From an uncultured Pelagibacteraceae bacterium (GTDB lineage Bacteria; Pseudomonadota; Alphaproteobacteria; Pelagibacterales; Pelagibacteraceae), in the NCBI GenBank assembly GCA_902604525.1, contig CACKYY010000004.1, positions 1-64,000 of the forward strand: 64,000 bases of DNA, read 5' to 3'. A program made the translations under genes and the position numbers. A model generated the notes under the pieces. That model was not told where the DNA came from, made no database searches, and worked only from the letters and a program-made list of their open reading frames with translations. Within the stretch, counting starts at the first letter, position 1, and each line of letters starts with the position of its first letter. Below are positions 1 to 64,000 of the stretch, in pieces.

Positions 1-342
1 TTAATAGAAAAAAGAAATAATAAAACTAATCAGGTTTTAAGTAAGCAAATTGAGATGGGTCTAAAATTAATTCAAAAAAAATCGAATATAATAGTTGCTT
101 ATGAACCAGTTTGGTCGATTGGTACTGGTTTAATTCCAAAGCCAAAAGACTTGAAAAAATCAATTTCATTTATTAAAAAAAAATTAGGCAAAAAACCTTA
201 TAAAATTTTGTATGGAGGCTCTGTAAATAGTGACAACATCAAACAATTGAAAAATATTAATACCATTGATGGTTTTTTAATAGGTGGAGCCTCTCAAGAT
301 CCAAAGAAATTTATTGATATAATTAAAAAAACCATTAATTAG
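1..342 (+). CDS. tpiA: Triosephosphate isomerase, C-terminal part (5' truncated by window edge)
   Basis: The reading frame is open from base 1, so the gene begins upstream of the window. Triosephosphate isomerase interconverts dihydroxyacetone phosphate and glyceraldehyde 3-phosphate in cytoplasmic glycolysis and gluconeogenesis. Seen directly: the catalytic-glutamate region 'AYEPVWSIGTG', followed by the phosphate-binding 'YGGSVNSDN' and 'DGFLIGGAS' motifs, which are hallmarks of the second half of the TIM barrel. The visible part is about 113 codons, under half of a usual protein of about 250 residues. It is followed after only 6 bases by secG, the classical alphaproteobacterial order. Confident. 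Confidence 0.96.
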   Translation, partial: LIEKRNNKTNQVLSKQIEMGLKLIQKKSNIIVAYEPVWSIGTGLIPKPKDLKKSISFIKKKLGKKPYKILYGGSVNSDNIKQLKNINTIDGFLIGGASQDPKKFIDIIKKTIN

Positions 343-348
343 ATCGCC

Positions 349-648
349 ATGGAAACTATATTATTAGTAATTAACATCATACTCGCAGTTATTTTGGTAT
401 TACTAGTTTTAATACAGAAATCTGAAGGTGGTGCATTAGGAATAGGTGTTTCACAAGAAAACTTTATGTTATCAAGATCAGCTGGAAGTTTCATGACTAA
501 AGCTACAGCAATCGTCGCAACTTTATTTATTATTTGTAGCTTAGCACTTACAATTATTTCAAGAGCCGAACTAACTCCCACAAGCTCTGTTTTAGATACA
601 GTTGAGGAAAAAACTGAAGATACTCCTTCAATTCCAGAAAATAATTAA
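349..648 (+). CDS. secG: Preprotein translocase subunit SecG
   Basis: SecG is the small accessory subunit of the SecYEG inner-membrane channel and helps SecA-driven protein export. The 99-residue product has a hydrophobic helix at about residues 3-21, the conserved cytoplasmic loop 'QKSEGGALGIG', and a second hydrophobic helix at about 50-70. An acidic polar tail follows. The two-helix layout and the GG-rich loop are diagnostic. It lies between tpiA and pyrG; the secG-pyrG junction is 44 bases and may carry a promoter for pyrG. Confidence 0.93.
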   Translation: METILLVINIILAVILVLLVLIQKSEGGALGIGVSQENFMLSRSAGSFMTKATAIVATLFIICSLALTIISRAELTPTSSVLDTVEEKTEDTPSIPENN

Positions 649-692
649 TTAATACTTTTCAATCTCTTTTTTATTCGCTATAAGATACTTCC

Positions 693-2309
693 ATGGCGCG
701 ATATATATTTGTCACGGGCGGCGTGGTCTCATCATTAGGTAAAGGTTTATCCTCAGCTTCACTTGCATATCTTCTACAATCCAGAGGTTTTAAAGTTAGG
801 ATCAGAAAACTTGATCCATATCTTAATGTAGATCCTGGAACAATGAGCCCATTTCAACATGGAGAAGTATATGTCACTGACGATGGTGCTGAAACAGATT
901 TAGATCTTGGTCATTATGAAAGATTTTCCGGAGTGTCAGCAAAGAAATCAGACAATATCACTACAGGCAAAATTTATAATGATGTTTTAAAAAAAGAACG
1001 TAAGGGTGAGTATCTTGGAAAAACTGTCCAAGTAATCCCACATATTACAGATCGCATAAAACAATTTATTAAAAACGACTCATCAAAAGAGGACTTTGTA
1101 ATTTGTGAAATTGGAGGGATAGTTGGAGATATAGAAAGTTTGCCATTTGTCGAAGCAATAAGACAATTTGCAAATGACGTTGGTAAGAAAAATGCTTTAT
1201 TTATTCATTTAACATTAGTTCCTTACTTAAGGGCATCAGATGAGATAAAAACAAAACCAACTCAACACTCGGTAAAAGAGTTAAGAAGCATAGGTATTCA
1301 GCCAGATATTATCATTTGTAGATCTGAAAGACCAATACCATTAGAGCATAGAAAAAAGATTTCTTTGTTTTGTAATGTTGATATCAAAAATGTTATAGAA
1401 ACAGTTGATGTCAAAACAATTTATGAGGCCCCAATAAGTTTTTTTAGAGAAAAATTAGATGTTCAAGTCTTAAATTATTTTAAATTAAAATCTAAAAAGC
1501 CAGTAAATTTAAATCCATGGAAAAAAATAACTAAAATAATTTTACAAAATAAAAGAGAAGTAAATATTGCTATTATTGGAAAATATGTTGAGCTTAAAGA
1601 TGCTTATAAGTCATTGGATGAAGCATTAACTCATGGTGGAATAGACAATCAAATTAAAGTTAATTTAGTTAGAATTGACTCAGAAAAATTAAAAATTTCT
1701 GAAATTAAGAAAAAACTGAAAAATATCTCTGGAATATTGATACCTGGTGGATTTGGCAAAAGAGGTACTGATGGAAAAATAGAAGCCATTAAACATGCCA
1801 GAATTAACAAAATTCCTTTTCTTGGAATATGTTATGGAATGCAAATGGCAATTATTGAATTTGCTAGAAATCAACTAAACTTAAAAAATGCCACTTCAAG
1901 TGAATTTGATAAAAAAGGTATTCCAATTATTGGATTAATAAACGAATGGTCTAAAGATGGAAAAACTATTAAGGGCACAGACAAAGATCTTGGTGGCACT
2001 ATGAGACTAGGGTCTTATGATGCTAAATTACAAAATAACTCAAAGATAAGAAAAATTTATAAGTCAAAATTAATTAAAGAACGACACCGACATAGATATG
2101 AAGTGAATATTGCTTATAGAGAAAAATTTGAAAAAAAAGGCATGTTTTTTTCAGGTTTATCACCTGATAATCAGTTACCAGAAATTATTGAACTAAAAAA
2201 TCACCCATGGTTCATTGGGGTACAGTTTCACCCAGAATTTAAATCTAGACCTTTAACTCCTCATCCTTTATTCTCTTCATTTATCAAGGCAGCAAAAAAT
2301 CATAAATGA
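693..2309 (+). CDS. pyrG: CTP synthase
   Basis: Converts UTP to CTP using ATP and glutamine-derived ammonia, the last step of pyrimidine nucleotide synthesis. The 538 residues match the family length. The synthetase domain (about 1-265) opens with '[13 protein letters not shown]'. The class I glutaminase domain (about 290-535) has its nucleophile C380 in '[11 protein letters not shown]' and the His-Glu pair in 'VQFHPEF' near the C terminus. There is no Shine-Dalgarno sequence before the ATG. A -10-like TATAAG at 679-684 would place transcription initiation only a few bases upstream of the start codon, so a leaderless transcript is possible (inference). The 3' end overlaps kdsA by 4 bases. Confidence 0.97.
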
Positions 2310-3130
2310 ATAGCAAACAAGTACATTGTGGAAATATAGAAATCTCAAATAATAATAAAATTTGTATTATTGCTGGACCTTGTCAGCTTGAAACCGAACA
2401 GCACGCAATTGACATGGCTGGCAAAATTAAAGAAATTACCAAAAAATTTGGTCTTGGTTTTATTTACAAAACCTCTTTTGATAAAGCTAACCGAACTAGC
2501 CTTAAAGGAAAAAGGGGAGCTGGACTTGAAGCGTCTTTACCTGTTTTTGATAAAATAAAAAAAGAATTAAATGTTCCAATTTTAACAGACATTCATAATA
2601 TTAATCAGTGTTCAGAAGTAGCTGGTCATGTTGATGTATTACAAATTCCTGCTTTCCTATGCAGACAAACAGATCTTTTAATAGCTGCTGCTAAAACAAA
2701 TAAAATTATTAATGTAAAAAAAGGACAGTTCTTAGCACCATGGGATATGGTTAATGTTACTAAAAAAATTTCAGATTCTGGAAATACAAATATTTTAGTT
2801 ACCGAGAGAGGAGCAAGTTTTGGTTACAACACTTTAGTTTCCGACATGAGATCTTTACCTATTATGGCTAAAAATGGTTATCCAGTGATTTTTGATGCAA
2901 CCCATTCAGTACAACAACCTGGAGGACATGGAGAGTCATCTGGAGGTCAAAGAGAGTTTGTGGAACATTTAGCAAGAGCTGCAGTTGCCGTAGGTGTTGC
3001 AGGAGTTTTTATTGAAACTCATCAAGATCCAGACAATGCACCATCAGATGGTCCTAATATGGTCCCATTAAGTAAATTGGAAAATTTGTTACATCAACTA
3101 TCAGATATAGATAAATTAATAAAAAAATAG
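2306..3130 (+). CDS. kdsA: 3-deoxy-8-phosphooctulonate synthase (KDO 8-P synthase)
   Basis: Condenses phosphoenolpyruvate with arabinose 5-phosphate to make KDO 8-phosphate, a precursor of the lipopolysaccharide inner core. The 274 residues match the DAHP synthase I/KdsA family. Visible motifs include 'IAGPCQLE' near the N terminus, '[11 protein letters not shown]', '[13 protein letters not shown]', '[12 protein letters not shown]' and '[15 protein letters not shown]'. It starts inside the last codons of pyrG (ATGA overlap) and its TAG shares a base with the GTG start of eno, so it is clearly co-transcribed. It supports a Gram-negative outer membrane containing KDO. Confidence 0.96.
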
Positions 3131-4386
3131 TGAGTAAAATTTTAAAAGTAAAGGCCCGTCAAGTATTTGACAGTAGAGGAAATCCAACTGTAGAGGCTGA
3201 GGTTTATACAAAAAATAATAGCGCAACTGCTATTTGTCCATCAGGAGCATCAACTGGAACGTATGAAGCGTTTGAGAAAAGAGATAAAAATAATAAACGT
3301 TATTTAGGCAAGAGTGTTTTAAATGCTGTTAATTTGGTTAACAGTAAAATTTCAAAAAAATTAAAGGGTCAGAGTGTTCATAGCCAAGAACGGATTGATA
3401 CTCTATTAATAAACTTAGATGGAACAAGACAAAAAACTAATCTAGGTGCAAATGCTATGCTTGCAGTTTCAATGGCCGCCAAAAAGCTATCGGCCAAAGT
3501 TAAAAAATTACCTTTGTATAAAACTTTTTTTATAAAGAAAAATTTCCAGTTACCTTATCCACTAATGAATATTATTAATGGTGGAGCTCACGCTAATAAC
3601 GGACTTAGAATTCAGGAATTTATGATCAGACCTGATCGAGCTAAGAGTTTTTCTGAGGCAATGAGAATGTGTTTCATAGTGATTAAAAATTTATCAAAAT
3701 TAATAAAAGATAAAGGTTTATCTACTTCTGTTGGAGATGAAGGTGGCTTTGCACCCATGATAAGTAGCAACAACCAAGCTCTTGATTTAATTGTGAGCGC
3801 TATAAAAAAATCAGGATTTGTGAATGGTAGAGATGTTTCAATTTGTTTGGATGTAGCTGCAAATGAATTATTTAAAAAAAATAAATATTCAATTCATTCT
3901 AAAACTTATATATCTGTTGAAAAATCTATCAAAGAATATCAAAAAATTATTAAAAAATATAAAATCAAATCCATTGAAGATCCTTTTGCAGAAAATGATT
4001 GGCTTTCTTGGAATAAATTAATGAGATCAGTTAGCAAAGTTCAAATTGTGGGAGATGATCTTTATGTGACAAACTTAGAGCGACTAAAGAAAGGGTTTTT
4101 AAATATTTCCTCAAATTCAATTTTGATTAAATTAAATCAAATTGGAACAGTTTCAGAGACATTAGATGTGATCAAATTTGCACAAACTATTGGCTATAAA
4201 ACTATAATTTCCCACCGATCTGGTGATAGTGAAGATACTTTTATTGCAGATCTTGCAGTTGGAACAAACTCAAATCAAATTAAAACAGGATCATTAGCAA
4301 GATCTGAACGAGTAGCTAAATATAATCAATTAATTCGTATTGAAGAAGAACTTGGAAAAAAAGTGAGAATGAATAAAATCAACTAA
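3130..4386 (+). CDS. eno: Enolase (phosphopyruvate hydratase)
   Basis: Interconverts 2-phosphoglycerate and phosphoenolpyruvate in glycolysis and gluconeogenesis and supplies PEP to the neighbouring KdsA reaction. The 418 residues fit the family. Visible motifs are 'ARQVFDSRGNPTVE', the catalytic-loop 'SGASTGTYEA', 'SVGDEGGFAP', the Mg-binding 'SIEDPFAENDW', 'LIKLNQIGT' and 'SHRSGDSEDTFIADL'. The start is GTG at 3130, sharing one base with the kdsA stop; family alignment supports it because the product begins right at the conserved N-terminal strand. The stop overlaps the next ATG. Confidence 0.97.
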   Translation: MSKILKVKARQVFDSRGNPTVEAEVYTKNNSATAICPSGASTGTYEAFEKRDKNNKRYLGKSVLNAVNLVNSKISKKLKGQSVHSQERIDTLLINLDGTRQKTNLGANAMLAVSMAAKKLSAKVKKLPLYKTFFIKKNFQLPYPLMNIINGGAHANNGLRIQEFMIRPDRAKSFSEAMRMCFIVIKNLSKLIKDKGLSTSVGDEGGFAPMISSNNQALDLIVSAIKKSGFVNGRDVSICLDVAANELFKKNKYSIHSKTYISVEKSIKEYQKIIKKYKIKSIEDPFAENDWLSWNKLMRSVSKVQIVGDDLYVTNLERLKKGFLNISSNSILIKLNQIGTVSETLDVIKFAQTIGYKTIISHRSGDSEDTFIADLAVGTNSNQIKTGSLARSERVAKYNQLIRIEEELGKKVRMNKIN

Positions 4387-4694
4387 TGTTGAGGTTAATA
4401 AAAAGAAATTATTTTTTATTAATATCATTGTTTTTGATTCTTTACTTTGGTTTTAATCTAGTTTCTGGTGAAAGGGGTCTTTTTTCTTATATTGAGAAAA
4501 AGGAACTTTTGTCCAACTTGAAAAATGAGGAATTAACCTTAATTAACAGAATAGAGGATATGGATCATAAAAATTCACTATTAAGTACAAATATAGATCT
4601 AGACTATATTGAGACTTTAATTAGAGAACGATTTCTATTTGGCAAAGAAGGAGAGACGATTTATATAATTAAAAATGATGAAAACAAAAATTAG
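4386..4694 (+). CDS. ftsB: FtsB/DivIC-type septum formation initiator
   Basis: A 102-residue bitopic membrane protein: a short basic N-terminal tail, one hydrophobic helix at about residues 9-27, then a charged, probably coiled-coil segment (about 36-70) and a terminal region containing '[16 protein letters not shown]'. This layout, and the position right after eno, match the septum formation initiator (DivIC/FtsB) found after eno in many proteobacteria, where it joins FtsL and FtsQ in the division complex. It shares one base with the eno stop and overlaps lipA by 20 bases. The family call is good; the exact FtsB name rests on context. Confidence 0.82.
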
Positions 4695-5604
4695 ACATCC
4701 TGAAAAAGTAAATAAGCCTATTAATCCAATCAAAAAAAAACCTGATTGGATAAGATCTAAGTTATCCAATAGTAAAGAATTTTTTTTAACAAAAACAATT
4801 GTTAACCAAAATAATCTCGTCACTGTTTGTCAGGAGGCCAATTGTCCAAATATTACTGAATGTTGGAGCAAAAGACATGCAACATTTATGATCATGGGTG
4901 ACACTTGTACAAGAGCTTGTGCCTTTTGTGATGTAAAAACTGGTAAGCCAGAAAAATTAGATCCATTTGAACCCTACAAAATTTCAAATGCTGTAAGTAA
5001 ATTAGATTTAAAACATGTCGTCATAACATCAGTTGATAGAGATGATTTAGATGATGGTGGGTCAAATCATTTTTATGAAGTAATAAATGCAACTCGTAAA
5101 AAAAATCCTAAAACTTCAATAGAAGTTTTAACACCAGATTTTTTAAGAAAAGGGGATGCTTATAAAAAAATTTTAGAGGCAGATTTGGATGTGTTTAATC
5201 ACAACATTGAAACAGTACCACGTCTTTATTTAAAAGTTCGACCAGGTGCAAGATATTTTGGATCTTTAGAACTTTTAAAAAATGTTAAAAAAATTAATAA
5301 AAAAGTTTTTACTAAATCTGGTTTAATGGTTGGACTTGGCGAAGATAAAGAAGAATTAATACAAGTTATGGATGACTTAAGATCTGCTGATGTAGATTTT
5401 ATTACTATAGGTCAATATTTACAACCTTCTCCAAAACATCATCCACTAAGCAGATATTATCACCCAGATGAATTTAAAGAGTTAGAAAATATTGCAAAAT
5501 CAAAAGGATTTTTACTAGTGTCATCCTCACCACTTACAAGATCGTCTTATCATGCAGACGAAGATTTTGCTAAACTCCAACAAAATAGATTAAAAAATAA
5601 TTAA
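4675..5604 (+). CDS. lipA: Lipoyl synthase
   Basis: Radical-SAM enzyme that inserts two sulfur atoms into octanoyl groups on lipoyl domains of the 2-oxoacid dehydrogenases and the glycine cleavage H protein. Both iron-sulfur sites are complete: the auxiliary cluster cysteines C52, C57 and C63 (CX4CX5C) with the C-terminal 'RSSYHA' serine ligand, and the radical-SAM cysteines C78, C82 and C85 (CX3CX2C). The 309 residues are a normal length. There are two possible ATGs in tandem (4675, 4678). It overlaps the FtsB-like gene by 20 bases and shares one base with the following gene. In many relatives pyruvate dehydrogenase genes sit between this gene and eno; none do here. Confidence 0.97.
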
Positions 5605-6041
5605 TGCCTAAAGCCTCAGTAACAAGGCACATAGAAAGAGAAAAACAAAAGCTAATAGATTTTGTTTTGGATATCGAAAAATATCCTGAGTTCATCCCAT
5701 TTTGTATTGACTCAAAAGTTTATGAAAAAAAAGACAAAGAGGAAGAAATACTAATTATTGCTGATCTAACTATTGGCAGAAAACCTTTTGTAGATACTTA
5801 CAAAAGTGATGTTCGTTATGATAAAAAAAACGATTTAATACATGTAACTAATATTGGTGGACCTTTAAAATATCTTGAAAATAACTGGAAATTTATACAA
5901 AAAGAAAATTATACCGAAGTTCAATTTGATGTTGACTTTGAAATTAAAAATAAGTTTTTAAATTTAATTATGGAAAAATCTTTCCAGTTTGGTTTAAATA
6001 AAATAGCTGATGCTTTTCAAAAAAAAGCTGAAAGTCTATAA
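5604..6041 (+). CDS. Coq10/RatA family START-like protein
   Basis: A 145-residue protein of the polyketide cyclase/START-fold family shared by mitochondrial Coq10 and bacterial RatA/YfjG. It opens with the characteristic 'VTRHIEREKQKLIDFVLDIEKYPEFIPFC', which forms the lid over the hydrophobic pocket. Coq10-type proteins bind ubiquinone or its precursors and aid respiration; the RatA name comes from a reported ribosome effect in E. coli. In alphaproteobacteria this gene regularly follows lipA, as here (TAATG overlap), which favours a respiratory role over a toxin role. The direct function is inferred. Confidence 0.85.
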   Translation: MPKASVTRHIEREKQKLIDFVLDIEKYPEFIPFCIDSKVYEKKDKEEEILIIADLTIGRKPFVDTYKSDVRYDKKNDLIHVTNIGGPLKYLENNWKFIQKENYTEVQFDVDFEIKNKFLNLIMEKSFQFGLNKIADAFQKKAESL

Positions 6042-6047
6042 TTAAAT

Positions 6048-6506
6048 TTAAATTAGAGATTTGATAATTTCTAAAGTTCTTTTAACAGTAGCATTTTGAA
6101 TAGCTTTTCTACTTTTTTGTTTAAATATATTTTTTGTAATAAGAAATTTATTTTTGTTTTTTATACCTATATAAACTAATCCAACTGGCTTTGTTTTAGT
6201 GCCACCATTTGGGCCTGCAATACCAGTAATTGAAACATTAATTTGAGTTTTTGAAATTTTCGCTAAATTTTTAACCATAGCCTCACAACATTGAGGGCTA
6301 ACAGCACCATATTTTTTTATTATACTTTCATTAACTTTTAAAATACTTATCTTTGCTCGATTTGAATATGTGACAAGACCTAGACTAAAAACTTTTGATG
6401 CCCCACTGATTGATGTAATTTTTGAAGAAAGCATTCCACCAGTGCAAGACTCTGCAAAAGATATCTTAAGTTTTTTTTTATCTAGTTTTTTTACTAAAGA
6501 ATTCAT
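6048..6506 (-). CDS. pncC: Nicotinamide-nucleotide amidohydrolase (CinA C-terminal domain type)
   Basis: A stand-alone CinA C-terminal domain of 152 residues. PncC deamidates nicotinamide mononucleotide to nicotinate mononucleotide in pyridine nucleotide recycling. Visible motifs: 'SFAESCTGGMLSSKITSISGAS' near the N terminus and 'SITGIAGPNGGTKTKPVGLVYIG', both typical. A TTG at 6509 could extend the protein by one residue, but the ATG at 6506 sits in a TGATG junction with the pgpA stop and is preferred. It ends only 6 bases from the convergent Coq10-like gene. It forms an operon with pgpA and ispDF. Confidence 0.92.
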   Translation of the reverse strand: MNSLVKKLDKKKLKISFAESCTGGMLSSKITSISGASKVFSLGLVTYSNRAKISILKVNESIIKKYGAVSPQCCEAMVKNLAKISKTQINVSITGIAGPNGGTKTKPVGLVYIGIKNKNKFLITKNIFKQKSRKAIQNATVKRTLEIIKSLI

Positions 6507-7009
6507 CAAATAAAGTAGCTACTTAAAATCATAAAACAGATTAATGATAAAATAACATATAATCCAGCACACACATCATCCATTATTACTCCAAAACTAT
6601 TTTTAAAATTTTTGTCAAAAAAACTAACCGGGAACGGTTTTACAATGTCAAAAAATCTAAACAAAACAAAACAAATACAATAAAATATGAGCGCCTCTTC
6701 AGGAGATTTTTCAGTACCATGAGAAATCTCATACGCAAAAATTGGAATTGCTTGACCTATTAATTCATCAATTACTATTTCTCTAGGATCTTTATTTTCA
6801 TTATCTTTTATATAACTTGAAACAGCAGAAAAAGAATAAATAAAAATTATTACCAAGCCTAAAAGTATAAAATTTGATGATATATTTATTACATGAAATA
6901 ACACATATAATATAATTATTGTCACCAATGATCCAAAAGTTCCAGGAATAATTTTAATTTTTCCTAAACCAAACATTGTTACAAAAAGAGAATTAAATTT
7001 TTTATTCAT
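6506..7009 (-). CDS. pgpA: Phosphatidylglycerophosphatase A
   Basis: Membrane phosphatase that converts phosphatidylglycerophosphate to phosphatidylglycerol. The 167-residue product begins with the family motif 'GLGKIKIIPGTFGSL' and contains the metal-binding 'REIVIDELIGQAIPI' and 'RFFDIVKPFPVSFFDKNFKNSFGVIMDDVCAG' regions, with three to four hydrophobic helices. Its start overlaps the ispDF 3' end by 8 bases and its stop touches the pncC start. The ispDF-pgpA-pncC order is a known alphaproteobacterial arrangement. Confidence 0.94.
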   Translation of the reverse strand: MNKKFNSLFVTMFGLGKIKIIPGTFGSLVTIIILYVLFHVINISSNFILLGLVIIFIYSFSAVSSYIKDNENKDPREIVIDELIGQAIPIFAYEISHGTEKSPEEALIFYCICFVLFRFFDIVKPFPVSFFDKNFKNSFGVIMDDVCAGLYVILSLICFMILSSYFI

Positions 7010-8108
7010 ATTTTATTATTGATACTACAACTTCACAAGCAATTGCTTTTTCCTTTCCTATTAATCCTAATTTTTCAACAGTTTTACCTTTTAGATTTAT
7101 TAATGAGCTATCAATATTTAATAATTTAGATAATAATTTAATTATTTTATCCCTGTATATTGAGACCTTAGGTTGTTCACATATTAAATTAATATCAATA
7201 TTGTTGACATAGAATTCATTTTTATTCATCATCTCAATTATTGGTTTTAACATTTTAGGAGATCTTATATTTTTGAATTTTATTTTATTGTCAGGAAATA
7301 AAGTTCCTATATCTTTTTTTCTCATTGCACCTAACAAAGCATCAATAATTGAATGAATTATAACATCTCCATCTGAATGACCTTTTAAACCTGAATGAAA
7401 TGGTATTTTTAAACCACCTAAATAAAGTTTTCTTCCCTTACTTAATCTATGAATGTCAAATCCAATTCCAAAGTATGTTTTGTTTGTTTTGATATCTTCT
7501 TTATAAGTAATTTTACTATTTAAGTTTTCGCCTTTTATAAATTTAACTTTTAAATTATTTTTTATAAATAATGTTGCTTCATCCTGAATTTTGGCTTTTT
7601 GTTTTATTGATAAATTATAAAGATCATTAAATCTAAAAGCTTGCGGTGTTTGGGTTAAAAAACAATTATCACGATTTAAATTAAATAACTGATTTTTTAC
7701 TCTGTATTTAATAGAGTCTTTTGTATCAATTGTTGGAATTACTGCTTTATTTTTCATAAGAGATTTAACTAAATTTTTTAAAAGCTTTATGGAAAAATTT
7801 GGTCTTGCAGCATCGTGTATCAAGACATTAGTGGGTTTAAATTTTTTAATATATTTTAATCCTATTAAACATGAGTCTGATCTTTCTTTACCTCCTTTGA
7901 TAATTATTACACTTTTCGGAAAGCTTTGATTGATTTGTTTTTTATTGTTAACAACTAAGATTATTTTTTTAAATAACTTAGATGTTAAGGCTTTTTCAAT
8001 AGAGTGTTCAAAAAGAGGCTTATTTTTATAGATAATATATTGCTTAGGTTTGTTCGAATTAAATCTTTTGCTTTGTCCTGATGCTAGTAATATAAAACAG
8101 TTATTCAT
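7002..8108 (-). CDS. ispDF: Bifunctional IspD/IspF enzyme of isoprenoid synthesis
   Basis: A fusion of two enzymes of the non-mevalonate (MEP) pathway. The N-terminal half (about 1-210) is 2-C-methyl-D-erythritol 4-phosphate cytidylyltransferase, with 'LLASGQSKRFNSNKPKQY' and 'LIHDAARPN'. The C-terminal half (about 213-368) is 2-C-methyl-D-erythritol 2,4-cyclodiphosphate synthase, with 'GIGFDIHRL' (zinc-binding Asp-x-His), 'LKGHSDGDVIIHSIIDALLGA' and 'FPDNK'. Fused IspDF proteins are common in alphaproteobacteria. The 368 residues are slightly short but both active sites look intact. It is transcribed divergently from ntrY across a 24-base gap. Confidence 0.95.
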   Translation of the reverse strand: MNNCFILLASGQSKRFNSNKPKQYIIYKNKPLFEHSIEKALTSKLFKKIILVVNNKKQINQSFPKSVIIIKGGKERSDSCLIGLKYIKKFKPTNVLIHDAARPNFSIKLLKNLVKSLMKNKAVIPTIDTKDSIKYRVKNQLFNLNRDNCFLTQTPQAFRFNDLYNLSIKQKAKIQDEATLFIKNNLKVKFIKGENLNSKITYKEDIKTNKTYFGIGFDIHRLSKGRKLYLGGLKIPFHSGLKGHSDGDVIIHSIIDALLGAMRKKDIGTLFPDNKIKFKNIRSPKMLKPIIEMMNKNEFYVNNIDINLICEQPKVSIYRDKIIKLLSKLLNIDSSLINLKGKTVEKLGLIGKEKAIACEVVVSIIKYE

Positions 8109-8132
8109 TTATAGTGGTGATTTTTTACTCAA

Positions 8133-9914
8133 ATGTCAGATTTTATTAAAAAAAACATATACCTAATAATATTATTTATTATCACATTATCGATAGGATT
8201 TTTAACCTTTTTAACTTTCATCGACAAAGGTTTTATTGAATTAAATGATCAGAATTTACAGTACTTATTAGTTCTTAATATTATTTTATTATTTTCACTT
8301 TTCATATTCATTTTTTTAGAGATAAAAAATGCAATTAAAAACGATATTGATAAAGATGGCTTAAAATCAAATAAAAAATATATAACTTATTTTGCCTTAT
8401 TTACTTTGATACCATCAGTTTTAATCTCAATTTTTTCATTATTTTTATTTTCATTCGCATTAGAAAAATATTTTGACAAAAAAGTTACAACAGTTGTTAA
8501 TAATTCTTATGAGTTAGCAAGAAGCTATGTTGAAGAAATAAAAAATAAAATACAATCAGATATAGTTTTAATAGCTTTTGATGTTAACAAAAGCAAAAAA
8601 TTTTTAAATAATAATATAAATGAATATAAAAGATTTTTGAATACACAAAAAATTATACGAGATGTTGATGAGATACATATTATAGATTTAAATAAAAAAT
8701 TATTATTCACCTCTCTTAATGAACCAAAAACATATACACCACCCATAGATAGAGCGTTAAATTTAGTTTTAGATGATGATAGACCTTTAAAAATTATTAA
8801 TGCACCTGAAAATATTTCTGCATCAATAATGAGGTTACAAAACTATGATAATAAATTTCTATATGTTATAAAATATTTAGATAAAAATATTTCTAGATAC
8901 CTAAACGAGTCTCAAGAAGCTATTAATTTTTATTACACTGTTGAAGAAAAAAATACTGGTATAAAAATATCTTTTGCCATTATATATATAATAGTTGTTA
9001 GTGTTTTGTTGTTTGTGTCCATTTCAATAGCAATTAGATTTTCATCAAGATTTTTTAGATCTATTAATAATTTAATTTATGCCTCAACCTCTATCGGTGA
9101 AGGTAATTTTGATGCAAAAGTTCCAGAAGTAAAAACTGACAAGGATTTAGAGAAATTAAATAAAAATTTCAATTTAATGATTGATCGATTAAAAACCCAA
9201 CAGGAAAAACTAATTATTAATGAGAGACATGAAGCGTGGGGAAGTTTAGCAAGAAAACTAGCTCATGAAATTAGAAATCCTCTTACACCAATTCAATTAA
9301 CAATAGATAGATTAAGAGAAAAATATTCTAACTTATTAAAGGAAAAAGACTCAGAAAACTTTAAAGACAACTTAAAAATAATTAATAACCAAATTAAACA
9401 AATTGGAAATTTAGTTAATGAATTTTCTGATTTTGCAAGAATGCCAAAACCTACTTTAAGAGAAAATAACCTTGTAACTCTACTTAAAGAGAATGTTAAG
9501 TTACTAAAGGAATTAGATAATTCAATTGGCATAGATTTATCAACCAATTCAGAAGAAATAATATTAAATAGTGATAAAGAACAAATGAGTAGAGTTTTTT
9601 TAAATTTAATTAAAAACTCAATTGAAAGTATTCAGCAAAAGGCAGAAAATGATAGTAATTTCAATAAAAAAATTACTATTGAACTTGCACAGAATGATGA
9701 CCACATAAATGTCATTATCGTGGATAATGGGATTGGTTTTGAAAAATTTTCTAAAAATATTAAAGATATTTTAAACCCTTACTTCACAACAAAAAAAAAT
9801 GGTACTGGTTTAGGATTGTCAATAGTCAATAAAATTATAAACGATCATAATGGTAAAATTGAATTTATTCCAAAAAATGATGGAGCTAAAGTAAAAATAA
9901 ATTTTTTAAAATAA
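8133..9914 (+). CDS. ntrY: NtrY-type sensor histidine kinase
   Basis: Membrane sensor kinase of 593 residues paired with the adjacent NtrX regulator; in alphaproteobacteria the NtrYX pair is linked to nitrogen metabolism, redox and envelope control. Hydrophobic helices lie at about 8-30, 42-63, 86-110 and 280-302, with an extracytoplasmic domain at about 111-279. A HAMP region follows (about 300-355), then the phosphorylated His H378 in 'LAHEIRNPLTP', the N box around 'FLNLIKNSIESI', and G boxes 'DNGIGF' and 'GTGLGLSIVNKI'. HAMP leads almost directly into the H box, so the PAS domain present in longer NtrY proteins appears absent. The ligand is unknown. Confidence 0.9.
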   Translation: MSDFIKKNIYLIILFIITLSIGFLTFLTFIDKGFIELNDQNLQYLLVLNIILLFSLFIFIFLEIKNAIKNDIDKDGLKSNKKYITYFALFTLIPSVLISIFSLFLFSFALEKYFDKKVTTVVNNSYELARSYVEEIKNKIQSDIVLIAFDVNKSKKFLNNNINEYKRFLNTQKIIRDVDEIHIIDLNKKLLFTSLNEPKTYTPPIDRALNLVLDDDRPLKIINAPENISASIMRLQNYDNKFLYVIKYLDKNISRYLNESQEAINFYYTVEEKNTGIKISFAIIYIIVVSVLLFVSISIAIRFSSRFFRSINNLIYASTSIGEGNFDAKVPEVKTDKDLEKLNKNFNLMIDRLKTQQEKLIINERHEAWGSLARKLAHEIRNPLTPIQLTIDRLREKYSNLLKEKDSENFKDNLKIINNQIKQIGNLVNEFSDFARMPKPTLRENNLVTLLKENVKLLKELDNSIGIDLSTNSEEIILNSDKEQMSRVFLNLIKNSIESIQQKAENDSNFNKKITIELAQNDDHINVIIVDNGIGFEKFSKNIKDILNPYFTTKKNGTGLGLSIVNKIINDHNGKIEFIPKNDGAKVKINFLK

Positions 9915-9915
9915 T

Positions 9916-11271
9916 ATGAGTAGTGAAATATTAATTGTTGATGATAATGCAGATATTAGAAATATTATTAATGAACTTATTTTAGACGCAGGTTATAAAA
10001 CCAGACTAGCTGCTAATTACAACCAAGCCTTATCTGAAATTGATAAAAAATTACCTGATGTTGCTATTTTAGATGTTAAGTTAGATAAAGGAGATAACGA
10101 CGGAATAGAACTTCTTTCTCACATAAAGTCAAAAAATAAAGATGTCCCTGTAATTATAATTTCTGGTCATGCTAATATTGAAATGGCAGTAAAATCTTTA
10201 CATAAGGGTGCTTTTGAATTTATTGAAAAACCATTTGATAGTGAAAGGTTGCTAAATTTTGTTAAAAGAGCTGTTGAAAATTATAATCTTAAAAAAGAAA
10301 ATAAAGAATACGAAAGTAAACTTTTCTCATCTTATGACATCATAGGGAATAGTAAAAATATAACTAATATAAAAGATCAAATTAAAAAAATTTCAATTAC
10401 TGAAAGTAGAGTATTTATAAACGGTCCATCTGGATCAGGTAAGGAGTTGATTGCTAGAAAAATTCATAAAAATTCAAAAAGAAATAAAAACCTTTTTGTA
10501 ATTTTAAATGGAGCATTATTAGACTCTAATAAGTATGAGCTTGAGTTATTTGGTGAAGAAAAAGAAAATGGATCAATTTCATATGGCGCTTTAGAAAAAG
10601 CTAATGGTGGAACACTTTTAGTTGATCAAGTTTCTGAAATTCCTTTAGATATACAATCAAAAATACTTCGAGTTTTAACTGACCAAAAATTTAAACGTGT
10701 CAATGGTAGCAGTGATGTGACAGTAGATGTAAGATTAATGTGCTCATCAAGCAAGGATTTAAAAAAGGAAATTGAAATTGGCAACTTTAGAGAGGATCTT
10801 TTTCACAGAATAAATGTTTTTGAAATAAATATTGAACCACTAAGCCAAAGAATTTCTGACATTCCACTTTTAATAAATTATTTTTCAAAAAAAATATCTG
10901 AGAATTACAATATCAAAGAGTTAAATATCGACGAGAACAATAGTTATATTTTAAATCATAATTGGCACGGTAATGTTAGAGAGCTTAGAAATTTAATTGA
11001 AAGAATAGCGATATTGCAACCTGATACAAAAGATAAAATTTCAAATATTATTAAAGAATCTTTAAAAAATAATAATTTTGATGATCAAATTGCCGAAAAT
11101 AGCCTATCTGTGCCATTAAAAGAGGCTAGAGAAAAGTTTGAAAAAGAGTATTTAACTATCCAATTAAAAAAATTTAATGGAAATATTTCAAAGACAGCAA
11201 ACTTTGTTGGCATGGAACGAAGCGCACTACATAGAAAACTAAAAGGCTTAGGAATTAAAGAATTTAATTAA
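9916..11271 (+). CDS. ntrX: NtrX-type response regulator with degenerate AAA+ domain
   Basis: Response regulator of 451 residues, partner of NtrY. The receiver domain (about 1-120) has phospho-acceptor D53 in 'AILDVKL' and K105 in 'EKPF'. The AAA+ domain (about 140-370) has Walker A 'GPSGSGKE' (170-177) and 'FREDLFHR', but its Walker B reads 'LLVDQ' (D237, Q238) instead of the usual D-E, and there is no GAFTGA loop: 'GEEKENGSISYGALEKANGG' is shorter than in sigma-54 activators. A Fis-type HTH (about 420-447, 'NGNISKTANFVGMERSALHRKL') ends the protein. It probably binds DNA as a conventional regulator rather than activating sigma-54. Confidence 0.92.
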   Translation: MSSEILIVDDNADIRNIINELILDAGYKTRLAANYNQALSEIDKKLPDVAILDVKLDKGDNDGIELLSHIKSKNKDVPVIIISGHANIEMAVKSLHKGAFEFIEKPFDSERLLNFVKRAVENYNLKKENKEYESKLFSSYDIIGNSKNITNIKDQIKKISITESRVFINGPSGSGKELIARKIHKNSKRNKNLFVILNGALLDSNKYELELFGEEKENGSISYGALEKANGGTLLVDQVSEIPLDIQSKILRVLTDQKFKRVNGSSDVTVDVRLMCSSSKDLKKEIEIGNFREDLFHRINVFEINIEPLSQRISDIPLLINYFSKKISENYNIKELNIDENNSYILNHNWHGNVRELRNLIERIAILQPDTKDKISNIIKESLKNNNFDDQIAENSLSVPLKEAREKFEKEYLTIQLKKFNGNISKTANFVGMERSALHRKLKGLGIKEFN

Positions 11272-12662
11272 TGAACATTATTATATGTGGTGCAGGAAGG
11301 GTAGGGTTCACTATTGCCAAACAATTAAGTGAGCAAGGTCATTCTATAACTGTAATTGATACATCTAGTGAAGATATTCAAAAAATAGATGATGCTTTAG
11401 ATGTAAAAGCAATTGTTGGTAAGGCAACTTATCCAAGTATACTTGAAAAAGCTAATGCAGCAGAAACAGATATGATTATAGCTGTCACTAGAAACGATGA
11501 AATTAATATGGTTATATGTCAAATAGCTTTTTCTATTTTTAATATTCCAAAAAAAATTGCAAGAATAAGATCACAGGATTATTTAAATCCTAAGTTTACC
11601 ACGGTTTACAATAAAGAAAATTTACCAATTGATGTAATTATTTCTCCAGAACTTGAAATTGCAAAATCAATTCAAAGAAAGTTAGAGGCACCAGGGGCAA
11701 TAGATAGTGTACCATTTGCCGATAATAAAATACGATTGTTAGAAATTCTTATTAACGAGGGTTGTAGCTTAATTAATATAAAGCTTAAAGATCTAACAAA
11801 AAAATATCCTAATTTAAATGCAAATGTAATTGGAATTATTAGAGAAGATAAGTTTTTAATTCCAAAAAAAGAAGATAGTATTGGAAAAAATGATAAAATT
11901 TATGTAATTATAAATTCTTCACAAACAGCTCAAACCTTGGAAGCTTTTGGTCATACAGAAAAAGTATCAAAAAAAATTCTTATTGTAGGTGGTGGTAACA
12001 TTGGTTTTAATCTTGCGAAGAATATTGAGGAAACATTAGATGCTGCAAGAGTTAAAATTGTTGAAAAGGATAAAGAGCGAGCAGAATTCCTCGCATCAGA
12101 ATTAAACAATACAATAGTGATTAATGGTAATGGTTTAGATGAAGAAGTGTTAGCAGAAGCAAATTTAGAAGAAGCTGAAACCGTTCTTGCTTTGACAAAT
12201 GACGATGAAGATAACTTAATGGTTAGTGTTCTTGTCGAAAAATTTGCTAAAGATGAAAAAGAAATTGAGGACAAAAGAACTATGGCATTAGTTAACAAAC
12301 CTAATTATTCTTTATTGCAAGACTCTCTTAAAATTGATGATTTAATAGATCCAAGAATGAATACTGTTTCAAGTATATTAAAGCATGTTCATAAAGGTAC
12401 CATAGAAACTGCTTATACAATTTTGAATGGTGAATATGAAGTAATTGAAGCTGAAATTATTGAGACATCAGAGTTAATTAATAAACAGTTAAAGAATTCA
12501 AATTTGCCCGAAGAGGTTAGAATTGGTGCAGTTTTAAGAGGAGATAAAATAATAATACCTCGATCTGATTTTATTTTTTTAAAAGAGGATAAAGTTGTAT
12601 TTTTGGCAAATAAAGACTCTATTTCAGTAGTTGAAAATATTTTTAGAATTAGTTCAATCTAA
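11271..12662 (+). CDS. trkA: Trk potassium uptake regulatory subunit TrkA
   Basis: Cytoplasmic NAD-binding subunit that gates the Trk potassium transporter. The 463 residues contain two RCK modules. The first has the Rossmann motif 'IICGAGRVGFTIAKQL' at the very N terminus; the second has 'ILIVGGGNIGFNLAKNI' near residue 232. Each is followed by a TrkA-C region. It shares one base with the ntrX stop and lies 4 bases before trkH, forming ntrYX-trkAH, a gene order common in alphaproteobacteria. This clustering suggests potassium uptake is expressed together with NtrYX. Confidence 0.95.
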   Translation: MNIIICGAGRVGFTIAKQLSEQGHSITVIDTSSEDIQKIDDALDVKAIVGKATYPSILEKANAAETDMIIAVTRNDEINMVICQIAFSIFNIPKKIARIRSQDYLNPKFTTVYNKENLPIDVIISPELEIAKSIQRKLEAPGAIDSVPFADNKIRLLEILINEGCSLINIKLKDLTKKYPNLNANVIGIIREDKFLIPKKEDSIGKNDKIYVIINSSQTAQTLEAFGHTEKVSKKILIVGGGNIGFNLAKNIEETLDAARVKIVEKDKERAEFLASELNNTIVINGNGLDEEVLAEANLEEAETVLALTNDDEDNLMVSVLVEKFAKDEKEIEDKRTMALVNKPNYSLLQDSLKIDDLIDPRMNTVSSILKHVHKGTIETAYTILNGEYEVIEAEIIETSELINKQLKNSNLPEEVRIGAVLRGDKIIIPRSDFIFLKEDKVVFLANKDSISVVENIFRISSI

Positions 12663-12666
12663 TTAA

Positions 12667-14073
12667 ATGGCATTGTTTAGAGTTAAATATTTAAGTTTTT
12701 TTTTTATACTTGTATCTATATTTTCCTTTTTTAATATAATTTATTCTTATTATTTTAACTTATATCTTAATCTAAACACTTATTACGCAAGTTTAATAAT
12801 TTCAGGTTTAATAGGAATACTTTTTTATTACTTAAAATCAGATTTAAAAAAACCATCAATTTTTGAAAAGATTTTAACAGTATTACTTGGCTACATATTA
12901 ATACCTTTGATTTTATGTATTCCTTTTTATTTAAGTATTTATAATTTAACTTTTTTAAACTCAATTTTTGAGTCTGTGTCAGGATTTACTTCAACTGGTT
13001 TTACTATTTTTGAGAATATAAAACATGTAGACCAAGGTTTAATATTGTGGAGATCTTCAATTCAATGGATAGGAGGGTTATACTTTTTATTTTCGATAAT
13101 TTTTCTTATCGATATTTATGATGAAAGCTTAAAAAAATCATTAACAAATTTTTTATCTTTTAGTAGTTCTGAGATTTTGAAACAAACTATTAAAATTTTT
13201 CTTTTATATTCCATCTTAACAGTTTTTATTTTTATTGTTTTAAATATATTTGGTATCAGAACATTTAACTCTCTTAATCTTGCAATGACAGTTATTTCCT
13301 CTGGCGGTTTTTTACCTGATAATGAACTTTCAACTATATTATCAACGAATACTCAAATAATTATTTTTTCACTTTTAATGCTAATATCTTTCTTTAGTAT
13401 TTTTTTTACTTATAACTTATTTTTTTTACAAAAAAAAAATCTTAATTTTTTTTATGAAGACATTCATTTATTTTTATATTTTTTAATATTAGTAAGTATA
13501 TTTTTTATTTTTTTTAGTTATGATAAAAATTTTTCATTTAATTTTTTAAGTGTAGTTAGTAGCATTTCAAATATTGGTGTATCTCTTGAAGTAGAACAAA
13601 AAAATTTAAACATGTTCTATTTAATACTGGTAATGATTGGGGGTTCTTTTTTATCAACAAGTTCAGGATTAAGGTTTTTAAAAATATATTCCCTTTTTAA
13701 ATATTCAATTAATCAAATTCTTTCTTTTAGTAAACCTAATAAAGTTTTTATGAATAAGCTTATTTTTTCTAAAATTAATTTTGACACAGCTGATATTAAT
13801 AAATATTTTTTAACAGTTTTAATATTTATTATTTCTCTTTTTGCATTAACGATTTTATTATCCTTGAGCAATATCGAGTTTGAAAATGCATTTAAATTGG
13901 CTGTATTAACCTTAATGAATACTGTAAATTCCTCTACTTATGGAATGACTGATTTTGACTTTCAAAACTTACATTTTTTAACTAAATATTTTCTTATTTT
14001 TTTTATGATTATAGGAAGGGTTGAATTTTTATCTTTGTTATTGATAGCTAAAAAATTTCTTTTTAAATACTAA
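12667..14073 (+). CDS. trkH: Trk potassium uptake membrane subunit TrkH
   Basis: Polytopic membrane channel of the Trk K+ uptake system, 468 residues, extremely hydrophobic and rich in Phe, Leu and Ile. Selectivity-filter-like segments are visible: 'ESVSGFTSTGFTIFENI' near residues 103-119, 'TVISSGGFLPD', 'SSISNIGVSLE', and 'NTVNSSTYGMTDFDF' near the C terminus. 'RSSIQWIGGLYFLF' is the typical pore-helix neighbour. It pairs with TrkA just upstream. It is followed after about 30 bases by tRNA-Arg, so the operon ends here. Confidence 0.93.
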   Translation: MALFRVKYLSFFFILVSIFSFFNIIYSYYFNLYLNLNTYYASLIISGLIGILFYYLKSDLKKPSIFEKILTVLLGYILIPLILCIPFYLSIYNLTFLNSIFESVSGFTSTGFTIFENIKHVDQGLILWRSSIQWIGGLYFLFSIIFLIDIYDESLKKSLTNFLSFSSSEILKQTIKIFLLYSILTVFIFIVLNIFGIRTFNSLNLAMTVISSGGFLPDNELSTILSTNTQIIIFSLLMLISFFSIFFTYNLFFLQKKNLNFFYEDIHLFLYFLILVSIFFIFFSYDKNFSFNFLSVVSSISNIGVSLEVEQKNLNMFYLILVMIGGSFLSTSSGLRFLKIYSLFKYSINQILSFSKPNKVFMNKLIFSKINFDTADINKYFLTVLIFIISLFALTILLSLSNIEFENAFKLAVLTLMNTVNSSTYGMTDFDFQNLHFLTKYFLIFFMIIGRVEFLSLLLIAKKFLFKY

Positions 14074-14104
14074 TTTAGTATTATAACAGTATCATAATAT
14101 TTGT

Positions 14105-14181
14105 GCGCCCTTAGCTCAGCTGGATAGAGCATCGGTTTTCTAAACCGAGGGTCGGAGGTTCGAATCCTCCAGGGCGCGCCA
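14105..14181 (+). tRNA. tRNA-Arg (anticodon TCT)
   Basis: A 77-base cloverleaf with 7-bp acceptor GCGCCCT/AGGGCGC, D arm 'AGCTCAGCTGGATAGAGC', anticodon stem TCGGT/ACCGA enclosing the loop TTTCTAA (anticodon TCT), and T arm 'GGAGGTTCGAATCCTCC'. The 3' CCA (14179-14181) is encoded. It reads AGA/AGG codons; AGA is the dominant arginine codon in this AT-rich genome. Confidence 0.97.
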
Positions 14182-14277
14182 TCTTGTTCATTTTAGGTCA
14201 TAATTATGCAGAAATTTATCTTGATGGTAAATATTTAACATGCTTAAATTATGAATATTCAAAAGTAATTTTGAATT

Positions 14278-14291
14278 ATTTGTTAACAAAT
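14278..14291. promoter_or_regulatory. 14-bp perfect palindrome in the aapJ leader (possible operator)
   Basis: ATTTGTTAACAAAT is a perfect inverted repeat centred 26 bases before the aapJ start and just upstream of its ribosome binding site. About ten bases earlier, TTCAAAA-GTAA-TTTTGAA (about 14256-14273) forms a second short hairpin. Either could be a regulator site or simply a hairpin in the leader. No protein can be assigned from sequence alone. Confidence 0.3.
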
Positions 14292-14310
14292 AAAAACAAA
14301 AGGAAGAATA

Positions 14311-15351
14311 ATGTTTAAATACTTAAAACAATTAACTTCTTTAGTAGCAATGGTTGCTGTGTTGTTTACTTTTACAACAGAAACTATGGCTGCTAAAAAA
14401 TCTAAGACACTTAAAAACACTCAAAAAAAGGGTTTTGTAAGATGTGGAGTATCTCAAGGTCTTCCAGGATTTTCTAATGCTGACGCTGCAGGAAATTGGA
14501 CTGGTGTTGACGTTGACGTATGTAGAGCAGTAGCTGCAGCGGTACTAGGTGATGCAAGTAAAGTAAAATACACACCACTAAGTGCTAAAGAAAGATTTAC
14601 AGCTTTAACTTCTGGTGAGATTGATATCTTATCAAGAAACACAACTTGGACTCTTTCAAGAGATGCTGATATCGGACTTACTTTCGTTGGAGTAAACTTC
14701 TACGATGGTCAAGGCTTTATGGTTAGAAAAAGTTCTGGTATTACTTCAACAGACCAATTCAAAAATGGTATCTCAGCTTGTACAAATATTGGTACAACAA
14801 CAGAGTTAAACATGAGAGACTTCTTTAATTCTAGAGGAATTTCTTATGAGCCAGTAGCTTTTGAAAAAGCTGATGAAGTCGTAGCTGCTTATGATGCTGG
14901 TAGATGTGATACTTACACTACTGATAAATCAGGTTTAGCTGCACAAAGAACTAAAATGTCTAATCCAGATGAGCACATCGTGTTACCTGAAACTATTTCA
15001 AAAGAGCCATTAGGCCCTGTTGTTAGACAAGGTGACTCAGTATGGGAAGATATCGTAAGATGGTCTTTAAATACTATGATCGAAGCTGAGGAGTATGGAA
15101 TTACTTCAGGCAATGCTGATATGATGAAAACTTCAGATAATCCAGCAATCAAAAGATTAGTTGGTTCTGAAGGTGAATTAGGTGCTGCATTCGGTCTTGA
15201 TAATGATTGGAGTTACAGAATAATCACTCAGGTTGGTAATTATGGTGAAAGTTATAAAAGAAATATAGCTGATACTGGAATTTTACCAGACAGAGGTCCA
15301 AACGAGTTATGGACTAAAGGCGGAATTTTATACGTTCCACCTGCAAGATAA
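14311..15351 (+). CDS. aapJ: General L-amino acid ABC transporter, periplasmic binding protein
   Basis: Periplasmic receptor of the broad-range amino acid transporter AapJQMP. The 346-residue product has a signal peptide (basic start, hydrophobic 8-23, cleavage near 'TMAA-KK'). The mature part begins 'GFVRCGVSQGLPGFSNADAAGNWTGVDVDVCRAVAAAVLGD', typical of the family 3 solute-binding fold, and continues with 'DILSRNTTWTLSRD', the AapJ signature. A clear Shine-Dalgarno (AAAGGA at 14298-14303, 7 bases before ATG) and less AT-skewed codons indicate high expression, expected in SAR11, where binding proteins are abundant. A strong terminator follows before the permease genes. Confidence 0.96.
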   Translation: MFKYLKQLTSLVAMVAVLFTFTTETMAAKKSKTLKNTQKKGFVRCGVSQGLPGFSNADAAGNWTGVDVDVCRAVAAAVLGDASKVKYTPLSAKERFTALTSGEIDILSRNTTWTLSRDADIGLTFVGVNFYDGQGFMVRKSSGITSTDQFKNGISACTNIGTTTELNMRDFFNSRGISYEPVAFEKADEVVAAYDAGRCDTYTTDKSGLAAQRTKMSNPDEHIVLPETISKEPLGPVVRQGDSVWEDIVRWSLNTMIEAEEYGITSGNADMMKTSDNPAIKRLVGSEGELGAAFGLDNDWSYRIITQVGNYGESYKRNIADTGILPDRGPNELWTKGGILYVPPAR

Positions 15352-15375
15352 TTGTAATTAAAACAATTTTAAAAA

Positions 15376-15402
15376 GGGCTAGATTTATCTAGCCCTTTTT
15401 TT
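15376..15402 (+). terminator. Intrinsic terminator/attenuator between aapJ and aapQ
   Basis: GGGCTAGA-TTTA-TCTAGCCC (15376-15395) is a perfect 8-bp stem with a 4-base loop followed directly by seven T residues. It lies 24 bases after the aapJ stop and 24 bases before aapQ. In this position it likely lets only part of transcription continue, giving excess binding protein over permease (inference). Confidence 0.9.
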
Positions 15403-15425
15403 AATATTAAATATATTCGCTTTTA

Positions 15426-16571
15426 ATGAAGCTTAAAAAAATTCTCCCTCAACTAGCAACCTTATTTGTTGTAGTTCTTATCTTTGGTTTTTTTACCATG
15501 AACGCACAGCTTAATATGGAAAATAGAGGGATAGACTTTGGATATGGATTTCTTACACAGGAGTCTTCATTTGACGTTCAGTTTTCATTAATTGAGTATA
15601 GTGGTTCAGACAGTTATGGGAGAGCATATTTAGTAGGTCTTTTAAATACTCTTTTGGTTTCAGTTTTAGGAATTATTATATGTACTATTATCGGAGTTAT
15701 AATTGGTATTGCAAGACTTTCACCAAATTACCTAATTAGAACTACAGCAGCCTGGTATGTTGAATTTTTTAGAAACATACCTCTACTTTTACAAATTTTC
15801 TTTTGGTATTATGCAGCATTGAGAGCATTACCATTACCTCAAGATGCGGAAGCTATTTTTGGTGCATCATATTTAACAATTAAAGGTTTTTATACCCCAT
15901 CTTTGATTTGGGAAAATTTAGATATTTTTATTTATTCAGTTATTGCTGCTATAGTTGCAATAGTATTTGTAAGAATTCATGCTAAAAAACTTAGAGAAAA
16001 CCAAGGGAAACACTTACCTGTTTTAAATATTTCAATAGCTATTCTTTTTGTATTACCACTTCTAACATTTTTGTTTGGCGGAGTTAATGTAGGATATGAA
16101 ACACCAGAACTTAAACAGTTGGCAAAAACATCATTTAAGTTTGAAGGTGGTTTGAGCATACCGCCTGAACTATTGTCATTAGTTATAGCTTTATCACTTT
16201 ATACAGCAACATTTGTCGCTGAATGTGTAAGAGCGGGTATTCAGGGTGTTGGAAAAGGTCAAAGAGAAGCAGCCGCATCTATTGGTTTAAATAGAAAACA
16301 AGTTTTAAATTTAATTATTATGCCTCAAGCACTAAGGATAATAATTCCACCAACAACTAATCAATATTTAAACTTAACTAAAAACTCATCATTAGCTGCT
16401 GCTATAGCATATCCTGATTTAGTTTTGGTTTTTGCTGGTACAGCATTGATGCAAACAGGAAAGGCAATTGAGATTGTTTCAATTACAATGCTTACATATT
16501 TAACTTTAAGTTTATCAATTTCATTTTTTATGAATTGGTATAACGCTAAAATCGCAATCGTAGAAAAATAA
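15426..16571 (+). CDS. aapQ: General L-amino acid ABC transporter permease AapQ
   Basis: Inner-membrane permease of 381 residues, first of the two Aap permeases. An N-terminal helix (about 8-27) is followed by several more. The cytoplasmic EAA loop 'GIQGVGKGQREAAASIGLNRKQVLNLIIMPQALRIIIPP' near residues 276-314 docks the ATPase. 'VEFFRNIPLLLQIFFWY' is the conserved His/Glu/Gln-type permease motif, and the long insert between helices is typical of AapQ. It shares one base with aapM, so both permease halves are translated from one message. Confidence 0.95.
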   Translation: MKLKKILPQLATLFVVVLIFGFFTMNAQLNMENRGIDFGYGFLTQESSFDVQFSLIEYSGSDSYGRAYLVGLLNTLLVSVLGIIICTIIGVIIGIARLSPNYLIRTTAAWYVEFFRNIPLLLQIFFWYYAALRALPLPQDAEAIFGASYLTIKGFYTPSLIWENLDIFIYSVIAAIVAIVFVRIHAKKLRENQGKHLPVLNISIAILFVLPLLTFLFGGVNVGYETPELKQLAKTSFKFEGGLSIPPELLSLVIALSLYTATFVAECVRAGIQGVGKGQREAAASIGLNRKQVLNLIIMPQALRIIIPPTTNQYLNLTKNSSLAAAIAYPDLVLVFAGTALMQTGKAIEIVSITMLTYLTLSLSISFFMNWYNAKIAIVEK

Positions 16572-17842
16572 TGAGCACATTAAATTTATTAAATCCCTCA
16601 AAAGATAATCTACAAAGTAATTTGTATTTAGGATCCTTTTTAGTTGGAATTTCTTTATTAGATGTATTTCTTAACTCATTTTTAAAATTAAATGTTACCT
16701 CTTTTTTACCATCAATTATAAGTATAATTTTACCCTTTTTATTAGGAATGTTTGGTCTTCATTTAATGAGGATTGAATTTTCAGGAATAAAAAACCTAGA
16801 TAGGTTAAATAAAAATATTAATACAAACAATTTTAATGCAGCATTAACTTTACTAATTATTTTTTTAATTATTAAAGCAATACCACCTGTAATGAGTTGG
16901 ATGATCTTGGATGCTAATATTTCAGGTGACTCAAAAGATGCATGTACAGGTTCGGGTGCTTGTTGGACTTATATAAAAGTTTGGTTTAAAAGATTTATGT
17001 ATGGCATGTATCCAAATGAACAAATTTGGAGAGTGAACTTAGCATTTATTTTTTTAGTTGTTTTAGCTTTCGTTGGTTTTATAACTCCACAAAAGTATAG
17101 AAACTTTCTAACCTTATATTACGTTGTAATATACCCAATCATTGCCTTTATATTGATTTATTATTTAATATCTGGTGGTGAATTCGGTTTAGAGTGGGTT
17201 GAAACTGGTGCATGGGGAGGTTTATCACTTACTTTTATTGTTTCTTTTTTTAGTTTAATTTTTTGCTTTCCTTTAGGTATGGCTCTTGCTTTGGGAAGAA
17301 GAACTGAATTACCAATAATAAAATATGTATCAGTTGGTTTTATAGAGTTTTGGAGAGGTGTTCCTTTAATTACAGTTTTGTTTATGTCTTCTGTGATGTT
17401 TCCAATGTTTTTGCCTGAAGATTTTTTTATGGATAAGCTTGTTAGAGTAATCATTGCTATTTCTTTGTTTGAAGCAGCTTATGTTGCAGAGGTTATCAGA
17501 GGTGGTCTTCAAGCTCTTCCTAGAGGTCAATACGATGCAGCGAAGTCTTTAGGTATGGGTTATTGGAAAATGCATATTTTTGTAATATTACCTCAAGCAT
17601 TAAAATTAGTTATACCAGGAATGGCAAATACATTTTTAGCATTAGTGAAAGATACTCCCTTAATTTTTGTAGTAGGTTTAGCAGAACTTGCTGGAATGTT
17701 GCAAATGGCTAAAACAAATCCAAAATGGTTGGGTTATGCAATGGAGGGATATGTTTTTGCAGCGATAATTTTCTGGATTATTTGTTACGCAATGAGTAAA
17801 TATAGCTATAATTTAGAACTCAAATATAAAACTGATAGGTAA
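16571..17842 (+). CDS. aapM: General L-amino acid ABC transporter permease AapM
   Basis: Second permease of the Aap system, 423 residues with many hydrophobic helices. The motif 'GFIEFWRGVPLITVLFMSSVMFPMFLPE' and the EAA loop 'GGLQALPRGQYDAAKSLGMGYWKMHIFVILPQALKLVIPG' are clear. The N-terminal third, carrying extra helices before the permease core, is typical of AapM. It forms a heterodimer with AapQ and is followed 3 bases later by the ATPase gene aapP. Confidence 0.95.
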   Translation: MSTLNLLNPSKDNLQSNLYLGSFLVGISLLDVFLNSFLKLNVTSFLPSIISIILPFLLGMFGLHLMRIEFSGIKNLDRLNKNINTNNFNAALTLLIIFLIIKAIPPVMSWMILDANISGDSKDACTGSGACWTYIKVWFKRFMYGMYPNEQIWRVNLAFIFLVVLAFVGFITPQKYRNFLTLYYVVIYPIIAFILIYYLISGGEFGLEWVETGAWGGLSLTFIVSFFSLIFCFPLGMALALGRRTELPIIKYVSVGFIEFWRGVPLITVLFMSSVMFPMFLPEDFFMDKLVRVIIAISLFEAAYVAEVIRGGLQALPRGQYDAAKSLGMGYWKMHIFVILPQALKLVIPGMANTFLALVKDTPLIFVVGLAELAGMLQMAKTNPKWLGYAMEGYVFAAIIFWIICYAMSKYSYNLELKYKTDR

Positions 17843-17845
17843 TAA

Positions 17846-18580
17846 ATGTCTGAAGCAATTATACAAATCAAAGATGTAAATAAGTGGTTTGGTGACTTTC
17901 AAGTTTTAAGTGGAATTAATCTTGAGGTAATGCCTAAAGAGAAAATTGTAGTATGTGGCCCATCAGGATCAGGTAAATCAACTTTAATTAGATGTATTAA
18001 CCGACTGGAGGAACATCAGGAAGGCAATATAATTATTGATGGTACTGAAATTTCAGAAGATACTAAAAATATTGAACAAGTAAGAGCTGAAGTTGGTATG
18101 GTTTTTCAACAATTTAATTTATTTCCACATTTATCTATTCTAGACAATTGTACTCTTGCGCCTATTTGGGTTAAAAAATTACCTAAGAAAGAAGCTGAAG
18201 AATTAGCATTAAAACATTTAGAAAGAGTGCAAATACTAGACCAAGCTCAAAAATTTCCAGGACAACTTTCTGGAGGGCAACAACAACGTGTTGCAATTGC
18301 AAGAGCTTTGTGCATGGAGCCAAAAATTATGTTATTTGATGAGCCAACATCAGCACTAGACCCTGAAATGATTAAAGAAGTTCTAGATGTAATGGTGAAC
18401 CTAGCAAACCAAGGTATGACAATGATTGTTGTTACACATGAAATGGGATTTGCTAAAGAAGTAGCAGATAGTATGATTTTTATGGATGAAGGAAAGATAG
18501 TAGAAAAGGCTGATACAAAAGAGTTTTTTGCTAATCCTAAAAATGAGAGAACTAAGCTATTTTTAAGTCAAATTTTATAA
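17846..18580 (+). CDS. aapP: General L-amino acid ABC transporter ATP-binding protein AapP
   Basis: The 244-residue ATPase that powers the AapQM permease. It has Walker A 'GPSGSGKST', Q loop '[12 protein letters not shown]', ABC signature '[15 protein letters not shown]', Walker B '[14 protein letters not shown]' and the switch histidine in '[14 protein letters not shown]'. Sequence class is the polar amino acid (GlnQ/HisP-like) family. It is the last gene of aapJQMP; no strong hairpin terminator is evident after the stop. Confidence 0.96.
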
Positions 18581-18701
18581 AAAACATAAATACTAGACTA
18601 ATCTTTCATCTGATAAATCAAGCTTAATATATGTTTTTATCATCAACTTATGCTTGACAGGTTTTAAAATTACTTAAAAAACCTTATAAATATAAAAATT
18701 T

Positions 18702-18732
18702 TTCTGTTGCAGGGTATTTAAATATTCTGTTG
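18702..18732. promoter_or_regulatory. Direct repeats TTCTGTTG upstream of the XRE gene (possible operators)
   Basis: The octamer TTCTGTTG occurs at 18702-18709 and again at 18725-18732, a spacing of 23 bases or about two helical turns, just upstream of the XRE regulator. A TTGACA hexamer at 18654-18659 lies further upstream but without a well-placed -10. Autoregulatory binding by the XRE protein is a guess from position only. Confidence 0.25.
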
Positions 18733-18767
18733 AATGAGATTTTAAAATTTAATTAAGAGGGGTCTTA

Positions 18768-19139
18768 ATGGAAGATAATTTCAACAAACACTTAGGCAAC
18801 AAGCTTAAGCTAAGAAGATTAGCTTTAGGTTTGACACAGACCAAAGTAGCAAAAGCAATCAACGTAACATTTCAACAAATTCAAAAATACGAGAAAGGTA
18901 CTAATGGAGTAAGCTCAATTCGATTATTACAACTATCAAATTATTTAAAGGTTCCAATAAATTACTTTTTTGAAGATTTTTCAGAATACTTAATTAATTT
19001 AGAAAAATCTCAAGAAGGTCATATGAATGTGAATTATAATTTTTTAACAAAATTATATTCCGAGCTAACAGCTGATCAAAAACTAAAATTTAATAAATCT
19101 TTACAGATTTCTTCAGTTGGAATTTCAAAAACTGGCTAA
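18768..19139 (+). CDS. XRE-family helix-turn-helix transcriptional regulator
   Basis: A 123-residue protein with an N-terminal Cro/CI-type HTH at about residues 8-65: 'LGNKLKLRRLALGLTQTKVAKAINVTFQQIQKYEKGTNGVSSIRLLQLSNYLKVPINYFFED'. The rest (about 75-123) has no recognisable domain. This compact type is widespread in alphaproteobacteria and its targets are not evident. The start is supported by a strong ribosome site (AAGAGGGG at 18755-18762). The gene stands alone between aapP and two tRNAs. A leader of 187 bases, long for this genome, suggests its own regulation. Confidence 0.88.
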   Translation: MEDNFNKHLGNKLKLRRLALGLTQTKVAKAINVTFQQIQKYEKGTNGVSSIRLLQLSNYLKVPINYFFEDFSEYLINLEKSQEGHMNVNYNFLTKLYSELTADQKLKFNKSLQISSVGISKTG

Positions 19140-19214
19140 ATTAAAAATTTAGTTAAGACCCGTAAGTAAATTTTACAATTTTATATTTTATATTAGTTAA
19201 TCAGAAAATTTTTT

Positions 19215-19290
19215 TGGCTCCTCGGGCAGGACTCGAACCTGCGACCAATTGATTAACAGTCAACTGCTCTACCAACTGAGCTACCGAGGA
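19215..19290 (-). tRNA. tRNA-Asn (anticodon GTT)
   Basis: A 76-base cloverleaf on the minus strand: acceptor TCCTCGG/CCGAGGA, D arm 'AGCTCAGTTGGTAGAGC', anticodon stem GTTGA/TCAAT around the loop CTGTTAA (GTT), T arm 'GCAGGTTCGAGTCCTGC', discriminator G and encoded CCA. It is paired with tRNA-Cys 49 bases away on the same strand. Confidence 0.97.
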
Positions 19291-19339
19291 ATGTAAAAAA
19301 GCAACTTACTTTTTTTTATAACTAAAACAAGATCTATTT

Positions 19340-19413
19340 TGGAGGCAACGCCCGGAATCGAACCGGGATACAAGGATTTGCAATCCTCTGCGTAACCATT
19401 CCGCCACGTTGCC
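19340..19413 (-). tRNA. tRNA-Cys (anticodon GCA)
   Basis: A 74-base cloverleaf on the minus strand starting GGCAACG and ending CGTTGCC-T-CCA. The anticodon stem AGGAT/ATCCT encloses the loop TGCAA region with anticodon GCA, and the T arm is 'CCCGGTTCGATTCCGGG'. CCA is encoded. The 125 bases between it and valS hold only AT-rich sequence that probably contains the divergent promoters. Confidence 0.97.
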
Positions 19414-19538
19414 ATCTTATTTTTTGACTTATAGCTACAGATGCCTTTTTATATTAAATATTTTTCATTAGTCTATTAAATAACGATATAAATTGATTAT
19501 TGTTAATTTGGATTATTAAATTATAAACTTTAAAATCC

Positions 19539-22166
19539 ATGAGTAACGATAAATATATACATTCTGATGTTGAAGATAGAATTTATTCTTATTGGGAAAA
19601 AAATGGTCTTTTTAAACCTAAAGAAAATTCTAAAAAATTTTCTATAGTAATACCTCCTCCAAATGTAACTGGCAGTCTTCATATGGGCCATGCTCTGAAT
19701 AATTCTATTCAAGATTTATTAGTTCGTTATCATCGAATGAATAATTATGAGACCTTATGGCAACCAGGAACCGATCACGCAGGAATTGCTACGCAAGCTT
19801 TAGTTGAGAAAAAACTTAGTTCTGAAAAAGTTGATAAAAATGAAATTGGTAGAGAAAAATTCATTGAAAAAGTATGGGAGTGGAAAGACCAGTACGGTGA
19901 TATTATTATTAATCAATTGAAAAAACTTGGTTGTTCCTGTGATTGGTCCAGAAATGCATTCACGATGGATGAAAATTTATCAAAATCAGTAATAAAGGTT
20001 TTTGTTGATCTATATAATAAAGGTTTAATTTATAAGGATAAAAAATTAGTAAATTGGGATACTGTTTTAAAAACAGCTATTTCAGATTTAGAAGTTGATC
20101 AAAGAGAAGTAAATTCAAAAATTTATTATATTAAATATCCAATTGATGGAACGGATCAATTTATAACAATTGCAACTACAAGACCTGAAACAATGTTGGG
20201 TGATACTGCTATAGCTGTTAATCCAAAAGATGATCGTTTTAAATCTTATGTTGGTAAAACTGTTACAATCCCAATTGTTGGAAGAAAAATAAAAATTATA
20301 GAAGATGACTATGCCGATCCTGAACAAGGAACAGGTGCTTTAAAAATAACTCCAGCGCATGACTTTAATGATTATGATGTAGGTCAAAGAAATAATCTTG
20401 AAATTATAAATATTTTTACTGAAGCAGGAAAAATAAATGAAAACGCCCCAAAACATTACGTAGGTCTTGATCGCTCTGAAGCAAGAAAACAAATTTTAAA
20501 AGAGCTTAAAGAAAAAGAATTTTTTGTAAAAGAAGAAAATATTAAAAATAAAGTTCCTTACGGAGATAGATCCAATTCAATAATTGAACCTTTCCTAACA
20601 GAACAATGGTTTGCTGATGCAGGTAAATTATCAGTTAAAGCTAAAGATGTTGTAAATTCAAAGAAAACAAATTTCTTTCCTGAGAATTGGTCAAAAACTT
20701 ATTTTCAGTGGATGAACAATATAGAACCTTGGTGTATTTCAAGACAACTTTGGTGGGGACATCAAATACCTGCTTGGTATGGACCTGATGAAAAAATTTT
20801 TGTTGCATACAATGAAGATGAAGCAAAACAATTAGCTAATAAACATTATGGCAAAGATGTAGAATTGAATAGAGATCCTGATGTTTTAGATACTTGGTTT
20901 TCATCTGGACTTTGGCCATTTGCAACACTTGGATGGCCTGATGATAAAAAATTTGTTGAGAAGTTTTATCCAACATCAGTTTTAGTAACAGGCTTTGATA
21001 TTATTTTCTTTTGGGTTGCAAGAATGATTATGTTTGGAACTGAATTTTTAAACAAAGAACCTTTTAAAGATATTTATGTTCATGCTTTAGTTAGAGATGA
21101 AAAAGGACAAAAAATGTCTAAATCAAAAGGAAATGTTATTGATCCTTTAGATTTAATTGAAAAATATAGTGCTGACGCTTTAAGATTTACGCTTCTTTCA
21201 ATGGCTTCACCTGGAACTGATGTTAAACTTTCAGAGGATAGAGTTAAAGGTTATAGAAACTTTTTAAATAAACTATGGAATGCTAATAATTTTTTAATTA
21301 CCAATGAATGTGATTTTAAAAATACAGATCAAATTCCAGATTTAAAAGTTAATATTAATAAATGGATATATTCTGAGTTAGCAGAAACTACTAATAAAAT
21401 AGTTAAAAACTTAGAAGATTATAGATTTGATGAAGCTGCAAAAAATGCTTATCAATTTACTTGGCATTCTTATTGTGATTGGTACTTAGAGCTTTCTAAA
21501 ACAATTCTCTTTTCAGATGATAAGGACGCTAAAGAAGAGGTCAGGAGAGTTTCAACCTACGTATTTAAACAAATACTAGTTTTATTACATCCATTTATCC
21601 CCTTTGTTACTGAAGAAATTTGGCTTAAAAATAAATTTGATAATAAGGGCAATGACTTTCTTATGTTTAAAAATTGGATATCTGCAAAATCAACTAAAGA
21701 TTCACACACAGATCAGGTAGAAAATATAATTAATATTATATCTGAGCTAAGGTCGTTTAAAAATGAGCTAAATGTAAGCCCTGGTTCATTTATAGACATC
21801 TCAATTAACAATATTAACAAAGATCAAAAGCAATTTATTAGCTCAAATGAAATAATTCTTAAAAAATTAGGGAGAATAAATAACATTTTAAGTGATGATT
21901 TAGATAAACCCGCAGCAACAATGGTTGTAGCAGGTGATTTATTTAAGATCTATTTTGATAAAGATGTTGATTTAAAGTTAATAAAAGAAAATTTAACTAG
22001 CAAACAAGAACGATTAGAACAAGAGATGCATAAGATATCTCAAAGACTAGAAAATAAAAGTTTTGTAGATAGGGCACCAAAAGAGATTGTTGAACAAGAA
22101 AAAACTAATTATAATAATTTAAAGAACGATGTTGATAAGATATCAATAACAATAAAGGGTATATAA
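19539..22166 (+). CDS. valS: Valyl-tRNA synthetase
   Basis: Charges tRNA-Val. The 875-residue class Ia synthetase has the HIGH motif as 'HMGH' (48-51, in '[17 protein letters not shown]') and KMSKS at 525-529. The editing (CP1) domain includes '[16 protein letters not shown]'. The tail from about residue 810 is a predicted coiled coil ('[32 protein letters not shown]'), the tRNA-binding arm typical of ValRS. Length and motifs are normal. Its last A is shared with the ATG of ilvD. Confidence 0.97.
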
Positions 22167-23884
22167 TGACAAAATTTAACAAGAAGAAACTTCCAAGCAG
22201 ACATACATCATTAGGAGCAGATAGAGCTCCACATAGATCATTTTATTATGCTATGGGTGAAACTGAGAAAGATGTAGCAAAACCCTTTATTGGCGTGGTT
22301 TCAACATGGAATGAGGCTGCTCCTTGTAACATAGCATTAATGAGACAGGCACAATCGGTTAAAAAAGGTGTTAGATCAAATGGAGGAACTCCAAGAGAAT
22401 TTTGCACTATCACTGTCACTGATGGAATTGCCATGGGTCATGAAGGAATGAAATCCTCTTTAATCTCAAGAGAAGTAATTGCAGACTCAGCAGAGCTTAC
22501 AGTCAGAGGACATTGCTATGATGCATTAGTTGGTATTGCAGGATGTGATAAATCTTTACCAGGTTTAATGATGTCGATGGTTAGATTAAATGTTCCAAGT
22601 GTTTTTATTTACGGAGGTTCAATTCTTCCAGGAAGATACAAAGGTAAAGACGTAACAGTTGTAGATGTATTTGAAGCTGTTGGAAAACATTCATCGGGTA
22701 AAATGACAGCTGCAGAATTAAGAAAATTAGAATTAGTTGCTTGTCCTAGTGCAGGTGCTTGTGGAGGTCAATTTACTGCAAATACTATGGCATGTGTATC
22801 TGAGGCTATTGGATTAGCATTACCATATTCAGCAGGAACTCCAGCTCCGTATGAAGAAAGAGATAAGTATGCAAAAGAAAGTGGCAAAATGGTTATGCAA
22901 CTTTTAAAAAAAAAAATTAAGCCAAGAGATATTGTAACAAGAAAAGCTTTAGAAAATGCTGCAACAATCGTTGCTGCAACAGGTGGATCAACTAATGCTG
23001 GATTACATTTACCAGCAATTGCAAATGAAGCAGGAATAAAATTTGATTTAATGGACGTTGCTAAAATTTTTAAAAGAACTCCTTATCTTGCTGATTTAAA
23101 ACCAGGTGGAAAATACGTTGCAAAAGATATGTGGTTAGCAGGTGGTGTTCCTATGTTATTAAAAACTTTATATGAAGGTGGCTACATTCATGGTGATTGT
23201 ATGACTGTTACTGGAAAAACAATGAAAGAAAATTTAAAAAATATTAAATTTAATCCTAAACAAAAAGTAATGAGATCTTATAAAGATCCATTATCACCTA
23301 CAGGAGGGGTTGTTGGTTTAAAAGGAAACTTAGCTCCAGATGGAGCGATAGTAAAAGTTGCAGGATTAGCAAAATTACAATTTACTGGAAAAGCAAGATG
23401 TTTTGATAATGAAGAAAGTGCAATGAAAGCAGTTCAAAGCAAAAAGTATAATGACGGTGATGTAATTATAATTAGATACGAAGGACCAGTAGGGGGTCCT
23501 GGTATGAGAGAAATGTTATCTACAACAGGTGCAATCTACGGACAAGGTAAAGGAGAGAAAGTAGCTCTTATAACTGATGGAAGGTTCTCTGGAGCTACCA
23601 GAGGCTTCTGTGTGGGTCATGTGGGTCCTGAGGCTGCCCTAGGAGGTCCTATAGGCCTTTTACGTAATGGAGATATCATTGATATCGATGCCAAAAAAGG
23701 AACTATCAATGTCAGACTTTCTAAAAAAGAATTAGCTTCTAGAAAAAGAAAATGGAAGGCTAGAAAATCTGATTTTGGATCTGGTACTTTATGGAAATAT
23801 GCACAAACCGTTGGTCCAGCGTTTTTAGGCGCACCAACACACCCAGGTAAGAAACAAGAAGTTAAGGATTATTCAGAGATTTAA
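22166..23884 (+). CDS. ilvD: Dihydroxy-acid dehydratase
   Basis: Iron-sulfur enzyme that dehydrates 2,3-dihydroxy-isovalerate and 2,3-dihydroxy-3-methylvalerate in valine and isoleucine synthesis. The 572 residues match the family. The cluster cysteines are C54 ('[11 protein letters not shown]'), C127 ('AGCDKSLPG') and C199 ('[15 protein letters not shown]'). The C-terminal '[19 protein letters not shown]' is also diagnostic. It shares a base with valS, coupling branched-chain amino acid synthesis to a valine tRNA synthetase, and shares a base with the following nucleotidyltransferase gene. Confidence 0.96.
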
Positions 23885-25089
23885 TGAAAATTCGTCCAGT
23901 CATTTTATGTGGAGGTGCTGGAACTCGACTTTGGCCAAATTCTAAAAATCATCAAGCAAAACAGTTTATTGATTTTGGTAATTGGACTTTACTTGGAAAA
24001 ACACTTGAGAGAACTAAAGCATCAATTTTCGACACTCCAATTATTAGTACAAATAAGAAATACTTAAGCAAAGTAAAACAGCATTTAAGAAAAAACAAAA
24101 TAAACAAATATAAAATTGTTGTAGAACCAGCCAAAAGAAACACTGCACCAGCTATATTAAGTACGGCTTTGATTAAAGACATTCCAGACAATCAACCTTT
24201 AATGTTTTTTTCAGCAGATCATTTAATTGAAAAGATGAGTATTTTTAATAAGGCTATTAATAAAAACAAAAAGAATTTAAGTGATCAAAATATATTTATA
24301 TTTGGGATAAAACCAAGCTCACCATCTAGCGAATATGGTTATTTTTTAACTAAAAAAAACAAAGGTAATATTAATAAAGTAACTAGATTTATTGAAAAAC
24401 CAAAAGAAGCTAAGGCCAAACAAATTATAAAGAATAAAGGCTATTGGAATTCTGGAATGTTTTATCTTAGAAAAGATTCTATTATTAATAACTTTAAAAA
24501 ATATCAGCCCAAAACTTACAGAAATTGTTTAGATGCAGTTAGCAAAGCAAAATATAAGGCTAATACATATTATCTAAATAAAGCTTCATTCATAAAAGCG
24601 ACTGCCAAATCATTTGATTATGCAATTCTAGAAAAAACTAAACAAATTAACGCTATCAAATTAGACATTCCTTGGTCAGATCTTGGTAGTTGGAAAGAAA
24701 TTTTGAAGATGTATGACAAAAATAAAAACAAATATATTAAGAAAAAAAATGTCTATTACCGTCCATGGGGTAGATACACGAATTTATTTGAGGGCAAAGA
24801 GTTTTTAATTAAAGAGTTATATGTAAAACCAAAAGGTATTTTGAGTTTACAAAAACACCATCACCGAGCTGAACATTGGTTGGTCACACAAGGAAATGCA
24901 AAAATAACTCTTAATAAAGATATTATAATTAAAAAGCCAGGTGAAAATATATTCATTCCATTAGAAGCAATCCATAGAGTTCAAAACTCAGGAAAAAAAC
25001 CTGTAAAAATTATCGAAGCTCAAGTTGGCTCAATTTTAAAAGAAAGTGATATTGTTAGATATCAAGATGTTTATGGTAGAGTGAAGTAA
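23884..25089 (+). CDS. manC: Mannose-1-phosphate guanylyltransferase/mannose-6-phosphate isomerase
   Basis: Makes GDP-mannose for surface polysaccharide and probably also isomerises mannose 6-phosphate. The N-terminal nucleotidyltransferase domain starts 'PVILCGGAGTRLWPNSKNHQAKQF' and contains 'EPAKRNTAPAIL', 'SADHLIE', 'RFIEKPK' and 'YWNSGMF'. The C-terminal cupin (about 295-401) has 'RPWGRYTNLFEG', 'LSLQKHHHRAEHWLV' and 'FIPLEAIHRVQN'. At 401 residues it is about 70 shorter than the usual type II enzyme of about 470, shortened mainly in the linker. The order ilvD-manC-phoR is joined by one-base overlaps. Confidence 0.9.
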   Translation: MKIRPVILCGGAGTRLWPNSKNHQAKQFIDFGNWTLLGKTLERTKASIFDTPIISTNKKYLSKVKQHLRKNKINKYKIVVEPAKRNTAPAILSTALIKDIPDNQPLMFFSADHLIEKMSIFNKAINKNKKNLSDQNIFIFGIKPSSPSSEYGYFLTKKNKGNINKVTRFIEKPKEAKAKQIIKNKGYWNSGMFYLRKDSIINNFKKYQPKTYRNCLDAVSKAKYKANTYYLNKASFIKATAKSFDYAILEKTKQINAIKLDIPWSDLGSWKEILKMYDKNKNKYIKKKNVYYRPWGRYTNLFEGKEFLIKELYVKPKGILSLQKHHHRAEHWLVTQGNAKITLNKDIIIKKPGENIFIPLEAIHRVQNSGKKPVKIIEAQVGSILKESDIVRYQDVYGRVK

Positions 25090-26246
25090 TGGAGTTATTA
25101 ACAATAATTTTATTAGTAATAATTGTTCTTCTTACTTATCTGTTATTAAAAAAAGAAAAAGTATTAGGTATTAAAACTGAAACTAAAGATAATAATGATC
25201 AAATTAAAGTTGTAGAAAATAAAGACTATAGAAAAAATATTTATGATTTATTAAATTATATTCCTGAGGGAATAATAATTTTAGACAAAGGTAAGAAAAT
25301 TCTTTTTAGCAACAACTCTGCTAATAAATTATTTCAGATAAAATTAGATGAGAATATAAGTGGCTTTTTAAGAAACCCTGATCTTTTAAGTTCAATTGAT
25401 AAATCATTTGAGGGTAACAATATTTCAGATCTTGAAATTGAAATTAGAAATCAAGCAGTTCAAAGATTAAATATAACCATTTACCTTGATCAGAATAATC
25501 TTTTTTTTGATGAAGTGTGTTGTGTCTTATTTATAAGGGATTTAACTGAATTTCATAAATTCCAACAATTAAAATCTGATTTTGTGGCTAACGTATCACA
25601 TGAGCTAAGAACACCTCTACAATCCATTAAAATGGGACTTGAAACATTTGAAAATAATTCAGATTTAAAAAAGAATTCGGAAGTAACTAATTTATTACCA
25701 GTAATGAGCTCTCAATCTGAGAGAATGGAAAATTTAATTAGAGATTTATTGTCATTATCTAAAATTGAATTACAGGAACATATACGACCAACGCATGAAA
25801 TAGATCTTATAGAATTGATTGATTATGTTATTAAAACTTATGAAAAAATAATTAGTAAAAATAATATTAGTATTAAATTTAATAAAACTGATAATTTTAA
25901 AATAATTGGTGATAGAGATAAATTAATAGAAATTTTTACTAATCTTATAGATAATTCAATCAAATACAGTGATAAAAATAAAGAAATTACAATCACTGCT
26001 AAAAAAGATGGTGAGTATAACACTGTTTCAGTAGCAGATCAGGGAATAGGTATTCCAAAAGAGTCTATACATAGAATCACTGAGAGATTTTTTACAGTTG
26101 ATCCAAGTAAAAGCCGAAGTGTAGGTGGTACTGGTCTTGGATTAGCCATTGTAAAACATTTAGTCTCACAACATAGAGCTGAGATGGACATTAATAGTAT
26201 TGAAAATAAAGGAACTACAATAGACATCAAATTTAATCCTTTGTAA
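25089..26246 (+). CDS. phoR: Phosphate regulon sensor histidine kinase PhoR
   Basis: Membrane histidine kinase of 385 residues that, with PstSCAB and PhoU, senses phosphate supply and phosphorylates PhoB. One hydrophobic helix (about 3-20), a PAS-like region (about 50-155), then H171 in 'FVANVSHELRTPLQSI', N box 'IFTNLIDNSIKYS', and G boxes 'VADQGIGIP' and 'GTGLGLAIVKH'. A single N-terminal anchor with no periplasmic sensor domain is the PhoR pattern. It shares one base with manC and lies upstream of pstS. No Pho box is seen directly in front of it, so it probably depends on upstream transcription. Confidence 0.92.
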   Translation: MELLTIILLVIIVLLTYLLLKKEKVLGIKTETKDNNDQIKVVENKDYRKNIYDLLNYIPEGIIILDKGKKILFSNNSANKLFQIKLDENISGFLRNPDLLSSIDKSFEGNNISDLEIEIRNQAVQRLNITIYLDQNNLFFDEVCCVLFIRDLTEFHKFQQLKSDFVANVSHELRTPLQSIKMGLETFENNSDLKKNSEVTNLLPVMSSQSERMENLIRDLLSLSKIELQEHIRPTHEIDLIELIDYVIKTYEKIISKNNISIKFNKTDNFKIIGDRDKLIEIFTNLIDNSIKYSDKNKEITITAKKDGEYNTVSVADQGIGIPKESIHRITERFFTVDPSKSRSVGGTGLGLAIVKHLVSQHRAEMDINSIENKGTTIDIKFNPL

Positions 26247-26266
26247 TTCAACTAAAAAGTTAGTCT

Positions 26267-26284
26267 TTGTAACAAAAGTTTAAC
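26267..26284 (+). promoter_or_regulatory. Pho box upstream of pstS
   Basis: TTGTAAC-AAAA-GTTTAAC, two 7-base direct repeats spaced by four A residues (11-bp period), the architecture of a PhoB box. A -10-like TAATAA (26292-26297) lies about 8 bases downstream. The same arrangement occurs before pstC. The E. coli box uses CTGTCAT repeats; the GTAAC core here is a clade-like variant (inference). Confidence 0.72.
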
Positions 26285-26353
26285 CTGCCTTTAATAAAGT
26301 ATTAAAGAATCAGAATTATTTAGTTTTGCATTATGAATTTAACAAGGAGAAAT

Positions 26354-27373
26354 ATGAATAAATTAACAAGTATATTTATAGGCTTTCTTTTAGTAATTGG
26401 TTTTACGACATCAAGTTACTCAAGAGATCAAATCAAAATAGTGGGGTCATCAACTGTTTACCCTTATGCAACAGTAGTTGCAGAAAAGTTTGGTAAAAGT
26501 GGAAAATTCAAAACACCAGTTATTGAAAGTACAGGAACTGGTGGTGGAATGAAATTATTCTGTGCTGGAGTTGGTGCTAATCATCCAGATATTACTAATG
26601 CTTCAAGAGCAATTAAACCTAAGGAAAAAACTTTATGTGAAAAAAATGGAGTTTCCGAAATTATTGAAATTGTGGTAGGCAATGATGGAATTTCATTTGC
26701 ACATGCTGTTAGTGCTCCAGATGCAGATTTTACAAAAGAGCAATTGTGGAGAGCTTTAGCTGCTAAAGTTGATGTTGATGGTAAACTTGTTGAAAATCCA
26801 TACAAAAAATGGAGTGATATAGATGCAAGTCTTCCTAATAAAAAAATTGAAATTTTAGTTGCTCCTCCAACTTCTGGTACTAGAGACGCATGGAATTCTC
26901 TTGTAATGGTTAAAGGATGTACAAAAACTGCTAAATCTTTATTTGGTGATAAAGCTAAAAAAGAATGTGCTAAAATTAGAGAAGATGGTTACGCTGTAGA
27001 AGCAGGTGAAAATGATACTTTAATTGTACAAAAACTTACATCTAACCCTGATGCTTTTGGTTTTTTTGGTTATAGTTATCTAGTTGCTAATAAAGATAAG
27101 GTTAAAGCATCCTCTGTTGAAGGAGTTCAACCATCTTTAGAAGGTATTCAAGATTACTCTTATCCGATAGCAAGACCTTTGTTTTTTTATGTTAAAAAAG
27201 CTCACATAGGTGTAATTCCTGGCATTCAGGAATTTTTAAAAGAGTTCACTTCTAAAAAAGCTATGAGTAACAGAGGTTACTTAGCGAAAATAGGATTAGT
27301 CCCTTTAGCATCTGAAGAATACCAAATAACAAGAACAGCTGCTTTAGATTTAAACACAATAAGTATCAAATAA
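26354..27373 (+). CDS. pstS: Phosphate ABC transporter, phosphate-binding protein PstS
   Basis: Periplasmic phosphate receptor. I prefer the ATG at 26354 (339 residues): it follows a strong ribosome site AAGGAGA (26344-26350), while an upstream in-frame ATG at 26333 has none. A signal peptide (MNKLTS..., hydrophobic core, cleavage near 'SYS-RDQ') is followed by 'KIVGSSTVYPYA', the phosphate-contacting 'ESTGTGGGMKLFC' and 'APPTSGTRDAWN'. It has cysteine pairs and an extended insert like the longer alphaproteobacterial PstS proteins. A bidirectional hairpin terminator follows, separating it from pstC, which has its own Pho box. Confidence 0.95.
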   Translation: MNKLTSIFIGFLLVIGFTTSSYSRDQIKIVGSSTVYPYATVVAEKFGKSGKFKTPVIESTGTGGGMKLFCAGVGANHPDITNASRAIKPKEKTLCEKNGVSEIIEIVVGNDGISFAHAVSAPDADFTKEQLWRALAAKVDVDGKLVENPYKKWSDIDASLPNKKIEILVAPPTSGTRDAWNSLVMVKGCTKTAKSLFGDKAKKECAKIREDGYAVEAGENDTLIVQKLTSNPDAFGFFGYSYLVANKDKVKASSVEGVQPSLEGIQDYSYPIARPLFFYVKKAHIGVIPGIQEFLKEFTSKKAMSNRGYLAKIGLVPLASEEYQITRTAALDLNTISIK

Positions 27374-27390
27374 ATTTAAACTTACCCCCA

Positions 27391-27425
27391 ATAAAAGGCC
27401 AGTAAATACTGGCCTTTTATTTAAT
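27391..27425 (+). terminator. Intrinsic terminator after pstS
   Basis: ATAAAAGGCCAGT-AAAT-ACTGGCCTTTTAT (27391-27420) is a perfect 13-bp stem with a 4-base loop, continuing into a T-rich run. It lies 17 bases after the pstS stop. The A/T flanks make it work in either direction. It separates pstS from pstCAB so the binding protein can be made in excess. Confidence 0.92.
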
Positions 27426-27443
27426 TTCAATTTCAGAGTTAGT

Positions 27444-27461
27444 TTGTAACAAAAATGTAAC
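27444..27461 (+). promoter_or_regulatory. Pho box and -10 element upstream of pstC
   Basis: TTGTAAC-AAAA-ATGTAAC: two nearly identical heptamers at an 11-bp period. Nine bases downstream is a -10-like TTATAG (27471-27476). The transcription start would lie a few bases before the pstC ATG at 27486. The match to the pstS box supports both. This gives pstCAB-phoU-phoB its own phosphate-starvation promoter. Confidence 0.75.
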
Positions 27462-27485
27462 ATTTAAAAGTTATAGAAACCTCGA

Positions 27486-28889
27486 ATGAACTTCGTTCTA
27501 ATATTTTTAATAACAATATTTTCTCTATCATTATTTTTTTATGGAAGGTCAAAAACTAAAAGTATTGCAATCGAAAAAAATATTAAATTAAATGCATTAC
27601 CTAAATTTTATGGATATTACCTTGTTTTATGGTGTTCAATTCCTTCTCTAGTTTTTTTATTAATATGGTCATTATTTGAGCCTGTAATAATTAAATCAAT
27701 AATAATTGAAACTGCAGCAAATCAAGGGGCTATTTTTAATGACAAAAATGAGGCTAATTTAATTTATGAAAAAATCAAAGCTATTCATTTAGGAACTTAT
27801 TTTGGTGATATTGACAGTATTTTAAGAGAAAGCGCACTTGCTTATGCAAAATTTATTAATCTTTTTACAAATTCAAAAGTTGTACTAATTTTTGCTATAG
27901 TAATAGTATCGGTAATTTATTCCTTAAAAAAAATTAACAAAAATAATAAAGCAAGAGATGATGTAGAAATTATATTAAAAGGCTTATTGTTTGTATCATC
28001 TCTTATTGCAATTTTAACAACACTAGGAATAATTTTTTCATTATTATTTGAAAGTATTAAATTTTTTTCTGTAATTAATATTTTTGATTATTTATTTGGA
28101 ACAAATTGGAGCCCACAAAGAGCTTTTGTAAGAGATGCCTCTTCAATTACTGCAGCAGAATTTGAAGAATTAAAGGATGCTTTCGGTTTTATTCCTTTAA
28201 TTGCTGGAACAACTTTTATTGCATTCATAGCAATGTTAGTTGCAGTTCCAATTGGACTTTTTTCAGGAATTTATATGGCAGAATACGCCTCATTAAAAAT
28301 TAGAAGGATTTCAAAACCAATAATCGAAATTTTAGCAGGTATTCCAACTGTTGTTTATGGTTTTTTTGCAGCTTTAACAGTTGGACCTTTTTTTAGACAA
28401 ATTGGAGAAAATTTTGGTTTAACAGTTTCATCAGAAAGTGCTTTGGCAGCAGGATTGATAATGGGTATAATGATCATACCGTATGTCTCATCCTTATCAG
28501 ATGATGTAATTAATTCTGTCCCTCAATCACTTAGAGATGGTTCATATGCAATTGGTGCTACAAAATCTGAAACAATTAAAAAAGTAGTTATACCTGCGGC
28601 TTTACCGGGAATAATAGGTTCTATTCTTTTAGCAGTCTCAAGAGCAATAGGTGAAACTATGATCGTTGTGATGGCTGCGGGTCTAGCTGCAAACCTTACT
28701 ATAAATCCTCTTGAATCAACCACAACAATCACAACTCAAATAGTTATGATTTTAGTTGGTGACCAAGAGTTTGATAGCCCTAAAACACAATCTGCATTTG
28801 CTCTAGGGTTAACATTATTTATTGCAACCTTAATTTTGAATTACATTGCTCAAAGAGCTGTTAAAAAATATCGAGAAAAGTATGACTAA
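27486..28889 (+). CDS. pstC: Phosphate ABC transporter permease PstC
   Basis: Inner-membrane permease of the high-affinity phosphate transporter, 467 residues, longer than E. coli PstC (319) because of an N-terminal extension with additional helices and an extracytoplasmic loop, as in other alphaproteobacteria. The core permease (about 230-460) has 'FGFIPLIAGTTFIAFIAMLVAVPIGLFSGIYMAEYA', 'PIIEILAGIPTVVYGFFA' and the EAA-like 'SLRDGSYAIGATKSETIKKVVIPAALPGIIGS'. The start is at an ATG with no clear Shine-Dalgarno, close behind the predicted Pho promoter. It overlaps pstA. Confidence 0.94.
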   Translation: MNFVLIFLITIFSLSLFFYGRSKTKSIAIEKNIKLNALPKFYGYYLVLWCSIPSLVFLLIWSLFEPVIIKSIIIETAANQGAIFNDKNEANLIYEKIKAIHLGTYFGDIDSILRESALAYAKFINLFTNSKVVLIFAIVIVSVIYSLKKINKNNKARDDVEIILKGLLFVSSLIAILTTLGIIFSLLFESIKFFSVINIFDYLFGTNWSPQRAFVRDASSITAAEFEELKDAFGFIPLIAGTTFIAFIAMLVAVPIGLFSGIYMAEYASLKIRRISKPIIEILAGIPTVVYGFFAALTVGPFFRQIGENFGLTVSSESALAAGLIMGIMIIPYVSSLSDDVINSVPQSLRDGSYAIGATKSETIKKVVIPAALPGIIGSILLAVSRAIGETMIVVMAAGLAANLTINPLESTTTITTQIVMILVGDQEFDSPKTQSAFALGLTLFIATLILNYIAQRAVKKYREKYD

Positions 28890-30144
28890 AGAACAAAGAC
28901 TAAAGAAAAGACATAATGCAGAAAAAAGATTTAGGTTTTATGGTCTAGCATCAATTTTTTTCGCTTTGTTATTTGTTTTGATTTTAGTGCATAACATTTT
29001 TTCTAAAGGTAGTTCTGCATTTATGAAAACAGCAATAAATGTTGAGGTTTTCTATGATAAAGATCTTCTTGAATTGGAACCTGGGGCATCCGAAGAAGAA
29101 ATATTAGAGGCTGACTTTTTTGATATTACGATAGAAAGTTTGCTAAAGGTATATCCAGCAAAAAACATGGATGAAGAAGATGCGCTTATAGAACTTTTTA
29201 CAACTGATGCTGAAATTGAAATAAAAAAAGCTTTTTTAAATAATAAAAATTTAATCGGTAAAAAAATTAATTTAGAAATCACGGCCTCAGATGATATTGA
29301 TCAATTACATAAGGGGAATTATCCAAGAGATTTACCTGAAGACAGGAGAAGAATTTCCAATTTCCAGTTAGAAATTTACGATGTCTTAGTAGAAAATAAA
29401 ACAATCACTAAAAATTTTAATAATTACTTTTTTAAAAATGGAGACTCAAGAGATCCAGAAATAGCTGGTATAGGTGGTGCTCTTGTAGGTTCTTTTTATA
29501 GTATTTTAATTTGTTTATTATTGGCATTCCCAGTAGCAGTATTAGCTTCGATCTACCTGGAGGAATTTGCACCTAAAAATAAAATAACTGATTTCATAGA
29601 AATAAATATTAATAACTTGGCCGCTGTACCTTCAATTGTTTATGGTTTATTGGCTCTTCAAATACTTCTAGCTACAATTCAATTACCAAGATCTACTCCT
29701 CTGGTAGCTGGTATCACTTTGGCGCTTATGACTTTACCTAGAATAATAATTCCTTGTAGGGCTTCTTTGAAGGCGGTACCGCCATCAATAAGAGAAGGTG
29801 CGTTAGCAGTAGGTGCATCAAAATTTCAATCTGTATTTCATCATGTAGTTCCTTTAGCTTTACCTGGTACTTTGTCAGGAACTATTATTGGATTAGCACA
29901 AGCATTAGGAGAAACAGCTCCATTAATTTTGATAGGAATGGTAGCTTTTGTTGTTGATATTCCATCAACACCAATTGATCCTTCTTCATCTTTACCCGTA
30001 CAAGTCTATTTATGGTCAGAGTCTGCTGAGAGAGGGTTTGTTGAAAAAACATCAGCCACTATTATGATGTTATTAAGTTTTTTGATTGTAATGAATTTTT
30101 TAGCAGTATACTTAAGACAAAAATTTGAGAAAAGATGGAACTAA
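28882..30144 (+). CDS. pstA: Phosphate ABC transporter permease PstA
   Basis: Second phosphate permease subunit. The ATG at 28882 (420 residues) overlaps the pstC stop by 8 bases and is preceded by GAGAAAAG, so I prefer it to an upstream in-frame TTG at 28846. The N-terminal third is an extracytoplasmic, acidic extension after one helix (about 20-40). The permease core (from about 200) contains '[34 protein letters not shown]', '[16 protein letters not shown]' and '[28 protein letters not shown]'. It pairs with PstC and overlaps pstB. Confidence 0.94.
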
Positions 30145-30905
30145 TGAATAATGTAAAAATAAAATCTAAAAATCTAAATGTCTATTATGGAGAAAAACAA
30201 GCTTTGTTTGATGTGAATTTAGATTTAAACGAAAAAGAAGTTACTGCTTTAATTGGGCCATCAGGATGTGGAAAATCTACCTTTATTAGATGTATAAACA
30301 GAATGAATGATGTAATCGATATTTGTAAAGTATCTGGAAACATTGAAATAGATGGTGTTGAAATCAACGATAAAAATTTAGATGTAGTATCTTTAAGAGA
30401 AAGAGTAGGAATGGTTTTTCAAAAACCAAATCCATTTCCAAAAAGCATATATGATAATATTTCTTATGGTCCAAAAATTCATGGAAAAGGTGAAACTAAA
30501 AGTGAATTAGATGAAATCGTAGAAAATAGTTTAAAAAAAGCTGCATTGTGGGAAGAAGTTAAAGATAGACTCGATGAACCTGGAACTGGTCTTTCTGGTG
30601 GTCAACAACAACGTCTTTGTATTGCTAGAGCAATTTCTGTTAATCCTGAAGTTATATTAATGGACGAACCTTGTTCTGCTCTAGATCCTATTGCAACGGC
30701 AAAAATTGAAGAATTAATTGATGAACTAAAAAAAACTTACACTATTGTAATTGTGACGCATTCAATGGCACAGGCAGTTAGAGTTTCGCAGAAAACAGGG
30801 TTTTTTCACCTTGGTAAATTAATCGAAGTAGGCAAAACAGAGAAAATTTTTAAAAATCCTGACAATAAAATGACACAAGACTATATTACAGGTAGATTTG
30901 GATAA
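30144..30905 (+). CDS. pstB: Phosphate ABC transporter ATP-binding protein PstB
   Basis: ATPase of the Pst system, 253 residues from the ATG at 30144, which shares a base with the pstA stop; an in-frame ATG at 30135 would add three residues. Motifs: Walker A 'GPSGCGKST', Q loop '[11 protein letters not shown]', signature '[15 protein letters not shown]', Walker B '[13 protein letters not shown]' and switch His in '[13 protein letters not shown]'. 'QKPNPFP' and 'PCSALDP' are PstB-specific. It works with PhoU and PhoR in signalling phosphate sufficiency. Confidence 0.96.
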
Positions 30906-30908
30906 ATT

Positions 30909-31601
30909 ATGAGCAATGAACACACAGTAAAATCTTATGAAGAAGAATTAAGGTACTTAATAGACTCTGTCATAAAAATGGGAAGTTTAACAGAGTCTCA
31001 ATTAGTTGATTCAATGGATGCGGTAATTAAAGTTGATAAAGATTCAATTGATAAAATTATTAAAAGTGATGATGAAATAAATAAATTTAGATCTAAAATT
31101 GATACTCAAATAATGACATTGTTGGTAAAGAGAGCGCCAATGGCAATTGATTTAAGAGAAACAATTAGCTCATTAAAAATATCTCAAGATTTAGAAAGAA
31201 TTGGAGATTTATCTAAAAGTAATGCAAAAAAAGTCAAACCCCTTCCATTAGATTTACCTGAGGAACTTTTAGGTAATTTAAAAAGACTAGGTGATTTAGT
31301 TATAAAGCAGTTAAATGATGTACTCGATAGTTATGTTAACAAAAATTATGATAAAGCAAAAGAAGTGTGGGAAAAAGACGAACAAGTAGATGACCTTACT
31401 TATATTGCTATGGAAAGTGTAATTGATTTTCTCTCTAAAGATAAAAAGAATTTAGACTTTTCAACACATTTGATTTTTGCAACAAAAAATCTTGAAAGAG
31501 CAGGTGATCATATAACAAATATTGCCGAGTCAATATGTTTTTTAATTAAAGGTGAATATTTAAAAGGAAGCAGACCTAAAGGAAAAGTTATTCAGCAATA
31601 A
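30909..31601 (+). CDS. phoU: Phosphate transport regulator PhoU
   Basis: A 230-residue all-helical protein with two repeated PhoU bundles (about 15-110 and 120-215). 'LVKRAPMAIDLRETISSLKISQDLERIGDLSKSNAK' in the first half and 'HLIFATKNLERAGDHITNIAESICF' in the second carry the characteristic E/D-x-x-R-x-x-D metal-binding motifs. PhoU links the Pst transporter to PhoR and dampens Pho activation when phosphate is plentiful. It lies 3 bases after pstB and one base before phoB. Confidence 0.96.
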   Translation: MSNEHTVKSYEEELRYLIDSVIKMGSLTESQLVDSMDAVIKVDKDSIDKIIKSDDEINKFRSKIDTQIMTLLVKRAPMAIDLRETISSLKISQDLERIGDLSKSNAKKVKPLPLDLPEELLGNLKRLGDLVIKQLNDVLDSYVNKNYDKAKEVWEKDEQVDDLTYIAMESVIDFLSKDKKNLDFSTHLIFATKNLERAGDHITNIAESICFLIKGEYLKGSRPKGKVIQQ

Positions 31602-31602
31602 A

Positions 31603-32283
31603 ATGAATGGCAAAATATTTATTATTGAGGACGAACCTTCAATAATTCAATTAGTTCAACATAATCTAGAAAAAAATGGTTTTATAGTTTCATCATCAGT
31701 AAATGGCAATGATGGCTTAAAAGAATTAAAAAAATTTCAGCCAGATTTACTTTTATTAGATTGGATGCTGCCTGATCTCTCCGGTATTGAAATTTGTAAA
31801 AATATTAGAAAAGACAATAGTATCAAAAATTTACCTGTAATTATGTTAACCGCTAAAGGCGAAGAGGAAGATAAAATAAAAGGTTTAGATAGCGGTGTTG
31901 ATGATTATTTAACTAAACCATTTAGTTTTAATGAGCTTATGGCTAGAATTAAAGCTGTTTTAAGAAGATCTAACCCTAACACTGTATCTGATAATTTAGA
32001 GTTTGAAGATTTAGTTTTAGATAGGATTGAAAAAAGAGTTTACAGAGATAAAAAAGAAATACAACTTGGACCTACGGAATTTAGGTTACTAGAATTTTTT
32101 TTGGTAAATCCAAAGAGAGTTTATTCTAGAGATCAGATTTTAGAAAATGTTTGGCCCAATAATATAAATGTTGAAAGCAGAACTATTGATGTTCATATCA
32201 GAAGATTAAGAAAATCAATTAATATCCAAAATAAAAAAGAACTTATTAGAACTGTAAGATCCTCTGGTTATTCACTAATTTAA
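31603..32283 (+). CDS. phoB: Phosphate regulon response regulator PhoB
   Basis: OmpR-family regulator of 226 residues. Receiver domain (about 1-120): acidic pocket E9, D10, phospho-acceptor D53 in 'LLLDWMLPDLSG' and Lys in 'LTKPF'. Winged-helix DNA-binding domain (about 130-226) with 'LGPTEFRLLEFFLVNPKRVYSRDQILENVWP' and 'SRTIDVHIRRLRKSI'. The 'DWMLP' receiver motif and this genomic position identify PhoB. It presumably binds the GTAAC direct repeats upstream of pstS and pstC. It ends convergently with a minus-strand gene 8 bases away. Confidence 0.95.
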   Translation: MNGKIFIIEDEPSIIQLVQHNLEKNGFIVSSSVNGNDGLKELKKFQPDLLLLDWMLPDLSGIEICKNIRKDNSIKNLPVIMLTAKGEEEDKIKGLDSGVDDYLTKPFSFNELMARIKAVLRRSNPNTVSDNLEFEDLVLDRIEKRVYRDKKEIQLGPTEFRLLEFFLVNPKRVYSRDQILENVWPNNINVESRTIDVHIRRLRKSINIQNKKELIRTVRSSGYSLI

Positions 32284-32291
32284 GAAAATCT

Positions 32292-32513
32292 TTAAAATAT
32301 AATTTTATAAACTCCAATTACAAACAATGGTATTTGTAATCCAAAGTTGGTTAAAATAGCTTTATCTTTTGATATAAATCCTGCGATAGTCCAACCGATA
32401 ACTCCCAAACCATGAAAGTAAATATTGATAGGGTAGATATTTAAATTAGTTAACAATATTCCTGTTAAAACAAGAGCTGTACTAATCCATTTTAGATATT
32501 TTTTTATAAACAT
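32292..32513 (-). CDS. Small membrane protein of unknown function
   Basis: A 73-residue hydrophobic protein with three predicted helices: about 8-24 ('ISTALVLTGILLTNL'), 30-47 ('IYFHGLGVIGWTIAGFI') and 55-72 ('LTNFGLQIPLFVIGVYKII'). Small proteins with this pattern occur in SAR11 genomes, but I do not recognise a family with a known role. It is the last gene of a minus-strand group (znuA, isomerase, DUF3147-like, this gene) and faces phoB tail to tail. Coding status is supported by an uninterrupted, membrane-like reading frame with typical spacing. Confidence 0.65.
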   Translation of the reverse strand: MFIKKYLKWISTALVLTGILLTNLNIYPINIYFHGLGVIGWTIAGFISKDKAILTNFGLQIPLFVIGVYKIIF

Positions 32514-32571
32514 AATTATCCTTTCTTAGTGTTTATGACTTTTATGTTAAAGATTTGTTAAAATTACTCTT

Positions 32572-32910
32572 TTAAATGAAATTTACTATGTACTTATGTA
32601 TAAAATAGCCAACTACCAACAACAATAGGCCAGAAGCGTAAATTATTGCAAAATTCATATTTAGAGATTTTGCAAAAAAGAATGGTAAGAAAAACAAATA
32701 GCTAGCAGGCACTGCTATAAAAATACTTTTTGTAAACATGATTGTCTTCTCTGTATCATTGTGCTCATAGTACGAGAATAGGATTGCAATCAAGGATACC
32801 AAAGGTAAGGCTATAATAAATCCAGCTAGTTTTGGATTTTGACCAGCTAACCAGCTTGCAAAAGCAATTATAATACCTGCACCAACAACTTTTAATAAAA
32901 AGAATAACAT
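32572..32910 (-). CDS. DUF3147-like small membrane protein
   Basis: A 112-residue integral membrane protein with four hydrophobic helices: about 2-20, 29-47, 60-80 and 86-107. The pattern 'KLAGFIIALPLVSLIAILFSYYEHNDTEKTIMFTKSIFIAVPASYLFFLPF' resembles DUF3147 proteins, which have no assigned function. The family call is from memory of the motif 'ALPLVSLLA...DTEK'. It lies beside a relict znuA terminus on its upstream side (32928-33005). A zinc or metal role cannot be concluded from position alone. Confidence 0.7.
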   Translation of the reverse strand: MLFFLLKVVGAGIIIAFASWLAGQNPKLAGFIIALPLVSLIAILFSYYEHNDTEKTIMFTKSIFIAVPASYLFFLPFFFAKSLNMNFAIIYASGLLLLVVGYFIHKYIVNFI

Positions 32911-32927
32911 TAATAATCCTTACTCCA

Positions 32928-33005
32928 TTTAATATAGAAATATGAAATAATATTAGCAACCTTTAAATGGAGCTGTGATATTTTTAATTAAAGTAAAATA
33001 AAAAT
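32928..33005 (-). repeat. Direct repeat copy 1: relict duplicate of the znuA 3' end
   Basis: This 78-base segment aligns without gaps to 33703-33780, which covers the last codons of znuA, its stop and 25 bases beyond. I count 67 of 78 identical positions by eye, including an exact 19-base block (32951-32969 with 33726-33744). The offset is 775 bases. It brackets the isomerase gene together with copy 2. Confidence 0.85.
32953..33003 (-). pseudogene. Remnant of a second znuA C terminus
   Basis: Read on the minus strand in the frame of znuA, this segment encodes FYFTLIKNITAPFKGC followed by a stop, against LYFSLIKNMSASFKGC at the end of the intact ZnuA. Several differences are amino-acid conserving. 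No start codon or upstream ZnuA sequence is attached; the homology ends before the isomerase stop at 33028. It is best read as a fragment left by duplication or recombination. Confidence 0.7.
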
Positions 33006-33027
33006 ATATGAAATTTGCAATTTTAAA

Positions 33028-33621
33028 TTACTTTTTTAATACATCTTCAAGATAATCTAATCTATCTTGACCCCAAAAAATCTCATTATTTAAGACATAA
33101 GAAGGAGATCCAAATACGTCGTTATCAACTGCATCTTTTGAATTCTTTTGATACTCCAAGTTTACATCATCAGTTAAAGCTAAATTCTTCGTTTCTTCAA
33201 AATTTAAATTTAATTTTTCACAAATTTCCTGAAGTATAGTGTGATCTGAAATATCTTTATCCATCGACCACAAATATTTTAAACATTCATTTCCAAAATG
33301 AAGTTTATTTCCCATTTTATTTGAGGCTATTAAAAATTTTGCTGCTAAATGTGGGTCTTTTGGTGGAAAAAACTTTGGCTGTTTAATAATTGGTAAACCT
33401 AATTTACTTGAAATTCTCCCCATTTCTAAAAGTCTGTACTTTTGTCTAGTAGGGTGTCTTTTGGGAACTGGCAATCCTCCAGTATTTGGAAAAATTTCAC
33501 CAACTAAATCAAGCGGTTTTTCTATAACCTCTAAATTATATTTGCTTACTATTTTTGTAAATCTATCAGCCCCCAGATAGGCAAAGGGAGACAAGATACT
33601 AAAATAATATTCAATTTTCAT
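33028..33621 (-). CDS. 2-hydroxychromene-2-carboxylate isomerase-like protein (DsbA/GST-kappa fold)
   Basis: A 197-residue protein of the DsbA-like superfamily related to NahD and kappa-class glutathione transferases. It begins 'YYFSILSPFAYLGADRF', where the S11-P12 pair corresponds to the catalytic Ser of the isomerase, and has 'DVFGSPSYVLNNEIFWGQDRLDYLEDVL' near the C terminus, the typical cis-Pro end. NahD acts in naphthalene breakdown, but no such pathway is present, so the true substrate is unknown. It is bracketed by two copies of the znuA 3' end, suggesting it was inserted here. Confidence 0.85.
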   Translation of the reverse strand: MKIEYYFSILSPFAYLGADRFTKIVSKYNLEVIEKPLDLVGEIFPNTGGLPVPKRHPTRQKYRLLEMGRISSKLGLPIIKQPKFFPPKDPHLAAKFLIASNKMGNKLHFGNECLKYLWSMDKDISDHTILQEICEKLNLNFEETKNLALTDDVNLEYQKNSKDAVDNDVFGSPSYVLNNEIFWGQDRLDYLEDVLKK

Positions 33622-33702
33622 TTGTCTAGAGTTACTTTTTTTGCAGGCCTAAAAATATTAAATTATATTTATCTTATTGCTTTAATTAATATTCCTAAAG
33701 TG

Positions 33703-33780
33703 TTTAATATAGAAATATAGAGTAGTATTAGCAACCTTTAAATGATGCTGACATATTTTTAATCAAAGAAAAATACAAAT
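33703..33780 (-). repeat. Direct repeat copy 2: intact znuA 3' end and flank
   Basis: Covers the final 51 coding bases of znuA including the stop (33728-33730) plus 25 bases downstream. It is homologous to 32928-33005 over its full length. Similarity stops abruptly at both ends. Because the match extends beyond the stop codon, it is a DNA-level duplication rather than protein convergence. Confidence 0.85.
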
Positions 33781-34744
33781 CTTTACCTGGATTTAATGTT
33801 GCTCCTAACGGATCAACTACACCAGTTTTTATATTCATATCTTTTGCAACTGCTTTAATAATATCAGGATTAAACTGTGGTTCTGAAAATACACACGCAA
33901 CTTTATCGTGTTCGATTACTTCTCTAATTTCTGCTAATTGTTCAGCTCCAGGCATTACATCTGTATTAACTGTAAACGCACCCAATATATTTACACCAAA
34001 TCTTTTTTCAAAATATTGATATGCATCATGAAAGACTATAGAAGCAACACTATTACTTAATTCAGATGAAACATCTTTAGTAAGTTTATCAATTTCTTTG
34101 TAACCTTTACTTAAATTTTCTCTATAAATTTTCTCATTTTTAGGATCATTTTCAATTAAGTGCTTAGACATTTCAAATAAAATTACCTTTGCATTAATTG
34201 GATCTAACCAAATGTGTGGATCAAATTCACCATGTGCATGTCCTTCATGATCGTCATGTCCATCATGATCATCGTGATCATCATGGCCATCTTTTTTAGC
34301 ATGAGAGTCGTGGTCGTGATCATCGTGATCTTCTTTTTTACCGTGATCATCATGTCCATGATCATCGTGATCATCAAAAATATTTCTTTCTCTAAACTTT
34401 AAAATTTGAAGTCCCTTAACTTGCATTAATTCAATTTTTTCAGCTTTCTTAGCAATTGATCCTAATGGTTTTTCTAGGAAGTTTTCTAAATCTTCTCCAA
34501 CCCAAAAAATTAAATCAGCATTTTGTAACATCTTTGCATGAGATGGTTTCATTGCAAATCCGTGTGGTGAAGCATATCCATCTACGATTAAGTCAGGTTT
34601 AGCCACTCCGTTCATAAGGTAACTAGCTAACGAATGTATTGGTTTAATTGAGGCAACTACTTTAATATCAGCATTGGCTGGTAGAAAAAAAGTAATTAAA
34701 GATAAAATTGATATGATTATTGGAAGTTTTTTTAGGTTTTTCAT
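33728..34744 (-). CDS. znuA: Zinc ABC transporter, periplasmic zinc-binding protein ZnuA
   Basis: Periplasmic receptor of 338 residues for high-affinity zinc uptake. The signal peptide ends near 'ANA-DI'. Metal-ligand regions are visible: H61 in 'ASPHGFAM', H177 in 'DPHIWLDP' and H239 in 'VFHDAYQY'. Between them (about 124-172) is a long His/Asp-rich loop with many DDH/DHD units, the hallmark of ZnuA and distinct from manganese receptors. The loop is encoded by repetitive GATCAT-like DNA (about 34240-34380) that could vary in length. It is divergent from znuC across 71 bases with two Zur-like palindromes. Confidence 0.95.
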   Translation of the reverse strand: MKNLKKLPIIISILSLITFFLPANADIKVVASIKPIHSLASYLMNGVAKPDLIVDGYASPHGFAMKPSHAKMLQNADLIFWVGEDLENFLEKPLGSIAKKAEKIELMQVKGLQILKFRERNIFDDHDDHGHDDHGKKEDHDDHDHDSHAKKDGHDDHDDHDGHDDHEGHAHGEFDPHIWLDPINAKVILFEMSKHLIENDPKNEKIYRENLSKGYKEIDKLTKDVSSELSNSVASIVFHDAYQYFEKRFGVNILGAFTVNTDVMPGAEQLAEIREVIEHDKVACVFSEPQFNPDIIKAVAKDMNIKTGVVDPLGATLNPGKDLYFSLIKNMSASFKGC

Positions 34745-34761
34745 AAATATAGTATTAATTG

Positions 34762-34798
34762 ATTGTTATAATATAACATTATGTAATAATATAACATT
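34762..34798. promoter_or_regulatory. Tandem Zur-box palindromes between znuA and znuC
   Basis: Core 1, GTTATAATATAAC (34765-34777), is a perfect 13-base palindrome about its central A and matches the known Zur consensus core GTTATANTATAAC, with TGTTATA...TATAACA flanks. Core 2, GTAATAATATAAC (34783-34795), differs at one half-site position. The cores are 18 bases apart in the divergent znuA/znuC gap, so one site cluster can repress both transcripts when zinc is sufficient. The local zur gene (36381-36779) is the obvious regulator. Confidence 0.85.
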
Positions 34799-34815
34799 TA
34801 TAAGTCAAGGGTTAA

Positions 34816-35562
34816 ATGAATTCTAATAATAATATTTTAGTTAAATTAAATAATGCTGGTTTTCGCCAAAGCGAAAAATGGTTAGTGGAAGGTGTTTCTC
34901 TTACGGTTGAAAAGGGTAAAATTGTAACTCTCATTGGTCCAAATGGTTCTGGTAAAAGTACCACTGCTAAAATTGCTTTAGGAATTTATAAAAATATTGA
35001 GGGCAGTGTTGAAAAATATACAACCAAAGTTGGTTATGTTCCTCAAAAAATTTCAATTGATTGGACTTTACCCATAAGAGTTTATGATTTTATGCTTTTG
35101 ACAGAAACTATCGAAGATAGTGCTATTGATGAAGCATTATCATTAACAGGCGTAATTCATCTTAAAAATAAAAATTTAGGTAGTTTATCTGGTGGAGAAT
35201 TTCAAAGAGTTTTAATTGCAAGAGCAATTTCTAAAAAACCAGAATTATTAGTTTTAGATGAACCAGTACAGGGAGTTGATTATACAGGTGAGATTGCTTT
35301 GTATGAATTAATTAAAAAAATATCTGATACTTTAAATTGTGGAATATTATTAATCTCTCATGATCTGCATATGGTAATGACAGCAACAGATCACGTAGTT
35401 TGTTTAAATGGTCATGTTTGTTGTTCAGGCTCACCAATAGATGTAGCAAAAAATAACGAATACAAAGCTTTGTTCGGTGAAAAAGCTTCTCAAATTTTAA
35501 CAACATACGAGCACAAACACGATCATGTTCATTCTGATGAAGGGGAAATAAAGAAAAATTAA
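34816..35562 (+). CDS. znuC: Zinc ABC transporter ATP-binding protein ZnuC
   Basis: A 248-residue ATPase of the zinc uptake system. Walker A 'GPNGSGKSTTAK', signature 'LSGGEFQRVLIARAI', Walker B 'LLVLDEPVQGVDYTGE' and switch His 'LLISHDLHMVM' are intact; 'LDEPVQGVD' is typical of ZnuC. The C terminus is His-rich ('YEHKHDHVHSDEG'), which may bind metal. It starts the znuC-znuB-zur-dehydrogenase operon, divergent from znuA, and the next gene begins directly after its stop. Confidence 0.95.
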   Translation: MNSNNNILVKLNNAGFRQSEKWLVEGVSLTVEKGKIVTLIGPNGSGKSTTAKIALGIYKNIEGSVEKYTTKVGYVPQKISIDWTLPIRVYDFMLLTETIEDSAIDEALSLTGVIHLKNKNLGSLSGGEFQRVLIARAISKKPELLVLDEPVQGVDYTGEIALYELIKKISDTLNCGILLISHDLHMVMTATDHVVCLNGHVCCSGSPIDVAKNNEYKALFGEKASQILTTYEHKHDHVHSDEGEIKKN

Positions 35563-36366
35563 ATGTTTGATGATTTTTTTATAAGAGCACTAGTTGCAGG
35601 TATTGGAATTGCATTTGTAACTGGTCCACTTGGATGTTTTGTTGTGTGGAGAAGATTGTCTTATTTTGGAGATACCCTTGCTCATTCAGCTTTGCTTGGT
35701 GTTACAATGGCTTATACATTTGATTTAAACATAGCTATTTCTGTATTTTTAATTTCATCAGTTATTGCACTAATATTAATTCAGCTTCAGAAAAAAACTA
35801 ATCTTCCTGGGGATGCATTGTTGGGGCTTTTAGCTCATTCATCATTGGCTGTTGGATTAGTAGTTATTGGTTTTCTAACATTTATAAGATTTGATATTAT
35901 GGGTTTATTATTTGGTGACATATTAGCGGTAACCACCGATGATTTATTTGTGATTTGGACAGGGGGAGCTTTAATTTTAATAGTACTTAAATTAATTTGG
36001 AAACCTTTACTTGCATCAACTGTTAACTATGAATTAGCTGAGGCAGAGGGATTAAACCCCGATAGAGCAAAAGCTATTTTTACAATATTAATGGCAGCGG
36101 TCATTGCTATTTCTATCAAAATGGTCGGATTATTATTGATTACAGGAATGTTAATTATCCCTGCTGCAATGGCTAGAAATATCTCTGATAGTCCTCAGAA
36201 AATGGTTCTATTCTCGATAATTGGTGGCTTATTATCAGTTATCTTAGGACTATACTCTTCATTAGAATTTAATACATCTTCTGGACCTTCAATTATTGCA
36301 GCGGCGTTGATATTGTTCATATTATCTTTGTTTAAAATTAAACAATCGATTAAATTAAAAAACTAA
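35563..36366 (+). CDS. znuB: Zinc ABC transporter permease ZnuB
   Basis: Inner-membrane permease of 267 residues, ABC-3 family, with about eight hydrophobic helices. It has the family motif 'GCFVVWRRLSYFGDTLAHSALLGV' near residues 24-47 and 'VNYELAEAEGLNPDRAKAIFTILMAAVIAISIKMVGLLLITGMLIIPAAMAR', which includes the ATPase-contacting loop. It lies immediately after znuC with no gap and completes the ZnuABC transporter. Confidence 0.95.
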   Translation: MFDDFFIRALVAGIGIAFVTGPLGCFVVWRRLSYFGDTLAHSALLGVTMAYTFDLNIAISVFLISSVIALILIQLQKKTNLPGDALLGLLAHSSLAVGLVVIGFLTFIRFDIMGLLFGDILAVTTDDLFVIWTGGALILIVLKLIWKPLLASTVNYELAEAEGLNPDRAKAIFTILMAAVIAISIKMVGLLLITGMLIIPAAMARNISDSPQKMVLFSIIGGLLSVILGLYSSLEFNTSSGPSIIAAALILFILSLFKIKQSIKLKN

Positions 36367-36380
36367 GTGGAAATTTAAAA

Positions 36381-36779
36381 ATGGAAAAACAACACAATCT
36401 TTCAAAAAACCAAAAAATTATTTTTGATTTAATTGATAAATCTCCTGAGCCGTTAAAAGCATATTCAATTCTTTTTAATGTACAGAAAAAAGGTATCAAT
36501 GCACCTCTTCAAGTTTATAGAGCATTAGATAAATTAGTTGAAATAGGTAAAATCCACAAAATTGAAAGTAGAAATGCTTTCATCGCATGTCAGAATTCTA
36601 GTTGTCAAATTTCTAAGGCTACAGCATTTTCAATATGTGAAAGCTGTGAAAAAGTTTCTGAAATAAGTAATACTAAACTGTCAAAATATTTATCAAACTT
36701 TGCTGATGAAGCGGGGATGAAATACAGTAAATATAATTTAGAATTTTTTGGTTTATGTAAGAAATGTAAATCAAAATAA
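36381..36779 (+). CDS. zur: Zinc uptake regulator Zur (Fur family)
   Basis: A 132-residue Fur-family repressor. The N-terminal winged helix (about 5-75) contains 'PLKAYSILFNVQKKGINAPLQVYRALDKLVEIGKIHKIESRNAFIAC'. The dimerisation half has two CxxC pairs, 'CESCEKV' and 'GLCKKCKS', that hold a structural zinc. The lack of the His-rich Fur motif and its place directly after znuCB identify it as Zur. It probably binds the palindromes at 34762-34798, creating a zinc feedback loop that includes its own gene. Confidence 0.93.
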   Translation: MEKQHNLSKNQKIIFDLIDKSPEPLKAYSILFNVQKKGINAPLQVYRALDKLVEIGKIHKIESRNAFIACQNSSCQISKATAFSICESCEKVSEISNTKLSKYLSNFADEAGMKYSKYNLEFFGLCKKCKSK

Positions 36780-37777
36780 TGAACACTGTTTCATTAACCC
36801 TAGACGAAATTAATAATTTAGCAAAAAAAACTCTCTTAGCAAATGGATGTGATGATGATACTGCATCAATCCTTTCAGAATTAATTACAAATGCAGAAAG
36901 AGATGGTTCACTTTCTCATGGTTTATTTAGATTGCCGGCTTATGTTTCAGGATTAAAAAGCGGAAAAATAAATGGCAAAGGAAAACCTGAAATTAAAAAA
37001 ATTTCACCATCTGTAATTAAAGTTGCAGGAAATAATTGTTTAGCTCCTGTGGTATTAAATAAAAGTTTACCAGAATTAAGTAAAGCTGCTAAAGAAAATG
37101 GTGTTGCTGTCTTAGCAATAAATAATTCACATCATATGGCTGCTATGTGGCCTGAAACCGAAAAATTAGCTGAAGATGGTTTAGTAGCTTTTGCATGTAC
37201 TTCATATAAGCCTGCTGTTGCACCTGCTGGTGCAATTAAACCTTTTTTTGGAACAAATCCAATTTCATTTGCATGGCCCAGACCTGGAAAGACACCTGTA
37301 GTTTATGATATGGCAACCGCTTCAATGGCTATGGGGGAAGTACAAGTTGCTAAAAGAGAAGGGCACAAAGTTCCACTAGGAACAGGACTTACAAAGGATG
37401 GTAAAGAAACTACTGATCCAGGACAAATAGCCGACGGTGGCGTACTGCTTCCTTTCGGTGGCTATAAAGGTTCTGCAATTGCTATGATGGTAGAATTATT
37501 AGCTGGTGCATTAGTTGGTGATAATTTTAGTTTTGAAACAGCTGCCAAAGATAACAATGATGGTGGTCCACCGAGTGGTGGTGAATTTATTTTAGCAATT
37601 AGTCCAGATAAAACATCAGGAACCGATTGGCAAAAACACGCAGATGAATTTTTTGATAAAATGAAGTCTATGGGAGAAGTAAGACTTCCAGGTGAAAGAC
37701 GACATAAAAACAGATTAGATAAAGGCCCAAGAAATATTAACGAGGAATTGGTTAATAAAATTAAATCTTTAAGCTAA
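36779..37777 (+). CDS. Ldh2/DpkA-family NAD(P)-dependent dehydrogenase
   Basis: A 332-residue member of the malate/L-lactate dehydrogenase-2 family, which also contains delta1-piperideine-2-carboxylate/pyrroline-2-carboxylate reductase (DpkA), sulfolactate and ureidoglycolate dehydrogenases. Seen: 'DGSLSHGLFRLPAYV', 'AINNSHHMAAMWPETEKLA', 'FGTNPISFAWPRPGKTPVVYDMATASMAMGEV' and 'LLPFGGYKGSAIAMMVELLAG'. The His-His plus Trp-Pro motif points toward the DpkA side (cyclic imino acid reduction). It shares one base with zur and is therefore likely zinc-regulated, an unexpected pairing. Substrate uncertain. Confidence 0.85.
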   Translation: MNTVSLTLDEINNLAKKTLLANGCDDDTASILSELITNAERDGSLSHGLFRLPAYVSGLKSGKINGKGKPEIKKISPSVIKVAGNNCLAPVVLNKSLPELSKAAKENGVAVLAINNSHHMAAMWPETEKLAEDGLVAFACTSYKPAVAPAGAIKPFFGTNPISFAWPRPGKTPVVYDMATASMAMGEVQVAKREGHKVPLGTGLTKDGKETTDPGQIADGGVLLPFGGYKGSAIAMMVELLAGALVGDNFSFETAAKDNNDGGPPSGGEFILAISPDKTSGTDWQKHADEFFDKMKSMGEVRLPGERRHKNRLDKGPRNINEELVNKIKSLS

Positions 37778-38545
37778 GTTAATCTCAATTGGAGTGTGAT
37801 CCGAAGGTTTTTCTCTTCCACGAGGATCTTTATTTATATTAATACCTTTAATATTATCAATTATTGAACTTGATACTAAAAAGTGATCAATTCTCATGCC
37901 ATTATTTTTTTGCCATGCGCCCCTCATATAATCCCAAAAGGTATAGCCTTCTTTATCTTCATTAAAATGTCGGTATACATCACTGAATCCAAGATTTAAC
38001 ATTTCTCTAAATTTTTTTCTTATTTCAAGACGATATAAAGCATCATCTTCAAAACTTTTCGCATTATAAACATCCTCTGCAGCAGGAATAACATTAAAAT
38101 CCCCAGCAAGTATTATGTTAGAATTTTTCTTAGATAATGATTTTAATTGTTTAATTAATTGATCCATCCAATTTTTTTTATAATCATATTTTTCTGTATC
38201 AACCGGATTTCCATTTGGAGTATAAATATTTATTAATTGAATAGTTTTTTTCTTATATTCAACTTCAGCAGAAATAATTCTAGATTGCTTTAATTTATCC
38301 TTAATTAAATCAGTTCTAATGTTAGTTAGTTTTTTTTTTGAAATAATTGCTACACCATTATAGCTTTTTTGACCAAACACATGACTTTCATAATCCATTG
38401 AGGAAAAGTCGTCATAAGGGAAATTAATATCCTCAGTTTTTATCTCCTGCATCATTAAAATATCTGGTTTATATTTTAGTAGATAGCTTTTGATATTTTC
38501 TATTCTTGCTCTAACAGAATTAACATTCCACGATGAGATGAGCAT
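37769..38545 (-). CDS. xthA: Exodeoxyribonuclease III
   Basis: Apurinic/apyrimidinic endonuclease and 3'-5' exonuclease of base excision repair. I start it at the ATG at 38545 (258 residues; TAATG junction with erpA), which yields the family N terminus 'MLISSWNVNSVRARI'; an upstream frame extension is not needed. Catalytic motifs: 'MMQEIK', 'AGDFNVIPAAEDVYN', 'GMRIDHFLVS' and C-terminal 'SDHTPIEINL'. It ends 9 bases inside the convergent dehydrogenase gene. Confidence 0.95.
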   Translation of the reverse strand: MLISSWNVNSVRARIENIKSYLLKYKPDILMMQEIKTEDINFPYDDFSSMDYESHVFGQKSYNGVAIISKKKLTNIRTDLIKDKLKQSRIISAEVEYKKKTIQLINIYTPNGNPVDTEKYDYKKNWMDQLIKQLKSLSKKNSNIILAGDFNVIPAAEDVYNAKSFEDDALYRLEIRKKFREMLNLGFSDVYRHFNEDKEGYTFWDYMRGAWQKNNGMRIDHFLVSSSIIDNIKGININKDPRGREKPSDHTPIEINLA

Positions 38546-38862
38546 TAAAGAGAGAATGAAACTCCACACCCACAAGAAGATTTTGTTTGAGGGTTGGAGA
38601 TTTTAAAAGACTCACCAATTAATTCAGATACATAATCAACTTCAGATCCTTTTAATAAGTCAGCTGAGGCTTTATCAATTAAAATATTTTGATAATTAAG
38701 ATCGTCGGCTTGTTTTGATTTATCAAAAGTAAATTCATATTGAAAACCAGAACAACCACCACCTTTAATAGCGATTCTAAAAAAAGAACCTTCATCTTTT
38801 TTAGACAATAAATTTTCTATTTGTTTTAACGCTTTATCCGTAAATTTAATTTCTTTAATCAT
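38545..38862 (-). CDS. erpA: ErpA/IscA-type iron-sulfur cluster insertion protein
   Basis: A-type carrier of 105 residues that delivers iron-sulfur clusters to apoproteins. The three cluster ligands are present: C37 in 'KGGGCSGFQY', and C97 and C99 in 'SSCGCGVSF'. Length and spacing fit ErpA better than SufA. It would serve enzymes such as LipA and IlvD in this window. It is transcribed divergently from dgt across 50 bases containing a TATAAT-like element, and leads into xthA by a one-base overlap. Confidence 0.92.
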   Translation of the reverse strand: MIKEIKFTDKALKQIENLLSKKDEGSFFRIAIKGGGCSGFQYEFTFDKSKQADDLNYQNILIDKASADLLKGSEVDYVSELIGESFKISNPQTKSSCGCGVSFSL

Positions 38863-38912
38863 GACTGAACACTGATATTACTAATATAATACTTAATTAT
38901 TTAAATTAAAGG

Positions 38913-40031
38913 ATGAAAAAAGACACTTTGTTGGGCGTATTTAAGAGTAGAGGTAGACTTAATAAAGAAGCTAACTCTAAGTATCGATCACCTTTTCAAA
39001 GAGATAGAGACAGAATTATCCATAGTGCATCGTTTAGAAGACTAAAGCATAAGACGCAAGTTTTTGTAAACACTGAGGGTGATCATTTTAGAACCAGAAT
39101 AACTCATTCAATTGAAGTCGCGCAAATCGCAAGGTCGATCTCAAAATATTTAGACCTAAATGAGGATCTAGCAGAAACCTTAAGTCTAGCTCATGATTTA
39201 GGTCATACACCGTTTGGACATGCTGGAGAGGATGCCTTACATGAATGTATGGATAATCATGGTGGTTTTGATCACAACCTACAAACTTTGAGAATTGTTA
39301 TGTTTTTAGAAAATAAATATTTAAAATTTAAAGGTTTAAATCTTACAATTGAAACTTTAGAGGGCCTTTTAAAACATAATGGACCAGTTAATGAATTGAC
39401 TACTATAAATAAACTTATTGGAGCAAAAGTTTTTAAAAATAAAATTAAATTTAATACTTTTCCCTCTTTAGAAGCACAAATTTCAGCTATTTCAGACGAT
39501 ATAGCTTATAATAATCATGATATTCAAGATGGAATTAAAGCAAATCTTTTTAAATTAGAGGAGCTATGTGAGATTAATTTCCTAAAAAATATTTATGTAA
39601 ATTATAAAAAAAAGATAAACAAAAAAAATTATAAAATAGCAATTAATCAAATAGTAAGAGACTCGATTGATCTAATGATAAAAGACTTAATAAGTAATAC
39701 ACAAAAAAATTTAAAGAGATTAAAAATAAAATCCCTCAAAGATATTGCAAAATCAAAAGAATTAATAGTTTGTTTCTCTAAAAATATTCAAAATTCGGAA
39801 CAAGAAATTAAATCATTTTTAAGATCTAATATGTATGATAATAAATCTGTTTTAAGAAAAAATCAAAGAGGTAAAAAAATTATAAAAAAATTATTCAATA
39901 TAATTCAATCTTCACCTAGAAAGTTTCTTACAAAAGAACAAGTTACTAAAGATAAATATAGAGCTATCTCAGACTTTATTTCTGGTATGACTGACCGTTA
40001 TGCAATCAACCTTTATAATGCAAATAAATGA
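38913..40031 (+). CDS. dgt: dGTP triphosphohydrolase-like HD protein
   Basis: Deoxyguanosinetriphosphate triphosphohydrolase-like protein of 372 residues. The HD metal site is clear: H65 in 'TRITHSIEVAQIAR' and the H94-D95 pair in 'LAHDLGHTPFGHAGEDAL', with 'AISDDIAYNNHDIQDGI' supplying the last Asp. Such enzymes hydrolyse dNTPs to nucleosides and triphosphate. The divergent erpA-dgt and dgt-argS order is standard in alphaproteobacteria. It has a short ribosome site (AAAGG) and overlaps argS by 4 bases. Confidence 0.93.
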   Translation: MKKDTLLGVFKSRGRLNKEANSKYRSPFQRDRDRIIHSASFRRLKHKTQVFVNTEGDHFRTRITHSIEVAQIARSISKYLDLNEDLAETLSLAHDLGHTPFGHAGEDALHECMDNHGGFDHNLQTLRIVMFLENKYLKFKGLNLTIETLEGLLKHNGPVNELTTINKLIGAKVFKNKIKFNTFPSLEAQISAISDDIAYNNHDIQDGIKANLFKLEELCEINFLKNIYVNYKKKINKKNYKIAINQIVRDSIDLMIKDLISNTQKNLKRLKIKSLKDIAKSKELIVCFSKNIQNSEQEIKSFLRSNMYDNKSVLRKNQRGKKIIKKLFNIIQSSPRKFLTKEQVTKDKYRAISDFISGMTDRYAINLYNANK

Positions 40032-41758
40032 ATATCTTTGAAAAATATCTAGAAAAAATTAAATCAATACTTAGTGAACTAAAAAAAGATAATAAAATAA
40101 TTATTCCTGATAATTTTAATGGAATAAGTGCAGAAATACCTCCACCAAAATTTAATTGTGATATCTCAACTAATGTTGCAATGGTTTTATCTAAAATTAA
40201 TAACAAACCACCTATTGAATTAGCAGAACAACTTGTACCTATAATAAAAGATAAAGATAAATTAATTGAAACAATAACTATCGCAAAGCCTGGTTTTATT
40301 AACATAAAGTTTAAGAAATCTTTCTGGGCAAATTTTACTAAAGAAATCAGTGAAAATTCTGAAACTTTTGGAATAAATCAAAAAGAAAAAAAGAATAATT
40401 ATCTTGTGGAATTTGTGTCTGCGAATCCAACAGGACCATTACATGTAGGTCATTGTCGAGGTGCAATACTTGGTGATGTAATTTCAAACCTTTTAATTTT
40501 TAATAATCATAAAGTTACCAAAGAATACTATGTAAATGACTACGGTAATCAAATTATTAATTTTACAAAATCAGTATATTTTCGAATACGTGAAATAACT
40601 CATCATGAAACTTTTCCGTCTGATAATGATGATTTATATCCTGGTGATTATTTAATAGATTTTGCAAAAAATATATCTTCTAACTCGAATTTGAATTTTG
40701 ATAATTATGATGAAATTAGTGAGAAACTAACTGAACTATCAATTGAACAAGCATTACTGCTAATTAAAAACAATCTTAATAGTCTTGGTATAAATCACGA
40801 TAATTTTGTAAGTGAAAAAAAAATTGTTTTAGATAAAGAAGTTGAAAATGTTGTTCAATTTTTAGAGAAAAATAAGTTTGTTTATAAAGGTAAAATCAAA
40901 GCACCAGAAGGTGAGGACAATAATAATTGGGTAGAGCGTGAGCAATTGTTGTTTAAATCTACAGATTTTGGTGATGATAAAGATCGTGCTCTCCAAAAAT
41001 CAGATGGATCATGGACATATTTTGCAAGTGATGTTGCTTATCATAAAAATAAAGTCGATAGAAAATTTGATTATTTGATTAATATACTTGGCGCAGATCA
41101 TGCTGGATATATAAAAAGAATTTCATCATCAGTCGAAGCCCTTTCAGGAGAGAAAGATAAATTAATTTGTAAAATAAGTCAGTTAGTAAAACTTATAAAA
41201 GACAATAAACCTTTTAAAATGTCTAAAAGAAAAGGGGACTATATTACTGTTGATGATCTTATAGAAGAAGTTGGCAAAGACGCTACTCGATTTATTATGC
41301 TGAACAGAAGCAGTGATGCAGAACTCGATTTTGATTTTGATGCAGTAAAAGAAAAGTCAAAAGATAATCCATTATATTATGTACAATATTGTTATGCACG
41401 AATTTCATCTGTTTTTAGACACATTAATAAAGATTTAAATAAAAAAATTGAAACTAATAATTTTAATTTTAAATATTCTGAGGATGAAATTAAAATTTTA
41501 AAAAAATTATCTGAATGGCCAAAATGTATTGATATATCAAGTACAAAACTTGAGCCACATAGAATTCCTGTCTATCTATATGAGTTAGCCTCGGAATTTC
41601 ACTCTTATTGGAATCTTGGAAAACAACAACCAGATAAACGTTTTATAAACGAGCAAAAAGAAGTTCCGTTAGATAAGTTGGTATTCTTAAAAGTTATTTC
41701 TAATGTAATAAAATCTGGAATGGATATTGTTGGTGTAGATACTCCGTCTAAAATGTAA
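40028..41758 (+). CDS. argS: Arginyl-tRNA synthetase
   Basis: Charges tRNA-Arg. The 576-residue class I synthetase has an N-terminal Add-1 domain (about 1-110), the HIGH motif as 'HVGH' (139-142, in 'SANPTGPLHVGHCRGA'), a KMSKS-like 'KMSKRKGDYITVDDL', and the anticodon-binding DALR domain at the C terminus ('PLYYVQYCYARISSVFRHI'). The length is normal. The next gene's ATG shares one base with the argS stop. Confidence 0.97.
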   Translation: MNIFEKYLEKIKSILSELKKDNKIIIPDNFNGISAEIPPPKFNCDISTNVAMVLSKINNKPPIELAEQLVPIIKDKDKLIETITIAKPGFINIKFKKSFWANFTKEISENSETFGINQKEKKNNYLVEFVSANPTGPLHVGHCRGAILGDVISNLLIFNNHKVTKEYYVNDYGNQIINFTKSVYFRIREITHHETFPSDNDDLYPGDYLIDFAKNISSNSNLNFDNYDEISEKLTELSIEQALLLIKNNLNSLGINHDNFVSEKKIVLDKEVENVVQFLEKNKFVYKGKIKAPEGEDNNNWVEREQLLFKSTDFGDDKDRALQKSDGSWTYFASDVAYHKNKVDRKFDYLINILGADHAGYIKRISSSVEALSGEKDKLICKISQLVKLIKDNKPFKMSKRKGDYITVDDLIEEVGKDATRFIMLNRSSDAELDFDFDAVKEKSKDNPLYYVQYCYARISSVFRHINKDLNKKIETNNFNFKYSEDEIKILKKLSEWPKCIDISSTKLEPHRIPVYLYELASEFHSYWNLGKQQPDKRFINEQKEVPLDKLVFLKVISNVIKSGMDIVGVDTPSKM

Positions 41759-42021
41759 TGTTAAAAGAAATCAAATATTTAATTTTTATAATAGTTATCT
41801 CAGTATTTATTTTTTTTACTGGCAGATACTATTTTTCTGATGAAAATTTAAAAAATTCTTATCGTTCCTTTAAATATAATGACGAGAAGATAAAGTTGTA
41901 TTCAGAAAACTTACCCATATTAGAAAATGATACCCAAGACATCATTGAGTATGTAAAACAAACAAATAAAGATAAGAAAAAAAAATTTAATTTCTGGAAA
42001 CTTCTAGAAAATGATAAGTAA
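41758..42021 (+). CDS. Small membrane-anchored protein in the position of a SPOR-domain gene
   Basis: An 87-residue protein with one hydrophobic helix (about 6-24) and a short, charged extracytoplasmic part ending in a lysine-rich tail ('NKDKKKKFNFWKLLENDK'). In many alphaproteobacteria a SPOR-domain (peptidoglycan-binding) gene sits between argS and nagZ. This protein has the anchor but no SPOR domain, so it may be a reduced remnant or an unrelated replacement. It overlaps nagZ by 11 bases and shares one base with argS, which supports real translation. Function unknown. Confidence 0.72.
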   Translation: MLKEIKYLIFIIVISVFIFFTGRYYFSDENLKNSYRSFKYNDEKIKLYSENLPILENDTQDIIEYVKQTNKDKKKKFNFWKLLENDK

Positions 42022-42961
42022 AAGAAAAGCATTTATTACCGGTATTAAATCACTAAAATTAACAACTAGTGAAGTAAAATTTTTAAAAAAACAAAAACCC
42101 TGGGGAATAATATTATTTTCAAGAAATATTAAATCTATAAACCAAACTAAATTATTAACTCATAGCATCAGAAAGCTATTCAAAGATCCCCACTATCCTA
42201 TTTTGATTGATCAAGAAGGAGGAAGAGTAAACAGGTTAAAAAATATTATAACCTTTGATAATTTGACAGGTGAATATTTTGGAAAATTATATATCCAAGA
42301 TAAAAGAAAATTTAATATTATTTATAGATTATTCATTGATAAATCTTCATATCTTCTAAAACAAATAGGTGTAAATATTAATACACTACCCGTGTTGGAT
42401 CTTAGAATTAAGGGATCGAGTAATATTATTGGTGATAGATCGTTCTCAGAAAATAAGAAAATTGTTTCAAAGGTAGGTGATATTTGTATTGATTTATTTA
42501 ACCAAAACTCAATAGGCACGGTAATCAAGCACATACCAGGTCATGGACTTGCAAAGGTAGACAGTCATAAATTTACACCAGTTGTAGATAAGAGCATTAA
42601 TTACCTTATTAAAAATGATTTCTTTCCTTTTAAAAATAAAGATTGTTTATTCGCCATGACTGCCCATATTATTTATAAAAAAATTGATCCACTTAACACT
42701 GCAACTCATTCTAAAAAAATTATAAATATTATTCGAAAAAAAATAGGATTTAAAAATGTTTTGATTTCTGATGACTTATCGATGAAGAGTTTAAAATATG
42801 ACTTAATTACTAATACAATTAAAAGTTTTGAAGCAGGATGCAACCTAGCCTTACATTGTAACGGTAATTTCAATGAAATGAAGGTTGTTGCTGAAAATTC
42901 ACCAATAGTAAATAATTTTATTATCAAAAAAACATCACTATTTTATAAGAATTTAAGTTAA
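42011..42961 (+). CDS. nagZ: Beta-N-acetylhexosaminidase NagZ
   Basis: Family 3 glycoside hydrolase of 316 residues that removes N-acetylglucosamine from cell-wall muropeptides during peptidoglycan recycling. Seen: 'ILIDQEGGRVNRLK' (65-77), the flexible-loop His in 'KHIPGHGLAKVDSHK' (173-187) and the catalytic aspartate region 'LISDDLSMKSL' (D254). Slightly short but complete. No signal peptide, in keeping with the cytoplasmic enzyme. It lies in the conserved argS-nagZ-scpAB-tat-serS cluster. Confidence 0.94.
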   Translation: MISKRKAFITGIKSLKLTTSEVKFLKKQKPWGIILFSRNIKSINQTKLLTHSIRKLFKDPHYPILIDQEGGRVNRLKNIITFDNLTGEYFGKLYIQDKRKFNIIYRLFIDKSSYLLKQIGVNINTLPVLDLRIKGSSNIIGDRSFSENKKIVSKVGDICIDLFNQNSIGTVIKHIPGHGLAKVDSHKFTPVVDKSINYLIKNDFFPFKNKDCLFAMTAHIIYKKIDPLNTATHSKKIINIIRKKIGFKNVLISDDLSMKSLKYDLITNTIKSFEAGCNLALHCNGNFNEMKVVAENSPIVNNFIIKKTSLFYKNLS

Positions 42962-42970
42962 TATCTCGTT

Positions 42971-43714
42971 ATGTCTGTGTCTGATTCTGCTTTGTTTAAT
43001 GTCGATATAAATAACTATAACGGTCCATTAGATGTTCTTTTAGATTTAGCTAAAGCTCAAAAAGTTGATCTTGAAGAAATATCAATAACAAAGCTGGCAG
43101 ATCAATTTCATGAATATATTACAAAAGAAAAAGACTTAAATTTAGAAATAGCCTCGGAATATTTATTAATGGCAACATGGCTTGCTTATTTAAAATCTAA
43201 GTTATTACTACCAGGAACTCCAGAGGAAGAGTTTAAAGTTCAAGAAGTGGCAGAAAAATTAAAGTTACAACTAAAAAAATTAGAACTTATTCGTTTACTT
43301 TCTGAACAAATGCTTAAGAGAAAAAGGTTAGGTCGTGAAATAAGAACAAGAGGGATGAAGGGAAATATTAGATCTATTTACAGCACTGAATATAATTTAA
43401 GTTTATTTGAACTTTTAAAAACCTATTCAACTATTATTATGACTAAAGATTTTCAAAGAATGAACATTCCAAAATTACCAGTATTTACTACTGAAGATGG
43501 AATTAAAACTATAAAAGATTTTTTTGGAAAACTAGCTGACTGGAAAAAACTTGATGAATTAATCCCTGCAAATTTTAAATCTAATTCAAAATATAAAAGA
43601 ACAGGTAAAGCAGGAATTTTTGCTGGGTCCCTTGAGCTTGCTAAAGAAGGCGATCTTTCTATTAAACAAGAAAAATTATTTGATGATATCTATGTAAAGG
43701 AAGTAAGTGATTAA
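42971..43714 (+). CDS. scpA: Segregation and condensation protein A
   Basis: The 247-residue kleisin subunit of the bacterial SMC condensin complex. Its N-terminal signature 'NYNGPLDVLLDLAKAQKVDLEEISITKLADQFHEYI' and 'ASEYLLMATWLAYLKSKLLLP' are characteristic. It bridges SMC heads and binds ScpB, which is encoded next door with an 8-base overlap. No SMC gene is in the window. Confidence 0.94.
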   Translation: MSVSDSALFNVDINNYNGPLDVLLDLAKAQKVDLEEISITKLADQFHEYITKEKDLNLEIASEYLLMATWLAYLKSKLLLPGTPEEEFKVQEVAEKLKLQLKKLELIRLLSEQMLKRKRLGREIRTRGMKGNIRSIYSTEYNLSLFELLKTYSTIIMTKDFQRMNIPKLPVFTTEDGIKTIKDFFGKLADWKKLDELIPANFKSNSKYKRTGKAGIFAGSLELAKEGDLSIKQEKLFDDIYVKEVSD

Positions 43715-44408
43715 AAAACAAAAAATTAATAAAGATAATGTAGTCAAGTTTCCCTCAAAATTATCTGAAATTGAGAAAGAAATAGAGGGAGTAATTTTTG
43801 CTGCTGCTGAACCACTTGACATCGATACTATTGAAAGCAAACTTTCAAAAAAATTAAATATTTCAAAATCATTAGAAAAATTACAACAAGAATACTCTAA
43901 TCGTGGAATAAATTTAGTATGCATTAAAGACAAGTGGTCTTTTAGAACATCTCCGAAATTAGCAAACCTTATGTCTCAAGAAAAAACCGTTGAAAAAAAA
44001 TTATCCAGAGCTGCGGTCGAAACTTTAGCTATAATTGTTTATCACCAACCAGTAACAAGAGCTGAAATTGAGGAGATAAGAGGTGTAGCTTTTGGAACAA
44101 ATACACTTGATATTTTAATGGAGCTAAATTGGGTTAAACCTGGGGGAAGAAAAGATGTACCTGGTAGACCTATTCAATATGTAACTACAGATGATTTTTT
44201 AAGTCATTTTAATATCCAAAAACTAACAGATCTTCCAAATATCGATGAATTAGGTGCAGCAGGTATGATTGATAGCTCAAGTGTTGATAGCGCTATTTTT
44301 GGAACAGGTAAGTTTTACAAAGAAAAGCAGGAAGAAAAAAAAGAAGATATTTATTCTAATATTGATGAGATGCTGAATAGCACTCTTGATAGTGAAGAGA
44401 AAGAGTAA
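43707..44408 (+). CDS. scpB: Segregation and condensation protein B
   Basis: The 233-residue partner of ScpA, made of tandem winged helices. Recognisable: 'EIEGVIFAAAEPLDIDTIESKL', 'WSFRTSPKLANLM', 'LSRAAVETLAIIVYHQPVTRAEIEEIRGVA' and 'GRPIQYVTTDDFLSHF'. The start is a GTG at 43707 inside the scpA end. A C-terminal acidic tail (about 190-233) is poorly conserved. Its stop codon overlaps a Pho-box-like repeat in front of tatA. Confidence 0.92.
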   Translation: MIKKQKINKDNVVKFPSKLSEIEKEIEGVIFAAAEPLDIDTIESKLSKKLNISKSLEKLQQEYSNRGINLVCIKDKWSFRTSPKLANLMSQEKTVEKKLSRAAVETLAIIVYHQPVTRAEIEEIRGVAFGTNTLDILMELNWVKPGGRKDVPGRPIQYVTTDDFLSHFNIQKLTDLPNIDELGAAGMIDSSSVDSAIFGTGKFYKEKQEEKKEDIYSNIDEMLNSTLDSEEKE

Positions 44409-44435
44409 CAAAAAAGTAACTTTTAAATTTATAAT
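44403..44435 (+). promoter_or_regulatory. Pho-box-like repeat with perfect -10 upstream of tatA
   Basis: GAGTAAC-AAAA-AAGTAAC (44403-44420) repeats a GTAAC core at an 11-bp period. Nine bases downstream lies a perfect TATAAT (44430-44435). Repeat period and spacing to the -10 equal those of the pstC promoter in this window. This suggests a PhoB-activated tatABC promoter, but the left arm overlaps the scpB stop codon and the match could be chance in AT-rich DNA. Confidence 0.45.
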
Positions 44436-44454
44436 AAAAAGGTTATAAGTTTCT

Positions 44455-44655
44455 ATGAGCATAGGAATTTGGCAAATAGCAGTTGTTGTAATATTGGTAG
44501 TCTTATTATTTGGACGAGGTAAAATCTCTAGTTTGATGGGAGATGTTGCCAAAGGTATTAAAAGCTTTAAAAAAGGTATGGCGTCAGATGTAACTGACGA
44601 TACGGAGCCAAAAAATATTTCCGACGAAAATAAAGACTCTAATAACAAAGAATAA
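44455..44655 (+). CDS. tatA: Twin-arginine translocase subunit TatA
   Basis: A 66-residue membrane protein with an N-terminal helix (about 5-20, '[20 protein letters not shown]'), the FG hinge and an amphipathic helix ('[19 protein letters not shown]'), followed by an acidic tail. TatA forms the translocation pore for folded proteins with twin-arginine signals. It has its own promoter candidate just upstream and is 5 bases from tatB. Confidence 0.94.
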
Positions 44656-44660
44656 CTCAC

Positions 44661-44879
44661 ATGCCTACTATTGGTTGGTTTGAGATATTGATAGTTGTTG
44701 CTATCGCTATAGTTGTTCTTGGTCCCAAAGATTTTCCAGTTATGTTAAAAAAAGCAGGTTCATGGATTGGCACTGCAAAAAGATATGTCAGCAATATTCA
44801 AAACGAGGTTTCTAATTTAGAAATTGATGATGAAAAAATTAATGACGAAGTAAAAAAAGAAACAAAAAAAAATGAATAA
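44661..44879 (+). CDS. tatB: Twin-arginine translocase subunit TatB (short)
   Basis: A 72-residue TatB with the family start 'MPTIGWFEILIVVAIAIVVLGPKDFP' (helix plus GPK/D hinge) and an amphipathic helix ('LKKAGSWIGTAKRYVSNIQNEVSNLEID'). TatB usually runs to 100-170 residues; the disordered tail is almost absent here, as expected of genome streamlining. 'GPKDFP' separates it from TatA. It works with TatC in signal-peptide recognition and overlaps tatC by 8 bases. Confidence 0.9.
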   Translation: MPTIGWFEILIVVAIAIVVLGPKDFPVMLKKAGSWIGTAKRYVSNIQNEVSNLEIDDEKINDEVKKETKKNE

Positions 44880-45642
44880 TGATGAAAAAGATAGTGGCTT
44901 TGTTAGTCATTTAACTGAATTAAGAAAAAGACTTATACATAGTTTTATTTTTTTATTTATATTTTTTATTTTCTGCTATTTTTTTGCTGAATATATTTAC
45001 GGTTTTCTAGTAGACCCATTTGCACAAGCTGTAAAAGATGACGGTTCAGATAGAAGATTAATCTTTACAGCACTTCAAGAGACCTTTTTAACTTATTTAA
45101 AAGTATCTTTTTTTACAGCATTTTTTGTAACCTGCCCGTTTATATTAATGCAAATATGGAAGTTTATTGCACCAGGCTTATATAAGCATGAAAAAATTGC
45201 AATTTTACCTTACTTAATACTTACCCCTATACTTTTTTTTCTAGGAGGTATGTTGGTTTACTATTTGATTATGCCACTAGCAATTAAGTTCTTTTTATCT
45301 TTTGAGAGCACTGGTTTATCAACAAGTTTGCCAATTCAATTGGAAGCAAAAGTTAATGAATACTTGTCTTTAGTTATGAAATTAATTTTTGCTTTTGGAA
45401 TTAGTTTTCAATTACCTGTTGTGTTAAGTCTTTTGGCAAGAATAGGTGTTGTAGATAGCCAGTTTTTAAAAGATAGAAGAAAGTATGTTGTGGTAATAAT
45501 TTTTGCTGCTGCCGCTTTGTTAACTCCTCCTGACCCAATTACACAAATAGGATTAGCAATACCATTGTTAATTTTATATGAATTATCAATATTTTCAGTA
45601 AAATTTATAGAAAACAAAAATTTAGAAAAAACTGATGCATAA
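44872..45642 (+). CDS. tatC: Twin-arginine translocase subunit TatC
   Basis: The 256-residue six-helix receptor for twin-arginine signal peptides. Starts with 'FVSHLTELRKRLIHS', has the conserved 'FFTAFFVTCPFILMQIWKFIAPGLYKHEK' and 'LLTPPDPITQIGLAIPLLILYE' motifs. The conserved glutamate region is in the first cytoplasmic segment ('HLTELRKR'). It overlaps serS by 8 bases. A plausible Tat client, the M48 lipoprotein, is encoded at 58667-59494. Confidence 0.95.
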   Translation: MNNDEKDSGFVSHLTELRKRLIHSFIFLFIFFIFCYFFAEYIYGFLVDPFAQAVKDDGSDRRLIFTALQETFLTYLKVSFFTAFFVTCPFILMQIWKFIAPGLYKHEKIAILPYLILTPILFFLGGMLVYYLIMPLAIKFFLSFESTGLSTSLPIQLEAKVNEYLSLVMKLIFAFGISFQLPVVLSLLARIGVVDSQFLKDRRKYVVVIIFAAAALLTPPDPITQIGLAIPLLILYELSIFSVKFIENKNLEKTDA

Positions 45643-46894
45643 TTTAAAGGAAATTAGAAAAGATTTCCCTAGTTTTGAAAAAGCTCTAAAAAAAAGACTT
45701 ATTAAAATTGATTTTAAAAAATTGCAAGATTTGGATGAGGAAAATAGATATTTAATTCAAAAAAAAGAAGCTATTGAAAAAGAAAAAAAAAATATTTCAA
45801 AATCTAAAGACGAAACTTTATTTGAAAAATCTAAAGAGCTTACATTAGAATTAGATAAAATAACGGATTTACAAAAAAAAATAAAAACAGAGTTAGATAG
45901 TTTATTATCTAATATACCCAATATTCCTCACGTTGATGTCCCTACCGGAAAAGATGAAAATGATAACGTAGAGGTATTAAAATCAGGAAATATACCAAAG
46001 TTTGATTTTAAACCTAAATCTCACTATGAGCTTGGTGAAAATCTTGGAATGCTAGATTTTGACTTAGCGACTAAAACAACTGGATCTAGATTTGTTTTTG
46101 TAAAAAACCATTTAGCTTTACTTGAACGAGCCTTATCTAACTTTATGTTGGATACTCATATAAATAAAAATGGTTATCAAGAAATATCTCCACCTTTAAT
46201 TGCATCAGATAATACAATGTATGGAACCGGACAGTTACCTAAGTTTGAAAATGACCAGTTTGAAATTAAATTTGATGAAGGATCAGATAGAAAATTTTTA
46301 ATTCCTACAGCTGAAGTAATTTTAACAAACATTGTGAAAGATAAAATAGTTGATCAAAATCATCTTCCGATGAGATTTGTAGCATCAACACCGTGCTTTA
46401 GAAAAGAAGCAGGAAGCTATGGTAAAGATACAAAAGGGATGATCAGACAACATCAATTTTATAAAGTTGAACTTGTAAGTATTGTTGAAAAAGAAAATTG
46501 TCTAGAAGAGTTAGAAAGAATGACAAATTGTGCAACAGACATCCTTGAAAAATTGGAACTACCTTATAGGAAAGTTATTTTATGTTCTGGAGATATGGGT
46601 TTCAGTGCTGAGAAAACTTATGACATTGAAGTTTGGTTACCATCAGAAAATAAGTATCGTGAAATTTCATCATGTTCATCTTGTTCAACATTCCAGGCCC
46701 AAAGAATGAAAACTAGGTATAAAAACAAAAATAAAGAAACTGTCTTTGTCGGAACTTTAAATGGAAGTGGTCTTGCTGTTGGGAGGACTTTAATAGCCGT
46801 ATTAGAAAATTATCAGCAAAAAGACGGATCGATTGTTGTTCCTAAAGTTCTAAGAGAATATATGAATAATTTAGAATTAATTTCACAGAAATAA
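45635..46894 (+). CDS. serS: Seryl-tRNA synthetase
   Basis: Charges tRNA-Ser. The 419 residues include the N-terminal antiparallel coiled-coil arm (about 25-100, Lys/Glu-rich) and the class II core with 'IPTAEVILTN', 'STPCFRKEAGSYGKDTKGMIRQHQFYKVELV' (motif 2) and 'GSGLAVGRTLIAVLENYQ' (motif 3). It is the final gene of the tat cluster, the common alphaproteobacterial order. A short gap with a promoter candidate separates it from yajC. Confidence 0.97.
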   Translation: MHNLKEIRKDFPSFEKALKKRLIKIDFKKLQDLDEENRYLIQKKEAIEKEKKNISKSKDETLFEKSKELTLELDKITDLQKKIKTELDSLLSNIPNIPHVDVPTGKDENDNVEVLKSGNIPKFDFKPKSHYELGENLGMLDFDLATKTTGSRFVFVKNHLALLERALSNFMLDTHINKNGYQEISPPLIASDNTMYGTGQLPKFENDQFEIKFDEGSDRKFLIPTAEVILTNIVKDKIVDQNHLPMRFVASTPCFRKEAGSYGKDTKGMIRQHQFYKVELVSIVEKENCLEELERMTNCATDILEKLELPYRKVILCSGDMGFSAEKTYDIEVWLPSENKYREISSCSSCSTFQAQRMKTRYKNKNKETVFVGTLNGSGLAVGRTLIAVLENYQQKDGSIVVPKVLREYMNNLELISQK

Positions 46895-46949
46895 AGTTGT
46901 TTTAGAGATACAGATAGTATAAATATTCACAATATTTAAAAGGAGAATT

Positions 46950-47237
46950 ATGGAAGGTTCAGGAATAGGACAATTTATACCGTTAATTTTAATCTTTGTT
47001 ATTTTTTATTTTTTCTTAATTAGACCTCAACAAAAAAAAGTAAAAGAACATAAAGCTATGGTTGAAAACCTTAAAAGAGGTGACAAAGTTATTACTTCAG
47101 GTGGTATCACTGGTACAGTTGAGAGACTAATTGATAATGACAAAGTAGAAGTGGAAATAGCTGAGAACATTAAAGTTGAAGTTGTAAAAGCTACTGGTAT
47201 TCAAAGTCTTCAAACTACTCAAGAAGTAAAAAAATAA
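46950..47237 (+). CDS. yajC: Preprotein translocase accessory subunit YajC
   Basis: A 95-residue protein with a single N-terminal helix (about 8-26, 'FIPLILIFVIFYFFLIRPQQKK') followed by a basic cytoplasmic domain 'VKEHKAMVENLKRGDKVITSGGITGTVERL'. It associates with SecDF and the Sec channel. The ribosome site (AAAAGGAG before 46946) is among the strongest here, suggesting abundant product. A TATAAA element about 25 bases upstream could be its promoter. SecD follows after 14 bases. Confidence 0.94.
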   Translation: MEGSGIGQFIPLILIFVIFYFFLIRPQQKKVKEHKAMVENLKRGDKVITSGGITGTVERLIDNDKVEVEIAENIKVEVVKATGIQSLQTTQEVKK

Positions 47238-47251
47238 ATAAATTTAGATAA

Positions 47252-48805
47252 GTGCTTTATTTTTCTAAGTTACGAATAGTTTTTATAACTATTTTTTCTT
47301 TGCTTTTTATTTTAATAGCTTCATCTAATTTATTTAAGTTTGATGATAGTTTTTTTGATAAAAAAATCAATTTAGGTCTTGATCTACAAGGTGGCTCTTA
47401 TTTATTGCTAGAGATAGATAATGGGCCTGTAATTGAGCAAAAGCTACAAAACCTAACAACTACATTTAGAAATTTTTTTAAAGATAAAGATATTAAATTA
47501 AATAATATAAAAATAGATAATCAAAATATTTTTTTTAATGTAAAAGAGGAAAATAAACAAAAAGTTATAGATATTTTTCAAGATGAAAATAGTGAAATCA
47601 ATCCTTATTATCCCAGATTTAAATCACATCAATTAGAAATCGAAGATTTAGGTATAAATTTAAAAATTAATTTTTCACGTCAAGGCTTAATAAATTTAAA
47701 AACTTCGTCTCAAGATCAAGCTATTGAGATAGTAAGAAGAAGAGTTGACGAAGTAGGTACTAATGAGCCAAATATTTTAAAGAGGGGTAATAGTAGAATT
47801 TTGGTAGAACTACCTGGTTTAGATGATCCAACTAGAATAAAATCTCTACTAGGTAAAACTGCAAACCTGACATTTAGGTTTGTAACCCAAAATGACGAAG
47901 ACAGATTTGGTGTAGAGAAATTAGAATATGAGGACGGAACTCCATCAGTAAATGTAAGCAAAAGAATTATAATAAGTGGTGAAAATCTTTTAGATGCGCA
48001 ACCTAAAATGGATGCACAAAATAATCAAACAATTGTCTCTTTCACTTTAGATAGAGTAGGTGCAAAAAGATTTGGGAAAGCAACCTCTGCTGGCATAGGG
48101 AAGCAATTAGCTATAGTCTTAGATGGAAAAATAATAAGTGCTCCAGTAGTAAGAGATACAATAGCAAGTGGTGCTGGTCAAATTAGTGGTGGATTTACCT
48201 TTCAATCAGCAACCGATCTAGCTTTATTGCTAAGATCTGGTGCATTACCTGCTCCTTTAGAAATTATTGAAGAGAGAACAGTTGGACCTGATCTAGGACA
48301 AGATTCTATTAATGCAGGGATGATAGCATTGGCTATTGGTTTTTTATTGGTGATAATTTTCATGTTTGTTAAGTATAGATTTTTTGGCTTGATAACAAAT
48401 GTTACATTAATTATTAATTTATTTATTCTTTTAGGTATTCTTACTTTATTTGAAGCTACTTTAACATTACCTGGTATAGCAGGAATAATTTTGACCGTTG
48501 GTATGGCTGTTGATGCAAATGTTTTGATTTTTGAAAGAATTAAAGAGGAGCTTAAAGACGAAACAAATAATATTTTAGCATTTGATGGTGGTTATACTAA
48601 ATCTAGAACTGCAATAATTGATGCCAATATTACAACGTTATTAGCTGCAGTAATTCTATTTTTTATGGGATCAGGACCAGTTAAGGGTTTTGCCGTAACT
48701 TTAGGTGTTGGAATATTTACAACACTATTTTCAGTCTATTTCATCGCCAGATTATTCACCAGTCTTTATGTGACTAAAAACAAAAATAGTGGAAAGCTGA
48801 TATAA
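47252..48805 (+). CDS. secD: Protein translocase subunit SecD
   Basis: The 517-residue proton-driven export motor subunit. The start is GTG at 47252. An N-terminal helix, a large periplasmic domain with 'LGLDLQGGSYLLLEID' and 'IVRRRVDEVGTNEPNI', and five C-terminal helices with 'TVGPDLGQDSINAG' and 'GMAVDANVLIFERIKEEL' are clear. The conserved 'AVDANVLIFERI' motif confirms the RND-like family. It shares one base with secF. Confidence 0.95.
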   Translation: MLYFSKLRIVFITIFSLLFILIASSNLFKFDDSFFDKKINLGLDLQGGSYLLLEIDNGPVIEQKLQNLTTTFRNFFKDKDIKLNNIKIDNQNIFFNVKEENKQKVIDIFQDENSEINPYYPRFKSHQLEIEDLGINLKINFSRQGLINLKTSSQDQAIEIVRRRVDEVGTNEPNILKRGNSRILVELPGLDDPTRIKSLLGKTANLTFRFVTQNDEDRFGVEKLEYEDGTPSVNVSKRIIISGENLLDAQPKMDAQNNQTIVSFTLDRVGAKRFGKATSAGIGKQLAIVLDGKIISAPVVRDTIASGAGQISGGFTFQSATDLALLLRSGALPAPLEIIEERTVGPDLGQDSINAGMIALAIGFLLVIIFMFVKYRFFGLITNVTLIINLFILLGILTLFEATLTLPGIAGIILTVGMAVDANVLIFERIKEELKDETNNILAFDGGYTKSRTAIIDANITTLLAAVILFFMGSGPVKGFAVTLGVGIFTTLFSVYFIARLFTSLYVTKNKNSGKLI

Positions 48806-49695
48806 TGATTGCATTTAATAAATATTATAATCATTTTAATATCTTATCTAGTGCCTTAATTATTATTTCATTAGTTTTACTGATATTTAAAGGTCTTAAT
48901 TTTGGTATTGATTTTAAAGGTGGAACGTTAATTGAGTTAAGATCTAATGATACAAAAATCAATGTAAGCTCACTTCGCGATAAATTTAGTCAGATGAACC
49001 TAGGTGATGTTTCGGTTAAAAAATTTGGATCTGATAACGACTTTTTAATTAAATTTGAAAATAAAGATAATAAAAAAAATATAATTGAAGAGATTAAGGT
49101 AAATCTTGATAAGTCATTTGGTAATAACTATGATTTTAGAAGGGTTGAAAATGTAGGACCAAAAGTAAGTGCTGAATTATTAAAATCTGGTGTAATAGCC
49201 ATTTCCTTATCACTTGCAATAATGCTTATTTATATTTGGGTTAGGTTTGAATGGCAGTTTAGTCTTGGAGCAATTTTAGCTCTATTTCATGACGTTATTG
49301 TTACGCTCGGTGTATTTTCGTTATTTAGTTTAGAGATCAACTTATCAATTATTGCAGCGGTGTTGACTATTGTCGGTTATTCAATGAATGACACTGTTGT
49401 AATATTTGATCGTGTAAGAGAAAATTTAAGAAAATATTCAGATATTAAGATATTTGAACTAACCAATATTTCAATTAATGAAACTTTATCTAGAACAATA
49501 ATTACTTCAGCAACAACTTTACTCGCATTACTTGCTATTTATTTTTTTGGTGGTGAGATATTAAAAGGATTTTCACTAGCTATGATTTTAGGAGTTATTT
49601 TTGGAACCTATTCATCAATTTATATAGCTAATACAGTATTAGTAAGATTAAGAGTATCTCAAAAAACTGTCTTAAGAGAAGACGATAACAAATAA
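48805..49695 (+). CDS. secF: Protein translocase subunit SecF
   Basis: The 296-residue partner of SecD. It shows 'LNFGIDFKGGTLIELRS', 'VENVGPKVSAELLKSGVIAIS' and 'VGYSMNDTVVIFDRVRENL', all typical of SecF, with six predicted helices. SecDF pulls translocating chains on the periplasmic side using the proton gradient. It ends one base before the convergent membrane-protein gene. Confidence 0.95.
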   Translation: MIAFNKYYNHFNILSSALIIISLVLLIFKGLNFGIDFKGGTLIELRSNDTKINVSSLRDKFSQMNLGDVSVKKFGSDNDFLIKFENKDNKKNIIEEIKVNLDKSFGNNYDFRRVENVGPKVSAELLKSGVIAISLSLAIMLIYIWVRFEWQFSLGAILALFHDVIVTLGVFSLFSLEINLSIIAAVLTIVGYSMNDTVVIFDRVRENLRKYSDIKIFELTNISINETLSRTIITSATTLLALLAIYFFGGEILKGFSLAMILGVIFGTYSSIYIANTVLVRLRVSQKTVLREDDNK

Positions 49696-49696
49696 A

Positions 49697-50299
49697 TTAA
49701 TAAATATTCTGTGCAGCTACCATTGTAAGTAACATTGGTAGAGAAAGTAGAGTATTTGTTCTAGAAAAAAGCATTGCTGTTTTTGCGGATTTTGCTTTTG
49801 TTTCAGGATCAGTTTCAACAATCCCTAAAGCTCTTTTTTGATTTGGCCATATTACAAACCAAACATTAAATGCCATTATAAGACCTAACCACATTCCTAT
49901 TCCTATTGCAGTATGTTTTGGAATCCCTGAACCTATACTAAAAGTCATTGCATCATGCAAATAACCATTTAACCAAGCAAGAATTAAACCTGATAAAACA
50001 GTAAAAGCTGCAGCCCATCTAAAATAAAATAAAGCTGCTGGAGCAATTACTTTTCCAATTGCTGGCTTTTGTTCGTCTGGAATTTTAGCCATGTTTGGAA
50101 TTTGAACAAAGTTGAAATACCAAAGTAATCCAATCCACATTATTGCAACAAGTACATGTATGTATCTAAATAACCAACTCCAAAATAATGTGTCAAAGGC
50201 AATACCTTCATTTTGAAAAAACATTCCAACAAACAAAATTATAGCCAAAGCTAATGATGCATGAACTGTTTTTGATAAAGAAGATAATAAATTAAACAT
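49697..50299 (-). CDS. PuuD-like membrane protein (urate hydroxylase membrane-domain family)
   Basis: A 200-residue membrane protein with several helices, related to the membrane domain of cytochrome-type urate hydroxylase PuuD. Seen: 'WSWLFRYIHVLVAIMWIGLLWYFNFVQIPNM', 'LFYFRWAAAFTVLSGLILAW' and 'GIGMWLGLIMAFNVWFVIWPNQKRALG'. His residues in the helices could bind heme. The cytochrome c domain of true PuuD is absent, so urate oxidation is unproven. The ATG at 50299 is preferred to an upstream TTG. Convergent to secF and same strand as uvrA. Confidence 0.78.
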   Translation of the reverse strand: MFNLLSSLSKTVHASLALAIILFVGMFFQNEGIAFDTLFWSWLFRYIHVLVAIMWIGLLWYFNFVQIPNMAKIPDEQKPAIGKVIAPAALFYFRWAAAFTVLSGLILAWLNGYLHDAMTFSIGSGIPKHTAIGIGMWLGLIMAFNVWFVIWPNQKRALGIVETDPETKAKSAKTAMLFSRTNTLLSLPMLLTMVAAQNIY

Positions 50300-50348
50300 G
50301 ATTTTCAAAATTATACACTAAATTTTAATTATTTTTAAGTTTTTATAT

Positions 50349-53201
50349 TTAATTTAATAGGGGTTTCAAAAACTGACCAGTGTAACTCTCTTTAATTTTA
50401 GACACTTCCTCAGGTTTACCCTCTGCGATAATTTTACCACCTTTTACACCACCCTCAGGACCCATATCAACAATATAATCGGCTGTCTTTATAACATCCA
50501 AATTATGCTCAATTACAACAACTGTGTTACCAAGTTTTACAAATGTGTGAAGGATTTCTAAAAGTTTTTTAATATCGTGTTGATGTAAACCAGTTGTTGG
50601 TTCATCTAAAATATACATTGTTCGTCCTGTAGATCTTTTTGACAACTCTTTAGCAAGTTTAATTCTTTGAGCCTCCCCGCCAGAAAGGGTTGTTGCTTGC
50701 TGACCAATTTTTATATAGCCTAATCCAACTTTTTTTAATGTTAATAATTTTGTTTTAATATTTGATATATTTTCAAAATATTCACAACCTTCATCTACAG
50801 ACATATCCAAAACATCTGCAATACTCTTACCTTTAAATTTTATCTCTAAAGTTTCTCTATTGTATCTAGTGCCTTTACATTCATCACATTGAATATAAAC
50901 ATCTGGTAAAAAGTGCATTTCATAAGTAATAACACCATCACCTTCACATGCCTCGCATCTACCACCTTTAACATTAAATGAAAAACGTCCTGGTTTGTAA
51001 CCTCTTGTTTTAGACTCTGGTAAACTTGTAAACCAATCTCTTATTGGACCAAATGCACCAGTATATGTAGCAGGATTAGATCTTGGTGTTCTTCCTATTG
51101 GTGATTGGTCTATATCAATAATTTTATCAATTAATTCAACACCCTTGTAACCCTTAAAAGCTTTCGGAGCCTTTTTAGCTTTATTATTAAGTGTTAAATT
51201 TAAAGCATGAAAGAGAGTTTGTAATATAAGTGTTGATTTTCCACTTCCTGATACACCAGTAACACAAGTGAAGGTTCCTGTTGGAATTTTAAGATTAACA
51301 TTGTTTAAATTATTTCCTGTTGCACCATTGATTTCAACAAACCTTCCATTTTTAGCTAATCGTCTTGTATTAGGAATATCTATTTTCTTTTTATTAGCTA
51401 GATATTGTCCAGTGATACTATTCTTATCTTTTTTAATCTCATCATAAGTACCTTGTGAAGATATTTGACCACCATTAGTTCCTGCCTCTGGACCCAAGTC
51501 AATAATATGATCCGCATTTTCCATAGTTTCAGTATCATGCTCCACAACTATTACTGTGTTACCCAAATCTCTTAATCTCTTGAGTGCATTAATAAGTTTA
51601 ACATTATCTTTTTGATGTAAACCAATAGATGGTTCATCTAACACATAAAGGACACCAGTTAAACCAGAACCTATTTGAGAGGCCAATCTTATTCTTTGAG
51701 CCTCACCACCAGATAATGTTCCAGACTCTCTAGATAGAGTTAAATAATCCAAGCCCACATTTAATAAAAAATTTAATCTTTCATTTATTTCCTTTAATAC
51801 ATGTTCTGCAATTTTAAATTGTCTTTTGTCTATATGATTTACTAAATCTTTAAACCATTCCGCTGCATCAAATATTGACTTTTTTGTTACTTCACTAATA
51901 TTTAGGTTATTAATTTTTACACATAACGCCTCTTCCTTTAAACGATCTCCATTACATGCTTCACAGGCAGTATCGGATTGATATTCAGCTATAGCCTCTC
52001 TTTTCCATTCACTATCAGACTCTAAAAATCTTCTCTCAAGGTTGTTGATGACACCCTCAAATGTTTTCTTGTAAGAATATTTTTCGTACCCATCATCATA
52101 ATTAAACTTTATTTCATCCTCATCTGATCCATAGAGAACAATATCTTTTATTTTTTTTGGAAGTTTTTTCCATTTTTCATCTAAAGAAAAACCATAATGT
52201 TTAGCTAGTGATGAGAGTGTTTGTGCATAATATAAGGTAGTAGATTTTGACCAAGGTTCAATAGCACCTTCAGCAAGACTTTTTCTTTCATCTGGTACAA
52301 CAAGATTTGGATCCACATTTAATTTCATACCAATACCCTCACACTCTTCACATGCTCCATAAGGACTATTAAATGAGAATAATCTTGGTTCTATTTCCTC
52401 AATTGTAAATCCACTTTCAGGACAAGCAAATTTTGTTGAATAGATTAATTTTTCTACTTTTCTATATTTTTGAGGCAATGTTTCATCTTCATATTCGACA
52501 AAAACCAATCCGTTTGCAAGATTAACAGCTGTTTCAATACTTTCAGCCAATCTATTTCCTAGCTTTGAATTTAAGACAATTCTATCAACTAAAACTGAAA
52601 TATCGTGTTTAAGTTTTTTGTCTAAATTGGGAGATTTTTCAATATCATATAAAACGTTATCAATCTTGATTTTTCTAAAACCTCTTCGTTTATAACTTAA
52701 AATATCTTTTCTATATTCACCTTTACGACCTCTTACCACAGGGGCGTAAATGTAAATAGTTGATTTTTTTGGCAGTTTTTTAATTAAATCCACTATTTGA
52801 GTAATTGTCTGTGAAGTAATTGGTTTGCCGGTAAATGGTGAATAAGGAATACCTGCTCTTGCATAAAGTACTCTCATATAATCGTAAATTTCTGTAACTG
52901 TTGCAACTGTAGATCTTGGGTTCTTTGAAGTATTTTTTTGTTCAATGGCTATTGCTGGACTTAATCCTTCAATAAGATCAACATTTGGTTTTTTCATTTT
53001 ATCCAAAAATTGTCTTGCGTACGCAGATAAACTTTCGACATATCTTCTTTGTCCCTCAGCATAAATAGTATCGAACGCTAAAGATGATTTTCCTGAACCA
53101 GATAGACCAGTAATTACAACAAATTTATCTTTAGGAATCTCAACTGAAACATTCTTTAAATTATGTTCTTTAGCGCCCTTAATAACTATCTTTTTCATCA
53201 T
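50349..53201 (-). CDS. uvrA: Excinuclease ABC subunit A
   Basis: The 950-residue DNA damage sensor of nucleotide excision repair with two ABC ATPase modules. First Walker A '[22 protein letters not shown]' (32-53), second '[15 protein letters not shown]', signatures '[12 protein letters not shown]' and '[12 protein letters not shown]'. The main zinc finger '[29 protein letters not shown]' is intact. The other zinc site reads 'CPESGFT...CEECEG', with Ser replacing one Cys, as I recall in other alphaproteobacteria. Divergent from ssb across about 90 bases. Confidence 0.97.
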
Positions 53202-53247
53202 AATTTTTGTTGCTTTGAATTAATAAAATTAATATTCAGAAGAATTG

Positions 53248-53256
53248 TGGTATAAA
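53248..53256 (+). promoter_or_regulatory. Extended -10 promoter candidate upstream of ssb
   Basis: TGG-TATAAA (53248-53256) is an extended -10 element lying 35 bases before the ssb ATG. No good -35 is found at the normal spacing, which extended -10 promoters tolerate. I see no obvious SOS (GTTC/GAAC repeat) box in the divergent uvrA-ssb gap. Confidence 0.3.
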
Positions 53257-53290
53257 TCTAATTAATAAAATAAACAAATATAAAAATATT

Positions 53291-53740
53291 ATGGCTGGAA
53301 GTTTAAATAAAGTGTTATTAATTGGTCGTTTGGGCGCAGATCCAGAAATCAAACAAATGGTAAATGGCAAAAGTGTAGCGAGATTAAGCCTTGCAACAAG
53401 TCAATCTTGGAAAGACAAAAATACTGGAGAGAAAAAAGAAAAAACTGAGTGGCACCGTATAGTTGTATTTAACGAGGGTCTAGTTAATGTTGTTCAACAG
53501 TATCTTAAGAAAGGTGCTCAAATTTATGTTGAGGGTCAAATAACCACAAGAAAATGGAAAGATGAACAATCAGGTCAGGATAAATATTCTACTGAAGTTG
53601 TTATTCAAGGATATAATTCTTCATTAACAATGCTAGGTGGTGGTAATGGGGGTGGCATTCAAAATGATCCTAATCCACAAAATAATATAGAAGACTCTTC
53701 GCAAATATCTAACGAGATGGATGATGAAATTCCCTTTTAG
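53291..53740 (+). CDS. ssb: Single-stranded DNA-binding protein
   Basis: A 149-residue SSB. The OB fold covers about 1-108 ('[38 protein letters not shown]', '[11 protein letters not shown]', '[15 protein letters not shown]'), then a glycine/asparagine-rich linker, and the acidic tip 'MDDEIPF' that recruits partner proteins. It protects single-stranded DNA in replication and repair. It is followed after 5 bases by gyrA. Confidence 0.97.
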
Positions 53741-53745
53741 TTTAT

Positions 53746-56325
53746 ATGCAAAAATCTGAAGAGATAAAAGATAACAATATTAAACTAATCTCTATGCATG
53801 ATGAGATGAGCTCATCATATCTTTCGTATGCAATGAGTGTAATAGTAAGTCGTGCTCTACCAGATATAAGAGATGGACTTAAACCTGTTCACCGTAGAAT
53901 TTTATATGCGATGTACAAAGGTGGATATGATTGGTCAAAACAGTTTAGAAAATCGGCCAGAATAGTTGGAGATGTTATTGGTAAGTACCATCCTCATGGA
54001 GATCAATCTGTTTATGACGCTCTAGTTAGAATGGTACAAGATTTTTCAATGAGCTTACCACTTGTTCAGGGTCAAGGAAACTTTGGTTCTATAGATGGCG
54101 ATCCAGCTGCAGCTATGAGATATACGGAGACCCGTTTATCAAAAGTTTCACAATTTTTAATTGATGATATTGAGAAAAATACCATTTCTTTTAAAAGCAA
54201 TTACGATGAAACGGAAAAAGAGCCAAGTGTTTTACCTGCGCAATTTCCTAATTTATTAGTAAATGGTGCTGGAGGTATTGCAGTAGGGATGGCTACAAGT
54301 ATTCCTCCACATAATTTAGGTGAAATAATAGATGGAACTTTGGCACTTATAAGTGACAAAGATATTAAAATAAAAGAATTAATGAAACATATACCTGGTC
54401 CAGATTTTCCTACTGGTGGTGTAATCATAGGAAAAGATATTATTAAACAGGGTTATAATAACGGTAGAGGTTCTTTTAAAATTAGAGGTGAAGTATCAAT
54501 AGAACAACAAAAAAATGGAAGAGAAAGACTAGTTATCACTTCAATTCCCTATCAAGTAAATAAATCAGTTTTAAATGAAAGAATTGCTCAACTTGTTAGA
54601 GAAAAAAAAATTGAGGGAATAAAAGATATTAGGGACGAGTCTAACAGGGAAGGGATAAGAGTTGCAATTGATTTAAGAAATGGTGTTGAGCCAGAAACAA
54701 TTAAAAGACAACTTTATAAAAATACTCAAATTGAGAGCTCTTTTGGATTTAATACTCTAGCTATAGTTGATGGAAAACCTAAAACCTGTACACTCAAAGA
54801 TTTCCTATCAAATTTTCTCTCTTTCAGAGAAGATGTTGTAACTAAAAAAACTAAATTTGATTTACAAAAGGCAGAGGAGCGAGCTCACATCTTAATTGGT
54901 TTATCAGTCTCTGTGGAAAATTTAGATAAAATTATTAAAATAATCAGATCTTCAAAAACACCTGACGATGCAAAAGGATCTATATTAAAAACTAAGTGGA
55001 AAATTAATAAATCACAAAAATTAATTTCATTAGTTGAAGGTAAAAAAGGTAAAAATCTATATTCACTATCTGAACCACAAGTTCTAGCTATTTTAGAGTT
55101 AAGACTTCAAAAATTAACAGCACTTGGGATAAATGAGATTGAAGTTGAAATTAAAAAACTAGCTGAGTTAATTGCTAAATTTAAAAAAATCATATCTTCA
55201 AAAAAAGAGTTATTAAAAGTTATTAGTGAAGAACTTAAAAATATCAAAGAAAAATATGCTGTACCAAGAAGAACTAAAATTATTGATGCAGTTTTAAATT
55301 ATGATATTGAGGAAACTATTCAAAAACAATCTGTAATCATTACAGTTACACTACAAGGTTATATTAAAAGAGGATCTTTAGATGGTGTTAAAAAGCAAAA
55401 AAGAGGTGGTAAAGGTAAATCTGGAATTACAACGAGGGATCAAGATTCCGTTATACAAACATTATCTGTAAATACGCATACCTCTGTTTTATTTTTTTCA
55501 ACAGAAGGATTGGTTTATAAAGTAAAAGCTTGGAAAATACCTGAAGGATCATCATCATCAAAAGGGAAATCTTTGTTTAATATTTTACCTTTAAAGAGTC
55601 ATCAGGCAATAAGTTCAATTATGCCAATGCCAGAAAACGAAACTGATTCTAAAAATTATCAAATAATTTTTGCTACAGCCTTAGGAAAAGTTAGAAAAAA
55701 TAGTTTAGATGATTTTTCATTGATTAATGCATCGGGAAAAATTGCAATGAAATTAGACAATAACGATAAGATAGTAGGAGTTAAAATTTGTAAAGATGAT
55801 CAAGATGTAATTTTAAGTACAAAATTTGGTAAATGTATAAGATTTGAGGCAAAAAAATTGAGAGTTTTTAAAGGAAGATCATCAAAAGGTATTAAGGGAA
55901 TTGAATTAGCACCAAATGATCAAATAGTTTCCTTATCAGTTATAGATAGTGACAAAATTAAGAAAAATGGAAAAAAATCTAAAGATGAAAAGTCTGAGTT
56001 AAATGCCAAAGAAAAGTTCGTCTTATCCATAAGTGAAAATGGATTTGGTAAAAAAACCTCTCATTTTGACTACAGAGTTACAAACCGTGGTGGCAAAGGT
56101 ATAATTGGAATTATAAATTCTCCAAGGAATGGAAATATTACATCTTCTTTTCCTGTTAACGAAGGAGACGAAATTTTAATTTCAACTAATAAAGGTAGAG
56201 TTATAAGAGTTGCCGTTAAAGAAATAAGAACTGCGGGAAGAAATACCCAAGGCGTTAGAATTATTAAATTATCTGGTGAAGAAAAAGTTGTATCTGCAAT
56301 TAAAATAGAAGATAACTTGATTTAA
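53746..56325 (+). CDS. gyrA: DNA gyrase subunit A
   Basis: The 859-residue breakage-reunion subunit. The catalytic tyrosine is Y126 in '[12 protein letters not shown]'. The C-terminal beta-pinwheel has the GyrA box 'QKRGGKG', confirming gyrase rather than topoisomerase IV ParC, and a second 'NRGGKGI' repeat. The quinolone-determining stretch reads '[15 protein letters not shown]', so the position of E. coli Ser83 is Gln (Q87) while the Asp87 equivalent is kept. Gyrase introduces negative supercoils ahead of replication. Confidence 0.95.
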
Positions 56326-56329
56326 TTTA

Positions 56330-56824
56330 ATGAGTAAAATAGCTATATATCCTGGCACATTTGATCCAATAACATATGGGCACATAGATGTAATAAAAAA
56401 AGCATTGGAACTATTTGGCAAGATTGTTGTTGGTGTATCAGATGTTAGTAGTAAAAATTATTTATTTAGCTCAGAAGAGAGAATAGAAATTGTCAACAAA
56501 GCTTTATTTAAGGATCTAAAACTTAATAAAAAAAAAATTATAGTAGTACCTTTTAGCTCATTAACGACTGATTTATGTAAAAAATATAAATCAAATATTA
56601 TACTTAGAGGTTTAAGAGCCGTATCTGATTTTGAATATGAATTTCAATTAGCTGGAATGAACAGAAAATTAAATCAGAATATAGAAACTATTTTTTTAAT
56701 GTCAGACGTTGAAAATCAAATTATCTCGTCCAGATTCGTCAAAGAGATTGTAAAATTAAATGGTGATATTAAAAAATTTACTACCAAAAGTACTATTAAA
56801 TCTTTAAAAGAAAAATATGAATAG
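56330..56824 (+). CDS. coaD: Phosphopantetheine adenylyltransferase
   Basis: Penultimate coenzyme A step: ATP plus 4'-phosphopantetheine gives dephospho-CoA. The 164-residue product has 'AIYPGTFDPITYGHIDVIKKAL' (nucleotidyltransferase T/HxGH motif), 'ILRGLRAVSDFEYEFQLAGMNRKL' and 'ISSRFVKEIVKLNGDI', all diagnostic. It lies 4 bases after gyrA and overlaps the cyclophilin gene by 8 bases. Confidence 0.96.
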   Translation: MSKIAIYPGTFDPITYGHIDVIKKALELFGKIVVGVSDVSSKNYLFSSEERIEIVNKALFKDLKLNKKKIIVVPFSSLTTDLCKKYKSNIILRGLRAVSDFEYEFQLAGMNRKLNQNIETIFLMSDVENQIISSRFVKEIVKLNGDIKKFTTKSTIKSLKEKYE

Positions 56825-57377
56825 AATTTTAATAAGCTTATTTATTTTATTTTTTTTTATTACTAATCAATCAATAGCTGAGGAGAATATAATGATTTTA
56901 AAGTTAAAAGATGGGGATGTAAAAATTGAGTTATTTGAAGATGTGGCACCAAATCATGTAAAGAGAATTAAGGAATTAGCAAATGATGGAAAATACGATA
57001 ACGTTGTTTTCCATAGAGTAATTGATGGCTTTATGGCTCAGACTGGTGATGTAAAATTTGGTAATTCAGAATCAAAGGATTTTGATTTAAGAAGAGCGGG
57101 AATGGGTGGATCTGACCTACCAGATTTGAAACAAGAATTTAGTAGCTTACCACATGATAGAGGCACTTTATCGATGGCAAGATCCTCAGATCCAAATAGT
57201 GCGAATAGTCAGTTTTTTATATGTTTTAAACCAGCACCTTTTCTAGACAGACAATACACTGTTTTTGGTAAAGTAATAGAAGGAATGGATTTAGTGGATA
57301 AAATTAAAAGAGGTGATGAAAGTAATAACGGATCTGTAACAGAGCCTGATAAGATCATAAGCTTTAAATCACAATAA
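56817..57377 (+). CDS. Periplasmic cyclophilin-type peptidyl-prolyl isomerase
   Basis: A 186-residue cyclophilin with an N-terminal signal peptide (about 1-21, cleavage near 'SIA-EE'), so it acts in the periplasm. Core motifs: 'ELFEDVAPNHVKRIKELA', 'YDNVVFHRVIDGFMAQTGD', 'RGTLSMARSSDPNSANSQFFICF' and 'YTVFGKVIEGMDLVDKI'. It speeds proline isomerisation during folding of exported proteins. Overlaps coaD and precedes tgt by 8 bases. Confidence 0.94.
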   Translation: MNRILISLFILFFFITNQSIAEENIMILKLKDGDVKIELFEDVAPNHVKRIKELANDGKYDNVVFHRVIDGFMAQTGDVKFGNSESKDFDLRRAGMGGSDLPDLKQEFSSLPHDRGTLSMARSSDPNSANSQFFICFKPAPFLDRQYTVFGKVIEGMDLVDKIKRGDESNNGSVTEPDKIISFKSQ

Positions 57378-57385
57378 TCTATTGA

Positions 57386-58498
57386 ATGGCATTAAAAAAT
57401 TTTGCCTTTAAAGTTTTAAAGAAAGATAAACATGCTAGATCAGGTATCATAGAAACGCATCGAGGAAATATAAATACACCAGCCTTTATGCCTGTTGGCA
57501 CACAAGCTACTGTAAAAGCATGTACAATTGATGATATAAAAAAAACAGGTTCTCAAGTAATTTTATCTAACACTTATCACCTAATGATAAGACCTGGTGT
57601 AGAACGAATTCAATCCGCGGGTGGTTTACATGAATTTATGAACTGTGATTTACCAATTTTAACAGACTCTGGTGGTTTTCAAGTAATGTCTCTCTCAAAA
57701 CTAAATAAAATTGATCGTGAAAAAGGTGCCATCTTTAATTCACATGTGGATGGTAAAAAATTTTATTTAAGCCCCGAAGAAAGTATAAGAATTCAATTAG
57801 GTTTAAATTCAGATATAGTTATGATTATGGATGAGTGTCCAAAAAATACAAATGATTATCATTTAATAAAAAAATCTATGGATCTTTCTTTATATTGGGC
57901 AGAAAGATCAAAAAAGTCATTTGGTAAAAATCCTCACAAGGCATTATTTGGTATTGTTCAAGGAGGATTGTTTAAAGATTTAAGAATTAAGTCTTTAAAT
58001 GAATTAATTAATATAGATTTTGATGGTTATGCCTTAGGAGGACTTGCTGTTGGGGAAACTCAAGCCGAGATGTTTAAGGTTTTAGACGATGTAAAAGAAT
58101 TTTTACCTGAAGATAAACCTCACTATTTAATGGGTGTAGGTACACCATCCGATATTCTTGGTGCTGTTAAACGTGGTATTGATATGTTTGATTGTGTTTT
58201 ACCAACCAGATCTGGAAGAACTGGCCTTGCCTTCACTTGGGACGGAAGAATAAATATTAAAAATAATAAATACCAGAACGATAATACACCACTTGATTCC
58301 AATTGTGATAATTTAAGTTTGAATAAATATTCTAAAAATTACTTAAACCATCTTTTTAATACAAATGAAATACTAGCATCAATGTTATTAACACTTCATA
58401 ATATCAATTTTTATCAAGAATTAATGTTTAATATCAGAGACAATATTGAGGCAGGTACATTTGATAAATTTCATGATAAATACATTGATAAGTTGTAG
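57386..58498 (+). CDS. tgt: Queuine tRNA-guanine transglycosylase lacking a complete zinc site
   Basis: Exchanges guanine 34 of GUN anticodons for preQ1 in queuosine synthesis. The 370-residue TIM-barrel protein keeps the catalytic residues D94 ('ILTDSGGFQVMS') and D266 ('RGIDMFDCVLPTRSGR'). The structural zinc site normally reads C-x-C-x-x-C...H. Here the region 'PLDSNCDNLSLNKYSKNYLNHL' gives C307, but N309 and L312 stand where cysteines belong; H338 ('LTLHNINFY') is kept at the correct 31-residue distance. Frame and length are intact, so this is a real substitution. Function may remain without zinc. Confidence 0.95.
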   Translation: MALKNFAFKVLKKDKHARSGIIETHRGNINTPAFMPVGTQATVKACTIDDIKKTGSQVILSNTYHLMIRPGVERIQSAGGLHEFMNCDLPILTDSGGFQVMSLSKLNKIDREKGAIFNSHVDGKKFYLSPEESIRIQLGLNSDIVMIMDECPKNTNDYHLIKKSMDLSLYWAERSKKSFGKNPHKALFGIVQGGLFKDLRIKSLNELINIDFDGYALGGLAVGETQAEMFKVLDDVKEFLPEDKPHYLMGVGTPSDILGAVKRGIDMFDCVLPTRSGRTGLAFTWDGRINIKNNKYQNDNTPLDSNCDNLSLNKYSKNYLNHLFNTNEILASMLLTLHNINFYQELMFNIRDNIEAGTFDKFHDKYIDKL

Positions 58499-58528
58499 CA
58501 GCTTTCTGATATATGCTTAAATTGACAT

Positions 58529-58556
58529 TTGAAAAAATAAAATAAATCTATATATA
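58529..58556 (+). promoter_or_regulatory. Promoter candidate for tRNA-Lys
   Basis: A -35-like TTGAAA (58529-58534) and -10-like TATATA (58551-58556) are 16 bases apart, about 27 bases before the mature tRNA. An overlapping TTGACA (58522-58527) is a better -35 but lies too far from the -10. It is the only gap large enough for this gene's promoter. Confidence 0.35.
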
Positions 58557-58582
58557 ACAATTATTCAGTTTGAATAAATTGT

Positions 58583-58658
<76 letters not shown>

Positions 58659-58666
58659 AAATTCGA

Positions 58667-59494
58667 CTAAACTGACTTAATAGGTGGATAATCTAATATC
58701 ACTTCGTTGATTTTTTTATTTAAATCTTTAATTCTATTATCAGACGATGGATGAGTACTCATAAATTCAGGAGGTTCCTTTCCTTTATTAAGTTTTTTCA
58801 TTCTTTCCCAAATTTTTACTGTTTCTCGTATATCGTAACCAGATAGAGATGAAAAAATCATACCTAAATAGTCTGCTTCACTTTCTTGTTTTCTATTAAA
58901 TGGATTTAAAATTCCCAATTGAGCTAATAAACCAACAGTGTTCATGCCAGTCGTTCTGTTGATATCTGAAAGTACTCCACCAGAGGCAATATCAATTATT
59001 CTTGTTCCTACATTTAATAAAGTTCCTCTGCTAGCTCTTTCAACTGAATGTTTTGCAACAGCATGGGCAATTTCATGACCCATAACAGCAGCTAAACCAT
59101 CTGTATTTTTTGTTGCTTCAAGAATGCCCGTGTATACAGCAATTTTTCCACCAGGCATACACCACGCGTTTCTGACCTTTTTTTTATCTATTAAAATATA
59201 TTCCCAATCAAAATTGGCAGTAGGATCATTTAAACCTTCTTTATTAAAATATTCAGATATAGAATTTTCCATTTTTCTTCCAATCTGTTTAATTTCATTA
59301 AGAGTTTTCTTATCGTTACTCATTTTTTCTTTTTCTTTAATTTTTTCATAGATTTGAGCTGCTTGGGCATTAAGTCTAGCTTCAGAAACTATTTTTAATT
59401 GTTTTCTCTCAGTAATCGGAGCTGTAGTACATGACGGTAATAAATATCCACAACAACCACAACCAATATAGGATAAAAATTTTCTTCTATTCAT
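58667..59494 (-). CDS. M48-family zinc metalloprotease lipoprotein with Tat-like signal
   Basis: A 275-residue secreted peptidase of the M48 (BepA/LoiP/Oma1-like) family, acting in envelope quality control. The catalytic zinc motif is 'MGHEIAHAVAKHS' (HExxH), and the third-ligand region is 'QESEADYLGM'. The N terminus reads 'MNRRKFLSYIGCGCCGYLLPSC', combining a twin-arginine motif (RRKFL) with a lipobox (LPSC), so it is probably exported folded by TatABC and lipid-anchored. It ends 8 bases from tRNA-Lys. Confidence 0.9.
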   Translation of the reverse strand: MNRRKFLSYIGCGCCGYLLPSCTTAPITERKQLKIVSEARLNAQAAQIYEKIKEKEKMSNDKKTLNEIKQIGRKMENSISEYFNKEGLNDPTANFDWEYILIDKKKVRNAWCMPGGKIAVYTGILEATKNTDGLAAVMGHEIAHAVAKHSVERASRGTLLNVGTRIIDIASGGVLSDINRTTGMNTVGLLAQLGILNPFNRKQESEADYLGMIFSSLSGYDIRETVKIWERMKKLNKGKEPPEFMSTHPSSDNRIKDLNKKINEVILDYPPIKSV

Positions 59495-59525
59495 AAGTGT
59501 GTAAAATTGATAATACTAAAATATT

Positions 59526-59603
59526 ATGAATCTTAATAATAAAATTTTAATTGTTTTGTTTATCATTGCAATTATTTTTGTTATTTACGCAAGTTATAAT
59601 TAG
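59526..59603 (+). CDS. Possible 25-residue single-helix micropeptide
   Basis: ATG at 59526 opens a frame ending with TAG at 59601-59603. It encodes a short polar start (MNLNNK) and a continuous hydrophobic helix of about 15 residues (ILIVLFIIAIIFVIYA) ending in SYN. It is 4 bases upstream of the DUF502 gene in the same direction, so it could be translationally coupled. No strong ribosome site is visible and AT-rich DNA often yields such frames. Confidence 0.3.
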   Translation: MNLNNKILIVLFIIAIIFVIYASYN

Positions 59604-59607
59604 AAAT

Positions 59608-60222
59608 ATGGCTAAAAAAAATTCAAAAAAATCAATATCTCTTACATTAAGAAATTATTTTATAACTGGTGTAGTTGTTCTAATACCAATTGGATTTACA
59701 TTATATCTTAGTAAAATTCTAATAGGTATATCCTCAAACTTAATACCATCGAATATTAATCCAAATAGTTATTTGCCTTTTAATATACCAGGTGTTGAAA
59801 TTTTAATTTCAATTATATTTATTACTTTTGTTGGTGGGTTGTCACTTTCTTTTTTTGGAAGAAGAATTTTAAAATTAATTGACGATCTGTTCAAAAGAAT
59901 TCCTTTTTTAAGAACTGTTTATTCAGCAATAGTTCAAATGACCGAAACATTTTCTAAGAAAGATGACAGTCAAAAAAGTGTAGTGTTAATCGAATATCCA
60001 AGAAAAGGAGTTTGGGCTGTTGGTTTTGCAACTAAAGAAAATACTGGTGAGATGGCTCAAAAAACTAATAAAAAACTTATTAATGTTTTTGTTCCTACAA
60101 CACCAAATCCAACAAGTGGTTTTTTACTTATGTTTCCACTTGAAGATGTTATCTATTTAAACATGTCATTTGAAGAAGCCTCTAAATTTATAGTTTCTGC
60201 TGGAACCTCTACAAAATCTTAA
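59608..60222 (+). CDS. DUF502-family membrane protein
   Basis: A 204-residue inner-membrane protein of unknown function. I start at the ATG at 59608 ('MAKKNSKKSISLTLRNYFITGVVVLIPIGFTLYLS'), because the family begins right at the first basic stretch; a longer frame from a TTG at 59551 adds an unlikely hydrophobic leader. Two helices (about 18-38 and 68-90) are followed by the cytoplasmic motif 'RIPFLRTVYSAIVQMTETFS' and 'FVPTTPNPTSGFLLMFPLEDVI', characteristic of DUF502. Neighbouring recG (convergent, 4-base overlap) and sdhE is a typical alphaproteobacterial setting. Confidence 0.88.
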   Translation: MAKKNSKKSISLTLRNYFITGVVVLIPIGFTLYLSKILIGISSNLIPSNINPNSYLPFNIPGVEILISIIFITFVGGLSLSFFGRRILKLIDDLFKRIPFLRTVYSAIVQMTETFSKKDDSQKSVVLIEYPRKGVWAVGFATKENTGEMAQKTNKKLINVFVPTTPNPTSGFLLMFPLEDVIYLNMSFEEASKFIVSAGTSTKS

Positions 60223-62270
60223 GCAATATCGTTGATAACATCTGCTCTATCATAAAGTTTTATTAGCGGTTTAAATTTTTTAATATCTTCATTGGAATTT
60301 TCTATTCTTTTAATTTCTTTTTCAGCAAGTAAAAAAAGATCACTATTATGAATAGGGTCGGCTAATTTAAAATTCTTAATACCACTCTGTTTGAAACCAA
60401 GTATGTCACCAAAACCTCTAATTCTCATGTCTTCTTCAGATATTAAAAAACCATCATTACTTTGCTTTAATATATTAATTCTTTTTTTAGCATTTTCGGA
60501 TAAATTTGATTTAAACATTAATATACAGGTTGAATCTTTATCTCCTCGACCGACACGACCTCTTAGTTGGTGAAGCTGAGACAAACCAAACTTGTTTGCA
60601 TTTTCAATAATTATTACATTTGCATTTGGAAAATCAATTCCGACCTCAATAATAGTTGTTGAAACTAGAATTTGGAATTTATTTTTTTGAAAATTATTTA
60701 ATATTTTCTCCTTTTCATCTATTTCAGTTTTTCCATGTAATAATAAAACTTTATTGGGAAATAATTTCTTTAGAAATTCAAATTTATTGATTGCAGATGT
60801 ATGATCTAATTTCTTAGACTCTTCTATAAGTGGACATACCCAAAAGACCTGGTTACCTGAATCTATCTCTTTTTTGATAAATTTCAGAACATCATCTATT
60901 TTGTTTTCCAATTTACTATATGTTTTAATTGACTTTCTAGATTTAGGTTTTTCTTTTATTATTGATAAATCCATATCACCGTACATTGTCATGGTTAAAG
61001 TTCTTGGTATTGGCGTAGCAGTCATTAATAAAACGTCACAGTCATCACCACCTTTATCAGATAGTTTTTTTCTTTGATTAACCCCAAACTTATGTTGTTC
61101 ATCAATAACAATTAATCCAAGTTTTTTATAGGTAACTTTTTTTTGAAATATTGCATGAGTACCAAAAATAATATCTATTTTGTTTTTTTTTAATTTATCT
61201 AGAATTATTTTTTTATGTTTGTAATCAGATTTTCCTGATATCAACTCTATCTTTTTGTTATTAGGAAAAATTTCTTTCGCTAAATTATAATGTTGACGTG
61301 CCAATATTTCAGTAGGAGCCATAAAAGCAACTTGATAGCCAGAGTTTATGGTATTGTATGCTGTTAAAAGTGCTATAATTGTTTTCCCACTTCCAACATC
61401 ACCTTGTAAAAGTCGAAACATTTTTGTGGATGTACTTAAATCTCTATTAATTTGTTCAAGGGAATTTAATTGATCATTCGTAAGAGTAAAACTTAATTTA
61501 TTTATTAAATCATTTTGTAAATTAAAATCAATTTTTTTTCTTTTCTTTTTAATTTTTTTTATTTTTTTTCTTATTTCGGAATTTACTAAAAAAGTTGAAA
61601 ATATTTCATCATAAGCTAGTCTTTGATAAAAGTTATCTTTATATTTCCCTATATTTTCTGGTTTATGAAGTTCTACAATGGAATTATTCCAACTTAAATT
61701 TCCAAATTTCTTTATAATTTCTTTAGAATGCCACTCATCTAATACGGGCAATTTATTAATAATTTGATTAATAATTTTATTATAAACTTTTTCTGATATC
61801 CCTTCTGTTAAAGAATACTGATTATGTATTTGTTTTACTAGAGATGAGTCCTCAGATATATATTTTGGGTTTGTTAATTGATATTTGTTTTTAAAATAAC
61901 TTATTTTGCCATTTATGGTTATTTCTTTACCTAGAGGAAGAATTTTTTTTACATATCCCTCATAACTATTAAAAAAAACACAGTCTAAATTTCCAGTATC
62001 GTCTGCACAAATAACTCTATTGGGTAAGTTCCTTACCCTAGGAAATAGGTATTTTTGAGGTGTAACCGTGACGGTTTGACTCTCACCAATTTTTAGATCT
62101 TTTATTTTTGATGACATTCTTCTATCAGTGTAAGATTTTGGAAGCTTCCATAAAAGATCAAATAAATTATTAATATTTTTCTTTTTAAGTAGTTTTGTTG
62201 TTTTAACTCCAACACCTTTTAATGCTGTTAAATCTGATAATAAATATTTATAATTACTTTTAATATTCAT
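60219..62270 (-). CDS. recG: ATP-dependent DNA helicase RecG
   Basis: The 683-residue helicase that remodels stalled replication forks and branched DNA. The N-terminal wedge/OB domain (about 1-190) is followed by the helicase core: Walker A 'LLQGDVGSGKTIIAL', 'MAPTEILARQHY', the DEAD-like 'VIDEQHKFGVNQR', 'LLMTATPIPRTLTMTMYGDMDLS', 'VSTTIIEVGIDFPNANVIIIENANKFGLSQLHQLRGRVGRG'. Length and all helicase motifs are normal. Divergent from sdhE across 22 bases. Confidence 0.97.
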   Translation of the reverse strand: MNIKSNYKYLLSDLTALKGVGVKTTKLLKKKNINNLFDLLWKLPKSYTDRRMSSKIKDLKIGESQTVTVTPQKYLFPRVRNLPNRVICADDTGNLDCVFFNSYEGYVKKILPLGKEITINGKISYFKNKYQLTNPKYISEDSSLVKQIHNQYSLTEGISEKVYNKIINQIINKLPVLDEWHSKEIIKKFGNLSWNNSIVELHKPENIGKYKDNFYQRLAYDEIFSTFLVNSEIRKKIKKIKKKRKKIDFNLQNDLINKLSFTLTNDQLNSLEQINRDLSTSTKMFRLLQGDVGSGKTIIALLTAYNTINSGYQVAFMAPTEILARQHYNLAKEIFPNNKKIELISGKSDYKHKKIILDKLKKNKIDIIFGTHAIFQKKVTYKKLGLIVIDEQHKFGVNQRKKLSDKGGDDCDVLLMTATPIPRTLTMTMYGDMDLSIIKEKPKSRKSIKTYSKLENKIDDVLKFIKKEIDSGNQVFWVCPLIEESKKLDHTSAINKFEFLKKLFPNKVLLLHGKTEIDEKEKILNNFQKNKFQILVSTTIIEVGIDFPNANVIIIENANKFGLSQLHQLRGRVGRGDKDSTCILMFKSNLSENAKKRINILKQSNDGFLISEEDMRIRGFGDILGFKQSGIKNFKLADPIHNSDLFLLAEKEIKRIENSNEDIKKFKPLIKLYDRADVINDIA

Positions 62271-62292
62271 ATTAAATTAATATATTCTAATA

Positions 62293-62550
62293 ATGACTAT
62301 CGACATAGATGAATTAAAAAAAAAAATTATTTACAGATCTAATTACCGCGGCACAAAAGAGATGGACAAACTTTTAAGTACATTTACCAAAAAAAATATT
62401 AATAATTTAGACAATGAAGACTTAATTGATTTAGAAAAATTACTAAATATAGATGACACAAATTTATACAACTTCTACACAGGAGCTGAGACAGATTTTG
62501 AAATAGAGAATAATAAAGTAAATTTACTATTTAAAAATTTTAAATATTAA
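62293..62550 (+). CDS. sdhE: FAD assembly factor SdhE
   Basis: A small 85-residue helical protein that promotes covalent FAD attachment to succinate dehydrogenase SdhA. The diagnostic motif is RGTKEMD at 19-25 (family RGxxEMD), in 'YRSNYRGTKEMDKLLSTFTKKN'. Opposite recG, a conserved neighbour in alphaproteobacteria. tRNA-Ser follows on the other strand. The flavoprotein itself is not in the window. Confidence 0.92.
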   Translation: MTIDIDELKKKIIYRSNYRGTKEMDKLLSTFTKKNINNLDNEDLIDLEKLLNIDDTNLYNFYTGAETDFEIENNKVNLLFKNFKY

Positions 62551-62554
62551 ATAA

Positions 62555-62644
62555 TGGCGGAGAGACTGGGATTCGAACCCAGGAAAGAGTTGCCCCTTTG
62601 CCGGTTTTCAAGACCGGTGCTTTCAACCGCTCAGCCATCTCTCC
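62555..62644 (-). tRNA. tRNA-Ser (anticodon TGA)
   Basis: A 90-base class II tRNA on the minus strand: acceptor GGAGAGA/TCTCTCC, D arm 'GGCTGAGCGGTTGAAAGC', anticodon stem CCGGT/ACCGG enclosing CTTGAAA (TGA), a long variable arm 'CAAAGGGGCAACTCTTT', T arm 'CTGGGTTCGAATCCCAG', discriminator G and encoded CCA. The long variable arm is the serine identity element. Confidence 0.97.
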
Positions 62645-62730
62645 GTTCGCAAGGTTTTATAATTATAATTATTTAATTCAACCTTAAAATAGTCTATTAA
62701 ATCCAATAACGACTAATTCCATTAAATCTT

Positions 62731-63609
62731 ATGAGCAAAGAATTCAATAAGGGGTTACTACTAGCTGGTTCAGGCTCGTTTTGGTGGGGTTTTATTGGTG
62801 TTATTTATTTTAAATCTATTACTTATATTGGTCACATAGAACTTGTTGTTCATAGATGTATTTGGTCGACTGTCACATTAATAATAACTACATTTTTTTT
62901 TTCTAAATGGCATATTTTTTTTGAAATTTTAAAAAGTAAAAAAAAATTAATTTATCTTTTTTTTTCAGGTGGTTTAATCTTTATCAATTGGGCAGCATGG
63001 ATTTATGCTATTGCCACAAATAGAATAATTGATGCAAGTTTTGGTTATTTTATAATGCCAATCCTTAGTGTCATGTTAGGATATATTTTTTTTAAGGAGG
63101 TTCTTAACAAGAAAAGAATTTTTTCGATTATTTTAGTAATAGTCTCCATACTTTACTTAATTATTATGAGTTACAAATCTTTACCATGGCTTGGTTTGGT
63201 CGTAGCATTTAGTTGGGGGTTTTACAATTTATTAAGAAAAAAAATTAATGTTGATACGGATATTGGATTATTAATAGAGAGCTTATTTATATTACCATTT
63301 GCTGTTGCAGCATTTTATTTGATTTCCATTAATGGATTTAATGATTTTAAAATTGAAGATCCTTCCATGATGTTACTAATTTTTTTGGCAGGACCAATGA
63401 CAGTTATTCCACTATTTTTATATGTTAGAGGGGTTGAGTTATGTGGACTTGGCCCAACTGGAATGATTTTTTATATAACTCCAACTTTGCAATTTTTACT
63501 TGGTTTCTTTTACTATGATGAAGTTTTTTCATTAAATAAATTAGTTAGTTTTATTTTTATTTGGATTGCTGTAATTGTATATTTGAAAGATTTACATGAA
63601 AATAATTAA
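62731..63609 (+). CDS. rarD: RarD/EamA-family drug/metabolite transporter
   Basis: A 292-residue membrane protein with about ten helices, of the DMT superfamily (EamA), most like RarD: starts 'GLLLAGSGSFWWGFIGVIYFKSITYIGHIELVVHRCIWSTV' and contains 'FINWAAWIYAIATNRIIDASFGYFIMPILSVMLGYIFFKEVLNKKR'. RarD proteins are annotated as permeases, substrate not assigned. It overlaps the start of the following transglycosylase gene by 14 bases. Confidence 0.88.
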   Translation: MSKEFNKGLLLAGSGSFWWGFIGVIYFKSITYIGHIELVVHRCIWSTVTLIITTFFFSKWHIFFEILKSKKKLIYLFFSGGLIFINWAAWIYAIATNRIIDASFGYFIMPILSVMLGYIFFKEVLNKKRIFSIILVIVSILYLIIMSYKSLPWLGLVVAFSWGFYNLLRKKINVDTDIGLLIESLFILPFAVAAFYLISINGFNDFKIEDPSMMLLIFLAGPMTVIPLFLYVRGVELCGLGPTGMIFYITPTLQFLLGFFYYDEVFSLNKLVSFIFIWIAVIVYLKDLHENN

Positions 63610-64000
63610 ATACTTATTAATTATCTTATTTACATTAAATTTTAATGTTTATGCTGACACAAATATTGAATTTGAAAATTGGAAAAAAAATTTTAAAAAA
63701 ATAGCGCTTAAAAATAATATTTCTGAAAAAACTTTTGATAAAGTCATGTCTAATACTAAATTCCTTCCTAATGTTATTAAATACGACCGTTTTCAACCAG
63801 AATTTTATGAAGATACAAAGACTTATATTTCAAAGAGAACTTCTGAAAAGAAAGTTTCTAAAGGGTTGTCTTTTTATAAACAAAACTCAAATCTGGTAAA
63901 ATCAGTAGAAAAAAAATTTAATATTGAACAAGAATTACTCTTATCATTAATGGGTATCGAAACAAATTTTGGAACTTATGTAGGAAAAATGGATATACTA
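63596..64000 (+). CDS. Lytic murein transglycosylase, MltB type (3' truncated by window edge)
   Basis: Open from ATG 63596 to the window end (135 codons). A signal peptide (about 1-20, 'YLLIILFTLNFNVYA-DT') is followed by 'FENWKKNFKKIALKNNISEKTFDKVM' and the catalytic glutamate E122 in 'LLLSLMGIETNFGTYVG', typical of MltB/SltB. Such enzymes cleave peptidoglycan glycan strands. It is not covered by a long enough frame to be listed by simple scans because it runs off the edge. Pairs with NagZ in wall recycling (inference). Confidence 0.88.
   Translation, partial: MKIIKYLLIILFTLNFNVYADTNIEFENWKKNFKKIALKNNISEKTFDKVMSNTKFLPNVIKYDRFQPEFYEDTKTYISKRTSEKKVSKGLSFYKQNSNLVKSVEKKFNIEQELLLSLMGIETNFGTYVGKMDIL

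Follow-up and report, generated by a model that had tools for sequence, protein, structure and literature searches.

A tRNA-guanine transglycosylase without its zinc site in Pelagibacterales and other Alphaproteobacteria

The tRNA-guanine transglycosylase (Tgt) encoded in the window, that is, the whole 64,000-nucleotide stretch of Pelagibacteraceae DNA analysed here, lacks the zinc site of its Zymomonas mobilis and Escherichia coli counterparts, as do all Pelagibacterales Tgts that we read and part of those from other Alphaproteobacteria. We consider it quite probable that this is a working, selected, preQ1-type enzyme in which a packed loop free of metal would stand in place of the structural zinc knuckle, with the TIM-barrel fold, the catalytic Asp pair, the pocket for preQ1 and the hot spot of the dimer interface all retained. 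YhhQ/QPTR would import preQ1, which Tgt most likely swaps for G34 of GUN tRNAs, and with neither QueA nor QueG in family f1, preQ1 is probably the end product. By the same reading the zinc site would be dispensable in Alphaproteobacteria and lost several times, at least twice inside the order if Cys was not regained.

33728..36779, znuA (−) and znuC-znuB-zur (+): divergent zinc uptake locus (names by eye from translations)
56817..57377, +: peptidyl-prolyl isomerase gene, directly upstream of tgt (product name by eye)
57386..58498, +: tgt, encoding a 370-aa bacterial tRNA-guanine transglycosylase without the zinc site (translation, TIGR00430, phmmer, AF2)
58304..58306, +: C307 (Z. mobilis C318), first former ligand, TGT codon, Cys here
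58310..58312, +: N309 (Z. mobilis C320), second ligand replaced, AAT codon (alignment)
58319..58321, +: L312 (Z. mobilis C323), third ligand replaced, TTG codon, Leu in 63/63 rows of genus g1
58328..58351, +: Y315, Y319 and H322, dimer-interface hot spot (Z. mobilis W326, Y330, H333; alignment)
58397..58399, +: H338 (Z. mobilis H349), fourth ligand, CAT codon, His here
L424:1973-2521, elsewhere in the window's genome: QPTR (YhhQ), directly after rpmB, which follows pyrD (names by eye)

The window protein and its former zinc site

The open reading frame at 57386-58498 encodes a genuine bacterial Tgt, scoring 469.7 bits with the TIGR00430 equivalog model, a wide margin over the cut-off of 306.75. 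The earlier note's view that frame and catalytic Asp residues are intact is borne out by an unbroken frame of 370 aa and by D94 and D269 (Z. mobilis D102 and D280), whose columns hold Asp wherever the 201 rows have a letter. The preQ1-type pocket residues C151 and V222 (Z. mobilis Cys158 and Val233) occur in 115/115 Pelagibacterales rows, and C151 together with G-G-L-A-V, a pocket described as preQ1 type (PMC11570991; PMC3660597), occurs in 85/85 rows of family f1. The window protein reads GGLAVG and does not match GG[LS][AS]G, the motif given for queuine-salvaging Tgts of the Chlamydia type (PMC11570991). The gene queA is absent beside the window's tgt; it adjoins tgt in f2 genomes and lies within the fetched tgt flank at 63 of the 86 other loci of the class.

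The phmmer alignment with Z. mobilis Tgt is free of gaps over residues 184-364, where it ends, and sets C307, N309, L312 and H338 against C318, C320, C323 and H349, the zinc ligands named in the earlier note. The C-x-C-x-x-C and His of the zinc-containing subgroup (Z. mobilis and E. coli type) are absent from the window protein, and the initial description of C307 and H338 at their original spacing, with Asn and Leu at 309 and 312, was exact. As a fixed remnant, however, C307 does not stand, since its column holds Cys in only 48 of 63 rows of genus g1 (V, T, I or M in the other 15) and H338 is Asn in 14/63. Alternative ligands had also been envisaged; residues 300-345 of the Tgt alignment contain no Cys or His that is both new and conserved, and the hydrophobic replacements at ligand positions argue against substitutes. 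Judged from these residues, the window Tgt very probably cannot hold a structural zinc.

Distribution of the zinc site

The full zinc site is found in none of the 115 Pelagibacterales rows, which represent 111 genomes by handle because four f2 genomes were fetched twice; the order name rests on one named record (L276), placed beside the f2 rows. A loss common to all these rows rules out the sequencing error that had been raised as a possible explanation. No single Cys is kept throughout. Within genus g1 the four positions read CNLH in 41 rows, VKLN in six, CKLH in five and other combinations in 11, the residues found being C/V/T/I/M, N/K/I/V/L, L and H/N, in that order. The site is equally absent from all 22 rows of other f1 genera (CxLH in most of g8 and g9, V/I-C-S-H in g5-g7, LILN in g10), and all 30 rows of family f2 read S-N-C-H. 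The surviving Cys differs by branch, being the first in most g1, g8 and g9 rows, the second in g5-g7 and the third in f2, so the ancestor of the order possessed all three Cys residues if none was regained later, and on the same condition at least two separate losses took place inside the order.

The gene itself is present in 53 of 61 relatives searched and in 259 of 297 Pelagibacterales genomes drawn from the order. The 38 genomes without a match include nine of the 150 high-quality ones, and in one relative (G025) the copy is broken by two stops, the other matches listed having no internal stop; tgt therefore appears dispensable in some members, and even this last queuosine (Q) gene may have been lost in places. 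L281 and W285 (85/85 f1 rows each) and N321 (84/85) are rare in f2 and other Alphaproteobacteria (3, 7 and 3 rows, respectively), a pattern that could possibly mark a tgt-only lifestyle.

Among 86 other alphaproteobacterial genomes the site is present in 62 and absent in 24; these genomes come from the best-scoring rows of a 288-genome draw, so that divergent Tgts are under-sampled. Of 80 named records, 63 are labelled Alphaproteobacteria (one of them Pelagibacterales), 32 with the site and 31 without, an overall share biased by the search alignment of 19 sequences, 17 of them zinc-less. By order, and bearing in mind that names of metagenome-assembled genomes can be wrong, the site is present in 0/15 Hyphomicrobiales, 0/6 Caulobacterales and none of the single records of Parvularculales, Hyphomonadales and Pelagibacterales, in 12/12 Rhodobacterales and 4/4 Rhodospirillales, and in 6/8 Sphingomonadales, 4/5 Acetobacterales, 1/2 Rickettsiales and 5/8 records of unassigned order. 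Named records of other classes all keep it (12/12), and five class-less records divide into three with and two without. Beyond the class, it is kept by 36/36 genomes of other Pseudomonadota, chosen from the matches listed in a phylum draw, and by one Kiritimatiellia-named record from outside the phylum. The comparison of SAR11 with other alphaproteobacterial Tgts that the earlier note had proposed therefore reveals a loss that is order-wide and recurs in 24 of 86 others, and its expectation that such a Tgt would be unusual fails, given that all sampled Hyphomicrobiales and Caulobacterales lack the site.

Two gene trees bear on the number of events. The first (86/86 class rows, 22/22 rows of other f1 genera, 12/30 of f2 and 20/63 of g1) requires at least nine site changes, six of them forced by starred branches, and contains three zinc-less branches flagged as long. 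Eight changes, only three of them forced, are needed on the second (77 of the 80 named rows, without L267, L273 and L277, plus 28 chosen rows). In the second tree Hyphomicrobiales, Caulobacterales and their kin form one group in which 35 of 36 rows are zinc-less, so their losses may be a single event. These two orders share the absence of the site with SAR11 (21/21 sampled) and fill it differently, their commonest form being S-x-C-P-A-[SA]-x-x-Y, often with R-D before the Y, in contrast to mostly C-x-N-L-x-L-N-K-Y in genus g1. D314 occurs in 15 of 24 zinc-less non-SAR11 rows vs 6 of 62 zinc-bearing ones (uncorrected for kinship), a hint that the former may have a packing of their own, where SAR11 g1 has instead the invariant L312.

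Selection, fold and the queuosine pathway

The g1 tgt is under strong purifying selection, with a median dN/dS of 0.064 over 169 pairs of loci and of 0.041 over residues 300-345 (161 pairs). L312, Y315 and H322 are invariant in the 63 g1 rows, and the aromatic hot spot of the Z. mobilis dimer (Phe92, Trp326, Tyr330 and His333; PMC5395182) is kept in the window protein as F84, Y315, Y319 and H322. The structure prediction that had been suggested as a check agrees with a retained Tgt fold: the AF2 model (mean pLDDT 90.2) matches Z. mobilis structures (1pud, 1ozm and others) with TM 0.94-0.97, Z of about 54 and 53-55% identity among the 50 PDB matches listed, and shares with them catalytic Asp residues, pocket and hot spot, the difference lying in the zinc held there through four ligands of which two are Asn and Leu here. 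In the loop (blocks 301-310/311-320) pLDDT is 80/84 for SAR11 vs 93/98 for a zinc-bearing control modelled with an identical set of 38 rows, the blocks being in each protein's own numbering and three residues apart. A short helix sits at roughly the corresponding point of the control's loop, and the lower values suggest that some loosening of the SAR11 loop is possible.

Published experiments touch the order to which Sinorhizobium meliloti and Bartonella henselae belong, in which 15/15 named members lack the site, a count taken from sampled relatives of the tested strains. In S. meliloti, a phenotype that depends on Q is reportedly lost in tgt mutants, and preQ1 fails to rescue it (PMC3568095), and B. 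henselae Tgt is described as partially complementing an E. coli queD queF tgt mutant (PMC11570991).

The gene content of family f1 is that of preQ1 salvage, namely Tgt and YhhQ/QPTR (PF02592, 28/28 genomes) without QueA (0/48), QueG (TIGR00276, 0/28) or QueF over cut-off (0/28). For the window's own genome, which is 82% complete, gene absences lean on complete relatives. Searches for QueF (PF14489) matched 56 of 58 genomes, always below cut-off, in open frames of 203-234 aa, which from their size we take to be FolE-like T-fold proteins. For QueC (PF06508), 54 of 58 genomes had matches over the low cut-off, the best reaching up to 32 bits, in frames of mostly about 364-412 or 515-530 aa (a few others 252-657); the two main sizes are presumably other PP-loop enzymes, MnmA-like and GuaA-like, by size, and QueC is likely absent. 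Rfam lists no preQ1 riboswitch near five QPTR genes, nor near that of the window's genome.

The restriction of Pelagibacter to tgt and QPTR, the proposal that it salvages preQ1 and its grouping with Bartonella are already known (PMC11570991). B. henselae bTGT and QPTR likewise stand without queA and queG and with a GGLAVG pocket (PMC11570991). A genome of presumably Bartonella-like identity (L320, family f151) also lacks the zinc site and has no queA between ppi and tgt, its Tgt falling among rhizobial Tgts in the tree; it reads S-C-A-N, so that different residues fill the site from those in the window protein. In family f2, QueA over cut-off (36/49), QueG (25/30) and QPTR (23/30) are common and QueF over cut-off is absent (0/30), for which reason f2 should depend on outside preQ1 for its queuosine. 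A tie between loss of the site and loss of queA was considered and rejected, as f2 has QueA and QueG and no site, and a queA match lies in the fetched flank of 20 of 24 zinc-less non-SAR11 loci vs 43 of 62 zinc-bearing ones; zinc-less Tgts accordingly sit in ordinary Q pathways.

Three other readings of the protein itself have to be set against a working preQ1-type enzyme. A switch to queuine as in Chlamydia would suit the combination of Tgt and YhhQ without QueA, QueG and QueF in f1, and we judge it quite unlikely in view of the pocket, which is of the preQ1 type in every f1 row (PMC11570991; PMC3660597). That tgt is decaying after loss of the Q pathway would accord with the absence of those three genes, the genomes lacking a match and the broken copy; the low median dN/dS rejects it, the other matches listed are free of internal stops, and f2 has lost the site with QueA and QueG in place, which leaves decay very improbable. 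Residual metal binding by a different or smaller set of ligands, such as C307 and H338 with a nearby Asn or Asp, draws on the retention of both residues at the right spacing in the window protein, and becomes hardly credible in the face of VKLN, VILN, LILN and MKLN relatives, which have neither Cys nor His at any of the four positions, and of a loop region that has gained no conserved ligand.

Zinc economy and implications

The suggestion that the missing site is a zinc saving tied to the regulated zinc uptake system is not supported. The ZnuABC/Zur locus itself is real by eye. It lies about 21 kb from tgt, with no link between the two found. Its Zur-like protein keeps CxxC pairs, as read by eye. 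Loss of the site through zinc scarcity in the surface ocean could draw on this locus and on ribosomal proteins, since among 30 Pelagibacterales loci (L31/L36 loci L364-L423) L31 is Cys-free in 30/30 and L36 lacks the zinc motif in 20/20 readable ones; both look like zinc-free forms, a pattern that fits low zinc use and that we count in favour of thrift. Neither L31 nor L36 was matched in the window's 82% complete genome. Zinc-free forms of L31 and L36 are probably general in Alphaproteobacteria. Against thrift, loss of the Tgt site does not go with a marine habitat from one order to the next, being complete in the 15 Hyphomicrobiales and six Caulobacterales, which as sampled presumably include soil and freshwater genera, and nil in the 12 Rhodobacterales, some of them marine by name. 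There is moreover no zinc-binding paralogue to switch from, with one tgt match in nearly all genomes listed. Finally, znuA is reported from 50% of SAR11 genomes (PMC4771312), in contrast to a site gone from 111/111 Pelagibacterales genomes. Scarcity as the cause seems to us unlikely, and the metal-free, preQ1-type Tgt remains our preferred account. It is somewhat doubtful, although conceivable, that the alphaproteobacterial translation machinery (L31, L36 and, repeatedly, Tgt) durably relaxed its use of structural zinc, ending in Pelagibacteraceae in a metal-free Tgt with preQ1 as the last wobble base in cells that count among the most abundant in the ocean.

The zinc ligands are said to have been worked out originally on E. 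coli Tgt. A full-text literature search, several of whose result lists went no further than 20 entries and which took in few subscription papers, found no report of a zinc-less Tgt in the titles and abstract openings listed, and in the main text of the B. henselae Tgt and QPTR paper the word 'zinc' occurs nowhere (PMC11570991). A zinc-less Tgt stands against the printed statement that TGT activity requires zinc (PMC9508795); given the loss in SAR11 relatives and in other alphaproteobacterial groups, the metal looks replaceable rather than essential. If SAR11, rhizobial and Caulobacter Tgts work without the site, zinc would be a replaceable structural staple, natural metal-free Tgts would be ready comparisons for what it does, and zinc-demand counts that assume a zinc in every Tgt would be wrong for SAR11, rhizobia and Caulobacter.
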